A stretch of DNA of 64,000 bases from Nitrososphaerota archaeon (lineage in GTDB: Archaea > Thermoproteota > Nitrososphaeria > Nitrososphaerales > Nitrosopumilaceae). Positions 1 through 64,000 of the stretch are shown here, piece after piece (position 1 is the first letter of the stretch; every line of letters begins with the position of its first letter). The notes under the pieces are model-generated. The model saw only the letters and a list, made by a program, of their open reading frames with translations. It was not told the DNA's origin and ran no database searches. Location: positions 1 through 64,000 of the forward strand of contig JAPOVD010000001.1 in assembly GCA_026708305.1 (NCBI GenBank). Direction: 5' to 3'. A program made the position numbers and the translations under genes.

Positions 1-231
1 ATAAGCAATCTACCCGGATCTATATCCCAAATTTTCAAGAGCTAGTTTAACTCCGTATGCTCTGACTGCATCACCTAAACTACCTATATGTGGTATCCCT
101 GAAGCTCCTAGACCACTTTCTACTCTTAGAATTTTCGTGTTACGTCCTAAATTTTTTTCACGATTAATTAATTCAGAAGCTAGCTTATCTATCCATGTTC
201 CTTTGCCAATAATTTTGGCATTGTTATCCAT
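1..231 (-). pseudogene. lysS: Class I lysyl-tRNA synthetase, N-terminal part, interrupted by in-frame TAG
   Basis: This is the N-terminus of an archaeal class I lysyl-tRNA synthetase, which charges tRNA-Lys in the cytoplasm. It carries the class I signature as HIGS at residues 48-51, within SGIPHIGSLGDAVRAYG. After residue 73 (LGYRSG) the frame meets TAG (positions 10-12). The remaining nine bases read Ile-Ala-Tyr, which is what the family is expected to show next, so the reading frame itself is intact. The gene runs off the window. Its start overlaps the elp3 stop by 8 bp, so it is probably the distal gene of an elp3-lysS operon. The stop could be a real nonsense mutation, a read-through codon or a sequence error. 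The family call is firm; functional status is unknown. Confidence 0.8.
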
Positions 232-1807
232 TTAGGTTTTTTTCCATATATGGTTCTGATAAATGGTATCCAATCTTCTTATAGTATTCTCTTGTACCTA
301 CAGCACTTATTACTAATAATAATTTAGAATCAAATTCCTCTTTGGCAATCTTTTCTGCATTGTTAATTAACATTTTGCCTAAACCATAATGTTGAATACC
401 CAATGTTTCTTTTTTGCCTACATCTATTAGCTTTCCATAAACGTGAAGTTCACGTATTATACAATATCTTTCAGACTTTATTTTGTATTTTGTGCTTGGA
501 TGTCTTAATCTCAAAAATCCATAAATTTTGTTATTATTATCAGTATATGATAAAAATATTTCATGTCCTTCTGAAGACTCATAATTTTCTCTATTTAACT
601 TAATTTTATGTGTTGCATCTTTTATTTGTAGACCTATCTCCCTACATCGTATACATTTACATGAAATATTTTGTTGTTTTAACTTTTGATTAACAATCTG
701 ACGTAAATTCCCAATATTCGGTCCTGCGATTATTTCATTTTTTTGTATTTCTCTTTGAATTCTCATTATTCTAACCCAATTTGGAACCTTTTTTTTAATT
801 TCTATTAGTATATTCATCATTGTCTTATTAGAATACGGTACATAATTTCCATTGTTAAATTCTGTGTAAAGTTTAGTATTTTTTACTATTACTGTTGGAT
901 AAATTTTTAACATGTCGGGTTTAAATTTTGGATTGGTGAAAAGTGTTATAAAATCATTTACATCATTTTTTGGATTGGTACCTGGCAATCCTGGCATCAT
1001 ATGTGCAACTATTTTAAAACCAAAATCTTTTGCAGCATGAAATGAATTTATTACATCATTCAAATTATGTCCTCTATTAACAATTTTATATGTATTTTGT
1101 TGCAAATTTTGTACGCCAATCTCAATTCTTGTGATTCCGTATCTCAGCATTGCTTTTATGTGAATTTCTTTACAATAATCTGGTTTGGTTTCTAAAGTAA
1201 ATCCAACATTTCTGATTTTTGCAGTTTCATTTCTTTTCTTGGATGTTTCTAATGTTGGAGAAGAATACCCATTTAATGTATCATAACATGATTTTATAAA
1301 ATATTCTTGATATGATTTTGGCATGAATAGGAATGTGCCACCAACTATTACCAATTCTATTTTTGATGTATTATGACCTGATTCTTTAAGATTACGTATT
1401 TTATTTGTAATTTGTTTACACGGATCAAAATTGTTTTTTATAGAATCAATTGTTATTGGTTCATTGCCAGTGTAACTATTCGGCGTATTGAATTTTACAC
1501 CACCTGGACAATACGTGCATTTTCCGTGTGGGCACGAGTATGGTTTTGGCATGATCGTGACTACTGCAACTCCTGAAGCTGTTTTAATTGGTCTTTTTAC
1601 AAGAATTGGTTTTAATTTATTAAAATGTTTGTTTGGAACAAAAGATAATATGTCTATTTTTTTTGGAATTTTGGATAACGCATATTTTTTACAAATTTTT
1701 TTAATTTCGTTTTGTACGTTTATCGTACCTTCCTTTTTTGATATTGTTAATAGATTGTTTGAAATCTCGACACATGCTTTTGAAAAGGTTGAATTTAAAT
1801 TTTTCAT
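224..1807 (-). CDS. elp3: Elp3-type tRNA uridine-34 modification enzyme (radical SAM + acetyltransferase)
   Basis: Elp3 makes the carboxymethyl modification on wobble uridine 34 of tRNA, using acetyl-CoA and a radical-SAM centre. The 527-residue length is normal. Residues 91-103 (SCPHGKCTYCPGG) hold the cluster-binding cysteines C92, C97 and C100. The middle of the protein is the radical-SAM barrel. The last ~130 residues form the GNAT acetyltransferase, with an acetyl-CoA loop-like GLGKMLINNAEKIA. It is upstream of lysS and overlaps its start by 8 bp, coupling two tRNA-related genes. No Elongator partner subunits are nearby, as is usual in archaea, where Elp3 acts alone. The plus-strand ORF opposite (1488-1826) is a shadow. 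Confidence 0.95.
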   Translation of the reverse strand: MKNLNSTFSKACVEISNNLLTISKKEGTINVQNEIKKICKKYALSKIPKKIDILSFVPNKHFNKLKPILVKRPIKTASGVAVVTIMPKPYSCPHGKCTYCPGGVKFNTPNSYTGNEPITIDSIKNNFDPCKQITNKIRNLKESGHNTSKIELVIVGGTFLFMPKSYQEYFIKSCYDTLNGYSSPTLETSKKRNETAKIRNVGFTLETKPDYCKEIHIKAMLRYGITRIEIGVQNLQQNTYKIVNRGHNLNDVINSFHAAKDFGFKIVAHMMPGLPGTNPKNDVNDFITLFTNPKFKPDMLKIYPTVIVKNTKLYTEFNNGNYVPYSNKTMMNILIEIKKKVPNWVRIMRIQREIQKNEIIAGPNIGNLRQIVNQKLKQQNISCKCIRCREIGLQIKDATHKIKLNRENYESSEGHEIFLSYTDNNNKIYGFLRLRHPSTKYKIKSERYCIIRELHVYGKLIDVGKKETLGIQHYGLGKMLINNAEKIAKEEFDSKLLLVISAVGTREYYKKIGYHLSEPYMEKNLNG

Positions 1808-1846
1808 ATTATCTACATTTTTCTAATTAATTATTTATATAGTATG

Positions 1847-3058
1847 TTATTTGTCATGTTTAATTTTGATCTGTTTTCTATAATCTAATTTTAACCATAA
1901 TGGTGTTATTATGGTTGTAGCGGCAACCATAATGACTATAGTCGAATATACATTTGATGTTAATATTCCTGATGAAACTCCTACTCCAGCTACAATTAAT
2001 CCAACTTCGCCTCTAGATATCATTCCTATTCCTACTCTAATTCCTTGTGATTTATTTTTTAAAAACATCCAAGCTGGTAATCCGCAACCAAATAACTTAG
2101 TGATTATAGCTATTATTATGATAATGCAACTTAATAAAATAACATCTAAATTTACTTCATGAAAATTAACTTGCGCTCCTATTATGGCAAAAAATAAAGG
2201 TGCAAATATGAGCCCAATTTTACCAATGAATTTCTCTACTTTGTTAAATACTTTAGTTGTGGAAAGTGACATTCCTACTGCAAACGCTCCTACTATTGGT
2301 GATAATCCTATGGATCCAGCTAAAGCCGCGGCTCCAAAGAATGCAGCTGTGGAAATGCCTTCTATACTCCCTTTTGCTTTCCATAATCTTGGTGTTACTA
2401 CTTTTGGAATAATGATAACAGCAGTCAATAGCATTATTCCAAAAAAGCCTAAAACCTTAATTATTGTAAGCACTACATCAATTATTTCTATTTGATCTAT
2501 GCCATTTGTTGTTAGTGATGTGACCACTGATAGTACCGCAATAGCTAATATGTCATCTACTACTGCAGCTCCAATAATTAGCCTAGCTTCTGCAGATTTA
2601 ATCTTTCCAAATTCATTTAATACTTGAATCGAGATTGCTATACTTGTGGCAGTTAATGCAGTAGCTATTAGCATAGATTGTAATGCATCAAATCCAAAAA
2701 TCTGAAAAACCCAAAGACCAGAAAAAAAAGGTATTATCACTCCTAAGCTACCTACTGTAAAAGATGCTTTACCTCCTTTGATAAATTCTTTTGGAGTCAT
2801 TTCTAAACCTGCCATGAATAAAATCACAATGGCGCCTATCTCTCCTAGTATTCTTATTTCTTCACCAATTTGCAGTAATGGTTTATCATCAAATATTAAA
2901 AATGAACCTAATGCAAATGGACCTATTATAACTCCAGCTAGAAGCTCTCCCAAAACAATTGGTAACTTTATTCGTAGAAATAATTCTGCCATTAATTTAG
3001 ATGCAAAAAGAAGTATGCCTACGCTTATGATAGTTTGTATAAAATGTGTTTCTACCAA
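1847..3058 (-). CDS. CPA2-family Na+(K+)/H+ antiporter, membrane domain only
   Basis: This is a 403-residue integral membrane protein with about 12-13 hydrophobic segments, of the Kef/NapA (CPA2) antiporter family. It would exchange Na+ or K+ for protons across the cytoplasmic membrane. Residues 165-170 (AVVDDI) contain the Asp-Asp pair (about 168-169) that, in the family, is typical of electrogenic NapA-like antiporters. No TrkA/RCK regulatory domain follows the membrane part, unlike KefB/KefC. The C-terminus ends in a short basic tail. It sits 31 bp downstream of purM on the same strand and may be cotranscribed. Ion specificity cannot be decided from sequence. Confidence 0.88.
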   Translation of the reverse strand: MVETHFIQTIISVGILLFASKLMAELFLRIKLPIVLGELLAGVIIGPFALGSFLIFDDKPLLQIGEEIRILGEIGAIVILFMAGLEMTPKEFIKGGKASFTVGSLGVIIPFFSGLWVFQIFGFDALQSMLIATALTATSIAISIQVLNEFGKIKSAEARLIIGAAVVDDILAIAVLSVVTSLTTNGIDQIEIIDVVLTIIKVLGFFGIMLLTAVIIIPKVVTPRLWKAKGSIEGISTAAFFGAAALAGSIGLSPIVGAFAVGMSLSTTKVFNKVEKFIGKIGLIFAPLFFAIIGAQVNFHEVNLDVILLSCIIIIIAIITKLFGCGLPAWMFLKNKSQGIRVGIGMISRGEVGLIVAGVGVSSGILTSNVYSTIVIMVAATTIITPLWLKLDYRKQIKIKHDK

Positions 3059-3089
3059 ATATAACTATCTCACAATTAATATAAATAGA

Positions 3090-4109
3090 CTATGATCGAA
3101 TAATATTTTCATCATTTATAAAAACTCCTTTTTTACTGATTACATCTCCAATTTTCTTACTTTCTAATTTATGTTTCTTACAAATAAATGTTATTTTCTT
3201 AACTTCTGATTGTGGTGCTACTATACAAAATCCTATACCCATATTGAAAGTTTTATACATTTCATTAATTTTTACATTGCCTTCTTCTTGGATTAATTTC
3301 ATGATTGGTGGTATTTTTGGAAGCTGGTACAAATTAAATCCAATTTCATTTAGTCGTAATAATTTTGTGAATGCACCACCTGTTATATGTGCTAACCCAT
3401 GTATGCCACATTTTCTCAACATTTCTAAAATTGGATTAACATAAATTTCTGTAGGAGCAAGTAATTTGTTACCTAGAATTCCTATATTTTTTATTTTATC
3501 ACGTATAGAATATTTGGACAATAATATTTTTCTAGCTAAAGAATAACCATTAGAATGCAAACCATTACTTGCAATTCCTATTATTGCATCATCTGTTTTG
3601 ATTTTTCTTGTTATAATATCATATTTGATTATTCCCATTACTGTACCAGCTAAATCAAAATTAAAGTTAGTTCCTGATATTAAGTCAGGCATTATTGAAG
3701 TTTCACCTCCTATTATTGATATTTTTGATTTTTTTGCTCCTGTGACTAGACCACTAATAATTTTTTTAAAAATAGTTGTGTTGTTTTTATTTGCTGCTAT
3801 ATAATCTACAAATGATATGGGGATTGCACCTACGCATATTAGATCATTTACATTCATTGCAATGCAATCTATACCGATTGTGTTATACTTATTCATCAAG
3901 CTAGCTACTAGTGTTTTTGTTCCAACGCCATCAGTGTGCAAAGCTAATTTAGAATTATTAATTTTTACAATTCCTGCATAATGATTAAACCCACTTATTA
4001 CTTGTACATTTTTTTGTATTTGATGTGTATGTTTTATATTTTGACCTATTGCAATTTGACTTTTTTTAATATTTTCTATGTTTACACCAACACTCTTATA
4101 ATCTATCAT
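3090..4109 (-). CDS. purM: Phosphoribosylformylglycinamidine cyclo-ligase (AIR synthetase)
   Basis: PurM closes the imidazole ring in de novo purine synthesis, converting FGAM and ATP to AIR. The 339-residue protein has the expected two-domain ATPase fold. Visible signatures are the nucleotide-binding DGVGTK (residues 60-65), a GGETS motif near residue 135, and the C-terminal glycine-rich HITGGAF. The ATG start fits the family N-terminus (DYKSVGVNI). It works in the same pathway as purP near the far end of the window, but the two are not linked. The gene lies upstream of the antiporter on the same strand. Confidence 0.95.
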   Translation of the reverse strand: MIDYKSVGVNIENIKKSQIAIGQNIKHTHQIQKNVQVISGFNHYAGIVKINNSKLALHTDGVGTKTLVASLMNKYNTIGIDCIAMNVNDLICVGAIPISFVDYIAANKNNTTIFKKIISGLVTGAKKSKISIIGGETSIMPDLISGTNFNFDLAGTVMGIIKYDIITRKIKTDDAIIGIASNGLHSNGYSLARKILLSKYSIRDKIKNIGILGNKLLAPTEIYVNPILEMLRKCGIHGLAHITGGAFTKLLRLNEIGFNLYQLPKIPPIMKLIQEEGNVKINEMYKTFNMGIGFCIVAPQSEVKKITFICKKHKLESKKIGDVISKKGVFINDENIIRS

Positions 4110-4172
4110 AATTGATACAACTAATTTATACTCAAATTTATTAAATTTTTGTAATTTGTATTTTTATATCAA

Positions 4173-4540
4173 TTATTTGTTAATAAATAGATCTAACATT
4201 ATCATTTCTTTATTTGTTATTGAATAAAGAGAATTTTTTTTATATTGTATTTGGAAATAAAATTATAATCTGCACAAAAATGCAAATAATTCAAAAAAGA
4301 TTTCTTCATTCTAATATTTGATTTTAGGTATAATTCTGAAAATTTCATGGGCTTACTACGTAATTGGTATAGCAATTTTATTAATGATAATGCATTATAA
4401 TAATGCATTCTAGTTTTTACCGTGTCCAAAATTTGGATGTTGTTTTTTATTATAAAGTCATTAAATTTTTCTGCTATTTCTACTGGAACATATGTTAACC
4501 TATTTTTTACTAGTATTGTACGGTATATTACCTTATTAAT
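4173..4540 (-). pseudogene. Damaged winged-helix-like small protein gene (start lost, frameshift in poly-A)
   Basis: The main open frame (stop at 4217) is free of stops back to 4588 but contains no ATG or GTG; its only usual starts are a TTG at 4429 and an internal ATG at 4408. The best N-terminus (NKVIYRTILVKNRLTYVPVE) would begin at an ATT at 4538-4540, one base from ATG. Near the C-terminus an 8-A run (4234-4241, read on the minus strand) is followed by a wrong-frame tail. One extra A, or a -1 slip, joins the protein to SLYSITNKEMIMLDLFINK, ending at 4173, which resembles the end of a winged-helix domain. I do not recognise a named family. It could be a pseudogene, a slippage-expressed gene or a homopolymer error. 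Confidence 0.55.
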
Positions 4541-4583
4541 CTTGTTTTTAATTTGTGAAGTATTATTAATTATGATACTATGA

Positions 4584-5528
4584 TTGAGTTATATGTATCT
4601 AATTTTACACGTGGTTTTAATTACAACTGGAATAATTATGTTGTGCATTGGTGGCAATTGGTTAATTAATGGTGCTATATTCATATCTTATAAACTCAAA
4701 GTTAATAGATTAATAATCGGAATGACCGTAATAGCTATTGGTACTTCCATTCCAGAGTTAGCTGCCAGCCTAGCAGCAATCGGAATTCATGATAGTTTGA
4801 TCTTGGGTAATATAATCGGAAGCAACATAAATAATGTCGGTTTAGTATTGGGAACAACTGTAATTTTATCATTTTTAATAACCAATCTATCTAAACTAAA
4901 AAAACAGTTAATAATAATGATGTTTGTTTCATTAATTTTTCCTTTATTCATAATTGATAATGAGTTATCCAGAAGTGACGGCAGTATATTATTAATTATT
5001 ATGATGATATTTTTTGTTATTACATATCTAGATGCTAAAAAAAACAAAATGCAAGATCAGGATTTAATTACAACTCAAAACCACAATCTAAAATTCGTAT
5101 TACTAATCCCATGTAGTATAGTTTTTTTATATGCTGGTGCATTACTAACAATAGATAATATAGTTATATTTGCAAAGATAATTGGTTTAACAGAACATAT
5201 TGTCGGAATTACTATAGTTGCTATTGGAACATCGCTTCCAGAATTAATCACTTCGTTCTTGTCTGTTAGAAAGAAATATTATGATTTAGGTCTTGGTAAT
5301 ATAATTGGAAGCAATATTTACAATATTTTATTTATACTTGGAGTAACTTCGATCATAATCCCAATTAAAACAACCTCAATAATTTACTATGATTTAATAA
5401 TTATGATAATATTCAGTTGTATTTTAACAATCATGATCATTAAAACAAACAAGCTAACCATGAGAAATGGATTATATCTTGTAATCTTCTACGTATTTTA
5501 TATTATATCTGCATTTTTGATTTATTAA
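4584..5528 (+). CDS. Na+/Ca2+ exchanger of the CaCA family (YrbG/MaX-like)
   Basis: This 314-residue membrane protein has about ten hydrophobic segments arranged as two inverted repeats. Each repeat carries the alpha-motif of the cation/Ca2+ exchangers: GTSIPELAAS (about residue 53) followed by GNIIGSNINN, and GTSLPELITS followed by GNIIGSNIYN. These glutamates and asparagines bind Na+ and Ca2+ in family members of known structure. The frame opens with TTG at 4584; the ATG at 4593 (MYLILHV) is an equally good start. The promoter would lie in the damaged upstream gene region. Likely role is Ca2+ extrusion driven by the Na+ gradient; true ion preference is inferred. Confidence 0.9.
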   Translation: MSYMYLILHVVLITTGIIMLCIGGNWLINGAIFISYKLKVNRLIIGMTVIAIGTSIPELAASLAAIGIHDSLILGNIIGSNINNVGLVLGTTVILSFLITNLSKLKKQLIIMMFVSLIFPLFIIDNELSRSDGSILLIIMMIFFVITYLDAKKNKMQDQDLITTQNHNLKFVLLIPCSIVFLYAGALLTIDNIVIFAKIIGLTEHIVGITIVAIGTSLPELITSFLSVRKKYYDLGLGNIIGSNIYNILFILGVTSIIIPIKTTSIIYYDLIIMIIFSCILTIMIIKTNKLTMRNGLYLVIFYVFYIISAFLIY

Positions 5529-5537
5529 ATGAATATT

Positions 5538-6803
5538 TTAAATTTTCATCTTGATATTTTTATATTTGAACTTATTGATTTGGGTAAGTTCAAAATATGA
5601 TCCAAATATGTTAGTATTATCCAAAACATCTAATTTATCAACATATTCATCTAATTTGTTGTTAAATATTCTTAATAATTCATATGATGTATTTCTTTGA
5701 GCTGGTATTCTGTTTATTGACCAAATTATATTTCTAAGATTCATTGGTTTGACAATTTGTCCATGTTTAGAACCAGCTGTAGTGGATATACTTTCGTTGA
5801 TCAAAGTACCTCCCAAATCATTCGCTCCCCATGTTAGTAATATTTGTGCCATATCCAAACCGTCTTTAACCCATGAAACTTGAAGATTATTTATGATGTT
5901 ATTTAACATTATTCTCGAAATGGCATATGTAAGTAAAATATCTTTTGTATTTGCACCTGGATTGATTTTATTTGTTTGGTCATTTTTATACATAGGAGCT
6001 TCGCTATATACAAAATTCAAAGGTACAAATTCAGTAAATCCTTTAGTTTCTTTTTGAATTTCCCTTATAATATCTATATGTTTAATTCTATCTAGTGGTT
6101 TTTCAATATGACCAAACATCATTGTTGATGTAGATTTAATACCCAGTTTATGTGCGGTTTTAACTACATTAATCCAATCTTTCACACTTATTCTACCTGG
6201 AGAAATTTTATCTCGTATTGTCTGATTTAAAATCTCGGCTGATGTTCCTGGTATTGTGTCTACGCCAGCTTCTTTCAATCTTTTAAGATAGTTGTAAATA
6301 GACGTATTTGATTTAAAAGATCCATATAGTATTTCTTCTGGGGAGAATCCATGTATGTGCATAGTTGGAATTTCCTTTTTTATAGATCGGCATATTTTTT
6401 CATATTGATCAGGTTCCATATTTGGAGATAAGCCAGCTTGTATGCATACTTCTGTAGCACCAAATTTGTAAGCTTCTTTTGTCTTTCTTACTATTTCCGT
6501 TATAGGTAAAAAATATCCATTGTCTTCTCTAAAGTCTTTACTAAATGCACAAAAACCACATTGTTTAACGCAAACATTGGTGAAGTTTATATTTCTATTT
6601 ATTACATATGTAACAAGATTGCCTATAGTATTTTTACGTAATTCATCTGCTGCTGTTCCTATTAGATAAAAATCAACTCCTTTCGCATTATACATTTCTA
6701 AAGCATCGTTTGTGCTGATTTCCTTATTTGATAGTGATTTATTTAGTATATGTGCAATTATAGGATCTGACTTTTTAAAAAATTTCTCGAAATTCATGAC
6801 CAA
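5538..6803 (-). CDS. cofH: FO synthase subunit 2 (radical SAM)
   Basis: CofH joins the tyrosine-derived fragment to 5-amino-6-ribitylaminouracil in making FO, the deazaflavin core of coenzyme F420. The 421-residue protein has the radical-SAM cysteines in CVKQCGFC (C78, C82, C85) and the family stretch IHGFSPEEI. It also has a C-terminal barrel segment ending with HGQIVKPMNLR. Its start overlaps the end of cofG by 10 bp, so both halves of FO synthase are made from one transcript. The related menaquinone enzymes MqnC/MqnE are the main alternative, but pairing with CofG settles the call. Its stop is only 9 bp from the convergent exchanger stop. Confidence 0.93.
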   Translation of the reverse strand: MVMNFEKFFKKSDPIIAHILNKSLSNKEISTNDALEMYNAKGVDFYLIGTAADELRKNTIGNLVTYVINRNINFTNVCVKQCGFCAFSKDFREDNGYFLPITEIVRKTKEAYKFGATEVCIQAGLSPNMEPDQYEKICRSIKKEIPTMHIHGFSPEEILYGSFKSNTSIYNYLKRLKEAGVDTIPGTSAEILNQTIRDKISPGRISVKDWINVVKTAHKLGIKSTSTMMFGHIEKPLDRIKHIDIIREIQKETKGFTEFVPLNFVYSEAPMYKNDQTNKINPGANTKDILLTYAISRIMLNNIINNLQVSWVKDGLDMAQILLTWGANDLGGTLINESISTTAGSKHGQIVKPMNLRNIIWSINRIPAQRNTSYELLRIFNNKLDEYVDKLDVLDNTNIFGSYFELTQINKFKYKNIKMKI

Positions 6804-7963
6804 TATTCATATTTGACAAATAAATCATTATTCATGATAGGTTCCATTTTGTCTTTAATATAAGTATTAATATATTTTATAAATTCAGGATATACTGGAA
6901 ATCTAGCTTCTAATTTATAACCTAGTTTTCTAGTTTGAATCTTAATTGAGTTGATTTTTGGCCATGGACATTCTGGATTGACATAATCTGGTGTTAAAGG
7001 AGAAATACCTCCCCAATCATTTATTCCTACACATAAAAAACTTTGATAAGAACTAGATGATAAATTAGGAGGAATTTGGATATTTGCATTTGGCATTATT
7101 ATCCTACAAAGTGCAACAATTATCTTAAAATATATTTCATTTGGTGATTTTTCACTTTCCATTTGCGTCTTCAATTTGGGATGAAAATTTTGTAAAATTA
7201 TTTCTTGTATATTACCAAAATTTTCGTGAATTTTTTTTATGGTGTAAATAGAATTAATTATTTCTTCATAATTTTCTCCTATTCCTATCAAAAGACCTGT
7301 AGTTATAGGTATTTTTAATTTACCTGCATTTTCTAGTGTTTGTAATCTGTTTTCAAATCGTTTACTAGGTGCATAGTGATGAGGCATACCACTTTGTAAC
7401 AATCTAGAACTAGTATTTTCTAACATCAATCCTATGCTTGGATTTGTTTTTTGTAATTCTTTCATATCTGAAATATTTAAATTACCAGCGTTTGTATGCG
7501 GAAATAAACCTTCATTCAAAACAATTTCTGACATGTGTATTAAATATTCCGCAGTATTTTTAAAACCATTATTTTTTAACCATCTTTTTGCATAACTGTA
7601 TTTTTCTTCTGGTTTCTCTCCAGTAACAAATAACGCTTCAACACATCTGTACTTTTTTGCTAGTTTTGCTAATTGTATTACATTGTCTTTTTTCATTAAT
7701 GAGAGTTTTGGATCAGATGGTTCAGCTTTATAAGTACAATATGAACAAGTATCTCTACATAAATTTATTAAATTGAAAAAAACTTTTTTTGAAAATGTTA
7801 TGAATTTGTGTTTGTGTTGATTTCGTAAATATGTAGCAGCATCAAAAAGCTCACGTTGATCTAGTAATGAATTTTTGAAAATTTCTTTTACATCGTATTG
7901 TGAAATTTTTTTACCATCTAATACCTTGTTTAATGACTCACATTTTAACGCAGGTTTAAACAA
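6794..7963 (-). CDS. cofG: FO synthase subunit 1 (radical SAM)
   Basis: CofG is the first radical-SAM partner in FO synthesis for coenzyme F420, acting on the CofH adduct. The 389-residue protein has the cluster motif CRDTCSYC (C69, C73, C76) and the family segments FVTGEKPEEKY, PHTNAGNLN and GINDWGGISPLTPDYVNPE. The reading frame starts at a TTG (7961-7963); no better start is evident. Translation runs into cofH with a 10 bp overlap. F420-dependent enzymes are not visible in this window. An AT-rich gap of 55 bp separates it from the glycosyltransferase upstream. Confidence 0.93.
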   Translation of the reverse strand: MFKPALKCESLNKVLDGKKISQYDVKEIFKNSLLDQRELFDAATYLRNQHKHKFITFSKKVFFNLINLCRDTCSYCTYKAEPSDPKLSLMKKDNVIQLAKLAKKYRCVEALFVTGEKPEEKYSYAKRWLKNNGFKNTAEYLIHMSEIVLNEGLFPHTNAGNLNISDMKELQKTNPSIGLMLENTSSRLLQSGMPHHYAPSKRFENRLQTLENAGKLKIPITTGLLIGIGENYEEIINSIYTIKKIHENFGNIQEIILQNFHPKLKTQMESEKSPNEIYFKIIVALCRIIMPNANIQIPPNLSSSSYQSFLCVGINDWGGISPLTPDYVNPECPWPKINSIKIQTRKLGYKLEARFPVYPEFIKYINTYIKDKMEPIMNNDLFVKYEYWS

Positions 7964-8018
7964 TATAATTTATTTATTGGTTATGATATTTAACTTATTT
8001 TGATTTTCAAATGTTGAT

Positions 8019-9215
8019 TTATATTGTTGACTTCATCAAATCTTGTTTGGAATATTCTCGTTTTTTCCATGACAGAGATTTTTCTTTTTTTAATAATACG
8101 TATAAAAAACTTGATAAAATGATTAATGTTCCTATATATGTGCAAATACAATACACAGATTTTAATTCTATTGTTTTTAATTCAATCAATATCGCACTAT
8201 GTATTAGAAACAAAGTTAATAATGATATTATAAATAAAATAATCATTTCAACTGATGCGTGTAAATACATTGATGAATATATTAAAAATAAATTGGGCAT
8301 TAACAATAAAAATAACATTGCAATAAAAATACTAAAAGTATAATATTTGCTTTGTATGTTTAACGGAATTATTAATCTTTTTAGTCCATTCCATAATGTT
8401 GTTATGTCTCTAGACCATATGGATTCTATGAATTTTTCTCCTCTTACCATTTTTATTTTATATCCTGATTCCTTCATAATCCTACCTAGCGCGCCATCTT
8501 CAACTATTTCATGTTTTACATTTTTATGGGTCCCTATAGATTCATATATGTTCTTTTTAATTATGAAAAAACTACCAAAAAAATATCCGGTTTTTTGTTT
8601 GGGATCATTAACTTTTATTGATGAAAATCTGGTATGTAAAAAAATTGATAATATAGGTAATGTTATTTTTGTCCACACGTCCAAGCAACTTATTTTGGGG
8701 ATCACAGTTAATGCATCTAAATGTGATGATAATAAGTGTGATACTGATAAGGATATTGTTGTTTTATGATATGTAGTATCCGCATCTGTAAATAGAATTA
8801 ATTCCCCACTTGATTTTTTGTAACCTTCCACACACGCCCAATTCTTTCCAATCCATCCATTTGGCTTGTTTTTTGCATTTACATATATTATTTTGGAATT
8901 TATTTTTGAGAATTTTTTAATTATTGTATCAGTATTATCAAAAGATGAATCATTGATAGCTATCACTTCTAAATTATTATAATCTTGATCCAACAAAGAT
9001 TGTAAACATTTACTTATGAATTTTTCTTCATTTCTGGCTGGTACAATTACAGATACTTTGGGACAATTATTATTTTTTTTTTCAAATTTATCTAATTGTG
9101 ATGCACGTGTTAGAAACATACGCATGACATAAATAAAGTATAACCATGTTAATGACGTTGCACAAACAATAGTGATTATAACATAATTAATTACAGTAAC
9201 AAAATCCATAATCAA
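8019..9215 (-). CDS. Membrane-anchored family 2 glycosyltransferase
   Basis: This 398-residue protein begins with a hydrophobic segment (about 8-31). A GT-A domain follows, with VSVIVPARNEEKFI (54-67) and the metal-binding DAD at 144-146 (FTDADTTY). Later come an ED motif region (HEIVEDGALGRIMKESGY) and a QxxRW-like SRDITTLWNGLKR. Three or four membrane segments close the protein. This layout matches processive or lipid-linked family 2 transferases that use nucleotide sugars at the inner face of the membrane. The acceptor is unknown; a glycolipid or cell-surface polysaccharide is plausible. It is upstream of cofG on the same strand, but a functional link is not evident. Confidence 0.85.
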   Translation of the reverse strand: MIMDFVTVINYVIITIVCATSLTWLYFIYVMRMFLTRASQLDKFEKKNNNCPKVSVIVPARNEEKFISKCLQSLLDQDYNNLEVIAINDSSFDNTDTIIKKFSKINSKIIYVNAKNKPNGWIGKNWACVEGYKKSSGELILFTDADTTYHKTTISLSVSHLLSSHLDALTVIPKISCLDVWTKITLPILSIFLHTRFSSIKVNDPKQKTGYFFGSFFIIKKNIYESIGTHKNVKHEIVEDGALGRIMKESGYKIKMVRGEKFIESIWSRDITTLWNGLKRLIIPLNIQSKYYTFSIFIAMLFLLLMPNLFLIYSSMYLHASVEMIILFIISLLTLFLIHSAILIELKTIELKSVYCICTYIGTLIILSSFLYVLLKKEKSLSWKKREYSKQDLMKSTI

Positions 9216-9360
9216 ATTTTAGATTTGTAGTTTATATTTTATATGTTTGTTATTCATGATTTACTATTTTTTATTTTGTTTACTAATATCAAATTTCTTC
9301 ATTTTGGAACTAGTATGATCATTAAATTGCTATTGATTTGTATTTTTTATTGTCTGTTTT

Positions 9361-9921
9361 TTAATCATATACCATTAGCATTTTTTCTTCCAATAGCGAA
9401 TGTAAATTATTGACAGATCTATATACATCTAGTTCTCTTTTTGCCCCTGTACAAACTAATTTACCAGAAGAAAATAATAAAATTACTGTTTTAGGATCTA
9501 CCATTCTATGTATTAAACCAGGAAATTGTTCTGGTTCATACATGCTACGTGGTAGTACACTAGCTGCTTGTTCTAAATGAATTTTACCACCTAAATTTAT
9601 TGACGCTACTATATTTTGAATTTCGACCTTTGCATCTTGTTTTATCTTTATTCCGCTTTTTCGTAATCTACTTACAACTGTTTTTACAGCATCTTTTGCT
9701 ATTTCTTCTGATTTTGAACCTGTGCATACCATCTTCCCAGAAGTAAATATTAAAGTAGCTGTTTTTGGTTTATTTAAGCGAAAAACTAAACCAGGAAATT
9801 GATCTGGGTGATATTCTACATCTGGAAATATTTTAGTGATTTTATTTAGATCCATTTTTTGATTTATTGATGCAGAAGCAACTACATTCTCTATGCTTAT
9901 TATTGGTTTAGTTTGTGGCAT
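9361..9921 (-). CDS. tbp: TATA-box binding protein
   Basis: TBP recruits TFB and RNA polymerase to archaeal promoters. The 186-residue protein is two direct repeats of about 90 residues (roughly 8-92 and 98-182). Each repeat carries the paired motifs PDVEYHPDQFPGLVFR/LPRSMYEPEQFPGLIHR and LIFTSGKMVCTGSK/LLFSSGKLVCTGAK. These form the saddle that bends the TATA box. Length and repeats are complete, and the ATG start at 9921 is typical. It is divergent from the DUF1512 gene, with about 90 bp of shared upstream DNA. Only one TBP is seen in the window. Confidence 0.97.
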   Translation of the reverse strand: MPQTKPIISIENVVASASINQKMDLNKITKIFPDVEYHPDQFPGLVFRLNKPKTATLIFTSGKMVCTGSKSEEIAKDAVKTVVSRLRKSGIKIKQDAKVEIQNIVASINLGGKIHLEQAASVLPRSMYEPEQFPGLIHRMVDPKTVILLFSSGKLVCTGAKRELDVYRSVNNLHSLLEEKMLMVYD

Positions 9922-10011
9922 GTTGTAAAATTTTCACAACATCCTATAAAAAGCAATTCTTCATGCGATATAAGCGAATGGTTTATTTTGGAATAATTAA
10001 GTTAATATGAA

Positions 10012-11112
10012 ATGGGAATTTTAGATAATCTTTTTACTTTAACTGAGAATGAATCTGATTTACTTTTTGCAATAATTTGGATCTTTCCAATCATAATTTT
10101 TGTAGTATTTGGACAAAGAATTCAGTTGTATATGACATCAATAGAATTAGAAAAAAAGATAAAAAAAATCAAATCTTTTGAACATCAAATTAATAATGAT
10201 CTTTTAATGTTTGTTAGATCTTACGGTAATATATCTTCAACCCAAATTGATCAACTGATTGATTATTTTGTAATACTACCAAATAATATAGATCCTAATG
10301 GAATTGTACCAAAAATTAACCATGTAATACGATCTAGAGAAAATTATATTAATTGTGCCATTAGATCTATTTTTCCAAATTGTGATAAGGTTGTAATTAA
10401 AAAAATACAATCATTGTTTGAAATCATGACATTGCTTAAATCATTATATAAAAATGTTAATCATATATTATTAACAGCAAAAAAACAACATAATTATCCA
10501 TTGATACTTCCACTACAATTAAATTTACCATTTATCATGGAAGAAGTTTTTGCATTAAAAGAATCTATAGATCCAATTAAAAAAGGAGACCCAATAGGAG
10601 ATGGAATAGGACCATTGGTAGTAAACAACATGATGCAAAATACTGTGAAACATTATGATATAGATCAAACTATTTGGAGTATGTCTACTTATAATGATAA
10701 AAAACTATATTTTGTTAAAGCAGAAGGGCCTAGCCCAACAACTGGAAAATTAGGCGATGCAGTAGAATTACTAGTTGCACAATATAAACCAAATTTGATA
10801 ATTATGGTTGATGCAGCTCTCAAACTAGAAGGAGAAAAAACAGCTTCTGTTTCATGTGGATTTGGAGCGGCAATAGGAGGAATCGGAATAGACAAATTTC
10901 AAATAGAGGAACTAGCTACAAAATATGCAATATCAATATTTTCAATAGTTGTAAAAGAATCAATTAAAGATTCCATGTCTACAATGACAAATGAAATATC
11001 TGAAAAAGTAAATTATATTAAATCGCTAATTTATAATACCATTGACAAAAATACTATTGAATGTCAATCTATACTAATTATAGGCGTTGGCAATACGTCT
11101 GGAATTGATTGA
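10012..11112 (+). CDS. DUF1512 family membrane-anchored protein
   Basis: This 366-residue protein starts with a hydrophobic membrane segment (about 18-36, LFAIIWIFPIIIFVVFGQRI). A helical region follows, then a conserved C-terminal domain. Segments such as GDPIGDGIGPLVVNNMM, VKAEGPSPTTGKLGDAVE and a glycine-rich GFGAAIGGIGIDKFQIEELA match my memory of the archaeal DUF1512 family, which has no established function. The acidic and glycine clusters suggest a metal- or nucleotide-binding enzyme facing the cytoplasm, but that is inference. It is divergent from tbp and convergent with the aminopeptidase gene. Confidence 0.8.
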   Translation: MGILDNLFTLTENESDLLFAIIWIFPIIIFVVFGQRIQLYMTSIELEKKIKKIKSFEHQINNDLLMFVRSYGNISSTQIDQLIDYFVILPNNIDPNGIVPKINHVIRSRENYINCAIRSIFPNCDKVVIKKIQSLFEIMTLLKSLYKNVNHILLTAKKQHNYPLILPLQLNLPFIMEEVFALKESIDPIKKGDPIGDGIGPLVVNNMMQNTVKHYDIDQTIWSMSTYNDKKLYFVKAEGPSPTTGKLGDAVELLVAQYKPNLIIMVDAALKLEGEKTASVSCGFGAAIGGIGIDKFQIEELATKYAISIFSIVVKESIKDSMSTMTNEISEKVNYIKSLIYNTIDKNTIECQSILIIGVGNTSGID

Positions 11113-11187
11113 ATTTATAAAAATCCAATTCGAATATTTTATTTCGCTTAGTAAAATTAATTATTATTTTGTTAATCATTGTTTTAT

Positions 11188-12075
11188 TCAATTCGTAATT
11201 ATATTTACCCCATTGTCAATTGGAATAAATGTGTGTTCTGCTTGAGCAACTTTTTGATTATTAGATTCTAACAAAATTGGATATGCGTGGATCGACTTTT
11301 TCTTAATTAATTTGTCTAGCAGTTCTTTGGATTTTTTTTTATTCCACTGTTCATGAATCCAGCGTAATGAAAACGGAAGCATATTAAATTTATTCCAAAT
11401 ATATTCTATAAACTCATCAAGTTCATCATCCTTAGTTTTTTTACGTGATACTAAAGCAAAAATATTTTTTATATTTCCTTCTTTTACTAAACCTGATCCG
11501 TATTCGGTAGTAACAAATGGTTCACATGCATAAACATCACCTGATGATAACAAAAAATATTCTGCTGACCAAATATTAGGAAGAGATTTTCCTGCATGAA
11601 TAGTATATTTATCTAAAGAATGTCCGCTCAAATTAACAATTGGTTTATATCCTGATTGAGTAATTGTTTCTTCTATAATCTTACTAATGTTATTAGATTT
11701 TATTCCTGGTTCTATAATTAACATAGCATTTTTTAATGCATTTTCAGTAATTTCTACTAGGTTGTCATCATTATAATCGCAACTAATTGTTGTTGCAGTA
11801 TCTGCAATATATCCATTTATTTGTACTCCTAAATCTATTTTTACTAAATCTTTATCTGCTATTATTTTTTGATCTTCTGGTTCTGCAGTATAATGAGCAG
11901 CTACATCATTTATACTCACATTAACTGGAAAAGCACATCTTCCACCTTGATACATAATTTCATGTTCTACTTTTTCACAAATTTCGTATACAGATAAACC
12001 TATCAGATTTTTTTTTTTAATTTTATTTCTTACAAGCGAAGCTATTTTTCCAGCTTTTATGTAGTCTTGATTCAT
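11188..12075 (-). CDS. map: Methionine aminopeptidase, type II
   Basis: This enzyme removes the initiator methionine from nascent proteins. The 295-residue length and pita-bread fold motifs match archaeal type II enzymes. The metal ligands are visible in order: LVKIDLGVQINGYIADTA gives the two Asp ligands, NLSGHSLDKYTIHAGKSLP the His, EPFVTTEYGSG one Glu, and AQAEHTFIP the last. The type II insertion lies between the third and fourth ligands (about 205-270). Its start lies 74 bp upstream, on the minus strand, of the oppositely oriented tRNA-Pro. Confidence 0.95.
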   Translation of the reverse strand: MNQDYIKAGKIASLVRNKIKKKNLIGLSVYEICEKVEHEIMYQGGRCAFPVNVSINDVAAHYTAEPEDQKIIADKDLVKIDLGVQINGYIADTATTISCDYNDDNLVEITENALKNAMLIIEPGIKSNNISKIIEETITQSGYKPIVNLSGHSLDKYTIHAGKSLPNIWSAEYFLLSSGDVYACEPFVTTEYGSGLVKEGNIKNIFALVSRKKTKDDELDEFIEYIWNKFNMLPFSLRWIHEQWNKKKSKELLDKLIKKKSIHAYPILLESNNQKVAQAEHTFIPIDNGVNIITN

Positions 12076-12149
12076 ATTTTTATTAATTTGAAATATTATT
12101 TAAAACAATCAGGCCAAGATTAAATTGGGGATATTGATTTGTATTTTTA

Positions 12150-12223
12150 GGGATCGTAGTCTAGCTTGGTATGATTCGAGCTTTGGGTGCTTGAGGTCGC
12201 AGGTTCAAATCCTGCCGATCCCA
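12150..12223 (+). tRNA. tRNA-Pro (UGG anticodon)
   Basis: A complete 74-nt cloverleaf without encoded CCA. The acceptor GGGATCG pairs with CGATCCC at 12216-12222, followed by discriminator A. The anticodon stem CGAGC/GCTTG (one G-U pair) encloses loop TTTGGGT with anticodon TGG. The T-arm is GCAGG-TTCAAAT-CCTGC. No intron is present. The gene ends 4 bp before the stop of the convergent DtxR-type regulator. It is the only tRNA I found in the window. Confidence 0.95.
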
Positions 12224-12227
12224 TTAA

Positions 12228-12692
12228 TTATATATGAAAATTAGTATATTTCGTTAAAATTTCTGGATCTGATTTTAAAAACATGATGAATTTCTGTAAT
12301 TGTTTGATAGTTTTGTGATTTAAATGATGTTCTATTCCTTCTGCATCATAATTAGCAGTAATGTGTTGTATTCCTAACATACTGAAAAATTCTAATACTA
12401 TCCCATGTGTTTGTATGATTGCTTCTGCTACTTGGTTTCCTTTTTTTGTTAATGAGATTCCATGATATTTTTCGTATTCTAAATAATTATTCTCATTAAG
12501 TTTTTGTAACATTTTTGTTACACTTGGTGCACTCACGCTCATATATCTTGATATGTCTAAAGTAGTAGCATATCCTTTTAATTTTACTAATTCGTATATG
12601 ACTTCTAAATAATCTTCTGTTCTTATATTTGATCTGGTTCTATTAAATTTATGGGCTTTTTTGATATATTCTAAACGTTTATCACTTTTCAT
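12228..12692 (-). CDS. DtxR/MntR-family metal-dependent transcriptional regulator
   Basis: This 154-residue protein has an N-terminal winged helix-turn-helix (about 22-85). The recognition segment is ATTLDISRYMSVSAPSVTKMLQKL, followed by LTKKGNQVAE. A helical dimerisation and metal-binding domain comes next, with EGIEHHLNHKTIKQL, which matches the metal-ligand helix of DtxR/MntR proteins. There is no C-terminal SH3-like domain, as in MntR. Family members repress metal uptake genes in response to Fe2+ or Mn2+. No transporter is adjacent, so the regulon is unknown. Its stop lies 4 bp beyond the end of the convergent tRNA-Pro. Confidence 0.9.
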   Translation of the reverse strand: MKSDKRLEYIKKAHKFNRTRSNIRTEDYLEVIYELVKLKGYATTLDISRYMSVSAPSVTKMLQKLNENNYLEYEKYHGISLTKKGNQVAEAIIQTHGIVLEFFSMLGIQHITANYDAEGIEHHLNHKTIKQLQKFIMFLKSDPEILTKYTNFHI

Positions 12693-12783
12693 AAAATAAC
12701 TTAATATCTCTTTGATATAATATTATGTATGAGTTCACTTATGACACATGTAAAATTATATTTGAACTGTTACGAATTACTCT

Positions 12784-13278
12784 ATGTCTACAAAGCTACA
12801 AGTTTTGATTCCTGTATCTGTTTTTGCTATAATTGTTGGTGTCATTGGATTAATTTCTATTCCAGAAGATAAGATCCCTAGCATAGAATTTCATGATGGA
12901 TTGATATTACTAGATCAAACACAAGTTAAAATACATATAGCAGATTCTAATTTTGAATATATTACTGGATCCATGTTTATGGATAAATTAAATTCAAATG
13001 AAGGAATGTTTTTTATATTTGATGAACAAGCAATTCATAAAATATGGGCGCTTAATATGCAATTTCCTATTGATATTATTTGGTTTGATCATAATAACAA
13101 AATAATTCATATGGAAGAGAATGTCCAACCTTGTAAATCTGTATTGGAAAACATACTATGCGAGAAAAAAGGGCCTAATAAATTTTCAAAATATATATTA
13201 GAAGTTAATTCTGGTTTCATAACTGAATTTGATATTACTCCAAATTCTATACTAAAAATAACTTCACTTCAAAATTAA
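12784..13278 (+). CDS. DUF192 family protein with N-terminal membrane anchor
   Basis: This 164-residue protein has one N-terminal hydrophobic segment (about 7-26) that anchors or exports it. The DUF192 domain follows, with MFIFDEQAIHKIWALNMQF and PIDIIWFDHNNKIIHMEENVQPC, then YILEVNSGFITEF. DUF192 proteins are small beta-barrel extracytoplasmic proteins of unknown function in archaea and bacteria. It is divergent from the DtxR-type regulator (91 bp apart), which could control it, but no operator repeat was identified. Confidence 0.85.
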   Translation: MSTKLQVLIPVSVFAIIVGVIGLISIPEDKIPSIEFHDGLILLDQTQVKIHIADSNFEYITGSMFMDKLNSNEGMFFIFDEQAIHKIWALNMQFPIDIIWFDHNNKIIHMEENVQPCKSVLENILCEKKGPNKFSKYILEVNSGFITEFDITPNSILKITSLQN

Positions 13279-13335
13279 TAATAAATTTATGATTAGTTTT
13301 GTCTAATAAAAATAACTCACCAATCATTTATGAAG

Positions 13336-15093
13336 TTAATTACGTATATCGTCAAATTGATAGATGACTTCTGAAGAATTTGGAATGTAATATGAAAAAT
13401 AATTCAACGCATTACATATTTTGTTAATGTTTGGTTCTGTACCATCTATAGATCCAGATAACAATAAATGTAATCTAATTTTAGATTTTAGCACATCGCT
13501 CAGTTCTTGATTCACAGTAGTAACAAAAGGTCTTAATAATCCTCTGAAAACTTCAATATGAGCTCTTTTTGAACCAGGTATTTTTTTTCCAACTATAGAA
13601 TCAGGTCCAATAATAACTATTGTGCCAGATTTATTTTTGAAATCACGTGGATCTTTTTCGCCGTTTGGTACAAAATATTCTAATGCCTTCTTGGTCACTA
13701 CTGCTGGAGCAATAATGAATCTATTTATTAATTCATCCCATTCTATTCGTGATAAAGATGTTATGTCCTTCTCATATGTGTTTCCAGTTATATGTATGAA
13801 CATGTGTAATTTGCCAAATTTCTGCTCTGCAGTTTTTATCCATCTTTGTACGTCGTCAGAGTCGAGTAAATTAATTTTATGAACATGAAATTTGTTGCTT
13901 ATATCACTATATAATTCACTTTGAACACTGTTGGAAATAAAAAATATAACTTTACCTTCATTTGTTTCTATATGTGTAGCAATTTTCACAGCTTTATCAT
14001 AGCTAGAAACATCATTTGCATCTATTGTCAATATGAATACATGCGATTTAAATTGCGGTTGTTGGATTTGTTGCAAGACAGTGGTAACATGTGGTTTTAC
14101 TGGGTAAAAAACTCTATCTCCTGGTATTATTTTACCATTTAATATATTGGACATGTCATCATCACACAGAGTCATAATTGTATTTGCTACTTGTGATTGT
14201 GATAAAAATTGCTCATCGGCAATCATTTTAGATGTATTAGCCTGAATTTTTTCTGCTATTGTTTTTATTTTGTTGTAAAGCTGTAATATTATTTCATTAT
14301 ATTTTGGATCTTTGTTTAGTTTTGAAGTTATTTGATTTATTCTTTTTTTAATTATACCGTCTTCTTCCCCTAACACATCTAGAAGTTCTTTATTTATGTT
14401 TTCTACTTCTAATGGTGTTAGTTCATTAAAACCACTAACACGCAAGAATTCTGATGCTGCTTTTGGATACACTGTTTTATAAATTCTATCTGAATGTACA
14501 GGACCAGGATTTGTACCGATGGAAACAATTTTTTTATCAACTAATTCCCATGACATACATTCTACCAATCTGTTTTTTGATCCTTGTGATGCAGTGTACG
14601 GACTTCTAAATCTATACGGTCTTTGTTCTAGTGGTCTTTCTTCTGTAAAAAAAGTTGATATGGTAATTATTTTTGATCCAGGCTTCATATTTTCAATAGC
14701 ATTGACAGACATCCAAAATGTACCTGTCAAATGTATTTCTATTGTTTTTTTGAATTCATCTAATGGAGAATTAGAAAAACATGTGACCGGCCCTGAAACA
14801 CCTGCATTATTAATTAAAATGTCTACATCCATGTTTAATTTTTTTAGTTCGTTAAACAATTCAGTAACTGATTTTTCGTTGCTAACATCAGTAGAAAACA
14901 TCTTAACAAAAGCTTTGCTCTTGACTTCGATAAATATTTTTTTTAATATGTCTGCAGTTTGTTGTAATGGCTCTTTCCTTCTTCCTAAAATTATTAAATT
15001 TGCTCCATTTTTAGCAAATTTTTTAGCAATAGCTTGCCCTATTCCAGTACCGCTACCTGTTATAACTACTGTTTTGTTTTCAAATTTTAACAT
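13336..15093 (-). CDS. Tandem short-chain dehydrogenase/reductase protein
   Basis: The 585-residue protein contains two SDR units. The first (about 1-250) has the nucleotide motif TGSGTGIG (12-19), NNAG (95-98) and a catalytic-region Ser 146. However, the expected YxxxK reads Y166-TASQ, so the lysine is replaced by glutamine. A helical insert (about 215-300) follows. The second unit (about 345-585) starts FILTIDANDVSSYDKAV, has HITG in place of NNAG, and lacks YxxxK altogether. This tandem architecture, and the segment NPGPVHSDRIYKTVYP, recall the N-terminal half of Chloroflexus malonyl-CoA reductase, which reduces malonate semialdehyde. That makes a role in the 3-hydroxypropionate cycle possible but unproven. 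Gene product and substrate are uncertain. Confidence 0.75.
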   Translation of the reverse strand: MLKFENKTVVITGSGTGIGQAIAKKFAKNGANLIILGRRKEPLQQTADILKKIFIEVKSKAFVKMFSTDVSNEKSVTELFNELKKLNMDVDILINNAGVSGPVTCFSNSPLDEFKKTIEIHLTGTFWMSVNAIENMKPGSKIITISTFFTEERPLEQRPYRFRSPYTASQGSKNRLVECMSWELVDKKIVSIGTNPGPVHSDRIYKTVYPKAASEFLRVSGFNELTPLEVENINKELLDVLGEEDGIIKKRINQITSKLNKDPKYNEIILQLYNKIKTIAEKIQANTSKMIADEQFLSQSQVANTIMTLCDDDMSNILNGKIIPGDRVFYPVKPHVTTVLQQIQQPQFKSHVFILTIDANDVSSYDKAVKIATHIETNEGKVIFFISNSVQSELYSDISNKFHVHKINLLDSDDVQRWIKTAEQKFGKLHMFIHITGNTYEKDITSLSRIEWDELINRFIIAPAVVTKKALEYFVPNGEKDPRDFKNKSGTIVIIGPDSIVGKKIPGSKRAHIEVFRGLLRPFVTTVNQELSDVLKSKIRLHLLLSGSIDGTEPNINKICNALNYFSYYIPNSSEVIYQFDDIRN

Positions 15094-15164
15094 CTAGAAT
15101 ATTCTGTATAGTGATATTTATTTTGTTACTTTAACCTTTAATTTAGGTAATATATTAAAAAATA

Positions 15165-15404
15165 TTGATGTATGATCTAGAATCAGATATAATCAAAAAT
15201 CAGTCTATGCAAGAAAAATTAAATATCATATTGAAAGAAATCGATATACAATCTGATATTGAGAAAATTGGCACGTGCGAAGTAGAAAAAAGAGATTACT
15301 ACAGCAAATGTTTTTCATGGTCGCCATCAGTGGTTACAAATAAAGGTTGCCTCAAACCACAAAATACCAATATTGATCTGATACAAATAATACAAAAAGG
15401 TTAA
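15165..15404 (+). CDS. Small hypothetical protein, unrecognised
   Basis: I do not recognise a family. The frame allows 79 residues from TTG at 15165; the following ATG at 15168 is the likelier start (78 residues). The product is soluble and acidic in its N-terminal helix (SDIIKNQSMQEKLNIILKEI), with two or three scattered cysteines (TCEVEK, SKCFSWSP, KGCLKP) and no CxxC. It is followed after 6 bp by the next small gene on the same strand, so the two are probably cotranscribed. It is divergent from the SDR gene. It may be a thaumarchaeal lineage-specific protein. Confidence 0.55.
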   Translation: MMYDLESDIIKNQSMQEKLNIILKEIDIQSDIEKIGTCEVEKRDYYSKCFSWSPSVVTNKGCLKPQNTNIDLIQIIQKG

Positions 15405-15410
15405 TTTTAT

Positions 15411-15779
15411 ATGCAAGATCCAAATCCGCTTCCATGGGGAGCCCAAGATAAATTCCAAATTCATTTCATAGTTAAACAAAAGATAAAACATTCATTGGAT
15501 TATGTAGCCAAAACAAAATTAACAACAAAAGGCCATTTTGGTTCTAAAAAATTAGTAAACATAAAATGGACAGGTGGAAAGTTAGCTGATGTATTAAACC
15601 AAGATTCTAAATTACATGATCTCATACTTGAACAACCTATAGAAAACGCAAATATTTTCATAGATCCAGTAGATGATGTAGTTAGAATGTATGGTTCTTG
15701 GAAAAATAAAAACTTGGTACTAACAAAAGATCTGTTTAATATTTATGATGCAATAGCACTTCATATAAAATCTATTTAA
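15411..15779 (+). CDS. Hypothetical soluble protein, unrecognised
   Basis: A 122-residue protein with no membrane segment. It opens MQDPNPLPWGAQDKFQIHF and contains a lysine-rich middle (YVAKTKLTTKGHFGSKKLVN). The alternating hydrophobic pattern of its second half (NIFIDPVDDVVRMYGSWKN) suggests a small alpha/beta fold. I do not recognise the family. It follows the preceding small gene by 6 bp, and its stop overlaps the convergent endA stop by 4 bp. The preserved frame and clear ATG start support a real gene. Confidence 0.6.
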   Translation: MQDPNPLPWGAQDKFQIHFIVKQKIKHSLDYVAKTKLTTKGHFGSKKLVNIKWTGGKLADVLNQDSKLHDLILEQPIENANIFIDPVDDVVRMYGSWKNKNLVLTKDLFNIYDAIALHIKSI

Positions 15780-16318
15780 GCTTTCCACCAGTTCAGTACT
15801 AGATATGATATTGAATTTTTTTTATTTGGTATGGCCAATACAAATTGTTTACTAACCGTTGTAGCTAATCTTCCAGTTAATATGATTCCTGAAGCTGTTA
15901 TTGAATCTCTTTGATTATATACATGCACCAAATATGGTGCATGATCTATTCCTGGACCTTTTTTATATACTGCAAAATCACATCCAAACTTAATACCTGG
16001 ATTTACGATATAGTCTTTATCCCTAAAGTCTTTGTATATTAAAAATTTTTTATCGAAGTCATGATATTCTTCTCTACACGTATTTAAAATTTCTTTGTGA
16101 GTTAGTTTTTTTCTATATTTGAATATTTGAATTTTATTTTTCAATGTTAAATAGTAACCTTCTATTAAATCTAATATTAGCGGTGCAGTTATTTCATTGT
16201 TCTTTGGTTTGTATATTCCAATAGGTTTTCCATAATAACCATGAGAAAAAAGATATTGTGCATCTTTTATATTCCAAATTATTATGCGATTTTCTATTAG
16301 TTTACTAATGATTTGCAA
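15776..16318 (-). CDS. endA: tRNA-splicing endonuclease
   Basis: EndA cuts introns from pre-tRNA and processes bulge-helix-bulge motifs, including rRNA processing stems. The 180-residue length matches the single-unit archaeal form. The catalytic triad of the family is visible as Tyr 118 (FGCDFAVY), His 126 (GPGIDHAPYLVHVY) and Lys 157 (RLATTVSKQFVLAIP). The N-terminal domain (about 1-70) is the usual non-catalytic part. The likely rRNA substrates are the flanking stems in this same window. It is convergent with the hypothetical gene at 15411. Confidence 0.93.
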   Translation of the reverse strand: MQIISKLIENRIIIWNIKDAQYLFSHGYYGKPIGIYKPKNNEITAPLILDLIEGYYLTLKNKIQIFKYRKKLTHKEILNTCREEYHDFDKKFLIYKDFRDKDYIVNPGIKFGCDFAVYKKGPGIDHAPYLVHVYNQRDSITASGIILTGRLATTVSKQFVLAIPNKKNSISYLVLNWWKA

Positions 16319-16354
16319 TTTAATTTTTGAATTTTTTTATCCAAAATTGATTAT

Positions 16355-17005
16355 TTAACTTAATGCCAATAAAACAAACAAATCTGAAATATGTTGACAT
16401 TTATCAGACATTGTTGATATTTCATCTACTGCGTCTTTGAACAAGAGTAATTCTTTCATATTTGTTATTTCATTCACAATTTTTATTGTTAATTGTCTAT
16501 ACTTAGAATGTATTTCTCTTTCTATTGACTGTATTTCATATGATAATTCTATCGCATTATTTGAATTGGTGTTCAAATTACGAACAATTTCATTTAATTT
16601 ATAAACTTCATCTACAATCAACTCTATGAATTTTGTTAAATCATTTTGTAGTTTTAAAATTTTTAATGTATTTGGCTTTAAATTAGATAATTTGAAAGCA
16701 ATATCTGTAATATGCTCTCCTATTTCATCCATCATATATGCTGTATTTAAAAGATTTTCCCTATCTATCACCAATCCTCCTACATCTGATATTTCTCTAG
16801 TTATTTTTTTCCTAAGGTTTTCTACTTCTTCTTCAATATTTGTTATTTGTTCTAGCGTATTTTTCATTGAACTTTTGTCTTTTTTTATAATAAAATCTGG
16901 TAAACCTACAAGCTCTCTTGTAGCATTCAAAATTCGATTTATTTCATCTTGTAATATTGCTATAGCCTTTCGTTTTGCTTGAATTTCTAATTCTCCACTA
17001 TACAT
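16355..17005 (-). CDS. PhoU-like / DUF47 helical protein
   Basis: A 216-residue all-helical protein with PhoU/DUF47 character. It has two three-helix units, with segments such as LEQITNIEEEVENLRKKITREI and AYMMDEIGEHITDIAFKLSN, and a C-terminal DAVDEISTMSDKCQHISDLF. The E/DxxxD patterns are those that bind metal clusters in PhoU-type proteins. Family members regulate phosphate uptake, often beside Pit or Pst transporters. No transporter is adjacent here, only endA downstream and DNA ligase upstream on the same strand. The function is therefore inferred from fold alone. Confidence 0.75.
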   Translation of the reverse strand: MYSGELEIQAKRKAIAILQDEINRILNATRELVGLPDFIIKKDKSSMKNTLEQITNIEEEVENLRKKITREISDVGGLVIDRENLLNTAYMMDEIGEHITDIAFKLSNLKPNTLKILKLQNDLTKFIELIVDEVYKLNEIVRNLNTNSNNAIELSYEIQSIEREIHSKYRQLTIKIVNEITNMKELLLFKDAVDEISTMSDKCQHISDLFVLLALS

Positions 17006-17054
17006 TAAACTTTAGTAATTACGTCGATTAATTAAATCCTTGTTTATTTATTTG

Positions 17055-18803
17055 TTATATTTTTTTCTTTTGATTATTGTATATGTTGATTATTTCATTT
17101 TGTGTAGTTGCTGCTTCTGGAATTTTATCTAATCTAATCTTGCCAGTAAATTTAGGAAATCTTAATGCTAAACCATGATCTTTTTTTATCATGTCGTAAG
17201 CAGTTCTATGTATAGGACTTAAAGTAATTTCAGATGCTATTATTTCTATTACTACTTCTGGTTCAAACCATACATCAGCTTTTATTTTGCTTTTTATTCT
17301 GTAGTTTTTTTTTTTTATTATTTTATTGGATAGTGCTTGGTAGAATTGATCTAAATTTTCATCAGTAAATCCACTACCAACTTTACAAATTGTTGGGAAT
17401 GTATCAGTTTCATCATCATATGTTGATAATAATACAGTTCCATATTTTCCTGTTCTTCTACCTTTTCCAAAAAATGCTCCTATTACAATTAAATCTAGAC
17501 TATCTCCCAAATTATTTTGATATTCTGGTTTTAATTTAAGCCAATTGCCACCTCTTATTCCAGCTTTATATTTGGATTCAATCTTTTTCAGCATTATTCC
17601 TTCACATCCGGAATTAATGCTATGTTCTAAAAAATTTTCAACTTCGATAGAGTTTTTAACTAATTCCATGCGTACCAATTTAACGAAATCATCTTCATCA
17701 ATTAGCTTGATTAATTTCCTACGTCGTGTTGTATAATTATGATTCACATAATTCTCTCCATTTAGATACAAAATATCAAAAAAATTAACAGTAATAGGGT
17801 ATGCTAATATTGCATTTTCAATTTTGTGTTTTCGACGTCTGTGCATAAGTTCTTGAAACGGTAAATACTCTCCAGACGTTTCATTAATTGCAACTATTTC
17901 AGCTTCTAATATTGCAGAATGTACTTTAATTTTGTTAATTATTTTTTTACATACATCAGGATAATATTTGGTGATGTTTTCTAAACTCCTGGAAAAAATT
18001 ATACATTGATTATTTTTTAAATGTATTTGTGCTCTTTCACCATCTAATTTGTATTCTGCTACTATAGATTTTGTTTTGATGAAGATGTCATCTACATTTT
18101 TTATTCTGTCGGCTAACATTGGTCTAATTGGACTAAAAACAGTTATTTTGAATGCATCCAATCCTTCTAAACCATGCTCAGCTATGCATTGTGCCACTTT
18201 TCCTAGATCGCTTGAAACATTATATGCATTTTCTAACAGTTTTCTATTTTTTTTTGAATTTGTATATGCTAATGATAATGCGTCCATCACAGTATTATCA
18301 GCTATTCCTAGTCTTAATGTACCAAGCAAAATTTTAATTATGAATTTTCCTTCTAATGGATTTGAATCATTTAATAGACTTGAAATATACTTCATTTTCA
18401 TGTTTTGTGATCCTGCTCCGCTTAAATTTGAAATTCTACAAAATGTATTAAATACTCGTTCTACAGTCACTATTTCATTGAAAAACGTTGTTTGAGTTTT
18501 TTTAATTAACACATCATGGGTTACGTCTCCTAAATCTCCAATTTTATTGTATAATTTATTTATTGTTCTAATTGAAGTTGCAGTAGATTTTGAAATAGAT
18601 TTCATAGCTAACTTTTCAGCTATTCCTATTTCAACACCACTAAAATTAGGTCTAATTTTTCCTTGTATTAAATATATTATTTTTGAAATCATTTGTAGAT
18701 TAGTTTTTTTAAATAATTCTACTAATATTCCTGTTAATTTTAATCTACTTGAAGTTTTTTCCATATTTTCGAATGCTATAGCTAAGTTTATGTATTTCAT
18801 CAT
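17055..18803 (-). CDS. lig: ATP-dependent DNA ligase
   Basis: Replicative archaeal DNA ligase, sealing nicks with ATP. The 582 residues comprise an N-terminal DNA-binding domain (about 1-215), the adenylation domain with motif I EYKLDGERAQ (Lys 252 accepts AMP), and an OB-fold domain. Further motifs are FSRSLENIT (III region), GCEGIMLKK (IV) and GNWLKLKPEY (V). The C-terminal LRFPKFTGKIRLDK is the usual motif VI region. All parts are present. It is the only ligase in the window and would act with the family-B polymerase at 51.7 kb. Confidence 0.96.
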   Translation of the reverse strand: MMKYINLAIAFENMEKTSSRLKLTGILVELFKKTNLQMISKIIYLIQGKIRPNFSGVEIGIAEKLAMKSISKSTATSIRTINKLYNKIGDLGDVTHDVLIKKTQTTFFNEIVTVERVFNTFCRISNLSGAGSQNMKMKYISSLLNDSNPLEGKFIIKILLGTLRLGIADNTVMDALSLAYTNSKKNRKLLENAYNVSSDLGKVAQCIAEHGLEGLDAFKITVFSPIRPMLADRIKNVDDIFIKTKSIVAEYKLDGERAQIHLKNNQCIIFSRSLENITKYYPDVCKKIINKIKVHSAILEAEIVAINETSGEYLPFQELMHRRRKHKIENAILAYPITVNFFDILYLNGENYVNHNYTTRRRKLIKLIDEDDFVKLVRMELVKNSIEVENFLEHSINSGCEGIMLKKIESKYKAGIRGGNWLKLKPEYQNNLGDSLDLIVIGAFFGKGRRTGKYGTVLLSTYDDETDTFPTICKVGSGFTDENLDQFYQALSNKIIKKKNYRIKSKIKADVWFEPEVVIEIIASEITLSPIHRTAYDMIKKDHGLALRFPKFTGKIRLDKIPEAATTQNEIINIYNNQKKKI

Positions 18804-18843
18804 CTAAATAATTATTTAGAAATCATATATTTGGTTTTAATAT

Positions 18844-19929
18844 TTATTTTATATTAGTCATTTTATCATTTAATTTCTTGATTTTTTTATTGTATCCGTC
18901 ACTATATTCTAGCTCTGATGGAACTAATGTTGCGGGATGAATAAATCCTTGTTTCCTCATTTCCAATGCACGTTTTGTAGCTATGTTTCTTACATAATCC
19001 CAATCTGGAGTTGCAAAACCATCTATCGGACCAATCATTTTTCCATTATGAGTACTAAAAACTAGTGATTCTACTATCGGTATGCAAAAATTTATTGAAG
19101 CTGCAGAATTTAATTTTACAGGCATTAATGGAAGATTATGACTACCTCTAGTGTTTCCGGCAACATAATGAGATTCATTAAATACGCTTCCTGTTTCTTC
19201 TGTGGCTGGAAATTGTTTTTGTGTTCTAATTATGCATATTGGATCATCTTTACCAACGTATTTTCCAGCTATATTGTGTAATCGATCTGTAGAGGAAGCA
19301 ACAATCGGTTCATTATTTTTGGTTACTATTGATGAGACTACATATTTTCCAGGATACATTAACGCAGCTTCTATTATTGGTTTATCTTCCCACAGTATAA
19401 GTTTTGCAATTTTTGAACTTCCTACATCCATTATGTTAATTATAACACCTTCAGATAAGTATTCGTTAATTATTAATCCGGTATTGCTTCTGCTTTCTAT
19501 GAATAATCTATAAAATGGATAGTTAAAAGCTCCCGGTTCTGTTTTATCAGCAGCTAATACCATAAACGATTCATTTATCCTTTCATCAAATTCCATTTCT
19601 GCTACTCCAGGTCCTAAACCTTTTACATTTCCTGAAAACGAATCTTTTAACAAATCCTGGCCTGCACCATAAAGACCTTCTTCATTTGCAGTTTTAGTAC
19701 CAGCTTCAAATGCATCCCAAGCTAATTTATGAATATATTTATTATTAACGCCATGATTGTGAGTCATAATTATGTGTATGTCATCTCCACAATAACCTAC
19801 ATAACTATCTACTAACAAATCTGTAGAGCGTACAAATTCTTTAACTGTTTTCAATAAGCTTGTACTAGGTTTGGTATGTCCTCCAACACCACCAATATCA
19901 GCTTTGATTGCAGATATTGTAATTTTCAT
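18844..19929 (-). CDS. fbp: Fructose-1,6-bisphosphate aldolase/phosphatase
   Basis: This bifunctional archaeal enzyme makes fructose-6-phosphate from triose phosphates, committing carbon to gluconeogenesis. The 361-residue protein starts with the family N-terminus ISAIKADIGGVGGHT and includes LLVDSYVGYCGDD, GPGVAEMEFDE and NTRGSHNLPLMPV. The metal- and substrate-binding Asp and Lys residues lie in these stretches. With ppdK and tpiA elsewhere in the window it forms a gluconeogenic path from pyruvate. It is divergent from the EF-1alpha gene. Confidence 0.95.
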   Translation of the reverse strand: MKITISAIKADIGGVGGHTKPSTSLLKTVKEFVRSTDLLVDSYVGYCGDDIHIIMTHNHGVNNKYIHKLAWDAFEAGTKTANEEGLYGAGQDLLKDSFSGNVKGLGPGVAEMEFDERINESFMVLAADKTEPGAFNYPFYRLFIESRSNTGLIINEYLSEGVIINIMDVGSSKIAKLILWEDKPIIEAALMYPGKYVVSSIVTKNNEPIVASSTDRLHNIAGKYVGKDDPICIIRTQKQFPATEETGSVFNESHYVAGNTRGSHNLPLMPVKLNSAASINFCIPIVESLVFSTHNGKMIGPIDGFATPDWDYVRNIATKRALEMRKQGFIHPATLVPSELEYSDGYNKKIKKLNDKMTNIK

Positions 19930-20000
19930 GTTTAGCTTTCATCTTACTTATTTATAGTTGTATGTTAACTTTCATATACAAATGAAAAATTAATCGGAAA

Positions 20001-20010
20001 GGTAAATAAA
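20001..20010 (+). promoter_or_regulatory. Candidate TATA box for the EF-1alpha gene
   Basis: The A/T stretch GGTAAATAAA lies with its centre about 27 bp before the ATG at 20034. That spacing fits an archaeal TATA element driving transcription that starts at or next to the start codon (a leaderless mRNA). The call rests on spacing and composition only, in an AT-rich genome. Confidence 0.35.
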
Positions 20011-20033
20011 TCCCTTTTTGTAACTTTTGCCTG

Positions 20034-21320
20034 ATGGCTAATAAACCTCACTTAAATCTAATTGTAACTGGACATATAGATAATGGTAAGTCTACAACTA
20101 TGGGTCACTTTTTAATGGATCTTGGTATCGTTGATGAAAGAACCATTGCTGCTCATGCAAAGGCTTCTGAAGAAACAGGAAAAGGTGATACTTTCAAATA
20201 TGCATGGGTTATGGATAATATAAAAGATGAACGCGAAAGAGGAATAACTATAGATCTAGCATTTCAGAAATTTGAAACTCCAAAAACATTTTTCACACTT
20301 ATTGACGCTCCTGGACATAGAGATTTTATCAAAAATATGATTACTGGTGCGTCTGAAGCTGATTGTGCTTTATTAGTATTATCTGCAAAAGAAAGTGAAA
20401 CTGATACCGCTATTGCACCAGGAGGACAAGCTAGAGAACACGCATTTTTATTAAAAACTCTAGGAGTTAATCAACTTATAGTAGCAATAAATAAAATGGA
20501 TGACAGTAACTACTCTGAAAATGCATTCAAAACTGCTAAAGAAAAAGGAGAAAAACTGGTCAAGTCAGTTGGTTACAAATTAGATAATGTTCCTTTTATA
20601 CCAGTTTCTGGATGGAAAGGAGATAATCTTGTAAAAAGATCAGATAATATGAAATGGTGGAAAGGAAAAACATTAATGGAAACATTTGATGATTTCAAAG
20701 TACCTGAAAAACCAGTAGGTAAAGCATTAAGACTTCCAGTTCAAGATGTATACTCTATAACTGGTGTTGGTACTGTTCCAGTAGGTAGAATTGAAACAGG
20801 TAAAATGAAAGCTGGTGACAAAATAATTATTATGCCGTCTGGTTCCACTGGAGAAGTTAAATCAATTGAAACACATCATACTCAAATGGAATCTGCTGAG
20901 GCAGGAGATAATATAGGATTTAACCTCAGAGGTGTAGATAAAAAAGATATTAAACGTGGAGATGTTATAGGCACTCCTGATTCTCCACCTAAAGTTGCTA
21001 AAGAATTTAAATCGCAAATTATAGTGATACATCATCCTACTGCATTGGCTCCAGGATATACTCCTGTTTTGCATGCACATACTGCTCAAGTTGCGGCTAC
21101 ACTTGTTTCGTTTGAAGCCAAAATTAATCCTGCAACAGGAGCTATTGAAGAAAACAATCCTAAATTTCTCAAAGTTGGTGATTCTGCTATAGTTAAAATT
21201 AAACCAGTTAGACCCATACCAATAGAATCATTTAAAGAATTCCCAGAACTTGGAAGGTTCGCATTACGTGATATGGGATCTACAATAGCAGCAGGTGTTG
21301 TAAAAGAAGTTATTGAATAA
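20034..21320 (+). CDS. tef1A: Translation elongation factor 1-alpha
   Basis: EF-1A brings aminoacyl-tRNA to the ribosome as a GTP complex. The 428-residue length is normal. GTPase motifs are intact: G1 GHIDNGKST (13-21), G2 region DERERGITID, G3 DAPGHRDF and G4 NKMD. Domains 2 and 3 follow, with GTVPVGRIETG and the C-terminal RDMGSTIAAGVV. It is followed after 16 bp by rps10 and then rpoP, a short information-processing cluster on the plus strand. No odd residues were noted. Confidence 0.98.
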   Translation: MANKPHLNLIVTGHIDNGKSTTMGHFLMDLGIVDERTIAAHAKASEETGKGDTFKYAWVMDNIKDERERGITIDLAFQKFETPKTFFTLIDAPGHRDFIKNMITGASEADCALLVLSAKESETDTAIAPGGQAREHAFLLKTLGVNQLIVAINKMDDSNYSENAFKTAKEKGEKLVKSVGYKLDNVPFIPVSGWKGDNLVKRSDNMKWWKGKTLMETFDDFKVPEKPVGKALRLPVQDVYSITGVGTVPVGRIETGKMKAGDKIIIMPSGSTGEVKSIETHHTQMESAEAGDNIGFNLRGVDKKDIKRGDVIGTPDSPPKVAKEFKSQIIVIHHPTALAPGYTPVLHAHTAQVAATLVSFEAKINPATGAIEENNPKFLKVGDSAIVKIKPVRPIPIESFKEFPELGRFALRDMGSTIAAGVVKEVIE

Positions 21321-21336
21321 TTATTTTGAATGATTT

Positions 21337-21645
21337 ATGACACAATCTGCACGTATTAAATTAACTAGTACAAATTTATCTAAATTAGCTAATGTTTGTA
21401 CTGAAATATTGGGTATTGGAAAAAAATCTGATATTAAGGTTAAGGGTCCGACTCCATTACCAATAAAAAAATTATCAGTTGCTACTAGAAAATCTCCATG
21501 TGGTAGTGGAACAGAAACATACGAAAGATGGGAAATGAAAATGCATAGAAGAGTCATTGATATAAATGCTGACGATAAAGCTATAAGACAACTCATGAGA
21601 TTGAAAATCCCTGATGATGTTTATATTGAATTGTCATTAACATGA
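21337..21645 (+). CDS. rps10: Small ribosomal subunit protein S10
   Basis: Ribosomal protein S10 (uS10), 102 residues. It carries the conserved loop GPTPLPIKKLSVATRKSPCGSG (written here as the region around 35-56) and the C-terminal RRVIDINADDKAIRQLMRL. It is placed directly after EF-1alpha, the usual archaeal order, and probably shares its transcript. The ATG start at 21337 leaves a 16 bp gap from the EF-1alpha stop. Confidence 0.97.
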   Translation: MTQSARIKLTSTNLSKLANVCTEILGIGKKSDIKVKGPTPLPIKKLSVATRKSPCGSGTETYERWEMKMHRRVIDINADDKAIRQLMRLKIPDDVYIELSLT

Positions 21646-21691
21646 AAAGTTTTTAGATATGTATAAATGATGATTAATTTATAAATTTATT

Positions 21692-21862
21692 ATGTATGAT
21701 GATGTCGAACATAAATATGATGTAATGTATACCTGTTTAAGATGTGGTACAGAAGTTACTAATACTGACTTAAATAGACTTCCAGAAATAAAATGTATTT
21801 GTGGTTTTAGAGTATTTCTAAAGATGAGATCTAACACCATAAAAAGCATTAACGCAATATAA
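21692..21862 (+). CDS. rpoP: RNA polymerase subunit P (Rpb12-like zinc ribbon)
   Basis: A 56-residue reading frame starting MYDDVEHKYDVMYTCLRCGT. It has zinc-ribbon cysteines in CLRC (15-18) and CIC (35-37), followed by GFRVFLKMR, which matches the conserved CGYRI..K.R end of archaeal RpoP. The second cysteine pair has one spacer residue rather than two. The gene lies 46 bp after rps10 on the same strand, a sensible place for a polymerase subunit. It ends 5 bp before the stop of the convergent zinc-ribbon gene. At this size it is easily missed by automated ORF length cut-offs. Confidence 0.8.
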   Translation: MYDDVEHKYDVMYTCLRCGTEVTNTDLNRLPEIKCICGFRVFLKMRSNTIKSINAI

Positions 21863-21867
21863 TTACT

Positions 21868-22275
21868 TCAGTCATATCTTGATTTTGATTCTACCCAACA
21901 TAATTTACACAGCTGTCCATCAATTTTCCACTTACCTTTTGGATTGTATCTTATAAACCCAAGTTTCTTATTGCAAATAGAACAAAAGTTTTTTTTATGT
22001 TGGAAGTCTGATTCTTTTTTAGTAAAACATTCTTCGCAAATTGGTTCAGTAATGTTCCATTCAAATCTAGGTTCCCACATGTTAGATATATTTTGTAATT
22101 TATTACATATGTAACAATTTTTTTTGTTATTTCGTTCGTATTGTTTTTTTAATTCATCTAAATAACAATTATTGCACAAATACCCATTAATATTCCAATT
22201 CTTTTGAGGTTTATATTTGTGATTTAATTGCTTCTTACAAATTGTACAAAAAATAGATTTGTTTTTAAAAAACAA
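21868..22275 (-). CDS. Triple CxxC zinc-ribbon repeat protein
   Basis: The 135-residue protein is built of three similar units of about 45 residues. Each has a CxxC, a tryptophan-containing middle, and a second CxxC: C10/C13-C34/C37, C54/C57-C80/C83 and C98/C101-C123/C126. The pattern W.I.G.LC..C recurs (WNINGYLCNNC, WNITEPICEEC, WKIDGQLCKLC). Each unit should bind one Zn2+. I know no function; nucleic-acid or protein binding is likely for such ribbons. It is convergent with rpoP and lies just downstream of a tiny ORF on the same strand. Confidence 0.7.
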   Translation of the reverse strand: MFFKNKSIFCTICKKQLNHKYKPQKNWNINGYLCNNCYLDELKKQYERNNKKNCYICNKLQNISNMWEPRFEWNITEPICEECFTKKESDFQHKKNFCSICNKKLGFIRYNPKGKWKIDGQLCKLCWVESKSRYD

Positions 22276-22291
22276 TATTGGTTATTATTGA

Positions 22292-22426
22292 TTACCTATC
22301 TAACACTGTTTCTATTATTTTTTCCAACGATTGGTTAGTATTTAACATATGTTTTCTTTTTCCCATCTCTTCAATTAATTTAAAATATTTTGGATCGCAA
22401 CAAATTGGTATGTTGTACTTTTTCAT
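22292..22426 (-). CDS. Tiny 44-residue protein, ribbon-helix-helix-like
   Basis: A complete 44-codon frame beginning MKKYNIPICCDPKYFKLIEE and ending IIETVLDR. A short strand is followed by two predicted helices, the shape of a ribbon-helix-helix DNA-binding protein, though the fit is loose. It fills most of the gap between the zinc-ribbon gene and the hydroxyacyl-CoA dehydrogenase and is on the same strand as both. There are no database data to support it; the frame, start codon and amphipathic helices are the only evidence. Confidence 0.45.
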   Translation of the reverse strand: MKKYNIPICCDPKYFKLIEEMGKRKHMLNTNQSLEKIIETVLDR

Positions 22427-22526
22427 ATGCGAATTACATATTTTTCCTTAATTAATCTTTTTTATGATTTTTATAACACTGATCATTATTGATGTTTTGT
22501 TAATTTCAAAAAGCTTGTCCATGCAA

Positions 22527-23666
22527 TTAACTTAATTTATGTAAAAATGGATCAGGTTTGTATATGTCACCATATTTTGAACATAACTTATTTAATTCAT
22601 TAATTATATTTTTTATTCCATATTGTTTTGCTGTTTGTAATATTGGTGTTTTTACGCCAAGTCCTAATTTAATAGCTGTTTCTATTTCTTCGATATTGCT
22701 AACTTTATTTGTTACTAACCATGACATGTTATTCAATATGTTAGCTATTATTTGAATCACATTGCAATTTTTTGCTAATTTTTCAGAAAGTTTTATTCTG
22801 GTATACTTATTTTGATCATATTCATAAAAGCCTTTACCAGTTTTACGCCCTAAATAATTTTTTTGAAAAAGATTTTCGATTCGAGTGTTTTTATTAATTA
22901 TTTTTTTATCTCTTGATTGCATTTCTGATGTTGCTTTATGAATCACATCTAATCCAGTAAAATCTGCTAATTCAAATACCCCCATCGGAAAATTTAGATT
23001 GAATTTAACTGCAGAATCAACTTCTAATACACTGCTTTTCTGTCTTTCTATTACATGACATGCTTCATGTATCATTGGAATAAATAATCTATTCACTATA
23101 AAACCTGGTACATCTTTTTTACATAAAATAGGGTGTTTACCTAACGATAACACAAAATCCGTTATAGTTTTTGTTATGTTGGTATCAGTTTTATTTCCGG
23201 GTATTATTTCAACCAGTTTCATCAATTGCGGAGGATTAAAAAAATGTATACCAATGACTTTGTCTGACCGATCAGTAATTTCTGAAATTTCTGTTATAGG
23301 CAAAGTGCTTGTATTAGAAGCAAATATTACATGATTATCTGTAATCTTTTCTAATTCCGAATATACTTTTTGTTTTAAATTCATCATTTCAGGTACCGCT
23401 TCGATTATTAGATCACATTTTTTTACTGCATTATTCAAATCAGTAGTAGGAATTATTTTTTTATATATATTTTCAAATTCTTGTTTCGTTAATTTGTGTT
23501 TTTCGACTAGTTTTTTTAAACTCCATTTTATGTTGTCCATTGCTTTATCCAAGAATTTTTTATCAATGTCTCGCAAAATCACTTCATATCCAGACATAGC
23601 AGCTACTTGAGCTATCCCATGACCCATTATTCCAGATCCTAAAACAGTGATATTTTTTATTTTCAT
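22527..23666 (-). CDS. 3-hydroxyacyl-CoA (3-hydroxybutyryl-CoA) dehydrogenase
   Basis: This enzyme oxidises 3-hydroxybutyryl-CoA to acetoacetyl-CoA with NAD(P)+, a late step in the 4-hydroxybutyrate half of thaumarchaeal carbon fixation. The 379-residue protein starts with a Rossmann motif VLGSGIMGHGIAQ (8-20). It also has IHFFNPPQLMKLVEIIPG with the catalytic-region His, KDVPGFIVNRL, and a C-terminal NYLGRKTGKGFYEYD. A further ~90 residues repeat part of the C-terminal helical domain. The ATG start fits the family. It is a single-domain dehydrogenase with no enoyl-CoA hydratase fusion. Confidence 0.9.
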   Translation of the reverse strand: MKIKNITVLGSGIMGHGIAQVAAMSGYEVILRDIDKKFLDKAMDNIKWSLKKLVEKHKLTKQEFENIYKKIIPTTDLNNAVKKCDLIIEAVPEMMNLKQKVYSELEKITDNHVIFASNTSTLPITEISEITDRSDKVIGIHFFNPPQLMKLVEIIPGNKTDTNITKTITDFVLSLGKHPILCKKDVPGFIVNRLFIPMIHEACHVIERQKSSVLEVDSAVKFNLNFPMGVFELADFTGLDVIHKATSEMQSRDKKIINKNTRIENLFQKNYLGRKTGKGFYEYDQNKYTRIKLSEKLAKNCNVIQIIANILNNMSWLVTNKVSNIEEIETAIKLGLGVKTPILQTAKQYGIKNIINELNKLCSKYGDIYKPDPFLHKLS

Positions 23667-23763
23667 ATTTGTGTTGACACCACTAAAACAGATAATATCT
23701 TTCTTGTAAATGTTATCCTGTTATTATGTACAGATTATCGGATTACAGTATTTTATTTGTTGT

Positions 23764-25068
23764 TCAAATAGAATTTGCAAACTCTATTGATGCGTCAGCT
23801 AACTTTTTTACATCTGTACTTGAATGCGCATTAGAAATTATGCCGAGTTTTCCAGGAAGAAAAAAAATATTGTCGTGAGAAATTAATTTTAAATGATATT
23901 CTTGAAGAAGCTTTGTATTGCATCTTGCAGCATCAGATGCGTTTGTTATATTGATAACATTATCACGAAGAAAATGAGTCATGAATATTGAACCTGTTCC
24001 AGTTATTATTGCTTTTCCATCAAAAATTTTAGTTAATAATAAACGAGTTTTTTCTCCCAGCTTATTAATTTTCTCATATATTGATTGCTTATTTTTTAGT
24101 AGATTTAATGTATGGTAACCAGAAATCATCGTTAATGGATTTGCAGAAAACGTTCCACCACCAATATATGTACGTTCCAACTTAGTATTAGTTGTAGTAT
24201 TAGATTTTTCCATTATCTCTTTGTTTCCACATATCACTCCAATTGGCATACCTCCGCCAATTATTTTGCCTAATATTATTATATCTGGGCTGAGATTCAT
24301 TTTACTATACATACAACCAAATCTAAATCTAAAACCAGTCACAATTTCGTCTAAAATGAACATTATGTCATTATCTATAGCAAATTCTTGTAATCCCTTT
24401 AGATAATCCTTATTAGCAGGTATGCATCCACCACCGCCTAAAATTGGTTCTATTATGATGCATGCCAAATCTTTTTTAATTTTTTTTAGAATGTCTAATG
24501 ATTTTTCTAAATTATTAAATGGTAGTGACGTTATATACTCTTCATTTATTAATCCATTGCTTTCAGATTCTGAAAATGGCCAATTTATTGTTTTTAATAA
24601 ATCTGTGGTATAGCCATGCCAGCCTCCATCTATTTTAGCAACAAGTTTTTTTTTAGTCGATGATCTTGCTAATCTTATTGCATACATAGCAGCTTCTGTA
24701 CCAGTTGTTACATATCTTATTTTTTCCATTTTCGGTAAATATTTTATTATTAACTCAGATAATTTGATAGTTTGTTCGTTTATAGTGCCATACATCCATC
24801 CATGTGAAATCTGTTTGAGAGTATGTTTTGTTACTATATCATTAGTATGCCCTAAAATTAAACTCCAATGCCCCATCCAAAAGTCAATGTATCTATTCTT
24901 ATCTACATCTGTTATATATTTACCTTCGGCAAATTTTGTAACAAAAGGATATGGGTGAAAATATCGTATGTTGTGACTAACACCATTTACGTGTAATTTT
25001 AATGATTTTTTAAATAAAGATCTAGAAATTTTAGTTTTTTTTTTATACTCAATAATATTTTTGTTCAT
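23764..25068 (-). CDS. Class III aminotransferase, glutamate-1-semialdehyde aminomutase-like
   Basis: A 434-residue PLP enzyme of the class III aminotransferase family, closest in feel to HemL, which forms 5-aminolevulinate for tetrapyrroles. Visible signatures are GTEAAMYAIRLAR, DGGWHGYTTD, FILDEIVTGFR and the PLP-lysine region IILGKIIGGGMPIG. Compared with typical HemL, the N-terminal segment and the WMGHWSLILGH stretch differ, so another amino-group transfer activity is possible. No other heme or cobalamin synthesis gene is adjacent. The gene is divergent from the rRNA operon. Confidence 0.8.
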   Translation of the reverse strand: MNKNIIEYKKKTKISRSLFKKSLKLHVNGVSHNIRYFHPYPFVTKFAEGKYITDVDKNRYIDFWMGHWSLILGHTNDIVTKHTLKQISHGWMYGTINEQTIKLSELIIKYLPKMEKIRYVTTGTEAAMYAIRLARSSTKKKLVAKIDGGWHGYTTDLLKTINWPFSESESNGLINEEYITSLPFNNLEKSLDILKKIKKDLACIIIEPILGGGGCIPANKDYLKGLQEFAIDNDIMFILDEIVTGFRFRFGCMYSKMNLSPDIIILGKIIGGGMPIGVICGNKEIMEKSNTTTNTKLERTYIGGGTFSANPLTMISGYHTLNLLKNKQSIYEKINKLGEKTRLLLTKIFDGKAIITGTGSIFMTHFLRDNVINITNASDAARCNTKLLQEYHLKLISHDNIFFLPGKLGIISNAHSSTDVKKLADASIEFANSI

Positions 25069-25090
25069 ATGATAATTTAATTACACAACA

Positions 25091-25100
25091 TTATATAAAA
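25091..25100 (+). promoter_or_regulatory. Candidate TATA box upstream of the rRNA operon
   Basis: TTATATAAAA matches the archaeal TATA pattern and lies about 160 bp before the 16S processing arm. Because it is nearly palindromic and only 23 bp from the start of the divergent aminotransferase, it could serve that gene instead. Other A/T runs nearby (25111-25120) are alternatives. Confidence 0.3.
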
Positions 25101-25140
25101 TTAAAAGAAGCATATTTATTAGTAGTTAAAAATGAACATA

Positions 25141-25257
25141 ACTATACGTAACTCAGCGGCGCTTGTAATGAATTATGGTATTATACCAATGTATGATTTA
25201 TAGGCCTCCAGTTGCGCATACAATATGAGGATTTAATCAAATGGTTAAATCTGAAAT
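25141..25257 (+). other. rRNA operon leader with GC-rich islands
   Basis: This stretch between the putative promoter and the 16S processing arm carries unusually GC-rich blocks for the genome (AGCGGCGC, GGCCTCCAG, TTGCGC). It also holds a small hairpin TGGTA-TTA-TACCA. The 5' GCGC and 3' GCGC blocks could pair across it. No ORF or tRNA is seen. It may be a structured transcribed leader of the rRNA precursor. Confidence 0.4.
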
Positions 25258-25283
25258 GTGAAGACATGTATTGAACAATTTCG
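25258..25283 (+). other. 5' arm of the 16S rRNA processing stem
   Basis: GTGAAGACATGTATTG and the following ACAATTTCG are complementary, apart from a few bulged bases, to positions 26785-26810 downstream of 16S. Together they can form a stem of about 24 pairs enclosing the whole 16S gene. This is the archaeal arrangement for bulge-helix-bulge cleavage by tRNA-splicing endonuclease. Confidence 0.8.
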
Positions 25284-25307
25284 ATAATCATTATATATAA
25301 AATAATT

Positions 25308-26778
<1,471 letters not shown>

Positions 26779-26784
26779 AAAATA

Positions 26785-26810
26785 CGAAATTGTAAATACA
26801 TTGTCTTCAC
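26785..26810 (+). other. 3' arm of the 16S rRNA processing stem
   Basis: CGAAATTGTAAATACATTG followed by TCTTCAC pairs with 25258-25283. It begins 7 bp after the 16S 3' end, so the mature rRNA would be looped out at the base of the stem. Confidence 0.8.
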
Positions 26811-26873
26811 TACCAAAAATGCAATTCGTTATGAAAATAATGAATGAAGGATGTAGTGGATTCATGACTATGA
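26811..26873 (+). other. 16S-23S spacer without tRNA
   Basis: The short spacer holds only AT-rich sequence between the 16S and 23S processing arms. No tRNA-Ala is present, unlike many euryarchaea and in line with other Thaumarchaeota. Confidence 0.8.
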
Positions 26874-26916
26874 ATTTACCATGATCATCGTGTATAGTTG
26901 TGTAATATATGATCAA
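26874..26916 (+). other. 5' arm of the 23S rRNA processing stem
   Basis: The stretch containing ATTTACC, GATCAT, TGTATAGTT and TGATCAA is complementary, with several bulges, to 29920-29961 after 23S. The pairing blocks come in the same order on both sides, which supports a real processing stem rather than chance. Confidence 0.72.
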
Positions 26917-26920
26917 ATTT

Positions 26921-29918
<2,998 letters not shown>

Positions 29919-29919
29919 G

Positions 29920-29961
29920 TTGATCATTATACATAGAAACTATACATTATGATCTGTAAAT
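29920..29961 (+). other. 3' arm of the 23S rRNA processing stem
   Basis: TTGATCATTATACATAG, AACTATACA, TTATGATC and TGTAAAT pair block by block with 26874-26916. This arm starts right after the inferred 23S 3' end. Confidence 0.72.
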
Positions 29962-30050
29962 CTAAAGCTACATATGTAATGTTTAATTGAAATACATGTA
30001 TAAATTATTAAGCCAATTTTAATATATTATATAATTTAAATACATAACAA

Positions 30051-30359
30051 ATGGCAGTAGTAATAATAATTACGATTGTAATAGTATCATTAGTAGGATT
30101 TAGTGGGTATTTGTTTTATCGTTACGTTCTTTATGATATTATATGTAAAAATTCAGTTAATTCAACTTTAAAAAAATATAATATTGAAAAAACTCAATTT
30201 GAAATAATTTTTGAATACTACAAAATTAAAGGAAATAAATTATCTAAACGTGAAATTTCTAAACTAGAAAAATATTATCGTCAAAATGATCCTGAACAAT
30301 TTTTGTTGATGTATGATACAATTAGAGAAGAATTTAAAAATAGCGGCAAGAAATTTTAA
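30051..30359 (+). CDS. Small membrane-anchored hypothetical protein
   Basis: A 102-residue protein with one N-terminal membrane segment (about 2-27) and a basic, helical cytoplasmic part rich in Lys, Glu and Tyr (KYNIEKTQFEIIFEYYKIKG, LSKREISKLEKYYRQNDPEQ). I do not recognise a family; the shape suggests a small scaffold or regulatory membrane protein conserved among relatives. An A/T-rich TATA-like stretch precedes the ATG by about 25-30 bp. It is convergent with the SPFH gene. Confidence 0.6.
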   Translation: MAVVIIITIVIVSLVGFSGYLFYRYVLYDIICKNSVNSTLKKYNIEKTQFEIIFEYYKIKGNKLSKREISKLEKYYRQNDPEQFLLMYDTIREEFKNSGKKF

Positions 30360-30384
30360 AATATTTGTTATGTGCTATTAAAAA

Positions 30385-31269
30385 TTAATTGTTGGTGGGT
30401 ATTTGGATGAAAGGTGTACTTGAGGTTCCAACAACTAATGGTAGTTTTCCATCCCACGCTTGAGTCTTTAGCCATTCTAAGTAATTTGGATTTTTTGATA
30501 ACGCTTCGTTGATTATTCTAATCGCTTCTGCTTCTCCATTAGCCTCTGCAATATTAGCTTGAGCTATTCCCACTGCTTGTGCTTCACGTTGTTTTGCTTC
30601 TACCTTTATTCTCCTTAAATCATTTTCAGCTTTTAATGCTTTTTGTTCAGCTTCTACTTTTGATTCTATAGCTTGAGCAAACAATGTAGAAAATTGGAAA
30701 TCTGTAATTGATATTACTTCTGTTATTATGTTAAATCCAGCTAGTCTTTCACTTATGGACGCTTCTATGTCTGATTTTACTAACGGTCTTTTTGTGATCA
30801 ATTCTTCAGCATTGTATTTTGCTGTCACTTGTTTTACTGTTTCTTCTATTGCTGGTTGTATTATTCTGTTTTCATAGTCTAATCCTAGTTCTTTGTATAA
30901 GAAATGTACTGATTCTTGTGATGGATGATAATTAACTGTTACTGTTGTTGAAACTGTTTGGAGATCTTTAGAAGCTGAAGTAGTTGATTTTTCATATTTT
31001 AGTGTCCTAACTTCGATATTTATTACATCGTCTGCAAATGGAGTTACAAAATGTAATCCTTCTTCTAATGGAGAGTTATTTGTATCTACAGCATTCCAAT
31101 GTAACAAAACTCCTCTATGTCCAGCATCTACTATTTTTACTGATGAAGTAATAACTACACCGATGATTATTAATAATATAATACCTACGGCTAGTCCCTT
31201 CATTTTGTTAACATTTACTTGCATTCTTGGTGATTGATATCGTGACAATAACTTAATAAATTTAAGCAT
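30385..31269 (-). CDS. SPFH/Band 7 (prohibitin-like) membrane protein
   Basis: A 294-residue protein with an N-terminal membrane anchor (about 27-47, GLAVGIILLIIIGVVITSSV). The SPFH domain follows (VDAGHRGVLLHWNAV to about residue 200), then a coiled coil rich in Glu, Lys and Ala (IESKVEAEQKALKAENDLRR). The conserved sequence NPLEEGLHFVTPF-like SPLEEGLHFVTPF is typical of prohibitins. Such proteins form ring-like membrane scaffolds and control membrane proteases. No NfeD or protease gene is adjacent. The C-terminus ends with WDGKLPLVVG, as in prohibitin 1-like proteins. Confidence 0.9.
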   Translation of the reverse strand: MLKFIKLLSRYQSPRMQVNVNKMKGLAVGIILLIIIGVVITSSVKIVDAGHRGVLLHWNAVDTNNSPLEEGLHFVTPFADDVINIEVRTLKYEKSTTSASKDLQTVSTTVTVNYHPSQESVHFLYKELGLDYENRIIQPAIEETVKQVTAKYNAEELITKRPLVKSDIEASISERLAGFNIITEVISITDFQFSTLFAQAIESKVEAEQKALKAENDLRRIKVEAKQREAQAVGIAQANIAEANGEAEAIRIINEALSKNPNYLEWLKTQAWDGKLPLVVGTSSTPFIQIPTNN

Positions 31270-31324
31270 GCATATAAATACTATTTATCATAGCAAAATA
31301 TTTATCAATGTATAGGTAACCTGT

Positions 31325-31675
31325 ATGGATATGGAGGCATCTCAGATTGCTGATAAAATTATACGTATGAGTAAGTTTGTACGTATAGTCACTGTTTGTG
31401 ACATGAATGGCAAATTGGTTTACAGTGCTAGACCTAAATCAATTCAGAACAAGCTCACAAGTAAAGAAAGCACAAAATCATTAACTATGGCAGCAGAATC
31501 ATGGAAATCCAGAAAAGAATTGTCACGTAAATTGGGTAAATGTAAATACGTAATTGCAGAATATGAGAAAGTAAAACGTATAACTATGCCAGCTGGTAAA
31601 AACCATATCTTATATGTCACAGCTGAAACCAACATAGATCATAATAAATTGATAGGCAAAATTTCAAAGTTATGA
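31325..31675 (+). CDS. Roadblock/DUF6659-like small protein
   Basis: A 116-residue soluble protein with the pattern of a profilin- or roadblock-like alpha/beta fold: VTVCDMNGKLVYSAR near the start, a basic middle, and ILYVTAETNIDHNKLIGKI at the end. It resembles a family I recall in Thaumarchaeota as DUF6659, of unknown function. The next gene at 31771 has the same layout, so the two look like paralogues in tandem. The ATG start at 31325 is preceded by an A/T stretch about 25 bp upstream, suggesting a leaderless transcript. Confidence 0.6.
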   Translation: MDMEASQIADKIIRMSKFVRIVTVCDMNGKLVYSARPKSIQNKLTSKESTKSLTMAAESWKSRKELSRKLGKCKYVIAEYEKVKRITMPAGKNHILYVTAETNIDHNKLIGKISKL

Positions 31676-31770
31676 TAAAACTATTATCTTGCCATTTTTA
31701 ATAAACGTAAAATTATATGATGGCGATAAATAATTATTAGATTTTTATTTTTATCTAAAATAAATATAAA

Positions 31771-32157
31771 TTGACAAACAAAAACGAACTATTATACAAA
31801 ATATATGAAAATAATTGTAATAAGCTATTGCATGAAGATTACATTAGATTTGCTGGAATTATTGACATAGATGGAAATTTAATATTTGGTGGATTTAAAA
31901 AAGAGATCAAACCACTTGAAGACGATAAAGATAAATTAAAAATGTTTATGGAATTTATATCTAAATTATCAATTAGAAAAGAATATGATAAAAGCCTTGG
32001 ACCAATAAATTATTTAGCTGCACGTAGAGACAAAGTAGTTTTAATTAGCTTTCCATTTCCTATCAGTCAAATAATTTTGTTGGTTTCAGCTAATCCGAAA
32101 GTAAATATCGAAAAATTGGCTGATACGGTGACAAACATTTTTAGTGGTATGAAATAG
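31771..32157 (+). CDS. Second roadblock/DUF6659-like small protein
   Basis: A 128-residue soluble protein translated from a TTG. The central features, FAGIIDIDGNLIFGGFKKEI, then a helical middle and VVLISFPFPISQIILLVSAN, parallel the upstream gene: a D.NG/DGN turn in the first hairpin and a hydrophobic strand near the end. No enzyme motif is visible. It could be a small signalling or scaffold component like bacterial roadblock proteins that partner GTPases, but no GTPase is adjacent. The function is unknown. Confidence 0.6.
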   Translation: MTNKNELLYKIYENNCNKLLHEDYIRFAGIIDIDGNLIFGGFKKEIKPLEDDKDKLKMFMEFISKLSIRKEYDKSLGPINYLAARRDKVVLISFPFPISQIILLVSANPKVNIEKLADTVTNIFSGMK

Positions 32158-32208
32158 TTAGTGATTTATAAGATAATAATAAACTTTTAAATACATTTTT
32201 ATATTTAT

Positions 32209-32445
32209 ATGAATATGAATGAAGCTTATGTATTGTTAAATGTAAATTATAAAAATCAAAAAGAAATAATAGATCAGGCTAAAAAAATTCCAATAACTAA
32301 AGATGCTAAAAGTGTGTATGGAATATGTGATGTGTTAGTAATACTAGAATCAGATAATATGCAAGAGATCAAAAATGCTATTGACATTGATTTAAATAAT
32401 CTTAAAGGAATAACGAATATAACATCACTAATTTCTGTTATATAA
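32209..32445 (+). CDS. Stand-alone Lrp/AsnC ligand-binding (RAM) domain
   Basis: The 78-residue protein consists only of the RAM domain of Lrp/AsnC regulators. It has YVLLNVNYKNQKEIIDQAKK, then VYGICDVLVILESDN, then a final ITSLISV strand. There is no DNA-binding domain. Such stand-alone domains bind amino acids and may modulate full-length Lrp proteins by mixed assembly. Its TAA stop directly abuts the ATG of the thioredoxin reductase gene with no gap, so the two are translationally linked. Confidence 0.85.
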   Translation: MNMNEAYVLLNVNYKNQKEIIDQAKKIPITKDAKSVYGICDVLVILESDNMQEIKNAIDIDLNNLKGITNITSLISVI

Positions 32446-33420
32446 ATGACACAAAAATATGAAATAATAGTAATTGGTGCTGGACCTGCAGGTTTGTCTG
32501 CAGGCATGTTTATAGCTAGGCAAAAAGCTTCTTGCCTAATAATTTCAAAAGATCTTGGAGGACAGATGAATTTAATTCCTAAACTGGAAAACTATCCTGG
32601 AACAATTTTATCTAGTGGACCACTTCTTGCGAAAACACTTGAAAACCAATATCTTGCATATGGAGGGGAACTTTCTTATGACATTGTTGAAAAAATTGAC
32701 TTTGAAAATAATTTTAAAATAACTACTACTCGCTCTGATTATATTGCAAAAACAATTGTTCTGGCACCAGGAAAAGTTCCTAATAATTTAGGATTGGAAA
32801 ATGAAGCAAAATTTGCAAATAAAGGAGGAGTTCATTATTGTACAAAATGTGATGCACCTTTTTATCAAGGAAAAATAACTGCGTCTGTAGGAGTTGGCGC
32901 ATACTTGCTGGAATCTGGAATACTTCTTTCTAGAATGGCATCTAAAGTTTATTTGATTTTTAAAGGCGGTAGACTTGGTGGTGATAAAGACATGATTGCA
33001 TCTTTAGAACAAAAACAAAATGTTGAATTAATTTCTAATTCCACAATAAAATCTATATCTGGATCTAACACTGTTAACGAAGTAACAATAACAAATTCAT
33101 CTGAAAAAGAGACAACGTTTTCTATTGACGGATTATTTATCGAAATGGGTTCAAAGATCAATTTAGATTATGTTAAACATTTGGTAAAATTGAATCCAAA
33201 AGGTGAGATAGAAATTTCTAGAGGTGGTAGCACATCTCATCCAGCTATATTTGCTGCTGGTGATGCTACTAGTATTCCATATAAACAAATAGCTGTCGCT
33301 TGTGGAAATGGAACTGAAGCAGGACTTTCTGCGTTTAACTATGTAGAAAAATTAAATGGAAAACCAGGAATACGTGCAGATTGGAAGAAAAAGATAGGTG
33401 ATACTGTTTTCCACTATTGA
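32446..33420 (+). CDS. trxB: Thioredoxin reductase-like flavoprotein
   Basis: A 324-residue low-molecular-weight thioredoxin reductase-type protein. FAD-binding GAGPAGLSAG is at 11-20, the redox-active pair is C132 and C135 (YCTKCDAP), and the C-terminal FAD motif is IFAAGDATS. The central nucleotide domain is unusual. Where NADPH-using enzymes show GGGNSA and HRRxxxR, this protein has SVGVGAYLLESG (about 147-158) and FKGGRL. NADPH may therefore not be the donor. A thioredoxin gene is not in the window. The gene follows the RAM-domain gene without a gap. Confidence 0.85.
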   Translation: MTQKYEIIVIGAGPAGLSAGMFIARQKASCLIISKDLGGQMNLIPKLENYPGTILSSGPLLAKTLENQYLAYGGELSYDIVEKIDFENNFKITTTRSDYIAKTIVLAPGKVPNNLGLENEAKFANKGGVHYCTKCDAPFYQGKITASVGVGAYLLESGILLSRMASKVYLIFKGGRLGGDKDMIASLEQKQNVELISNSTIKSISGSNTVNEVTITNSSEKETTFSIDGLFIEMGSKINLDYVKHLVKLNPKGEIEISRGGSTSHPAIFAAGDATSIPYKQIAVACGNGTEAGLSAFNYVEKLNGKPGIRADWKKKIGDTVFHY

Positions 33421-33458
33421 ATGTTATCTGAAAATTTGCCTTAATGATGTTAGAATTA

Positions 33459-33599
33459 TTATTTGAGAAATTGAGTAGGCTCTTTTTCAAATACCCATTT
33501 ACAAACTGCACAACAAAAATAATATTTTTTATCATCATAAATTATGCTATTCGCAGATTTATAGTTTATAATAGTATTACAAACAGGATCTTTTATCAT
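33459..33599 (-). CDS. YHS-domain mini-protein
   Basis: A complete 46-codon frame starting MIKDPVCNTIINYKSA and containing YYFCCAVCKWVF. The pattern DPVC...YYFCC..C.. is that of the YHS/TRASH-like metal-binding domain, which usually holds Cu, Zn or other soft metals. It lies downstream of and convergent with the thioredoxin reductase. A second protein of the same type is at 58924. The functions of such mini-proteins are open; metal trafficking is a fair guess. Confidence 0.75.
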   Translation of the reverse strand: MIKDPVCNTIINYKSANSIIYDDKKYYFCCAVCKWVFEKEPTQFLK

Positions 33600-33926
33600 G
33601 AAAATTAATGATTTAGTTCATATTTTAATCTTTTAGTAACTTAAATACTGTAATATAGAATTACTTTTTGTTGATCGAACGCATTATTTTTTTTATATAG
33701 ATTAAATAGATATTGTGATAAATTTCTAATGTTATATTTGTTAGCATGTTGTATATTTGTATTTAAAATTATTTGTTTTTCATAATTTACAAGATATTTA
33801 ATATTATATAATATGTTCATGCATTAATTGTATACCTATTAATTGTGTTTACATCTTATTTATTATATATAAGAAACCAGATCAAAATTAAAATTTATAA
33901 TCAAATATCAGTATTATGTCTCTATT
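33600..33926. other. AT-rich intergenic region, 327 bp
   Basis: No ORF of credible composition, no tRNA and no clear repeat is visible. Only a short CTTAT/ATAAG inverted pair near 33866-33885 and generic A/T runs that could be promoters for the genes on each side were noticed. Confidence 0.5.
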
Positions 33927-34388
33927 ATGAAAATTTTTCATGGCAACCCTGGATTTGGCTCTAAAATGACATATTCTAAAATTATGAATTTTCTAAATAG
34001 AAAATTAATACTTCGATTAGGAACACTTGATTCATATAATCAACCTAATATACATCCAGTCTGGTTTTTGTGTCAAAATAATAAATTATATGTAGAAACC
34101 AATAGAAATTCGTCTAAAGTTAAAAATATAATCTCTAACAACATCGTTTATTTTTGTATCGATATTGATACAATCCCATATATGGGCATTCGTGGTAAAG
34201 GTATAGCGACTATATCTTATAATAATATAAAAAATATGGTAATCGCCACAAAAATTTTGTTGAAGTATAAATCATGTTTAAACAACAAAATATCTAAAAT
34301 CATAATTAATAGTGTTAAAACCTCTGATTCTGTAGTATTGGAAATTGCTCCTAAATATTATTCTACATGGGATCATAATGATTTTTAA
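33927..34388 (+). CDS. Pyridoxamine 5'-phosphate oxidase-like flavin-binding protein
   Basis: A 153-residue protein with the split-barrel fold of the PNPOx-like/FMN-binding family. RLGTLDSYNQPNIHPVWFLC is followed by KLYVETNRNSSKVKNI and the GIRGKGIATI strand. Family members bind FMN, F420 or heme. F420 is a reasonable ligand because cofG and cofH are present in the same genome, but the sequence does not decide. No close functional neighbour. Confidence 0.75.
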   Translation: MKIFHGNPGFGSKMTYSKIMNFLNRKLILRLGTLDSYNQPNIHPVWFLCQNNKLYVETNRNSSKVKNIISNNIVYFCIDIDTIPYMGIRGKGIATISYNNIKNMVIATKILLKYKSCLNNKISKIIINSVKTSDSVVLEIAPKYYSTWDHNDF

Positions 34389-34480
34389 TAATCATTTATA
34401 TTGAATTTTTTGTTTTGTAAATATGGTAGTTTAAAACTATTTAATTAATTTATAGAATTTGAATTAACATATTAAAATTT

Positions 34481-34500
34481 AATTTGTAACAAATTTTTTT
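34481..34500 (+). terminator. Possible weak hairpin-plus-T-run terminator
   Basis: AATTTG-TAA-CAAATT is a perfect 6-bp inverted repeat running into a T stretch. It lies about 95 bp after the PNPOx-like gene. In AT-rich DNA such repeats arise by chance, and archaeal termination depends mainly on T-runs, so this is a weak call. Confidence 0.2.
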
Positions 34501-34569
34501 GTTATTTATTGATTGTAATAAACAAATGAATTTAATATATTTATTAATTTGTTAAAATTATGATGATGT

Positions 34570-34992
34570 ATGAAACAAAAAATTAAGACTAGAAAAATCA
34601 AAATATTGGTTGCGAAGCTTGGTTTGGATGGACATGATAGAGGTGCTTTGATTTTATGTAGGACATTTAGAGATGCTGGTATGGAAGTAATTTATTCTGG
34701 ATTATTTGCTACCCCGAAGCAAATAGCACAAATAACAGAAGATGAAGATGTAGATGCAATAGCACTAAGTCTTCTTAATGGAGCTCATAACACATTATTT
34801 CCTAAAGTTGTTAACTGTTTACGCGATAAAAATATTAATGATGTGTTAGTCGTAGGTGGAGGCGTAATTCCAGAAGAAGACAAAAAAATACTTCAAAAGG
34901 CTGGAATATCAGATATATTTGGTCCAGGAACCAAATTACAAACTATAATAGATCACATTATTACTGGAGTATCTAAACTACGTAAAATTTAA
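34570..34992 (+). CDS. mcmA2: Methylmalonyl-CoA mutase, B12-binding (small) subunit
   Basis: This subunit carries adenosylcobalamin for the mutase that interconverts methylmalonyl-CoA and succinyl-CoA. It is a 140-residue B12-binding domain with the hallmark DGHDRGA (20-26, His 22 binds cobalt), a later LSLLNGAHN (SxL motif), and VVGGGVIPEED with the GG motif. The catalytic large subunit is far away (46.2 kb) next to meaB and the epimerase, so the enzyme is encoded in two places. Its stop overlaps the convergent ilvC stop by 4 bp. Confidence 0.93.
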   Translation: MKQKIKTRKIKILVAKLGLDGHDRGALILCRTFRDAGMEVIYSGLFATPKQIAQITEDEDVDAIALSLLNGAHNTLFPKVVNCLRDKNINDVLVVGGGVIPEEDKKILQKAGISDIFGPGTKLQTIIDHIITGVSKLRKI

Positions 34993-35975
34993 CCCCAAAT
35001 CATCTTTCTAATTTTTTTGCCTACTAATTCTACTTGGTGATTCTCAATTTTACTTAAGTGTTCATCAAATGAATCATGTCCATACTTTTTGTATTGTGAA
35101 ACCCATTCATCATTGAATGTACCATCTTTGATCATTTTTAATACCAATTTCATCTGTTGTTTGTTTGCTTGATTCATTATTAATGGACCTCTTGTTAATC
35201 CTCCAAATCTTGCAGTTTCACTTACACGCTTGTACATTCCTACTATACCATACCGTTGTATCATATCCACAATTAGCTTAAGTTCATGAAGAACTTCAAA
35301 ATAAACTATTTCTGGTTGATATCCTTCTTCTACTAATGTTTCGAATGCGTTTATTATCATTGATGCAGTTCCACCACAAAGATCTGCTTGTTCTCCAAAC
35401 CAATCTGTTTCTACTTCTTCTTGAAAACTTGTTCTTATAACTCCTACTTTTGTACTTCCTATTGCTTTTGATATAGCTAAAGCTCTATCCCATGCTGTAT
35501 TTGTATAATCTTGTTCAACTGCAATTATTGATGGTGTCCCAAATCCATTTAAGTATGTTTCTCTAACTTTGGAACCAGGACCTTTGGGTGCAATCATTAT
35601 TATATCTGCATTTTTTGGTGGATTTATCCACTTACAATGTATTGCTGCTCCGTGTGAAAATGAAAGTGCGTTTCCGTTTTGAATATTATTTATGATTTTA
35701 TTGTTATACACATCTGCTTGAACCATATCTGGTATCAAGATGTGTATTATGTCAGATTGTTCACAAGCTTTTTCTATGGACATAACTACATGCCCATGTT
35801 TTTTAGCTACTTTCCAACTATTGCCATTTTCATTTAGTCCTATTATCACATTTAAACCAGAATCTTTCATATTATTTGCTTGTGCTTTTCCTTGGATACC
35901 ATATCCTATTATCCCGATTGTTTGATTTTTAATAATATCTAAACTGACATCATTATCTTTCCATATTTTTACCAT
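34989..35975 (-). CDS. ilvC: Ketol-acid reductoisomerase
   Basis: IlvC performs the isomerisation and NAD(P)H reduction in branched-chain amino acid synthesis. The 328-residue protein is of the short class I form. It has Rossmann motif GIIGYGIQGKAQ (21-32), APKGPGSKVRE, and the metal-binding FGEQADLCGG and YFEVLHELKLIVD segments of the knotted C-terminal domain. The sequence after GLNENG suggests the cofactor loop, but specificity was not determined. No other ilv gene is in the window. Confidence 0.95.
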   Translation of the reverse strand: MVKIWKDNDVSLDIIKNQTIGIIGYGIQGKAQANNMKDSGLNVIIGLNENGNSWKVAKKHGHVVMSIEKACEQSDIIHILIPDMVQADVYNNKIINNIQNGNALSFSHGAAIHCKWINPPKNADIIMIAPKGPGSKVRETYLNGFGTPSIIAVEQDYTNTAWDRALAISKAIGSTKVGVIRTSFQEEVETDWFGEQADLCGGTASMIINAFETLVEEGYQPEIVYFEVLHELKLIVDMIQRYGIVGMYKRVSETARFGGLTRGPLIMNQANKQQMKLVLKMIKDGTFNDEWVSQYKKYGHDSFDEHLSKIENHQVELVGKKIRKMIWG

Positions 35976-36227
35976 GAACTAATTAATTAATTAAAAAATA
36001 ATAATGTATTGATAATTTCAGTTACTGTTAATTACATAATTTCTAAATGATACGCATTAGTAAATATGTCTATAACCAACAAGCTGTAAATTAGTAATTA
36101 ATTAAAATATTCTTAAATTAAATAGATAAATTTTGAGTAATATAAAAACAATTATCTTAAATTAATATGGTTCATTTTTTATTGTATGCAAATATTGTTT
36201 TTGTTTTATAATTTTGTATTTATTTTT

Positions 36228-37829
36228 TTAGGATTGTTCAATTTTTGCAAACAAAGGTTGAGGTGTTTTTATAACATGTCCTGGTGTAATTATATTAATT
36301 TCATTATATTGCATTTTTATATTTTCGTCAATCCCTAATTGCATCCAAATTCTTTTAGAAGTTGTAGGTAAAAATGGGTATAACATTATGCTAATATTTG
36401 CAACTGCATTAAGTGATATAAAAATACAATTATCACTATTAGCTTCCTTTTTCCATGGTTCTTTATGTTGAAAATACTTATTTAAATAACCAGATATTTT
36501 TAATATGCATTTCAACCCTCGATCCAAATTATTCTGATCCATAGTAGAATCAAAATTTTTTTTAGTTTTTATTATTTTGTTTATAATATCATTATCTTGT
36601 TCATCTAATTTTTCAGGACTTGGTACTTTTTTAAAATATTTTGAATCTGTAAGTTTAAGTACACGATTTATAAAATTACCTAAATTGCCTATTAACTCAG
36701 AGTTTATTATTGTTATAAACTCTTCCCAACTAAAATTCAAATCTGTTTGTGAATACTGAGATATTAATATCAAATAAAATCGTAGATAATCTGCAGGATA
36801 TTCAGCTAGAAATTGTTTTATGCTTATATACCAATTACGACTTTTCGATAATTTCTTATTATGTAACTTTAAGTGACCTCTTGTGGGGATATAATCTGGC
36901 AATTTATATTCTTCATTAATACCGAGCCTTATTGCAGGTAAAAATAAATAATGATGATATATTATATCTTTACCTATAAAATGATAAATATTTGCAGAAT
37001 TCCAAAATTTTTTACCGTTTAAACCTTTACCATTTAAAAACTTGATTGATGATGATATGTATGCTAAATGATTGTCAAACCAACCATAGAAAACTTGATC
37101 TAAATTATCAATTGGTACTGGTATTCCCCATGTTATATTTCTAGTTACATCCCAATCGATTAAGCCATTTTTGATCCAATTTTGAACATATTTTTTCACA
37201 TCTGCTTGTAATTTAGTATTGTTTTTTAACCAGGTAGATAATTTCGATGAAAATTTATTTAATTTAAAAAAGTAATGTTCGGTCTCTTTTTTTATAGGTG
37301 TCTTTTTACATATTATGCATTTTGGATTGATTATGCTTTTTGGTATTCTTCCACATTGTTCACATAAATCTGAATATTGATCATTAGCTTTGCAATAAGG
37401 GCATTCGCCAACAACATAACGATCCGGAAGAAATTTCTTATCAAAATTACAGTAAAATTGAACAATTTTTGATTTATAAATATGGTTTAAATTATATAGT
37501 TTGGTAAATACATATTGTACAAATTTTTTATTTTCATTAGAACTAGTTTGATCAAAAAAATCAAATTTTATGTCTAAAGATTTAAAATCATCAACATGAC
37601 ATTTTCTCCAATATTCTACATATTCTTTTGGATTTTTGTTTTCTTGTTCAGATTTAATTAGAATAGGGGTTCCAAAATCATCGGATGCACATATGTAATA
37701 TGCTTCTACTCCTCTTTGTTTTAGAAATCTTGTAGTTACGTCTGCTGGTAAATATGTTGATGCAATGTGACCAATATGTATTTCGCCGTTAGAATAAGGC
37801 AATGCGCTAGTGATAATTGCTCTATTCAT
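36228..37829 (-). CDS. metG: Methionyl-tRNA synthetase
   Basis: The 533-residue class I synthetase charges tRNA-Met. The HIGH motif is present as HIGH (18-21, in GEIHIGHIAST). The zinc-knuckle insertion CPYCKANDQYSDLCEQCG with a second CIICKK pair follows, and KLSKS stands for KMSKS in NKKLSKSRN. The C-terminal anticodon-binding helical domain is complete, but there is no fused EMAP/Trbp111 domain. It lies 4 bp downstream of ahcY on the same strand, linking two methionine-related functions in one transcript. Confidence 0.95.
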   Translation of the reverse strand: MNRAIITSALPYSNGEIHIGHIASTYLPADVTTRFLKQRGVEAYYICASDDFGTPILIKSEQENKNPKEYVEYWRKCHVDDFKSLDIKFDFFDQTSSNENKKFVQYVFTKLYNLNHIYKSKIVQFYCNFDKKFLPDRYVVGECPYCKANDQYSDLCEQCGRIPKSIINPKCIICKKTPIKKETEHYFFKLNKFSSKLSTWLKNNTKLQADVKKYVQNWIKNGLIDWDVTRNITWGIPVPIDNLDQVFYGWFDNHLAYISSSIKFLNGKGLNGKKFWNSANIYHFIGKDIIYHHYLFLPAIRLGINEEYKLPDYIPTRGHLKLHNKKLSKSRNWYISIKQFLAEYPADYLRFYLILISQYSQTDLNFSWEEFITIINSELIGNLGNFINRVLKLTDSKYFKKVPSPEKLDEQDNDIINKIIKTKKNFDSTMDQNNLDRGLKCILKISGYLNKYFQHKEPWKKEANSDNCIFISLNAVANISIMLYPFLPTTSKRIWMQLGIDENIKMQYNEINIITPGHVIKTPQPLFAKIEQS

Positions 37830-37833
37830 TAAA

Positions 37834-39075
37834 TTATGGATTCCAATTATTTATGTAATTTTTTTGTTCTGGAGTTAACGCATCTATTTTTACGTCCATT
37901 GCACGAAGTGCACTTGTAGCAATTTGATTATCTATTTCAGCAGGCACATTATAAACAATTTTTTTCATGTTTTTATGATGTTTTAATATATACAAAATAG
38001 AAAGAATTTGGTTTGAAAAAGACTGTGCCATAACTTCTGGTGGGTGCCCTTCAGCTGCAACCAAGTTCGCTACTCTTCCACGTCCTATTAAATATATTTT
38101 TTTGTTATTCATGGTACATGAACTTAAGTTAGGCCTTATTTCCTGTACGCTTTTAGAATTTTTTAGTAAAAATTTGGTATCAATCTCTACATCGAAATGC
38201 CCTACATTACCTACTACAGCTCCATTTTTCATATTTAGTAAATGTTTTTCATTGATTACATTGATCATACCAGTACATGTAATAAAAATATCGCCTATTT
38301 TAGATGCTTTTGACATAGGCATTACATCAAAACCATCCATATGAGCTTCTAAACCTCTTAATGCATTTACTTCTGTAACAATAACTTTTGATCCCATTCC
38401 TCTACATCTCATAGATACTCCTTTTCCAACCCAACCATACCCTACTATCACTACATATTTTGAAGCAAATAATAGATTCATGGATCTTAAATATCCATCT
38501 ATAGTGCTTTGACCAGTGCCGTATTTATTATCAAACATATGTTTTGTATATGCGTTATTTACTGCTATGACTGGATATCGTAACTTGCCTTTGTTTGAAA
38601 TTGCTTTTAATCTATTCACACCAGCTGTGGTTTCTTCAGTTGATCCCATGATTTTTAATAAGTTGTATTTGTTGCTGAAATGAGCTTTTATATTCATGTC
38701 TGCACCGTCATCAGTCAATATATCTGGTTTATAATCTAAAACACGTTCTATGCAATAATTATAATCTTTATTTGTTTGGTTTTTCCATGCATAAATATTT
38801 ATTCCATTTGATGCAAGAAAAGCAGCAATGTCATCTTGAGTAGTTAGTGGATTAGCTCCACATGCAGCAATTTTTGCACCTAATTCCTTTGCTCCCATTA
38901 ATAAAACTGAAGTTTCTTTTGTTATATGTAAACAAAAACCTAGTGTTATGCCTTCCAAAGGTTTATTTTTTCTTAGTTTATCAATAGTCTCTACTAAAAT
39001 TCTCATGTGATCTTTAGCCCATTCATATGATAATTTACCTTTTGAAGATAATTTTACATTTTTTATTTTGTTCAA
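37834..39075 (-). CDS. ahcY: S-adenosylhomocysteine hydrolase
   Basis: AhcY splits S-adenosylhomocysteine to adenosine and homocysteine, relieving product inhibition of methyltransferases. The 413-residue protein has the NAD-binding VVIVGYGWVGKGVSMRCRGMG, the substrate residues in LTDDGADMN and GSTEETTAGVNRL, and the Cys/His-rich FDNKYGTGQSTIDG. It is the archaeal form, without the eukaryotic insertion. It is the first gene of an ahcY-metG pair. Confidence 0.95.
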   Translation of the reverse strand: MNKIKNVKLSSKGKLSYEWAKDHMRILVETIDKLRKNKPLEGITLGFCLHITKETSVLLMGAKELGAKIAACGANPLTTQDDIAAFLASNGINIYAWKNQTNKDYNYCIERVLDYKPDILTDDGADMNIKAHFSNKYNLLKIMGSTEETTAGVNRLKAISNKGKLRYPVIAVNNAYTKHMFDNKYGTGQSTIDGYLRSMNLLFASKYVVIVGYGWVGKGVSMRCRGMGSKVIVTEVNALRGLEAHMDGFDVMPMSKASKIGDIFITCTGMINVINEKHLLNMKNGAVVGNVGHFDVEIDTKFLLKNSKSVQEIRPNLSSCTMNNKKIYLIGRGRVANLVAAEGHPPEVMAQSFSNQILSILYILKHHKNMKKIVYNVPAEIDNQIATSALRAMDVKIDALTPEQKNYINNWNP

Positions 39076-39143
39076 CGTATAAACACAATTGTAACAATAT
39101 AAAACCTTATCAAATTTATATTTGAAATTGATACCAATTAATT

Positions 39144-39443
39144 ATGATTAAAATAGCTGAAAAAAATTCTATAAAAAATGGTCAAAGTAAACAAATAGAA
39201 TTAAATAACAAAAAAATCTTGGTTTTTAACTTAAATGAAGAATATTATGCGTTGGATTCTATTTGTGTTCATCAAGATAGAAGCTTAAATGGTGGTAAAA
39301 TTCAAAACGATATAATCGAATGTCCTTTCCATTTTTGGCATTATGATATAAAAACTGGAAATTTATTGGATTATCTTAAAAATATTAAATTAAATACTTA
39401 TTATGTAAAAAAAGATAAAGACGGTATATACATTGATGTATGA
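39144..39443 (+). CDS. Rieske-type [2Fe-2S] ferredoxin
   Basis: A 99-residue soluble Rieske protein. The cluster ligands are C41 and H43 (CVHQD) and C60 and H63 (CPFHFW), at the spacing of Rieske ferredoxins that serve oxygenases or nitrite reductases. No membrane anchor is present, so it is not the bc1-type subunit. The partner enzyme is unknown; no oxygenase is adjacent. The gene is divergent from ahcY. Confidence 0.92.
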   Translation: MIKIAEKNSIKNGQSKQIELNNKKILVFNLNEEYYALDSICVHQDRSLNGGKIQNDIIECPFHFWHYDIKTGNLLDYLKNIKLNTYYVKKDKDGIYIDV

Positions 39444-39480
39444 ACATAACATTTATGAAAATATTTAACTTGAACATATC

Positions 39481-40263
39481 GTGAATAAAATTTTAGATGA
39501 ATTATTACAAGTTGATTATGCAAGCAAAATAAATAAAATAAAACATTTTCTTAGTAGGGCAACTATTGTTAACAATTTACACGGATTAGTTTTTGGACTA
39601 AGTGGAGGTTTAGATTCAACAATAATCGCGTATTTATGTTCGATTGTAAATAGGCAAAATACACTAGTACTAATAATGCCAGATCCAGAAGTAACACCAA
39701 TACAAGAAACAAAAGACGCAATTACCATAGCAAATAAACTTAAATTAAATTATAAAGTAATTAATATTTCACTCATCGTAGATACCTATATGAAACATGT
39801 TGGAACACATGATCATGCATTAGGAAATTTAAGATCTAGAATTAGATCTAATATATTGTATTATTATTCTAACATGAAAAACTATTTGGTTGTTGGCACC
39901 ACTGATAAAAGTGAGTACCTATTAGGTTATTTTACTAAATTTGGAGATGGTGGTGCAGACGCACTACCATTGGTGTCTTTATATAAAACCCAACTTAAAA
40001 AATTTGCAAAGCAATTACAAATTAGTGAACGTATAATCAATAAAAAAAGTAGTCCTCATATACTAAAAAATCAATTAGCAGAAAATGATATTGGATTAAC
40101 TTACAACAAGATTGATGTGATCTTGTATTGTTTATTTGATAAGAAATTATCACTTCATGAGACATCAAAATTAACATCATTTGATATAAATTCAATAAAC
40201 AAAATATTTTATATGTATAAAAAAAACAGACATAAACGTAAAAATTCATTGAGGCCTTGTTGA
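39481..40263 (+). CDS. nadE: NH3-dependent NAD+ synthetase
   Basis: NadE amidates deamido-NAD with ammonia and ATP. The 260-residue protein has the ATP-pyrophosphatase loop SGGLDS (41-46) and the family segments GTTDKSEYLLGYFTKFGDGGAD and SPHILKNQLAENDIG. It lacks a glutaminase domain, so free ammonia is the nitrogen source, which suits an ammonia-oxidising relative. The start is GTG. Only 7 bp separate its stop from cysS. Confidence 0.95.
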   Translation: MNKILDELLQVDYASKINKIKHFLSRATIVNNLHGLVFGLSGGLDSTIIAYLCSIVNRQNTLVLIMPDPEVTPIQETKDAITIANKLKLNYKVINISLIVDTYMKHVGTHDHALGNLRSRIRSNILYYYSNMKNYLVVGTTDKSEYLLGYFTKFGDGGADALPLVSLYKTQLKKFAKQLQISERIINKKSSPHILKNQLAENDIGLTYNKIDVILYCLFDKKLSLHETSKLTSFDINSINKIFYMYKKNRHKRKNSLRPC

Positions 40264-40270
40264 TCTAATT

Positions 40271-41650
40271 TTGAGTGTAAAAATATATGACACTCTTAGT
40301 CAAAAAAAATTATTAGTCAATTTGCATTATGTAGGAATATACATATGTGGAGTGACTCCATATGCGGATTCACATATTGGACACGGAAGAACCATAATTA
40401 CATTCGATATATTACGTAGATACTTAGAAACAGCAAATGTTAAAGTTAAAATTATACAAAATTTTACAGATGTAGATGACAAAATAATAAAAGTATCTAA
40501 AGATGAGAATTTAACAATTGATAAAATAACCAATAAATTTATTAATCACTATTATCATGATTTTGATTTACTTAATGTAAAACGAGCTGATATGTATCCA
40601 AAGGCTACAGAACACATTAATGATATCATAAATTTTATCACAAAACTACTTCAAAAAAACATAGCGTATATTACAATATCTGGAATATATTTTTCAATAG
40701 TAAAATTTCATCAATATGGAAAATTATCTAAAAAAAATATTAATGAATTAGTTTCAGGAGCAAGAGTTTTACCTGACGAAAACAAGTCCAAACCTTATGA
40801 TTTTGCACTGTGGAAATTTTCTAACGTTTATCCTGTATGGAATAGCCCATGGGGTAAAGGAAGACCAGGTTGGCATATAGAATGTTCTGTAATGAGTACA
40901 AAATATTTAGGGGCAAATTTTGAAATTCATGGCGGTGGACGTGATTTGATATTTCCACACCATGAAAATGAAATAGCACAATATGAATCATGTACAAATA
41001 ATCAACTTGCCAAAATCTGGATGCATGTAGGAGTGATTAAAATCAAAAATGATAAAATGTCTAAATCAAAACATAATGTTAAATTTTTGTATGAAATTTT
41101 AAAAGAGTACGATGCAAATATAATTAGATTATTTTATATATCTACACATTATTCCAAGCCAATTAATTATACCAATAATTTATTAAATGTGGCCAAGACT
41201 AAATGGATCAAAATCAAAACATGTTACTATGAATTAATTTCTTCACAAAATACTAATATAAACGAAGCAAAAAAAACTATCGATCTAATAGATAGTCATA
41301 AAAAGAAATTTCATGAATATATGAACGATGATCTTAATACCGTTAATGCATTAGCTTTGTTTCTAGAATTTATCAAGCAGTTAAATGTATATTTAAATCA
41401 AAACCAATTAACACAAACAGATATTGATAAATCCATTACTGAAATACAAAATATTTGTAATGTATTTGGATTGCGATTACCAATAATAGCACTAAAAGAA
41501 AAAAACTTGATAAACTCATTAATCAAAAAAAGAGAATTACTCAGAGAACAGAAACGATATTATGAAGCAGACAAAATAAGAAAACAAATTGAAAAGATGA
41601 ATGTAATATTGCTAGATCATCCAAACAGAACAACCTGGATCAAAAAATAA
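40271..41650 (+). CDS. cysS: Cysteinyl-tRNA synthetase
   Basis: A 459-residue class I synthetase. The zinc and active-site Cys 26 (YICGVTPY), HIGH at 35-38 and KMSKS in NDKMSKSKHN are present, with PGWHIECSVMS and GGRDLIFPHHENE carrying further zinc ligands. The start is TTG, with no ATG nearby that fits. It is cotranscribed with nadE. Having cysS suggests that tRNA-Cys is charged directly rather than only by the SepRS/SepCysS route. Confidence 0.95.
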   Translation: MSVKIYDTLSQKKLLVNLHYVGIYICGVTPYADSHIGHGRTIITFDILRRYLETANVKVKIIQNFTDVDDKIIKVSKDENLTIDKITNKFINHYYHDFDLLNVKRADMYPKATEHINDIINFITKLLQKNIAYITISGIYFSIVKFHQYGKLSKKNINELVSGARVLPDENKSKPYDFALWKFSNVYPVWNSPWGKGRPGWHIECSVMSTKYLGANFEIHGGGRDLIFPHHENEIAQYESCTNNQLAKIWMHVGVIKIKNDKMSKSKHNVKFLYEILKEYDANIIRLFYISTHYSKPINYTNNLLNVAKTKWIKIKTCYYELISSQNTNINEAKKTIDLIDSHKKKFHEYMNDDLNTVNALALFLEFIKQLNVYLNQNQLTQTDIDKSITEIQNICNVFGLRLPIIALKEKNLINSLIKKRELLREQKRYYEADKIRKQIEKMNVILLDHPNRTTWIKK

Positions 41651-41821
41651 ACTTACGTAGTTTAATAACTGATATAATAATTTATCTTACTATGAAACAG
41701 GGTTGACTTATTTTGTTTTAAATATTGTGATACAATTATATTAATTGATAACAATATCTCATTAAATTAAACATTTCTAGACATTCAAAATAATTATAAT
41801 AAATGAATTATAATAATTTAA

Positions 41822-42667
41822 ATGGGCACTAACTATACAAACATGATAAAATTGATAAATTTTTTTAAATTGCATCAGAATCATTATGTTGAACTCAAAA
41901 AATTAATAAATTTGCTTGGGACTGATCCTAATAACGTTATAAAGATAATCAATAAAATACAATTATTAGGTTATGTAGTGGAATTTCATCCCATTTTTGG
42001 TTATAAATTAAATAAATTTACTAAAACAATGTTTCCATGGGAGGTGAAACGTAACCTTAAAACCAAGATCCTAGGTAATAAAATTTATTATTTTAATAAA
42101 TTAACATCTACGCAAGATTTTGCATTAAAAATAGTAGAAAAGCACGAAAATGGAGCTGTGATAATATCAGATACACAAGTTGAAGGTAGAGGTAGATATG
42201 GAAGGAAATGGTTGTCTGATAAAGGCAGTTTATGTTTTTCAGTAATAATCTATCCTGATATTAGCGTACCAATGTTAAACTTTTTTTCGATAGTTGCTGC
42301 ACTTGCGTTATCAATAACAATAGAAGGCATTATTAAATTAAAACCAGTTATAAAATACCCTAATGATGTATTATTGAATGGAAAAAAAGTAGCAGGAATA
42401 CTAATCGACTCATCAATAGAATATAATGTAATACATTATGTAATTATCGGATTTGGAATTAACTTTGATATAGATACAGATTATATAAATAATAAACTCC
42501 AAGAATTAGGAAGTAATTATCATGCAGGAACATTACTACATCATGAATCGTTTACAAAAATTCAATTTTTACAATCTTTACTTTTTGAATTTGAAAGTCT
42601 AATAAAACGATTAGAAGATAATGATATGGCATATATAATACAAAACTGGAATAAGTATTCCAAGTAA
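41822..42667 (+). CDS. birA: Biotin-protein ligase, bifunctional form lacking the C-terminal domain
   Basis: BirA attaches biotin to the carrier protein of acetyl/propionyl-CoA carboxylase, the entry enzyme of thaumarchaeal carbon fixation. The 281-residue protein has an N-terminal winged helix (about 1-65) and the ligase core, with GRGRYGRKW (122-130), KYPNDVLLNGKKVAGILID and VIIGFGIN. It ends at NWNKYSK, just where family members continue into an SH3-like C-terminal domain of about 45 residues. No continuation is seen in the other frames of the 44 bp before the next gene. The missing domain may be a real loss. Confidence 0.88.
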   Translation: MGTNYTNMIKLINFFKLHQNHYVELKKLINLLGTDPNNVIKIINKIQLLGYVVEFHPIFGYKLNKFTKTMFPWEVKRNLKTKILGNKIYYFNKLTSTQDFALKIVEKHENGAVIISDTQVEGRGRYGRKWLSDKGSLCFSVIIYPDISVPMLNFFSIVAALALSITIEGIIKLKPVIKYPNDVLLNGKKVAGILIDSSIEYNVIHYVIIGFGINFDIDTDYINNKLQELGSNYHAGTLLHHESFTKIQFLQSLLFEFESLIKRLEDNDMAYIIQNWNKYSK

Positions 42668-42711
42668 ATAATTTCTTATATCTTAATATACAATCTAGTA
42701 ATATTCTTTTC

Positions 42712-45180
42712 ATGATTCTAGTTAGAAACTACAAATTAGAATTAGTACCTAATTTGAAGTCTTTTACATTTGATTGTGTTGAAACTATAACATTGAAAAT
42801 AAAAAATAAATCAAAATTAATAAAATTAGATATGGTTAACTTGAATATACATGAGTGTAAATTATACTGTGAAAACAAATCAACTAATATCAAAATCAAA
42901 ATTAATAATGATAAATTAATGATAATGCCAATGGTTTTTATTCATGGTAAAATTAAATTGATTATCAATTATAGTGGTCATATAAATAATAACCTAACTG
43001 GATTTTATAGAAGCCAATATGCAGTATCTAAAAATAAAACAGAATTTATTGCAACTACACAATTAGAACCTACTTATGCTAAAATGTTATTTCCATGTTA
43101 TGATGAACCACATATGAAATCTACATTTGATATAAATATACTCGTTGATGAAAATTTAGTCGCATTATCAAACATGCCATTACAATCAAAAACAAAACAA
43201 AATAAGAGATATTTATATAGATTTCAAACTACTCCGCCAATGTCAACCTATTTGTTATATATTGGAGTTGGAAAATTTGAATTTGTAACTGATTATGTAA
43301 ATAATACTATGATTAGAATTGTAACTACACGAAAAAATCAATTAGAATGTGAATTTGCATTGAAGCTTGCAAAAAAATTTTTAGTTTATTATGAAAATTA
43401 TTTTGGTATTAATTTTCAATTACCAAAACTAGATTTAATAGCTATACCTGATTTTGCTGCTGGTGCTATGGAAAATTGGGGCGCAATAACTTTTCGAGAA
43501 GCATATTTGTTATATGATAAACAAAAATCTACAGTTAAAACTAAACAATTGATAGCTGAAGTGATATCGCACGAATTAGCTCATCAATGGTTTGGAAACT
43601 TAGTAACCATGAAATGGTGGAATGATCTATGGTTAAATGAAAGCTTTGCCACATTTTTGGCTATCAAGTCGATACAAAATTTTTTTCCACGTTGGCATTA
43701 TTGGGATCAATTTCTAGAGCAATCTATGAATTCTTCTATGCAATTAGATTCATTATATTCTACACATCCCATAGATACCAATGTAAAAAAACCAACAGAA
43801 ATTAACGAGATTTTTGATGAAATTAGTTATGAGAAAGGGTGTTGTATTTTACGAATGTTAGAACATTATATTGGTGAACAAAATATGAGAATGTGCCTAA
43901 AAAATTACATAACGTCAAATATTTATCAAAATGCAACTGGTGATGAATTCTGGGATTCCATTGATAATACATTACAAAAACAAATAAAAAAAATCATGAA
44001 AATTTGGATAACACAAAAAGGCTTCCCAATATTAGAAATTAAAAATATCGATAATGAATCAATACTAATACAACAACAAAGATTCTTACCCAATAAAAAA
44101 GATCGTCATGATAATACATTATGGAACATTCCTATTACAATTGGAATCAAAGAAAAACATCGATACCTACTAACAAATAAAACTAAGCAAATAAAACTAG
44201 ATAATTTATTTCCCATTGTCAACACATCACGTAGTACATTTTTAAGAATCAATTATAAAGTTCAACTTTTAACAAAATTTATACCGTTTATTAAATCTCG
44301 TAAACTACCTTATATTGATCGTTGGTCTATTCAAAATGATTGTTTTACATTTTGTATATATAACAGAATTGGAATCAAAAAATATTTGGAATTACTAGAT
44401 GCTTATGTAAATGAAAATGATTACTTATGTTTGATGGATATACTTAACAATTTAAATTTTCTATATTTATTAACAGTAAAAACAAGTTTTGAGAAAATAA
44501 TAAAAAAATATTTGCTAAATTATTTTGATAATACTTACAAAAAATTTGATTGGAACAAAAACAAGAATAATTTATATATATTACTTCGTAATGCAATGTT
44601 CATTGCATTAGGAAAATTAGGCAAAACTACAATAACTGAAAAAGCAAAAATTAAATTCAAAAGATATAAGAAAACTAAAAATCTTGATCCTGATCTATGT
44701 GAAGTAGTGTTTACATTGGTGGCATGGGTTGGTGACATTAACACGTATCATGATCTCATTAAACTTTATAATGATGCTGTTACAGAAGAAGAAAAACTAG
44801 TTATTCTTACTGCCCTATGTAATTTTAAAGATGATAAACTACTCATTAAAACTCTTGATTTTTCTTTAACTCCACATGTTCGTTCTCAAAATATGCATTT
44901 GCTTGTAATTAATATGGTTAATAATCAATATGGAAGAGAATTAATTTGGCCATGGATAAAAGATAATTGGAACGCAATAATTTCAAAAGTTGGTTTGCAC
45001 AATTTAATATTAAATAAAATTGTTTCTAACTTGTCTAAATTGAATGATCTACAAATTTTGCAAGACATCGACTCATTTTTTAAAAATCAAAAAACAGATT
45101 ATGGAATTACTATGACATTAAAACAAACATTGGAAGCTATAAAAATTAATCATAATTTTATGACCACATTAAAAATATGA
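42712..45180 (+). CDS. M1-family zinc aminopeptidase (tricorn interacting factor F2/F3-like)
   Basis: An 822-residue metallo-aminopeptidase that trims peptides from protein breakdown in the cytoplasm. GAMENWG (251-257) forms the exopeptidase specificity motif. HELAH (287-291) with Glu 310 (WLNESFA) binds zinc, and the Tyr in ISYEKG is present. A beta-sandwich N-domain, the catalytic domain and a C-terminal helical domain (about 530-822) are all there. No signal peptide is seen. It follows birA by 44 bp and precedes meaB by 55 bp, with no obvious shared function. Confidence 0.93.
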   Translation: MILVRNYKLELVPNLKSFTFDCVETITLKIKNKSKLIKLDMVNLNIHECKLYCENKSTNIKIKINNDKLMIMPMVFIHGKIKLIINYSGHINNNLTGFYRSQYAVSKNKTEFIATTQLEPTYAKMLFPCYDEPHMKSTFDINILVDENLVALSNMPLQSKTKQNKRYLYRFQTTPPMSTYLLYIGVGKFEFVTDYVNNTMIRIVTTRKNQLECEFALKLAKKFLVYYENYFGINFQLPKLDLIAIPDFAAGAMENWGAITFREAYLLYDKQKSTVKTKQLIAEVISHELAHQWFGNLVTMKWWNDLWLNESFATFLAIKSIQNFFPRWHYWDQFLEQSMNSSMQLDSLYSTHPIDTNVKKPTEINEIFDEISYEKGCCILRMLEHYIGEQNMRMCLKNYITSNIYQNATGDEFWDSIDNTLQKQIKKIMKIWITQKGFPILEIKNIDNESILIQQQRFLPNKKDRHDNTLWNIPITIGIKEKHRYLLTNKTKQIKLDNLFPIVNTSRSTFLRINYKVQLLTKFIPFIKSRKLPYIDRWSIQNDCFTFCIYNRIGIKKYLELLDAYVNENDYLCLMDILNNLNFLYLLTVKTSFEKIIKKYLLNYFDNTYKKFDWNKNKNNLYILLRNAMFIALGKLGKTTITEKAKIKFKRYKKTKNLDPDLCEVVFTLVAWVGDINTYHDLIKLYNDAVTEEEKLVILTALCNFKDDKLLIKTLDFSLTPHVRSQNMHLLVINMVNNQYGRELIWPWIKDNWNAIISKVGLHNLILNKIVSNLSKLNDLQILQDIDSFFKNQKTDYGITMTLKQTLEAIKINHNFMTTLKI

Positions 45181-45235
45181 ATAAATGTTTTGTTTGATTA
45201 CCTATATATTAAACTAGTAAAATCTAAGCATTATT

Positions 45236-46159
45236 ATGACGCAAAATCTTGCTAAATTGTTATTAGGTTTACAAAATAAAGATCGAAAATCAATAGCAAA
45301 ATCTATTTCGTTAATTGAAAATGATAAAAAAATAGCAAGGCAAATTATTAATCAAATATATAAAAAAACTTCTGCATCATTGATATTAGGAATAACTGGA
45401 CCTGCTGGTGCAGGTAAAAGTTCATTGATCAATATTATTTCACTTGAATTAAAAAAATTAGGCATGAATCCAGCAATATTGGCTATTGATCCAACTAGCC
45501 ATATTAGTGGAGGTGCAATTTTGGGTGATAGAATAAGAATGAATGAATTAGCTAATAACGGAGTTTATATTCGTAGTATTGCTTCTAGAGGCGCAACTGG
45601 TGCTATTTCTAATTCTATATATAATATAATAAGAATTTTAGAATACACTGGGTTTGATCCTATAATAGTTGAAAGTGTAGGTGCAGGGCAAACTGAAATA
45701 GAAATAAGTAATATATCAGATGTAACAATTGTAGTTTTTAATCCAAATACAGGAGATAATATACAAACCATCAAAGCAGGAATTACTGAAATTGGAGATA
45801 TCTATGTAGTGAATAAAAGCGATTTACGTGGATCATTGCAATTATACAAATCTATTCAGGACTATATAGGAGAATCTAAAACAGTATTACTTACTTCCAC
45901 AAAAACAAAAAAAGGAGTAGACAAATTAATGCAAACAATACAAAAATTCTTAAACGAAAAAAATAAAATGAAAAAATTGAATAATAAATCAAAAGTTAAA
46001 CATGAATTAAGAGATATTGTTTTAAATAACATAAAAGAAAAAATTGATATGGAACTACAATCGAAAAAAATCTTAAAATATTTGGAATTAGTAGAATTAA
46101 AAAAAATTGACATATTCAAAGCCGCAGATCAAGTTTCAAATTTATTAATCAAGTGTTAG
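45236..46159 (+). CDS. meaB: MeaB/ArgK-type GTPase chaperone of methylmalonyl-CoA mutase
   Basis: MeaB protects and loads methylmalonyl-CoA mutase with adenosylcobalamin, using GTP. The 307-residue G3E-family GTPase has the P-loop GPAGAGKSS (55-63), switch region AIDPTSHISGGAILGDRIRM, ESVGAGQTE and VVNKSD. It precedes the mutase large subunit by 4 bp, and the epimerase follows that, which makes the role firm. Confidence 0.95.
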   Translation: MTQNLAKLLLGLQNKDRKSIAKSISLIENDKKIARQIINQIYKKTSASLILGITGPAGAGKSSLINIISLELKKLGMNPAILAIDPTSHISGGAILGDRIRMNELANNGVYIRSIASRGATGAISNSIYNIIRILEYTGFDPIIVESVGAGQTEIEISNISDVTIVVFNPNTGDNIQTIKAGITEIGDIYVVNKSDLRGSLQLYKSIQDYIGESKTVLLTSTKTKKGVDKLMQTIQKFLNEKNKMKKLNNKSKVKHELRDIVLNNIKEKIDMELQSKKILKYLELVELKKIDIFKAADQVSNLLIKC

Positions 46160-46163
46160 TAGT

Positions 46164-47738
46164 ATGGCAAAACAAAATAAAATATCTGTTGTTACTGATT
46201 CAAATTTATCTGTAGATCAAGTTTACATGTCTCGTAAAACAAAAAAAACACAACCTGGAAAATATCCATTTACACGTGGAATTCATTCTGGAATGTATAG
46301 AGATCGATTATGGACTATGCGTCAATATTCTGGATTTGGAGATGCAATGCAAACAAACAAACGATTTAAATTTATGCTAGAAAAAGGCCAAACTGGACTT
46401 AGTATGGCTTTTGATCTGCCTACACAAATTGGTCATGATCCAGATGCTGAAGTGTCTGAAGGAGAAGTAGGAAAAGTAGGTGTGTCAATAGCCACCATAG
46501 GCGACATGATGACTGCATTTAATGAAATTCCATTAGGTAAAGTAAGTACATCAATGACTATTAATTCCACTGCTTCTACATTACTAGCTTATTATATTGT
46601 AGTAGGAGAATCACAAGGTTATGATAAATCTGAACTTAGAGGTACAACACAAAATGACATATTGAAAGAGTACATAGCAAGAAATACGTATATTTATCCT
46701 CCTAAACCATCAATGCGTCTTATTGGAGATATGATAGAATATTGCTCAGCTAAAATTCCTAAATGGTATCCAATTTCTATTTCTGGTTATCATATGAGAG
46801 AAGCAGGTGCCACTGCTGTACAAGAAGTAGCATTTACATTAGCTAACGCAATTGAATATATAAAAACATGCTTAGATAGGGGGCTTAAAATAGATGATTT
46901 TGCTCCTCGCCTATCGTTCTTTTTTTGTTGTACTATGGAGCTATTTGAAGAAGCAGCTAAATTTAGAATAGCACGGAAAATTTATTCTAATATATTAAAA
47001 GATAGATTCCAAGCTAAAAATCCTAAATCTATGCAATTAAAATTCCATGTACAAACAAGTGGCGAATCATTAACTGCTCAACAACCAGATAATAATATTG
47101 TACGTGTGACAATACAATCATTAGCATCTGTACTTGGTGGCGCACAATCATTACATACTAATTCTAGAGATGAAGCATTAGCATTACCAACACAAGAGTC
47201 TGCTAAAATTGCTTTACGTACACAACAAATAATAGCTCATGAAAGTGGAGTTACAAAAACTGTTGATCCACTAGCTGGTTCATATTATCTAGAGTATCTT
47301 TGTGATGAAATTGAAGATCAGGTATGGAAATATCTTAAAAAAATAGATAGAATGGATGGCGCATTAAAATGCATTGAAAAAGGATTTTTTCAATCTGAAA
47401 TACGTAAAAATGCTTATAGATTAAAGAAAGAAATTGATTCACAAGAAAGAACTATTGTAGGTGTTAATAAATTCATTGAGGATACAACATACCAAAAATT
47501 ATTACGTGTGAAAGATTCAGTAGGATTAAAACAGTCTAGAAAAGTTAAAAAATTTAAAAAGGATAGAGATAATACAAAGGCTAGTTTGGCTTTATCAAAA
47601 TTGAGAAACGCAGCTGATACTACTACAAATCTAATGCCTTACATTATAGACTCTGTTAAAAATCATGTCACCACTGGAGAAATTAGTAATGCACTACGAG
47701 AAATATTTGGAGAATACAAACCACAAGAGGTTTTCTAA
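46164..47738 (+). CDS. mcmA1: Methylmalonyl-CoA mutase, catalytic (large) subunit
   Basis: The TIM-barrel catalytic subunit converts methylmalonyl-CoA and succinyl-CoA in the 3-hydroxypropionate/4-hydroxybutyrate cycle. The 524-residue protein has the family segments YPFTRGIHSGMYRDRLWTMR (18-37 region), LSMAFDLPTQIGHDPD, SISGYHMREAGATAVQE and HTNSRDEALALPTQES. There is no fused B12 domain; that subunit is at 34.6 kb. It lies between meaB and the epimerase. Confidence 0.96.
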   Translation: MAKQNKISVVTDSNLSVDQVYMSRKTKKTQPGKYPFTRGIHSGMYRDRLWTMRQYSGFGDAMQTNKRFKFMLEKGQTGLSMAFDLPTQIGHDPDAEVSEGEVGKVGVSIATIGDMMTAFNEIPLGKVSTSMTINSTASTLLAYYIVVGESQGYDKSELRGTTQNDILKEYIARNTYIYPPKPSMRLIGDMIEYCSAKIPKWYPISISGYHMREAGATAVQEVAFTLANAIEYIKTCLDRGLKIDDFAPRLSFFFCCTMELFEEAAKFRIARKIYSNILKDRFQAKNPKSMQLKFHVQTSGESLTAQQPDNNIVRVTIQSLASVLGGAQSLHTNSRDEALALPTQESAKIALRTQQIIAHESGVTKTVDPLAGSYYLEYLCDEIEDQVWKYLKKIDRMDGALKCIEKGFFQSEIRKNAYRLKKEIDSQERTIVGVNKFIEDTTYQKLLRVKDSVGLKQSRKVKKFKKDRDNTKASLALSKLRNAADTTTNLMPYIIDSVKNHVTTGEISNALREIFGEYKPQEVF

Positions 47739-47741
47739 AAT

Positions 47742-48137
47742 ATGAATATAGATCATGTCGCAATTGTTGTAAATGATGTTGACAAAGCAGCTTCACATTA
47801 CAAAAATATTTTATATGTCCATGAAGTAAAATTTGAAACTATTGCAACTGAAGGGGTAAAATTAGCTATATTAAAATTAAATAATGCACGTATTGAACTA
47901 ATGGAACCAATAAATGATGATTCTCCAATTAAAAAATTTTTAGAAAAAAATGGAGAAGGCTTGCATCATATTGCATTAGAAACTAATAATATAAATAACA
48001 CAATACAAAATATGAATAACTGCGCAATCAAATTTCTTGGAAATGTTAGAACTGGATCAGAAAACACCAAAATTATATTTATTCACCCTAAATCATTTCA
48101 TGGTGTGCTTCTAGAATTATGTGAATATGCAAAATAA
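47742..48137 (+). CDS. mce: Methylmalonyl-CoA epimerase
   Basis: This 131-residue glyoxalase-fold enzyme converts (S)- to (R)-methylmalonyl-CoA, feeding the mutase. It shows the paired beta-alpha-beta modules beginning NIDHVAIVVNDVDKAASHYK, IELMEPINDDSPIKKFL, GEGLHHIALETNN and LLELCEYAK. The metal ligands His 4, His ~75 and Glu ~128 are in place. It starts 3 bp after the mutase stop and completes a three-gene operon. The gene downstream is convergent across about 180 bp of AT-rich DNA holding no ORF. Confidence 0.93.
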   Translation: MNIDHVAIVVNDVDKAASHYKNILYVHEVKFETIATEGVKLAILKLNNARIELMEPINDDSPIKKFLEKNGEGLHHIALETNNINNTIQNMNNCAIKFLGNVRTGSENTKIIFIHPKSFHGVLLELCEYAK

Positions 48138-48320
48138 ATTTCATATTTTATTTAAAATCTAGGTATGATTTAATACTTTTTTATATTTAGAATTTACGTT
48201 TAATATGAAATTTAGTATATGTAATTGATATATCTTATTCAATTGAGTTTTTTGCATTATAAATTATCGTTAAATATCTTTACATCATTAATAAATCATA
48301 ATTAATGCTAACATGAAAAT

Positions 48321-50984
48321 TTATTTAATTCTAGGTTTTATAGAATTTTTTGCATTAAGTATTATTTGTGCTGCTGATATGATTGCAATTGGTATTCTAT
48401 GTGGGGACACACTAACATAATTAATTTTTGAATCATGAAAAAACTTTATTGATTCTGGATCGCCACCATGTTCTCCACACACTCCTATTTCTATATTTTT
48501 GTTATTTTTTCTACAATTTTTAACGCTCATTTTGACTAAATTTCCAACTCCATTTTTGTCAATAGATTGAAATGGGTTCTTAGCTAAGATTTTTTTGTTT
48601 ATATATTCTGCAAGGAACTTACTTTCTACATCTTCTCTACTAAAACTAAATACGGCTTGTGTCAAATCATTAGTACCAAAACTAAAAAATTCAACATGTT
48701 TTTGGAGTTCATTTGATGTTAAGCATGCTCTTACTACTTCTAACATGGTGCCAAAGTTAATTTTGAATTTCATTTTGTATCGTGATTCCACATTTGATTT
48801 GATATTATCATAAATTTTTTTAATGATTAATAGCTCATTTATATCACTTACTTGCGGAATCATTATCTGAGGTATTGTGTTAACTTTTAATTTAGTTAAT
48901 TTTGCCATAGCTTCGAATACAGCACGTATTTGCATTTCATATATTTCAGGATATGTTATACCTAATCGCACTCCTCTATGACCCATCATTGGATTTATTT
49001 CACTTACATTTTTCACAATCTCAAGTAGATTTTTCATATTTGAAATTTTATTTGTTTTTCTTAATTTTTCTAATTCATGAATCTGATTTGTTAATTCATT
49101 TTGATTGGGTAAAAATTCGTGTAATGGAGGATCTAATAATCTTATTGTTACTGGTAAATTTTTCATAACTTTAAAAATTTTAATGAAATCGTTTTTTTGT
49201 AGTTGTTCAAGTTTTCTTAACATAAATTTTCGTTCATTGGTTGTTTTTGAAATTATCATTTTTGTAAATAATTTTATTCTATCTTGTGCATTAAACATTC
49301 TTTCTGTTCTACATAATCCTATGCCTTCTGCTCCATATGACAATGCTAATTGTGCTGCTACATCATTATCTGCATTTGCTCTTATACCAATCTTTTTTAT
49401 ATTCTGAGCCCATTGTAAAATAACTTTAAAATCATTTGTTATTTTGGGAGCAATCATAGGAATTTCTCCTGAATATACATTGCCATCATTCCCATCTATA
49501 GTTATAACATCATTTTCATGCAAAATAATATTATTGCATTTACATATTTTGTTTTTATAATCTATCACAAAATCAGCCCCTACTATACATGGTTTTCCCA
49601 TTCCTCTTGCTACTACTGCTGCATGGGATGTTTTTCCACCTCTACTTGTTAGTATTCCTGTAGATGTAAAAAACGCAGGAACATCTTCAGGTTTAGTTTC
49701 TTCTCTTACTAAAATTATTTTATCACCTTTTTCTCCCAATTTTATGGTATCGTTTATACTAAATATGATTTTCCCGTTTGCGGCTCCAGGAGAGGCAGCA
49801 ATACCTTTAATAATATTAATTTTTTTTTTGAATGTATCATCTATAGTGTTATGCAACAATTGTTCTAGCTGATCTATATGTAATCTTAATAACGCTTGAC
49901 TTTTTGTAATTATTTTTTCCTTTACCAGATCAACTGAAGTTTTTATCATCGCTACTGCATTCATCTTTGCAGAACGAGTCTGTAATAAATAAAATTTGTT
50001 TTGTTCTACTGTGAATTCTATATCTTGAGGTTCTTTATAATGAGTTTCAAGTAATTTGCATGTTTTCATTAATTGTTTGTATATATGTGGAAACTCTTCT
50101 TTCATTTTATCTATATGCATAGGTGTTCTAATTCCTGCTACTATATCTTCTCCTTGTGCATTAATCAAATAATCTCCAAAAATTTTTTTATCTCCAGTGT
50201 TTGGATCTCTTGTAAATACTACTCCTGTACAACTATTGCTGTCCATGTTGCCAAATACCATTGAAACTATATTTACGGCTGTTCCATCTGCAATATCTTT
50301 AGTAATCTTGTTTTTTTGTCTATAGATAATAGCACGTCTTCCCATCCAACTATCAAAAACGGCTTTTATTGCTAAGTATAATTGTTCATATGGATCAGAT
50401 GGAAATAATTTTTTAATGGTTTTTTTATAAATATTTTTAAATTCAATAATGATTTTTTGCAACGATTTAATGTTCAGATCATTATCATCAAGAATATTAT
50501 ATTCCTTTTTAATTTTTGTTAATACATTTTCAAATTTGGTATCATCTATATTAAATACTACCTTACCAAATAATTGTATAAATCTCCTGTATGAATCAAG
50601 TGCAAATCTTTTATTATTGCTACTTGTTGCTAGTCCTTTTACTGTTTGATCATTTAAACCTAAATTTAATATGGTATCCATCATCCCTGGCATAGATATA
50701 GCAGCTCCTGATCTAACTGATATCAACAAAGGATTATTATTAGATCCCCATTTTTTACCTGTGGTTTTTTCTATTTTTCTAATATTTTTTGTTATTTGAT
50801 TTAATAATATTTTCGGTAGCGTTTTATTGTTTTGATAGTACATCTTGCAAACTTCAGTAGTAATGACAAACCCAGGTGGTATTGCTAATCCTAATTTTGT
50901 CATTTGGCACAAACCTGCACCTTTTCCACCTAGTAATTTTTTATTTTTTCCATCGTTTTCATCAAAAAAATAAATTAGTTTCAT
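48321..50984 (-). CDS. ppdK: Pyruvate, phosphate dikinase
   Basis: PPDK makes phosphoenolpyruvate from pyruvate, ATP and phosphate, starting gluconeogenesis from fixed carbon. The 887-residue protein has the three domains. The first is an ATP-grasp N-domain (GGKGAGLCQM, SVRSGAAISMPGMMDTILNLG). The swivelling His domain holds TSRGGKTSHAAVVARGMG. The PEP-binding barrel holds GLCRTERMF, MGHRGVRLG and the Cys-containing GVCGEHGGDP. Its ATG overlaps the tpiA stop by 4 bp (ATGA), so translation is coupled. Confidence 0.96.
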   Translation of the reverse strand: MKLIYFFDENDGKNKKLLGGKGAGLCQMTKLGLAIPPGFVITTEVCKMYYQNNKTLPKILLNQITKNIRKIEKTTGKKWGSNNNPLLISVRSGAAISMPGMMDTILNLGLNDQTVKGLATSSNNKRFALDSYRRFIQLFGKVVFNIDDTKFENVLTKIKKEYNILDDNDLNIKSLQKIIIEFKNIYKKTIKKLFPSDPYEQLYLAIKAVFDSWMGRRAIIYRQKNKITKDIADGTAVNIVSMVFGNMDSNSCTGVVFTRDPNTGDKKIFGDYLINAQGEDIVAGIRTPMHIDKMKEEFPHIYKQLMKTCKLLETHYKEPQDIEFTVEQNKFYLLQTRSAKMNAVAMIKTSVDLVKEKIITKSQALLRLHIDQLEQLLHNTIDDTFKKKINIIKGIAASPGAANGKIIFSINDTIKLGEKGDKIILVREETKPEDVPAFFTSTGILTSRGGKTSHAAVVARGMGKPCIVGADFVIDYKNKICKCNNIILHENDVITIDGNDGNVYSGEIPMIAPKITNDFKVILQWAQNIKKIGIRANADNDVAAQLALSYGAEGIGLCRTERMFNAQDRIKLFTKMIISKTTNERKFMLRKLEQLQKNDFIKIFKVMKNLPVTIRLLDPPLHEFLPNQNELTNQIHELEKLRKTNKISNMKNLLEIVKNVSEINPMMGHRGVRLGITYPEIYEMQIRAVFEAMAKLTKLKVNTIPQIMIPQVSDINELLIIKKIYDNIKSNVESRYKMKFKINFGTMLEVVRACLTSNELQKHVEFFSFGTNDLTQAVFSFSREDVESKFLAEYINKKILAKNPFQSIDKNGVGNLVKMSVKNCRKNNKNIEIGVCGEHGGDPESIKFFHDSKINYVSVSPHRIPIAIISAAQIILNAKNSIKPRIK

Positions 50985-51667
50985 TTTTTTACATTAGAGA
51001 AATCAACTCGTGCATTATTAAACATTGCATTTGCAAATTCATCAATTTTTTTATTCCAATTATTAGCTTTTAATATTGCACTTGATACCAAAATTCCATA
51101 TGATCCTAATTCCATTGCCATTTTGACATCGTAACTTGAACTAATTCCAGCTCCACACAATAATTTTGTTTTTTTATGTCTTTTCAATATGTTTGCAGCT
51201 TTTATTATTGTCTCTGGTTTTTCGGAAGTAATTGAATTTCTGGTTCCAATCAAATTTTTTGGTTCAATAGCAATAAAAGAAGGCTGATATTTCAAATATT
51301 TTTTTAATTCTATAATATTTTCAACACATAATATAGAAATAATTTGTAATTTTCTAAATGTATCTAATAATTCCAAAATATCTTTTGTTGCTATACGATG
51401 TTCACCATGATTAATTAGACTGCCATTAATTTTAGAATTTTTAATAGATTTAGGTACTACAAATCCAGTACTATTATTTTTATCTATATTGTCAACATGC
51501 TGTGCAAATACTGGTATGTTGTATTTTAAAGACGTGATTGTTAAATGAAGAGGAGGTGCAATGCTAATTGAAATTTTATATTTAATTGAATTTTTATATA
51601 TGGTTTGTGATAATTTTGATATTTGTTTTTCAGTATCAACATAATTTTTGCAATTTATTATGAACAT
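50981..51667 (-). CDS. tpiA: Triosephosphate isomerase
   Basis: A 228-residue archaeal-type TIM that interconverts dihydroxyacetone phosphate and glyceraldehyde 3-phosphate. The N-terminal NCKNY region carries the active-site Asn and, in the usual place, Lys. The catalytic His is in the strand before the Glu, and the Glu lies in FIAIEPKNLIGT. The phosphate-binding LCGAGISSSYDVKMA and GILVSSAIL follow. It overlaps ppdK, and both supply triose phosphate to the FBP aldolase/phosphatase. Confidence 0.93.
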   Translation of the reverse strand: MFIINCKNYVDTEKQISKLSQTIYKNSIKYKISISIAPPLHLTITSLKYNIPVFAQHVDNIDKNNSTGFVVPKSIKNSKINGSLINHGEHRIATKDILELLDTFRKLQIISILCVENIIELKKYLKYQPSFIAIEPKNLIGTRNSITSEKPETIIKAANILKRHKKTKLLCGAGISSSYDVKMAMELGSYGILVSSAILKANNWNKKIDEFANAMFNNARVDFSNVKK

Positions 51668-51724
51668 AGATGATTACAATTTTAATAAAAATTATAGTAA
51701 TATAATAACTGTGTGTCTATTTAA

Positions 51725-54262
51725 TTATGACCAAAAAAATTGGTCTAATCCTGTTTGTTTAGGTTTGCCTAACATCGTATCAAAATCTAAATTCATGGAT
51801 GATATTATTTGATCCAGTGTTGATTCCATAAATTCCATATATTTATTAGAATCTATCTCTTCATTACGCGCCATTTCAACTGGTTTTACTCCTGGTTTAC
51901 TTATTATTTTTACATACGATATTATGTCTCCTTTTTTTACTTCTCTAACAGTTTCTAATAATTTTGCAGCACGTATGTGTTGTGGTATGGTTTTTACATA
52001 TTCAGATGTAGATTTGCTAATCATTACATTAAAAGCCAATTCATTTAACGAAATTTTTTTTGATAAAACCAGTTTTGCGCATTCTGATATCTTAGAACTG
52101 ATTTGAATTTTGGCGTTTTCAAAATCATTTATTGATTTTATTTGAGAGAGGATTTTTAATAACTCCTGAAATAAAGTTTTAATAAATCTTGGTGTATGAG
52201 ATTTTTTTCCTGTTAATCCTTTTACATCTACTTTACCATCTTTTGTAACTCCAAAATAATTTTTTTTTCTGTTACTTAATGCAACATATCTATATATTTT
52301 ATCTATTTCTAAATCTACATTGTGTTCTTTTTTAGCACTATCAATAACAAATTTTATTTGTTCGTTGTTTGGATTTTTTAAAAATAAGGAATCTGTATCT
52401 CCATATAACACATTTATAGAATTTTCTTTGCATTTTTTTATTGTTTCTAAAATTGTATATCTTCCTATTGCAGTAGTGGCTTCTGCAGCTGGCAGAAAAT
52501 ATAATGGAAATATTTCTGCACCCATAACACCATAACTTGCATTTAGAATAACTTTAAGCGCTTGGCTAATTGTTAAGTATAATTGTTGCTTTTGTGATAC
52601 CACTTTAGCTAAATGTTTATAATAATTAACACGCAGATCTCTTAATGATCCTATTATTGATGATGTTAATCCATTTTTTTTTGTACAAGCCCAATGATTA
52701 GTCTCTGTAATTTTATTTAGTTTGCATTCTTCATGAACGCAACGTACAGTTTCATAAGATAAATTTTTTATTTTAATAATAGATGGATACAGGCTAGCAA
52801 AGTCCATAACTACCACATTAAAATGAATGCCCTCTATAGGATCTACTACTAATCCACCTCTAAATTTTTTGTCTTTATTGATTGCGTTACTTAATACATT
52901 TGCAGACCTTTTTTCTAGCTCATCTCTTCTTGGTATTATAGCATTAATTTGTCTATGTTCGTAGTATAAAATATTTCTGATCCATTGTGATACGCCTATT
53001 CTAGAAATATCATCTATTGGCATTTTTGCTATTCTTGCTATCACAACAAATAAATTCATTAACAAGTCATCATTAAAACTGGTTAGTTCGTATGTTAATT
53101 CTGCGTCATTAAAACAATATCGTGCTAATTGTGACAATTCTAGATCGTTTATATTGAAATTTTGATACAATTTTGATTTATTGAGTAATGCTTTTGATAT
53201 ACTATCTAAAGAAAAATCTGTATATTTGTTATTGAATGCATAAATTTGATATGATCTATTTGAAAATGTTCTATACAAGTCTATATGGATACCATTTTTT
53301 AATGTAGAAGAGTCTCTTAGTGCAATGAACGGACTTCTATTATTTTCTATGTTTAAATTTTCAGCACGTTTTGTTAAATATGGCACATCAAAATTATCCC
53401 CATTAAATGTAATTATGAATGGATATGACTCGATAATTTTAAACGCGTCTAAAATTAGATCTTTTTCATTATCAAAATAATTTACGTCTACATTTTTTGG
53501 CATCTGATTAATTTTAATACGTTTATTTGATTCTGTTAATAGTGATATTTGTTTAAATCCATCGCTGCCAAAAAAACCTATTGCAGTGATTTTTTTTAAA
53601 GCTGTTTTAACATCAGGAATTCTACCTATTTCTGATTCAACTTCTATATCGAAACTTAAACGTTTAATTTTAGGTATTGGTTGATCCAATAGTTTTGCCC
53701 AATTTAAAATTTTATTTTTAAATTGAGAATTATTTATTATTCCATCATATGTATGCTTTTCAACTAGTAAATTTTTTAATATAGCTACTATTTCATTTGA
53801 TTCGTTAAACTCATGTGGTGTGATAGTATTATCTTTGATTTTATAAAATTTTCCTATATTAAGTGAATTATCATACAAATAATTTTCATAATATTTAATA
53901 TCAGATTCCCATGTTTTTATAATATTTCTGATGCTTTTATTAAACTGGGTGCCACCAATTGCTAAAGGATCTTTTACAATTATTTTTGATACATAAATTT
54001 TTTTATCCATAAGTAAATCAGTTTTTTGTACTTTTTCAATTTTAATTAGATCATCACGATCTTTTAAAAAATCCAAGTTTGATAAATCTAATTTTGAATA
54101 GCAATATGGTTTATGATTTGTTCTATCTTCCCATAAAATAATTTTCTGTATTTTTACATCGTAGAATTTTAATATTGCTGTTTTTTTTTTACCATCATAT
54201 GTAGCTGAAACTAATAATAATAGATTTTCTTTGTTATTGTAATTTTGTGTATTTTCATTCAA
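51725..54262 (-). CDS. polB: DNA polymerase family B
   Basis: An 845-residue replicative polymerase with proofreading. The exonuclease motifs start with FDIEVE (Asp 205, Glu 207), then TFNGDNFDVPYL and YCFNDAELTYEL. Polymerase motifs follow: DFASLYPSII (A), LKVILNASYGVMG (B) and YGDTDSLF (C). The C-terminal end QTGLDQFFWS matches a PCNA-interacting PIP box (QxxLDxFF). Its start overlaps the end of the dCMP deaminase by 8 bp, coupling a nucleotide-pool enzyme to the polymerase. Confidence 0.97.
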   Translation of the reverse strand: MNENTQNYNNKENLLLLVSATYDGKKKTAILKFYDVKIQKIILWEDRTNHKPYCYSKLDLSNLDFLKDRDDLIKIEKVQKTDLLMDKKIYVSKIIVKDPLAIGGTQFNKSIRNIIKTWESDIKYYENYLYDNSLNIGKFYKIKDNTITPHEFNESNEIVAILKNLLVEKHTYDGIINNSQFKNKILNWAKLLDQPIPKIKRLSFDIEVESEIGRIPDVKTALKKITAIGFFGSDGFKQISLLTESNKRIKINQMPKNVDVNYFDNEKDLILDAFKIIESYPFIITFNGDNFDVPYLTKRAENLNIENNRSPFIALRDSSTLKNGIHIDLYRTFSNRSYQIYAFNNKYTDFSLDSISKALLNKSKLYQNFNINDLELSQLARYCFNDAELTYELTSFNDDLLMNLFVVIARIAKMPIDDISRIGVSQWIRNILYYEHRQINAIIPRRDELEKRSANVLSNAINKDKKFRGGLVVDPIEGIHFNVVVMDFASLYPSIIKIKNLSYETVRCVHEECKLNKITETNHWACTKKNGLTSSIIGSLRDLRVNYYKHLAKVVSQKQQLYLTISQALKVILNASYGVMGAEIFPLYFLPAAEATTAIGRYTILETIKKCKENSINVLYGDTDSLFLKNPNNEQIKFVIDSAKKEHNVDLEIDKIYRYVALSNRKKNYFGVTKDGKVDVKGLTGKKSHTPRFIKTLFQELLKILSQIKSINDFENAKIQISSKISECAKLVLSKKISLNELAFNVMISKSTSEYVKTIPQHIRAAKLLETVREVKKGDIISYVKIISKPGVKPVEMARNEEIDSNKYMEFMESTLDQIISSMNLDFDTMLGKPKQTGLDQFFWS

Positions 54263-54770
54263 TTGTGTGTTCTAATAACTTTATCCAATACTTGAGTCTA
54301 TCTTTGTTCATTAATTTCATATTGATGAGCAGATCATTAATTAAATGATTAGTTGGATCTTCATAAGTTCTAACTGTTATTATGGTTCTTATTCCTATTG
54401 TAATTGCCATTTTAGTACACTCTAGACATGGCATATGTGTGCTATATAAAATTGAATCGTCAGTTATCTTTACTCCTAGAACAGAACAATGCATTATGGC
54501 ATTAGCTTCAGCATGATTACACATGCATCTATCTAACAACATTCCTGATTGTATTTTATTTTGTTTTCTTTGTTTACATCTTTCACACCCGCCTTCATAA
54601 CAATTTTTAATTCCAGGTGGTGTTCCATTATATCCTGATGATATTTGTCGATTGTTTTTAACTATTACTGCACCTACTTTTCTAATCATGCAATTCGATC
54701 TTAATTTTACTAATTCAGCTTGTAACATGAAATGTTCATTCCAATTTGGACGTTCAAAATCGTTTTCCAT
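54255..54770 (-). CDS. dCMP deaminase family protein
   Basis: A 171-residue zinc deaminase that converts dCMP to dUMP for thymidylate synthesis. The metal site is CNHAEANAIMH (His 86, Glu 88) and PCLECTK (C115, C118). The extra Cys/His-rich insert CYEGGCERCKQRK (58-70) is typical of the ComEB/dCMP deaminase group and may bind a second zinc. It is upstream of polB with an 8 bp overlap. Confidence 0.92.
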   Translation of the reverse strand: MENDFERPNWNEHFMLQAELVKLRSNCMIRKVGAVIVKNNRQISSGYNGTPPGIKNCYEGGCERCKQRKQNKIQSGMLLDRCMCNHAEANAIMHCSVLGVKITDDSILYSTHMPCLECTKMAITIGIRTIITVRTYEDPTNHLINDLLINMKLMNKDRLKYWIKLLEHTIE

Positions 54771-54823
54771 ATGTTCAAATTAATATTAACAAATATTAAG
54801 ATAAATTAATAATTCAAATAAGT

Positions 54824-56329
54824 GTGACTATTTTTATGGAAGTTCATAAATATGTAATTAATAAGTTTATACGTACAAATACATTAGAACTTCGAGAATA
54901 TCAAATTAATTTAGCTAATCAAGCTATGTACGATAATTGTCTTATAGTTTTACCAACTGGATTGGGAAAAACATCCATAGCAGTACATCTAATTGCACAA
55001 TATCTTAATGTAGGCAAAAAAATTATCTTGTTCTTGGCACCTACTAAAGTATTAGTACATCAACATTATGAATTTCTTAAAAATACTTTAACAATATTTG
55101 ATGTGGCTTTAATAACAGGGGAAGACGTTATAAATAGAAGAAAAAAACTGTGGCAAAATAGTATAATTTGTGCTACCCCAGAAATAGTAAAAAATGATCT
55201 AAGACGCAATATAATAAATCCAGATGATTTTGGTTTAATCATTTTTGATGAAGCTCATAGAACATTTGGTAATTACTCATATTCTTATATTGCATCCGAA
55301 GCTGCTACTTGTAAAGATATTAAAATAATTGGAATGACTGCTACATTACCAAGCGAAAAAGACAAAGCTAAAGAAATAGTCAACAATTTGAAAGTTAAAA
55401 AAATAGCGTATAGGACAGAAGATAGTCCTGATGTCAAACCTTATATTCAAAATACTGAAATTGAATGGGTTTTAGTAAAATTATCTTCTGAAATGCAAAA
55501 TGTACAAAAACTATTAACAATGTCATTAAATGACAAATATGCTAAATTCAAAAATCATGGAATTGATTTATTTGCACATAAATCATTATCCAAATTACTT
55601 AGAATGCAAAGTTATATAACACATAAAAATAAATTTTTAACACAATTATATTATACGACAATTAGAATCCACTATGCATTAAATATATTTGAATCACACG
55701 GTGTAACATCGTTCTTAAGGTTTTGTGATCGATTAAAATTAAAAAAATTTGGAGTATATGACCTATTTAATGATATTAATTTTTCTCGTGCTATGATCAT
55801 AGCTAGATCAATGCAAAAAAATGGTTTTGAACATGATAAAATTATAAAACTAAAAAACATAGTTCAAAAATTAAATAGCAAGACTATTGTCTTCACTAGT
55901 TATCGTGATTCTGTAGAAATAATTCACAAGAAACTGGAATCTATGAATATTAAAAATGGATTTCTAATAGGTAAGTCCGGAAAAACTGGATTAAAACAGA
56001 AAATGCAAATTGAAACCGTACAAAAATTCAAGAATAATGATTACAAAATATTAATAGCTACTAAAGTGGGAGAAGAAGGATTAGATATATCTGAAGTTAA
56101 TAATGTAATATTCTATGATAATGTACCAAGCTCTATTAGATTTATACAACGTAAAGGACGTACAGGAAGAAAATATGCTGGTAAAGTTTTTGTTCTGATT
56201 GCAAAAAATACAATTGATGAAATATATTATCGAATAAGTAAAAACAAATCAGTGGCTTCCAAAAAAATGAGTGCGCAGATTTCATATATTTTGAATAGAG
56301 ATACAAAATCACTTGATTCTTATTTTTGA
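54824..56329 (+). CDS. Hef-type superfamily 2 helicase, without nuclease domain
   Basis: A 501-residue helicase related to archaeal Hef and eukaryotic FANCM, which remodel stalled replication forks. It has the Q-like RTNTLELREYQ, motif I LPTGLGKT (43-50), motif II DEAH and motif III TATLPS. A helical insert between the two RecA domains (about 230-340) and motif VI QRKGRTGRK follow. No XPF nuclease or HhH tail follows, as in thaumarchaeal forms. The frame opens with GTG at 54824; the ATG at 54836 (MEVHKYV) is a good alternative. It is divergent from dCMP deaminase/polB. Confidence 0.9.
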   Translation: MTIFMEVHKYVINKFIRTNTLELREYQINLANQAMYDNCLIVLPTGLGKTSIAVHLIAQYLNVGKKIILFLAPTKVLVHQHYEFLKNTLTIFDVALITGEDVINRRKKLWQNSIICATPEIVKNDLRRNIINPDDFGLIIFDEAHRTFGNYSYSYIASEAATCKDIKIIGMTATLPSEKDKAKEIVNNLKVKKIAYRTEDSPDVKPYIQNTEIEWVLVKLSSEMQNVQKLLTMSLNDKYAKFKNHGIDLFAHKSLSKLLRMQSYITHKNKFLTQLYYTTIRIHYALNIFESHGVTSFLRFCDRLKLKKFGVYDLFNDINFSRAMIIARSMQKNGFEHDKIIKLKNIVQKLNSKTIVFTSYRDSVEIIHKKLESMNIKNGFLIGKSGKTGLKQKMQIETVQKFKNNDYKILIATKVGEEGLDISEVNNVIFYDNVPSSIRFIQRKGRTGRKYAGKVFVLIAKNTIDEIYYRISKNKSVASKKMSAQISYILNRDTKSLDSYF

Positions 56330-56373
56330 TATCGTACTGATTATATAACAAGATTTTTAATAGGTTAAATAAG

Positions 56374-56772
56374 TTGTTTAGCATGTCTTTATATTTTACT
56401 ATTGCTACAGCAAATAATATTCTACCTGATGTAATACGCAAATACGAGATCGTATTACAAAAACGTAACGCTGTAATTGAAATTGAACAACATATTGATA
56501 CAAACATAAACATAGAGATATTTGTCAAATTAAAACAAAAACTCAATTATGCATTAACTGAATTGTATAGTGCCATTTCAGATTTAGAAAATATAGGAGT
56601 TGTAATTAAAAGTATTGATGATGGATTAGTTGATTTTCCGTCAAAACATTTTTCAGATGATGTATGGTTATGTTGGAAATATGGAGAAACTCAAATAAAA
56701 TTTTGGCATGAAAAAAATATTGGCTTTAGTGGTAGAAAACCTATATGTGTTAATGATGAAACTTTGGTATGA
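56374..56772 (+). CDS. DUF2203 family protein
   Basis: A 132-residue protein with a helical N-terminal part and the C-terminal signature of DUF2203: GVVIKSIDDGLVDFPSKH, VWLCWKYGETQIKFWHEK and FSGRKPI. The function is unknown. The conserved charged and aromatic residues suggest a binding site. It follows the helicase by 44 bp on the same strand and is followed by the UbiA gene. No cofactor motif was recognised. Confidence 0.8.
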   Translation: MFSMSLYFTIATANNILPDVIRKYEIVLQKRNAVIEIEQHIDTNINIEIFVKLKQKLNYALTELYSAISDLENIGVVIKSIDDGLVDFPSKHFSDDVWLCWKYGETQIKFWHEKNIGFSGRKPICVNDETLV

Positions 56773-56823
56773 TGTTATGAAAAAATCTTTATAATCTATA
56801 ATGTTTTAAATTTTTATTACTTC

Positions 56824-57729
56824 ATGTCGATCTTTAAAATTAGTATTTGGTTACGTATAATACGAATCAAATTTTTGTTATCATCATTACTTGCTGTAAT
56901 TTTGGGTTTGGTGTTGAATTATTATCAGAATAATTTTATTAATATAATCCAGTTTTTGTTGACACTAAGTGGAGTTATATCTTTGCATATAAGTGTCGAT
57001 TTATTAAATGATTATTGGGATTTTAAGCGTGGTATTGATATTAAAACATATAAAACAAAATTTAGTGGCGGTACTGGAATACTTCCATCTAGGCTACTAA
57101 AACCATCCAATGTTTATTTTGTTGGAATGTTTTTTTTATTAATAGGTATCCTAATCGGAACATATTTTGTATATTATCATGGATTTGTTATCTTGCTCAT
57201 GTTAATTTTTGCCACTATATCAATCTATTTTTATTCTACTAAAATAGTTGATCATGGATTAGCTGAAATATTTGTTTGCATCAAAGGAACCATGATCGTA
57301 CTTGGTACGTATTTCATTCAGAATAATGATACCAACATAGAAATAATGATTATCGGGATCAATATTGGTTTATTATCGTCACTTGTATTATTCATAGCTT
57401 CATTTCCAGATTTTGAAGCTGATAAATCTCATGGCCGGAAAACAATTTTAGCAATCTGTGGAAAAAAAAATTCAACGTTAGTTTACTGGATTTTTCCAAC
57501 TATGATATATTGTATTACGGCATTTGAAATATTTTTTGGTTATCTACCATATTCTTGTTTAGCTGTTTTTTTTGTACTGCCATTAGTAATTAATTCAGGA
57601 ATATTATTAAATAAAAATTATAATAATATTAGAATATTGGAAGTTATTATAGGCCAAATTATATTATTTAGTAGATTATATGTAATTTTACTGATTTTTA
57701 GTTTGATATTTGATTTTATCTTTGTTTGA
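56824..57729 (+). CDS. UbiA-family prenyltransferase
   Basis: A 301-residue membrane protein with about 8-9 hydrophobic helices. The two Asp-rich motifs that hold the prenyl diphosphate are NDYWDFKRG (62-70) and DFEADKSHGRKT. The family includes MenA and UbiA (quinone prenylation), heme O synthase and archaeal lipid enzymes such as geranylgeranylglyceryl phosphate prenyltransferase. The first motif is most like MenA-type enzymes, so quinone synthesis is likely, but the acceptor cannot be fixed. ubiX at 63.3 kb could belong to the same pathway. Confidence 0.85.
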   Translation: MSIFKISIWLRIIRIKFLLSSLLAVILGLVLNYYQNNFINIIQFLLTLSGVISLHISVDLLNDYWDFKRGIDIKTYKTKFSGGTGILPSRLLKPSNVYFVGMFFLLIGILIGTYFVYYHGFVILLMLIFATISIYFYSTKIVDHGLAEIFVCIKGTMIVLGTYFIQNNDTNIEIMIIGINIGLLSSLVLFIASFPDFEADKSHGRKTILAICGKKNSTLVYWIFPTMIYCITAFEIFFGYLPYSCLAVFFVLPLVINSGILLNKNYNNIRILEVIIGQIILFSRLYVILLIFSLIFDFIFV

Positions 57730-57784
57730 TTTTTCATAGGATTTTTATAAAAGTTAAATTACCAAAATTTCTAATTTAGATTAC

Positions 57785-58891
57785 ATGATCAATGGTAATG
57801 TAACTGCTGATGGTACGTATAATTATCTTAAAAAATTTAGCCATACAAATACGCATAATTTTAATCAATGTTATGGACTTAATTTGTCTAATTTAGGAAT
57901 GGGGACTTATTTGGGAGATACAACTTCTGATACAGATAGGTTGGTTAAAATGGCAATTAAAAGATCTGTATCTAGTGGAATAAACATCATTGATACTGCA
58001 ATTAATTATCGTTCTCAAAAAGCTGAAAGAGTAGTACGCAAAGCAATTTTGGAGCTAATAGAAAATAACATTATAAACCGTGATGAGTTGTTCATTAGCA
58101 CTAAAAACGGTTATTTAACTAACGATGCAGAAATTAAAGAAGAATTTTGGACGTATGTAGAACGAGAATATACGCAAAAAGGGATCTTGAGATCTGGTGA
58201 TGTATCAGCCTCATATCACTGTATGAATATACCATTTCTAGAAGATCAATTAACTAGAAGTTTAAAAAATTTAGGTCTAGATTGTGTCGATTTGATGTAC
58301 ATTCACAATCCATGGGAATCTCATTTTAAAGAAACATCAAAACAAAAATTTTTTCAAAATCTAGAATCGATATTTGCTTTTTATGAAGAAAAAATAGATA
58401 AAAATAAAATAAAATTCTATGGGATGGCAACATGGGATTGTTTTCGTGTGGCAGAAAATAACCCTGTATATTTATCACTCGCTGAAGTATTGGAACTAGC
58501 AAAAAATGTTGGGGGTTCTAATCATGGATTTAAATTTCTTCAATTGCCATTTAATTTATACTTGGATCAAGCTTATTTAAATAAAAACCAATTGGTTAAT
58601 AATCATCATGTTAGTATTCTAGAAGCTGCTCATATACATAATATAGGAGTGTTTTCAAGTGTACCGCTCATGCAAGGAAAATTATTGGATTGTGAATTTA
58701 TTCCTGAACTAAAATTAAGTAATTCAGCTAAATTGCTTCAATTAGTTAGATCAACTCCTGGAATATTAGCACCATTAGTAGGACATAAACTTCCTAATCA
58801 TGTTAATGAAAATTTGGAAGTTTTAAAAACAAACCCGTTATCACATGAAAAATTCATTGAAATAGTACAAAACTTATTAAACAATAATTAA
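57785..58891 (+). CDS. Aldo/keto reductase
   Basis: A 368-residue TIM-barrel oxidoreductase of the AKR superfamily. The catalytic tetrad is visible as Asp and Tyr in NIIDTAINYRSQ, Lys in FISTKNG and His in DLMYIHNPW. It is longer than most AKRs because of an insert after the Lys strand (about 118-155, EIKEEFWTYVEREYTQKG). NADPH-dependent carbonyl reduction is likely, but the substrate is unknown. It could act on semialdehydes such as those of the 4-hydroxybutyrate cycle, but nothing in the sequence shows it. Confidence 0.88.
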   Translation: MINGNVTADGTYNYLKKFSHTNTHNFNQCYGLNLSNLGMGTYLGDTTSDTDRLVKMAIKRSVSSGINIIDTAINYRSQKAERVVRKAILELIENNIINRDELFISTKNGYLTNDAEIKEEFWTYVEREYTQKGILRSGDVSASYHCMNIPFLEDQLTRSLKNLGLDCVDLMYIHNPWESHFKETSKQKFFQNLESIFAFYEEKIDKNKIKFYGMATWDCFRVAENNPVYLSLAEVLELAKNVGGSNHGFKFLQLPFNLYLDQAYLNKNQLVNNHHVSILEAAHIHNIGVFSSVPLMQGKLLDCEFIPELKLSNSAKLLQLVRSTPGILAPLVGHKLPNHVNENLEVLKTNPLSHEKFIEIVQNLLNNN

Positions 58892-58923
58892 TTTAAATAA
58901 CATATTAATTGTGAATTAAGACA

Positions 58924-59091
58924 ATGAATGATGTGATTGTAGATCCAGTTTGTGGAATAGAATTAGAAAAAAACTTGGCTACCTCTTACAAATTTAAAAA
59001 CGATAAAGTTTATTATTTTTGTTGTGATGGATGCAGAAAAATTTTTATAAGAAAACCAAAAAAATGGATCAAAAGATCAGATAGGAAATGA
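58924..59091 (+). CDS. YHS-domain mini-protein
   Basis: A 55-codon frame starting MNDVIVDPVCGIELEKNL, with YYFCCDGCRKIF in the middle and a strongly basic end. DPVCG...YYFCC.GC is the YHS metal-binding signature, much like the mini-protein at 33459. Its last 15 bp overlap the convergent AsnB-like gene. Metal delivery is plausible; nothing adjacent tells the metal. Confidence 0.8.
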   Translation: MNDVIVDPVCGIELEKNLATSYKFKNDKVYYFCCDGCRKIFIRKPKKWIKRSDRK

Positions 59092-60042
59092 ACCACACAT
59101 AGAACAAAACTTAGAATTGGTTTTCTTTTTATACTTGCAATTAGTACAAACATGGCTTGTTGAATCATTTAATTTGTATGGTGCGTCATAATATTTTCTG
59201 AATATTTCATAGTAATATAGTGATTCTTTTGAACGAATAATGACATTGTCTTTATAATAAATATTGTTCGATCTCTCTTTAAATATCTGATCATTAATTA
59301 AATTATGAAAAAAATCAGTTAAATTTGCAGATCCGGTACCGTTTTGTATAGGAAGTTTTTCTCTCCAAATTATTAGATTTGGTAAATATTTTTCAAATGA
59401 TTTACGTAATATCCATTTTCCATATTTTATGTTGTTATGTCGATTAATTTTCAAATTAATTGGAATATGTTCAGCTAATTTTATAATAGCATTATGTAAA
59501 AATGGAGTTTCAATTTTTATATTTAATGCATTTCCGAGTTTTAATACCGGAAAATGCATTATGTTTAAAATACGTTGAAATTCATTATGTAATTCGTTCA
59601 TATTTTTTTTTAACATGTAATTGTAACCAAAAAATAATTCGTCTGCACCATCTCCAGTTATTATGTTTTTATACTTAGTATTTTTAATATATTTTAATAC
59701 TAAATACATAATTACTGAATTTCTAATTTCAATATCATTAAAGTTTTTTAAAATTTTAATTGTATTGTCTATGGCAGAAATAATTTCATTGTTACTTATT
59801 TTCAGAATGTTTAGTTTAATGCCAAATTTATTTGTGATGTATTGTGCATATTTTAGATCTAATGATTTAAAATCTTCAAGTGTGATTGTAATAGCGTTAA
59901 TAATTTTATCTTTGAGTAAATATAACAAAATACTACTGTCTATACCTCCAGATAATGAAATATTTGTACTGGTGCATTTTTTTACTTCGTTCTGCATTGA
60001 AGTTATTATAGCATTGGTGTAATTTTCAGTTCCTGTTGTCAT
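59077..60042 (-). CDS. AsnB-like ATP-pyrophosphatase with C-terminal zinc ribbon, no glutaminase domain
   Basis: The 321-residue protein is an asparagine-synthase-type ATP-pyrophosphatase, with SGGIDSS (31-37), then TGDGADELFFGYN and NALNIKIETPFLHNAIIKLA. It has no N-terminal class II glutaminase domain, and Cys 2 is absent. The C-terminus carries four cysteines, C299/C302 and C313/C316, as a zinc ribbon. Amide transfer from free ammonia, or another adenylation reaction such as tRNA or cofactor amidation, is possible. It is divergent from the HTH regulator and overlaps the YHS gene at its stop. Confidence 0.75.
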   Translation of the reverse strand: MTTGTENYTNAIITSMQNEVKKCTSTNISLSGGIDSSILLYLLKDKIINAITITLEDFKSLDLKYAQYITNKFGIKLNILKISNNEIISAIDNTIKILKNFNDIEIRNSVIMYLVLKYIKNTKYKNIITGDGADELFFGYNYMLKKNMNELHNEFQRILNIMHFPVLKLGNALNIKIETPFLHNAIIKLAEHIPINLKINRHNNIKYGKWILRKSFEKYLPNLIIWREKLPIQNGTGSANLTDFFHNLINDQIFKERSNNIYYKDNVIIRSKESLYYYEIFRKYYDAPYKLNDSTSHVCTNCKYKKKTNSKFCSMCGSFPI

Positions 60043-60118
60043 GTTAAGATTTTTGTGTATTATGTATATAGTATACTTAGTGTTAACTTTAAATATTTTC
60101 TTAATGAACTCATGAATT

Positions 60119-60535
60119 ATGTTGCTTCCGGCAGAAATTGAATCCAGAACGCTAATACCTGCGTTGCGTGCAATACTCGCAAGAAATCTTGCCGAAAATT
60201 ATAACATACGTGAAGATGAAATTTCAAAACTTCTTGGAGTTACACAAGCTGCTATAAGTAATTATATTAGAGGTACTAGAGGAGATCCTAAATTAATTGA
60301 AAAACTTCTTAATGAACAACAAGTAGTAACATTGCTTGATGAGCTAAGTGCAAATTTGGCTTCTGATATGGCATACACGCCATCAAGTTTAGCAAAATTT
60401 ATTGGACTGTGTAACTATATTAAATCAAGCTTGTTAATTTGTGATATTCACCATCATTTAGAAAATAATATAGATGAAAAAATATGTAAAGAATGTGAAA
60501 ATATGTTATTGAAAGGACCAGGAAACATTTATTGA
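60119..60535 (+). CDS. HTH transcriptional regulator (XRE-like)
   Basis: A 138-residue protein with an N-terminal helix-turn-helix (about 26-56, ISKLLGVTQAAISNYIRGTR). It begins MLLPAEIESRTLIPALRA, a recurring start in archaeal regulators of COG2522 type. The C-terminal part has a Cys-containing helix and a CKECEN motif that might bind metal. The target genes are unknown; the divergent AsnB-like gene is a candidate since the two share about 75 bp of upstream DNA. Confidence 0.8.
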   Translation: MLLPAEIESRTLIPALRAILARNLAENYNIREDEISKLLGVTQAAISNYIRGTRGDPKLIEKLLNEQQVVTLLDELSANLASDMAYTPSSLAKFIGLCNYIKSSLLICDIHHHLENNIDEKICKECENMLLKGPGNIY

Positions 60536-60543
60536 TTAAAAAA

Positions 60544-60993
60544 CTATGAAATAAAATAATTGATTGGTATATTTTGATAGTCTCCATTGGGAAGTATTCT
60601 TCGTATTGTTATTGGCAACGCTTTTTGTCCTAATTCACATATTGCTATATCCAAAGAAGTTTGTACATCGCGTGGTATTTCAATGAATGGTGGTGCTCCT
60701 AACGAAAGCTGTAATGCACGCGCTCCTATTATTCTAGCTTTTTCAAATCTCGTTAGAGTAGATGGTCCAGCTAATATTTGATTTTGTTTTTCTGGTTTTA
60801 ATTCGTTAGGTATGTGCATAGGATCTTTTTCTATAATTTCACGTTTTTCAATATTTTTGATTTTTTCTTCTAAAATTAACTTTTGTTTATCAGTAATATC
60901 GCTATCGGAAATCATTTTCTTATATCGATCAACAGCTTTTGCATTTTTAGTTTTAATTATCTTTCTTTTTGTATGGGTTTTTGATTCTAACAA
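60544..60993 (-). CDS. rpoK: RNA polymerase subunit K (Rpb6-like)
   Basis: A 149-residue protein whose C-terminal 75 residues are RpoK/Rpb6. The family stretch LTRFEKARIIGARALQLSLG is followed by ELGQKALPITIRRILPNGDY and IPINYF. The N-terminal ~70 residues are a charged, helical extension (Lys- and Glu-rich) that is not part of the core fold and is common in this lineage. It stabilises assembly of the largest polymerase subunit. Its stop is 8 bp from the convergent HTH gene. Confidence 0.92.
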   Translation of the reverse strand: MLESKTHTKRKIIKTKNAKAVDRYKKMISDSDITDKQKLILEEKIKNIEKREIIEKDPMHIPNELKPEKQNQILAGPSTLTRFEKARIIGARALQLSLGAPPFIEIPRDVQTSLDIAICELGQKALPITIRRILPNGDYQNIPINYFIS

Positions 60994-61061
60994 GCAATAT
61001 GATTAAAATGTTTACGTTATATATTCCAAACACTAAATATTACCATACTGGATGAAATAAT

Positions 61062-61448
61062 GTGACATTTAATTCTGTTTCCAAACTTTTATTGGAGCTT
61101 GAGATAAATAACAAAACTTTTCAATTACAGTTAAAAAGACACCTTGCTCCATCAATAATCAGATTAATACACAAATGCTTACCCATCAATAATGTCATAA
61201 GAATTGACACGAAAAATTCTTTATACATTTCGTTGGACATACGCGAAGGTATAATTAGACCTCGTAGGAATTTTAACAAATGTGATGTTGCCTATAATTC
61301 ATTGAATTCTAGAATTTATTTTTTTTTAGGCAATGTAGAAACTAAACAAAATATGACATTAATAGGTATGATTATATCAAACTGTGAATTTATGTCTAAA
61401 ATAAAAAATTTTGATACATTTAGACTTTATTCTTGTTCAAACACATAG
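61062..61448 (+). CDS. Cyclophilin-like (DUF3830/CLD-type) small protein
   Basis: A 128-residue protein, start GTG, with an all-beta pattern of short strands. KRHLAPSIIRLIHKCLPINN, SLYISLDIREG, DVAYNSLNSRIYFFLGN and LIGMIISNC resemble the cyclophilin-like domain of bacterial and archaeal proteins annotated DUF3830 or CLD. Peptidyl-prolyl isomerase activity is not shown, and the catalytic Arg cannot be assigned with certainty. Its 3' end overlaps the convergent S25e-like gene by 22 bp. Confidence 0.65.
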   Translation: MTFNSVSKLLLELEINNKTFQLQLKRHLAPSIIRLIHKCLPINNVIRIDTKNSLYISLDIREGIIRPRRNFNKCDVAYNSLNSRIYFFLGNVETKQNMTLIGMIISNCEFMSKIKNFDTFRLYSCSNT

Positions 61449-61702
61449 ACATAATGACCACTATGCCCACCAATTTTTTTAATTAATTTTTTTTCAATTA
61501 ATTTATTTAAAAATCTATTTGCGGTAGATAATGTAACATTAGCGTGCTTAGATAATTCATACATTGTAATAAATTTAGATTTCTTAATTATTTCAACACT
61601 TTTTTTTTCATCAATTAAAATTCGTAATGTATTTTGTTCTTTTTGAGATGAATTTTTATCATGTTTATTTGTTTTTGTATATTGTTGGGTTTGTTTGTTC
61701 AA
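61427..61702 (-). CDS. Ribosomal protein S25e-like / winged-helix protein
   Basis: A 91-residue protein with a basic, disordered-looking N-terminal 25 residues. A winged helix follows: SVEIIKKSKFITMYELSKHA, STANRFLNKLIEKKLIKKIG and a final GHSGHYVYVF. This ordering matches ribosomal protein S25e, and the Lys-rich head would suit rRNA contact. A DNA-binding regulator of the same fold is the alternative. It overlaps the convergent cyclophilin-like gene by 22 bp. Confidence 0.65.
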   Translation of the reverse strand: MNKQTQQYTKTNKHDKNSSQKEQNTLRILIDEKKSVEIIKKSKFITMYELSKHANVTLSTANRFLNKLIEKKLIKKIGGHSGHYVYVFEQE

Positions 61703-61778
61703 TTTATATGCTATTAAACTTTATAATCAAGTTAATAAATTTTTTCAAATATATATTACCTGCTTGTTATATTTCATT

Positions 61779-61991
61779 ATGGGGATTATAGCAAAAGGAA
61801 TAAAATGTGATGTGAATGAATGCCAAAATGATGCAATTCGTTCACTAAGTATAAATAAAATTGATCAATCTAACCTTCATGTGACATCTAACAAAAAACA
61901 TGCAGCATTATGTAAATTACATTATAAAGAGTGGAAAAAAGATACTAAAAAATCACGTTTATTAGAATTATCTAGATACGATAAGCATTAA
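61779..61991 (+). CDS. Small zinc-ribbon-like hypothetical protein
   Basis: A 70-residue frame beginning MGIIAKGIKCDVNECQNDAI. It holds CDVNEC near the start and a later ALCKLHYKEW, giving Cys/His ligands for a zinc. A longer frame reaches 61695 but adds a hydrophobic stretch unlike the rest and overlaps the divergent S25e-like gene, so the later ATG is preferred. The basic C-terminal half suggests nucleic-acid or ribosome binding. I do not recognise the family. Confidence 0.6.
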   Translation: MGIIAKGIKCDVNECQNDAIRSLSINKIDQSNLHVTSNKKHAALCKLHYKEWKKDTKKSRLLELSRYDKH

Positions 61992-62062
61992 TTTTTTGTT
62001 TTATTCAATCTAGTAATACTATTTATTGTAATATGCATATCATAAATCCAATACGAGCTGAA

Positions 62063-63154
62063 CTATGTAACTATTTTATCTAAATTATTATTCTTTAGAG
62101 CATCCTTAATTTCCATTGCTATTCTTCTTCCTACACCAAAAGTTTTCCCGTATTGATATTTTGTATATGGACTAGTAGTAGAAATTATTGGACTTCCAGG
62201 AACTCTCAATGAAACATCATACACAAATATTTCTAAATCTTTTGTTATTACGCTTTGTAATGAAAAAGGACCTATTATTCCAGGTGGATATATTTTTTTA
62301 ACTACATCTACAAAGTCGTCGCCCATTGAAATAACTTTTTCTAATAGAGATTCTCTTATGGTTGCAGGAGTATGGCCAACTTCTATATTTTGTAGATCGA
62401 TATTCATTGCTATTTGTTGTTTTGCAGGATAAGAATTATAGTCAAATAGATTAGTTTGTAACCGTCTTTCTATTCCTATGAAATCTACCTTTTTTGAAAT
62501 TGGAGTACTAAAATAATTAAAGTTCATATACGTTCCAACTACTATTTCTTCAATACTTGCATTATCTAAATCTTCTTTTGCTATTGTATTATCGATGATT
62601 TTATTTTGTGATTGTTTTTTGTAATCAGGGTAAGAATTCACCATGAAAAATGCACGTTCTAAGCTACGCTTTTTTTCTTGTACTTTTACTATCGATGGCC
62701 GATCTATTTTTTTTGGTTCATTAAATATTTTTGGATGTTTAATGTTTGCTTTTTCTAACAAATAATATTGATTTTTTTTAATAGTCCTGTCTTCCGCCTT
62801 AAATAACTTACGATTACCAAAAATTGGAATATAAATTTTATTTTCAATATTATCATAACCTAGATATGCAGTTAATGCTCTATGCGGTATTAATACTGCA
62901 TTCATATCTAATAATTTTTTTTGTATTTGTTGCGTCAATATTTTTTCAAATTTATCTAATATTATCATTTTGTCTACAATTCTGCTAAATCTTTCGTATG
63001 TTTTTTCTCTTCCTTTTTTACAAATTACAATTGTTTTTAATTTTTCGTCTTTAGCACCGTCCATTATTTCTAGAGCTGAATGGCTTCCCAATACACATAT
63101 TTTTACATCATTATATTCGCTAATAATATTTTGAATTTTATTTTTTTCTATCAA
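62063..63154 (-). CDS. purP: FAICAR synthetase (PurP), purine biosynthesis
   Basis: PurP forms FAICAR from AICAR, formate and ATP, the archaeal route in late IMP synthesis. The protein matches the family with VLGSHSALEIMDGAKDE, VICKKGREKTYERF, IPHRALTAYLGYD, and the C-terminal GPFSLQSVITKDLEIFVYDV and RIAMEIKDAL. The open frame extends to 63193, but the first 13 residues form an odd hydrophobic stretch. The TTG at 63152-63154, giving MIEKNKIQNIISEYN, fits the family N-terminus better. ATP-grasp fold; cytoplasmic. Confidence 0.93.
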   Translation of the reverse strand: MIEKNKIQNIISEYNDVKICVLGSHSALEIMDGAKDEKLKTIVICKKGREKTYERFSRIVDKMIILDKFEKILTQQIQKKLLDMNAVLIPHRALTAYLGYDNIENKIYIPIFGNRKLFKAEDRTIKKNQYYLLEKANIKHPKIFNEPKKIDRPSIVKVQEKKRSLERAFFMVNSYPDYKKQSQNKIIDNTIAKEDLDNASIEEIVVGTYMNFNYFSTPISKKVDFIGIERRLQTNLFDYNSYPAKQQIAMNIDLQNIEVGHTPATIRESLLEKVISMGDDFVDVVKKIYPPGIIGPFSLQSVITKDLEIFVYDVSLRVPGSPIISTTSPYTKYQYGKTFGVGRRIAMEIKDALKNNNLDKIVT

Positions 63155-63269
63155 TGATATGTAAAATATTATGTAAAATATAACTGAAATCATTTTTTTC
63201 TAACCTGTAATGCATAAATTGTAGTTTTAATTAGTGTAAATTAATTTATATGATTATGTTTATTTAGTA

Positions 63270-63827
63270 TTGATTTATTTGAAATTAATTATAGGTATTA
63301 CTGGAAGTACTGGAGTGATATATGGAATAAGACTTCTGGAAATATTGAAAAAATTAGAGATTGAAACTTATTTAATTATGACTAAGTGGGCACTAAAATG
63401 CGTTTTGTTGGAGACTAATTATGATGCAAAATATGTTCAATCTCTTTCGAGAATCTTTAATAATAATAATTTAGCCGCTAGTATATCTAGTGGGACTCAT
63501 AAAGTAAATGGAATGATCGTAGCACCTTGTACTATGAAAACCATGGCTAGCATTGCTAATGGCTACGATGATACATTGATTTCACGCGCAGCTACAGTAA
63601 CTATGAAAGAATCAAGAAAATTAATTTTAATGCCTAGGGAAGCTCCATTGACAGCAATTCATCTAGAAAACATGTTGAAATTATCAAGATTAGGAGTGGT
63701 TATCATTCCGCCTATGATGGAATTTTATACCAAACCAAAATCAATATCTGACATTATAGATCATGGCATCGGAAAATGTTTGGATCAATTTAACATAGAA
63801 CATAACCTATATGATAAATGGAATTGA
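63270..63827 (+). CDS. ubiX: Flavin prenyltransferase UbiX
   Basis: UbiX makes prenylated FMN, the cofactor of UbiD-type decarboxylases, from FMN and dimethylallyl phosphate. The 185-residue Rossmann-like protein has IIGITGSTGVIYGIRLLEIL, SSGTHKVNGMIVAPCTMKTMASIANGYDD-type segments and LMPREAPLTAIHLENM. The start is TTG at 63270. The reading frame ends 2 bp before the next gene. A UbiD partner is not in the window. Confidence 0.93.
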   Translation: MIYLKLIIGITGSTGVIYGIRLLEILKKLEIETYLIMTKWALKCVLLETNYDAKYVQSLSRIFNNNNLAASISSGTHKVNGMIVAPCTMKTMASIANGYDDTLISRAATVTMKESRKLILMPREAPLTAIHLENMLKLSRLGVVIIPPMMEFYTKPKSISDIIDHGIGKCLDQFNIEHNLYDKWN

Positions 63828-63829
63828 TA

Positions 63830-64000
63830 ATGAAATTTTGTATTGAAAAATTTATCCAATTGGATATAGATAAAATTTTTAGTGTTATTTCAAATCAACA
63901 AAACTTTAAAATTTTATTACCAGAGACATTTTCATCAATAAAATTAATGTCAAGTCGAAATAAAGTTTGTATTACTGAAGAACACATCAGAATTTTTGGT
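63830..64000 (+). CDS. SRPBCC (START-like) domain protein, 5' part only
   Basis: The ATG at 63830 opens a frame that runs off the window. Its 57 residues start MKFCIEKFIQLDIDKIFSVI and continue with a hydrophobic strand and a turn, which recalls the N-terminus of SRPBCC/polyketide-cyclase-like proteins that bind lipids or quinones. Placed 2 bp after ubiX, it probably shares its operon and perhaps quinone metabolism. The evidence is thin because most of the gene is missing. Confidence 0.5.
   Translation, partial: MKFCIEKFIQLDIDKIFSVISNQQNFKILLPETFSSIKLMSSRNKVCITEEHIRIFG

Follow-up and report, generated by a model that had tools for sequence, protein, structure and literature searches.

The analyzed window comprises bases 1–64,000 of contig 3 of a Nitrosopumilaceae genome (837 kb in 9 contigs, 95% complete, 29% GC), whose nearest named relatives within the family are Nitrosopumilus, Nitrosarchaeum, and Nitrosotalea. 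Hereafter, G000 denotes the genome under study, G001 its closest relative, and G002 the third genome of the genus. A small winged-helix gene (minus strand, 4510–4173) sits between purM and a Na/Ca-exchanger gene, 4 kb from the contig end. The downstream neighbor purM (AIR synthase; 3090–4109, minus strand; Pfam AIRS and AIRS_C) and the divergent neighbor, a Na/Ca exchanger family gene (4584–5528, plus strand; Pfam Na_Ca_ex), are both intact and served as controls. The same trio is found on one contig in G001, while the contig of G002 stops 80 bases past purM, which places the regulator locus outside the G002 sequence. A bacterial promoter and terminator scan of the locus was uninformative, the host being an archaeon.

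The original prediction described an open frame of 123 codons at this position, and the minus strand is indeed free of stop codons from 4588 to 4220. Its estimate that the 53 codons upstream of a TTG would stay open by chance only about 1% of the time is arithmetically right (1.3%), but it lumps 26 promoter codons with 27 coding codons; the promoter codons alone would be open by chance 12% of the time. For the 97 stop-free codons from 4510 to 4220, the chance probability is 0.0003. It had also been considered that relatives might lack any protein from this frame. Instead, the translation from residue 26 onward has matches in 31 of 36 same-family genomes, at 37–77% identity, and a profile search aligns window positions 4507–4238 with model positions 2–91 (E = 2.6e-40), the rest aligning piecewise in the next frame. 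A chance open frame, with no gene at all, would agree with the absent start codon and the AT-rich DNA, but the strength of the profile match, the conserved place beside purM in G001, and the improbably long stop-free stretch make this reading barely conceivable.

The family to which the frame belongs is present in 136 of 151 Nitrosopumilaceae genomes according to the profile search, with essentially all frames intact and protein lengths of mostly 112–126 amino acids. In alignment A1, the G000 copy is orthologous to this regulator family over the whole chain, but it has no uninterrupted frame with an ATG start. The first part of the broken gene, assigned by homology and profile (4220–4510, minus strand), covers family residues 1–91, followed by out-of-frame codons up to the stop. 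The profile search found no second regulator copy in G000.

The assignment as a winged-helix protein is supported by an AlphaFold model of an intact ortholog and by its PDB matches. The model contains three helices (residues 38–52, 57–64, and 69–81), a two-strand wing (85–90 and 93–98), and a C-terminal helix (100–110), as in the winged-helix fold, with a pLDDT of about 90 over residues 41–110; the conserved N-terminal region of about 35 residues is modeled with low confidence. Resemblances in the PDB include AspA, Sso10a-2, AF1382, and ArsR-type proteins. The closest structures are archaeal single-domain winged helices, namely AspA (4rs8/5k5q), Sso10a-2 (4hw0), AF1382 (2qvo), and APE_0880a (2pg4), which share the core of helix, helix, recognition helix, wing, and C-terminal helix, with a best rmsd of 1.4–2.8 Å over about 70 residues. 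Sequence identity to these proteins is however just 15–22%, and the conserved N-terminal region is a further point of difference. No Pfam or NCBIfam family scores above its cut-off for the regulator. The Sso10a chromatin protein family (NF053610) was rejected as an assignment, as it reaches 15.7 bits against a curated cut-off of 60.

The start codon of the relatives is missing from G000, in agreement with the predicted loss. In 76 of 79 orthologs, the codon that aligns with GTA 4510–4508 encodes Met, and a start comparison of 80 orthologs shows an ATG one codon earlier in the remaining few. At 4507–4508 (minus strand), G000 reads AGTA directly followed by AAAAATAGG, whereas G001 reads AGTA-ATG-AAAAATAGG, leaving a 3-base gap in the alignment. 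From this alignment, a mutated ATG at GTA 4510–4508 is less likely than the clean loss of an ATG. Two details of the prediction need correction: the frame is not devoid of ATG, which occurs at 4408, 4348, and 4309, and ATT is not the start, as the region upstream of 4510 is a non-coding promoter in relatives, with a TATA-like box and an operator. Between 4510 and TTG 4429, the frame contains no ATG, GTG, or TTG. This TTG is the sole in-frame start-like codon ahead of the first remaining in-frame ATG (4408–4406, minus strand), which corresponds to family residue 35 and leaves 63 codons before the stop. Regardless of frame, the earliest ATGs, at 4491 and 4461, encode only the 3-residue peptides MFQ and MTL.

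The second lesion is located at a run of eight A (4234–4241, minus strand; a T run on the plus strand), which is one base short of frame and falls at family residues 91–92, in the turn of the wing. The break proposed here, joining the frame to NSLYSITNKEMIMLDLFINK, is confirmed by the homology of both pieces to one continuous protein in relatives. The displaced C-terminal piece, NSLYSITNKEMIMLDLFINK up to its stop (4173–4235, minus strand), comprises the second wing strand and the last helix (family residues 93–112); the stop itself lies at 4175–4173 in the neighboring frame, and 13 of 20 residues are identical to G001. As the wing strands flank the break, a product read in frame would be missing the last helix and half of the wing. 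G001 reads ATAGGTACCAAT at the position of the run, without an A-run, which makes the 8-A run a peculiarity of the G000 lineage. Regulated frameshifting, which the slippery run had brought to mind, finds no support: relatives are single-frame and without the A-run, and no truncated product is conserved. Programmed ribosomal frameshifting was rejected on the same comparison, as neither a conserved slippery site nor both products are seen among relatives.

We considered whether the frameshift could be an artefact of assembly or sequencing that cost one base of the A run, the gene being intact or nearly so and only its start truly altered. The lesion is a single-base loss within a homopolymer, in a gene close to the contig end whose operators are retained (see below), and G104, another Nitrosopumilaceae genome, shows the same gene broken by one base in a different A run. 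However, 35 A-runs of 8–12 bases sit inside open reading frames of at least 140 amino acids in the window, which argues against wholesale homopolymer breakage by sequencing error, and both the loss of a whole ATG and the substitutions at D37, T40, G91, and G102 are atypical of such errors. We thus regard an error at the run as unlikely, although it deserves to be kept in mind. The break in G104 (L175, G104:C7:126913-127253), located in the MKKSF region of a gene copy in a genome with four intact operator sites, is itself probably assembly noise.

Comparison of the upstream regions revealed a conserved repeat in the promoter of the family. In nearly all of the 80 orthologs, TTAATAAGG is followed by TACSGTA-n3/4-TACSGTA, which reaches the start codon, and direct reading of the relatives' sequences shows an extra, weaker half-site, TAAGGTA, that overlaps the TATA-like box. 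The half-sites follow one another at 10–11 bp, corresponding to one helical turn. The exact operator pattern occurs about 3–4 times per genome in most genomes, compared with 0–1 times for a reversed control. Beyond the regulator's own promoter, 60 non-self sites from 20-odd genomes were inspected, about 55 of which directly precede radA, a 35-residue gene, or small CxxC genes. At radA, identified by NCBIfam PRK04301 and TIGR02236 in a scan of the N-terminal part, the start codon lies at −1 to +3 of the operator site. The 35-residue gene, which encodes a C-x2-C...H-x3-H zinc-finger-like microprotein and is conserved across Nitrosopumilaceae, mostly starts 4–5 bp after the site. At the CxxC gene of about 66 residues, the start is about 31 bp after the site, with a TATA box in between. 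Loci of this CxxC...C/H protein that carry the operator are L160, L163, L169, L173, L188, L198, L210, L216, and L223; the gene divergent from it in several genomes looks trpE-like.

The distribution of the site follows that of the regulator gene. In family genomes of 90% completeness or more, the site accompanies the gene in all 91 carriers; five lack the gene, of which four are siteless and the fifth has a lone site beside an unrelated gene, although these five fall into only two genera and hence represent about two independent losses. Three near-complete genomes of the genus g15 (G016, G033, and G072) have neither regulator nor operator sites, an apparent case of clean regulator loss. The 35-residue gene is kept without the site in the regulator-lacking genomes G003 and G024. 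In 24 genomes of sister families in the order, the operator is absent, and so is the regulator gene, apart from two marginal matches. As the targets of the site, the co-occurrence of gene and site, and their losses agree, the winged-helix protein is likely the reader of the TACSGTA site. The placement of the site between TATA box and start codon suggests repression of the regulator gene, radA, and the 35-residue gene, whereas at the CxxC gene, where it precedes the TATA box, the site could serve for activation or to block promoter binding. From these comparisons, the arrangement looks like a compact and apparently undescribed radA regulon across ammonia-oxidizing archaea. The literature searched contained no description of the regulator or the site, which is weak evidence of novelty given its thin coverage of subscription journals.

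In G000, the TATA-like TTAATA of the gene promoter, conserved in relatives according to the comparison of 80 orthologs, lies at 4534–4539 (minus strand), and a pattern search with one mismatch located two surviving half-sites, TAAGGTA-ATA-TACCGTA, at 4519–4535 (minus strand). The start-side half-site, TACSGTA in relatives, has decayed to TACTAGTA (4508–4515, minus strand), as it has in G001, so that two of three half-sites are kept. The radA operator is perfect (TACCGTA-TGG-TACGGTA, C2:8568-8584, L155:4069-4085), one base before the start, and is also present in G001 and G002. The 35-residue gene (C5:139609-139734, L183), which begins MIKCEYCEKGFLDT, has a one-mismatch operator just upstream, as in G001; the CxxC gene was not found in this genus. 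From the perfect radA site and the one-mismatch site at the 35-residue gene it follows that the regulator was active until recently or still is. Since the radA site remains perfect, the loss of the regulator in G000 is recent or incomplete.

Two lesions in one small gene had been taken as a sign of decay, and this is still the best reading: both are supported by orthologs, G000 carries private changes, and the sister copy in G001 is intact. Measured against intact orthologs, the start loss and the frameshift are disabling lesions, as expected for a pseudogene. The substitutions D37Y, T40A, and G102E are private to G000 and affect residues invariant in 79 of 79 orthologs, and the loss of the wing glycine G91 is likewise private. 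With M1 and A33T added to D37Y, T40A, and G102E, G000 has five private changes at conserved residues; G001 has two, V31I and H77R, whose positions are conserved a little less strictly. The excess, 5 versus 2, is small. The control genes deviate about equally in the two genomes, with G000:G001 ratios of 8:10 for purM and 19:16 for the exchanger. Points against decay include the stop-free first 97 codons, the retained operators of radA and the 35-residue gene, and the third-position bias of the differences between G000 and G001 (17, 7, and 30 at codon positions 1, 2, and 3). A GY94 codon model, used for the suggested synonymous/nonsynonymous check, was saturated on the G000 branch and rejected neither constraint nor neutrality.

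Such a long open frame and its third-position bias, together with the retained operators of radA and the 35-residue gene, could also indicate a functional gene, in which initiation at a non-AUG codon (or at TTG 4429 or ATG 4408) and slippage of polymerase or ribosome on the A run would partly restore the product. Slippage rescue of poly-A frameshifts is reported in PMC3017870 for the AT-rich insect endosymbionts Buchnera and Blochmannia (citing Tamas 2008 and Wernegreen 2010); those genes resemble the present one in their AT-rich reduced genome, one-base A-run indel, and otherwise open frame. Unlike them, the G000 gene is also start-less, and its run is conserved neither between species nor within the genus. 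The two obstacles are independent, and slippage on the A run would restore no start codon. Judging by the conserved TATA position, the mRNA is expected from about 4510, where the first AUGs open frames of three residues, and starts at 4429 or 4408 would drop 27–34 conserved residues. With the private changes at invariant residues added to this, we consider a rescued, functional gene improbable.

On balance, a conserved Nitrosopumilaceae regulator, winged-helix and repressor-like, has probably been broken recently in G000. In relatives, this protein would bind TACSGTA half-sites in pairs, spaced by about one helical turn. The predicted binding sites lie between the TATA box and the start codon of its own gene, radA, and the 35-residue gene; at the CxxC gene, the site precedes the TATA box. 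The regulator would thereby hold down radA and itself until a signal releases them. In G000, with the start lost and one base missing in the 8-A run of the wing, ordinary translation would yield no full-length protein, and the simplest account is the recent loss of a regulator in a shrinking genome.

LexA-type SOS control in bacteria relies on an autoregulated one-component repressor with a small regulon. The proposed system resembles it in having operators at its own promoter and at a recombinase gene (recA or radA), placed to block transcription. It differs in that the regulator is an archaeal winged helix without the LexA protease domain, and DNA damage would be a hypothetical signal here. 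More tentatively, and with rather less conviction than for the broken copy itself, the family could be a dedicated radA regulator, a counterpart of SOS control built on an unrelated protein and two zinc microproteins, which G000 is losing. If so, G000 would be left with an unregulated radA. Autoregulated winged-helix regulators with a small regulon are already known; control of radA would be the surprising part, if confirmed. This matters for the question of how archaea regulate DNA repair. Ammonia-oxidizing archaea are abundant but hard to manipulate, and a candidate operator on radA, the regulator gene, and two microprotein genes makes binding and expression readily testable. G000 itself offers a natural experiment, in which the regulator is apparently going and the radA site is intact.

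Elsewhere in the window, a Pfam scan of ten small open reading frames showed lysS, at the contig edge, to be the only split gene. This class I lysyl-tRNA synthetase frame (10–231) meets a stop at base 10, where the contig has only just begun, and its truncation is likely a contig-edge artefact.
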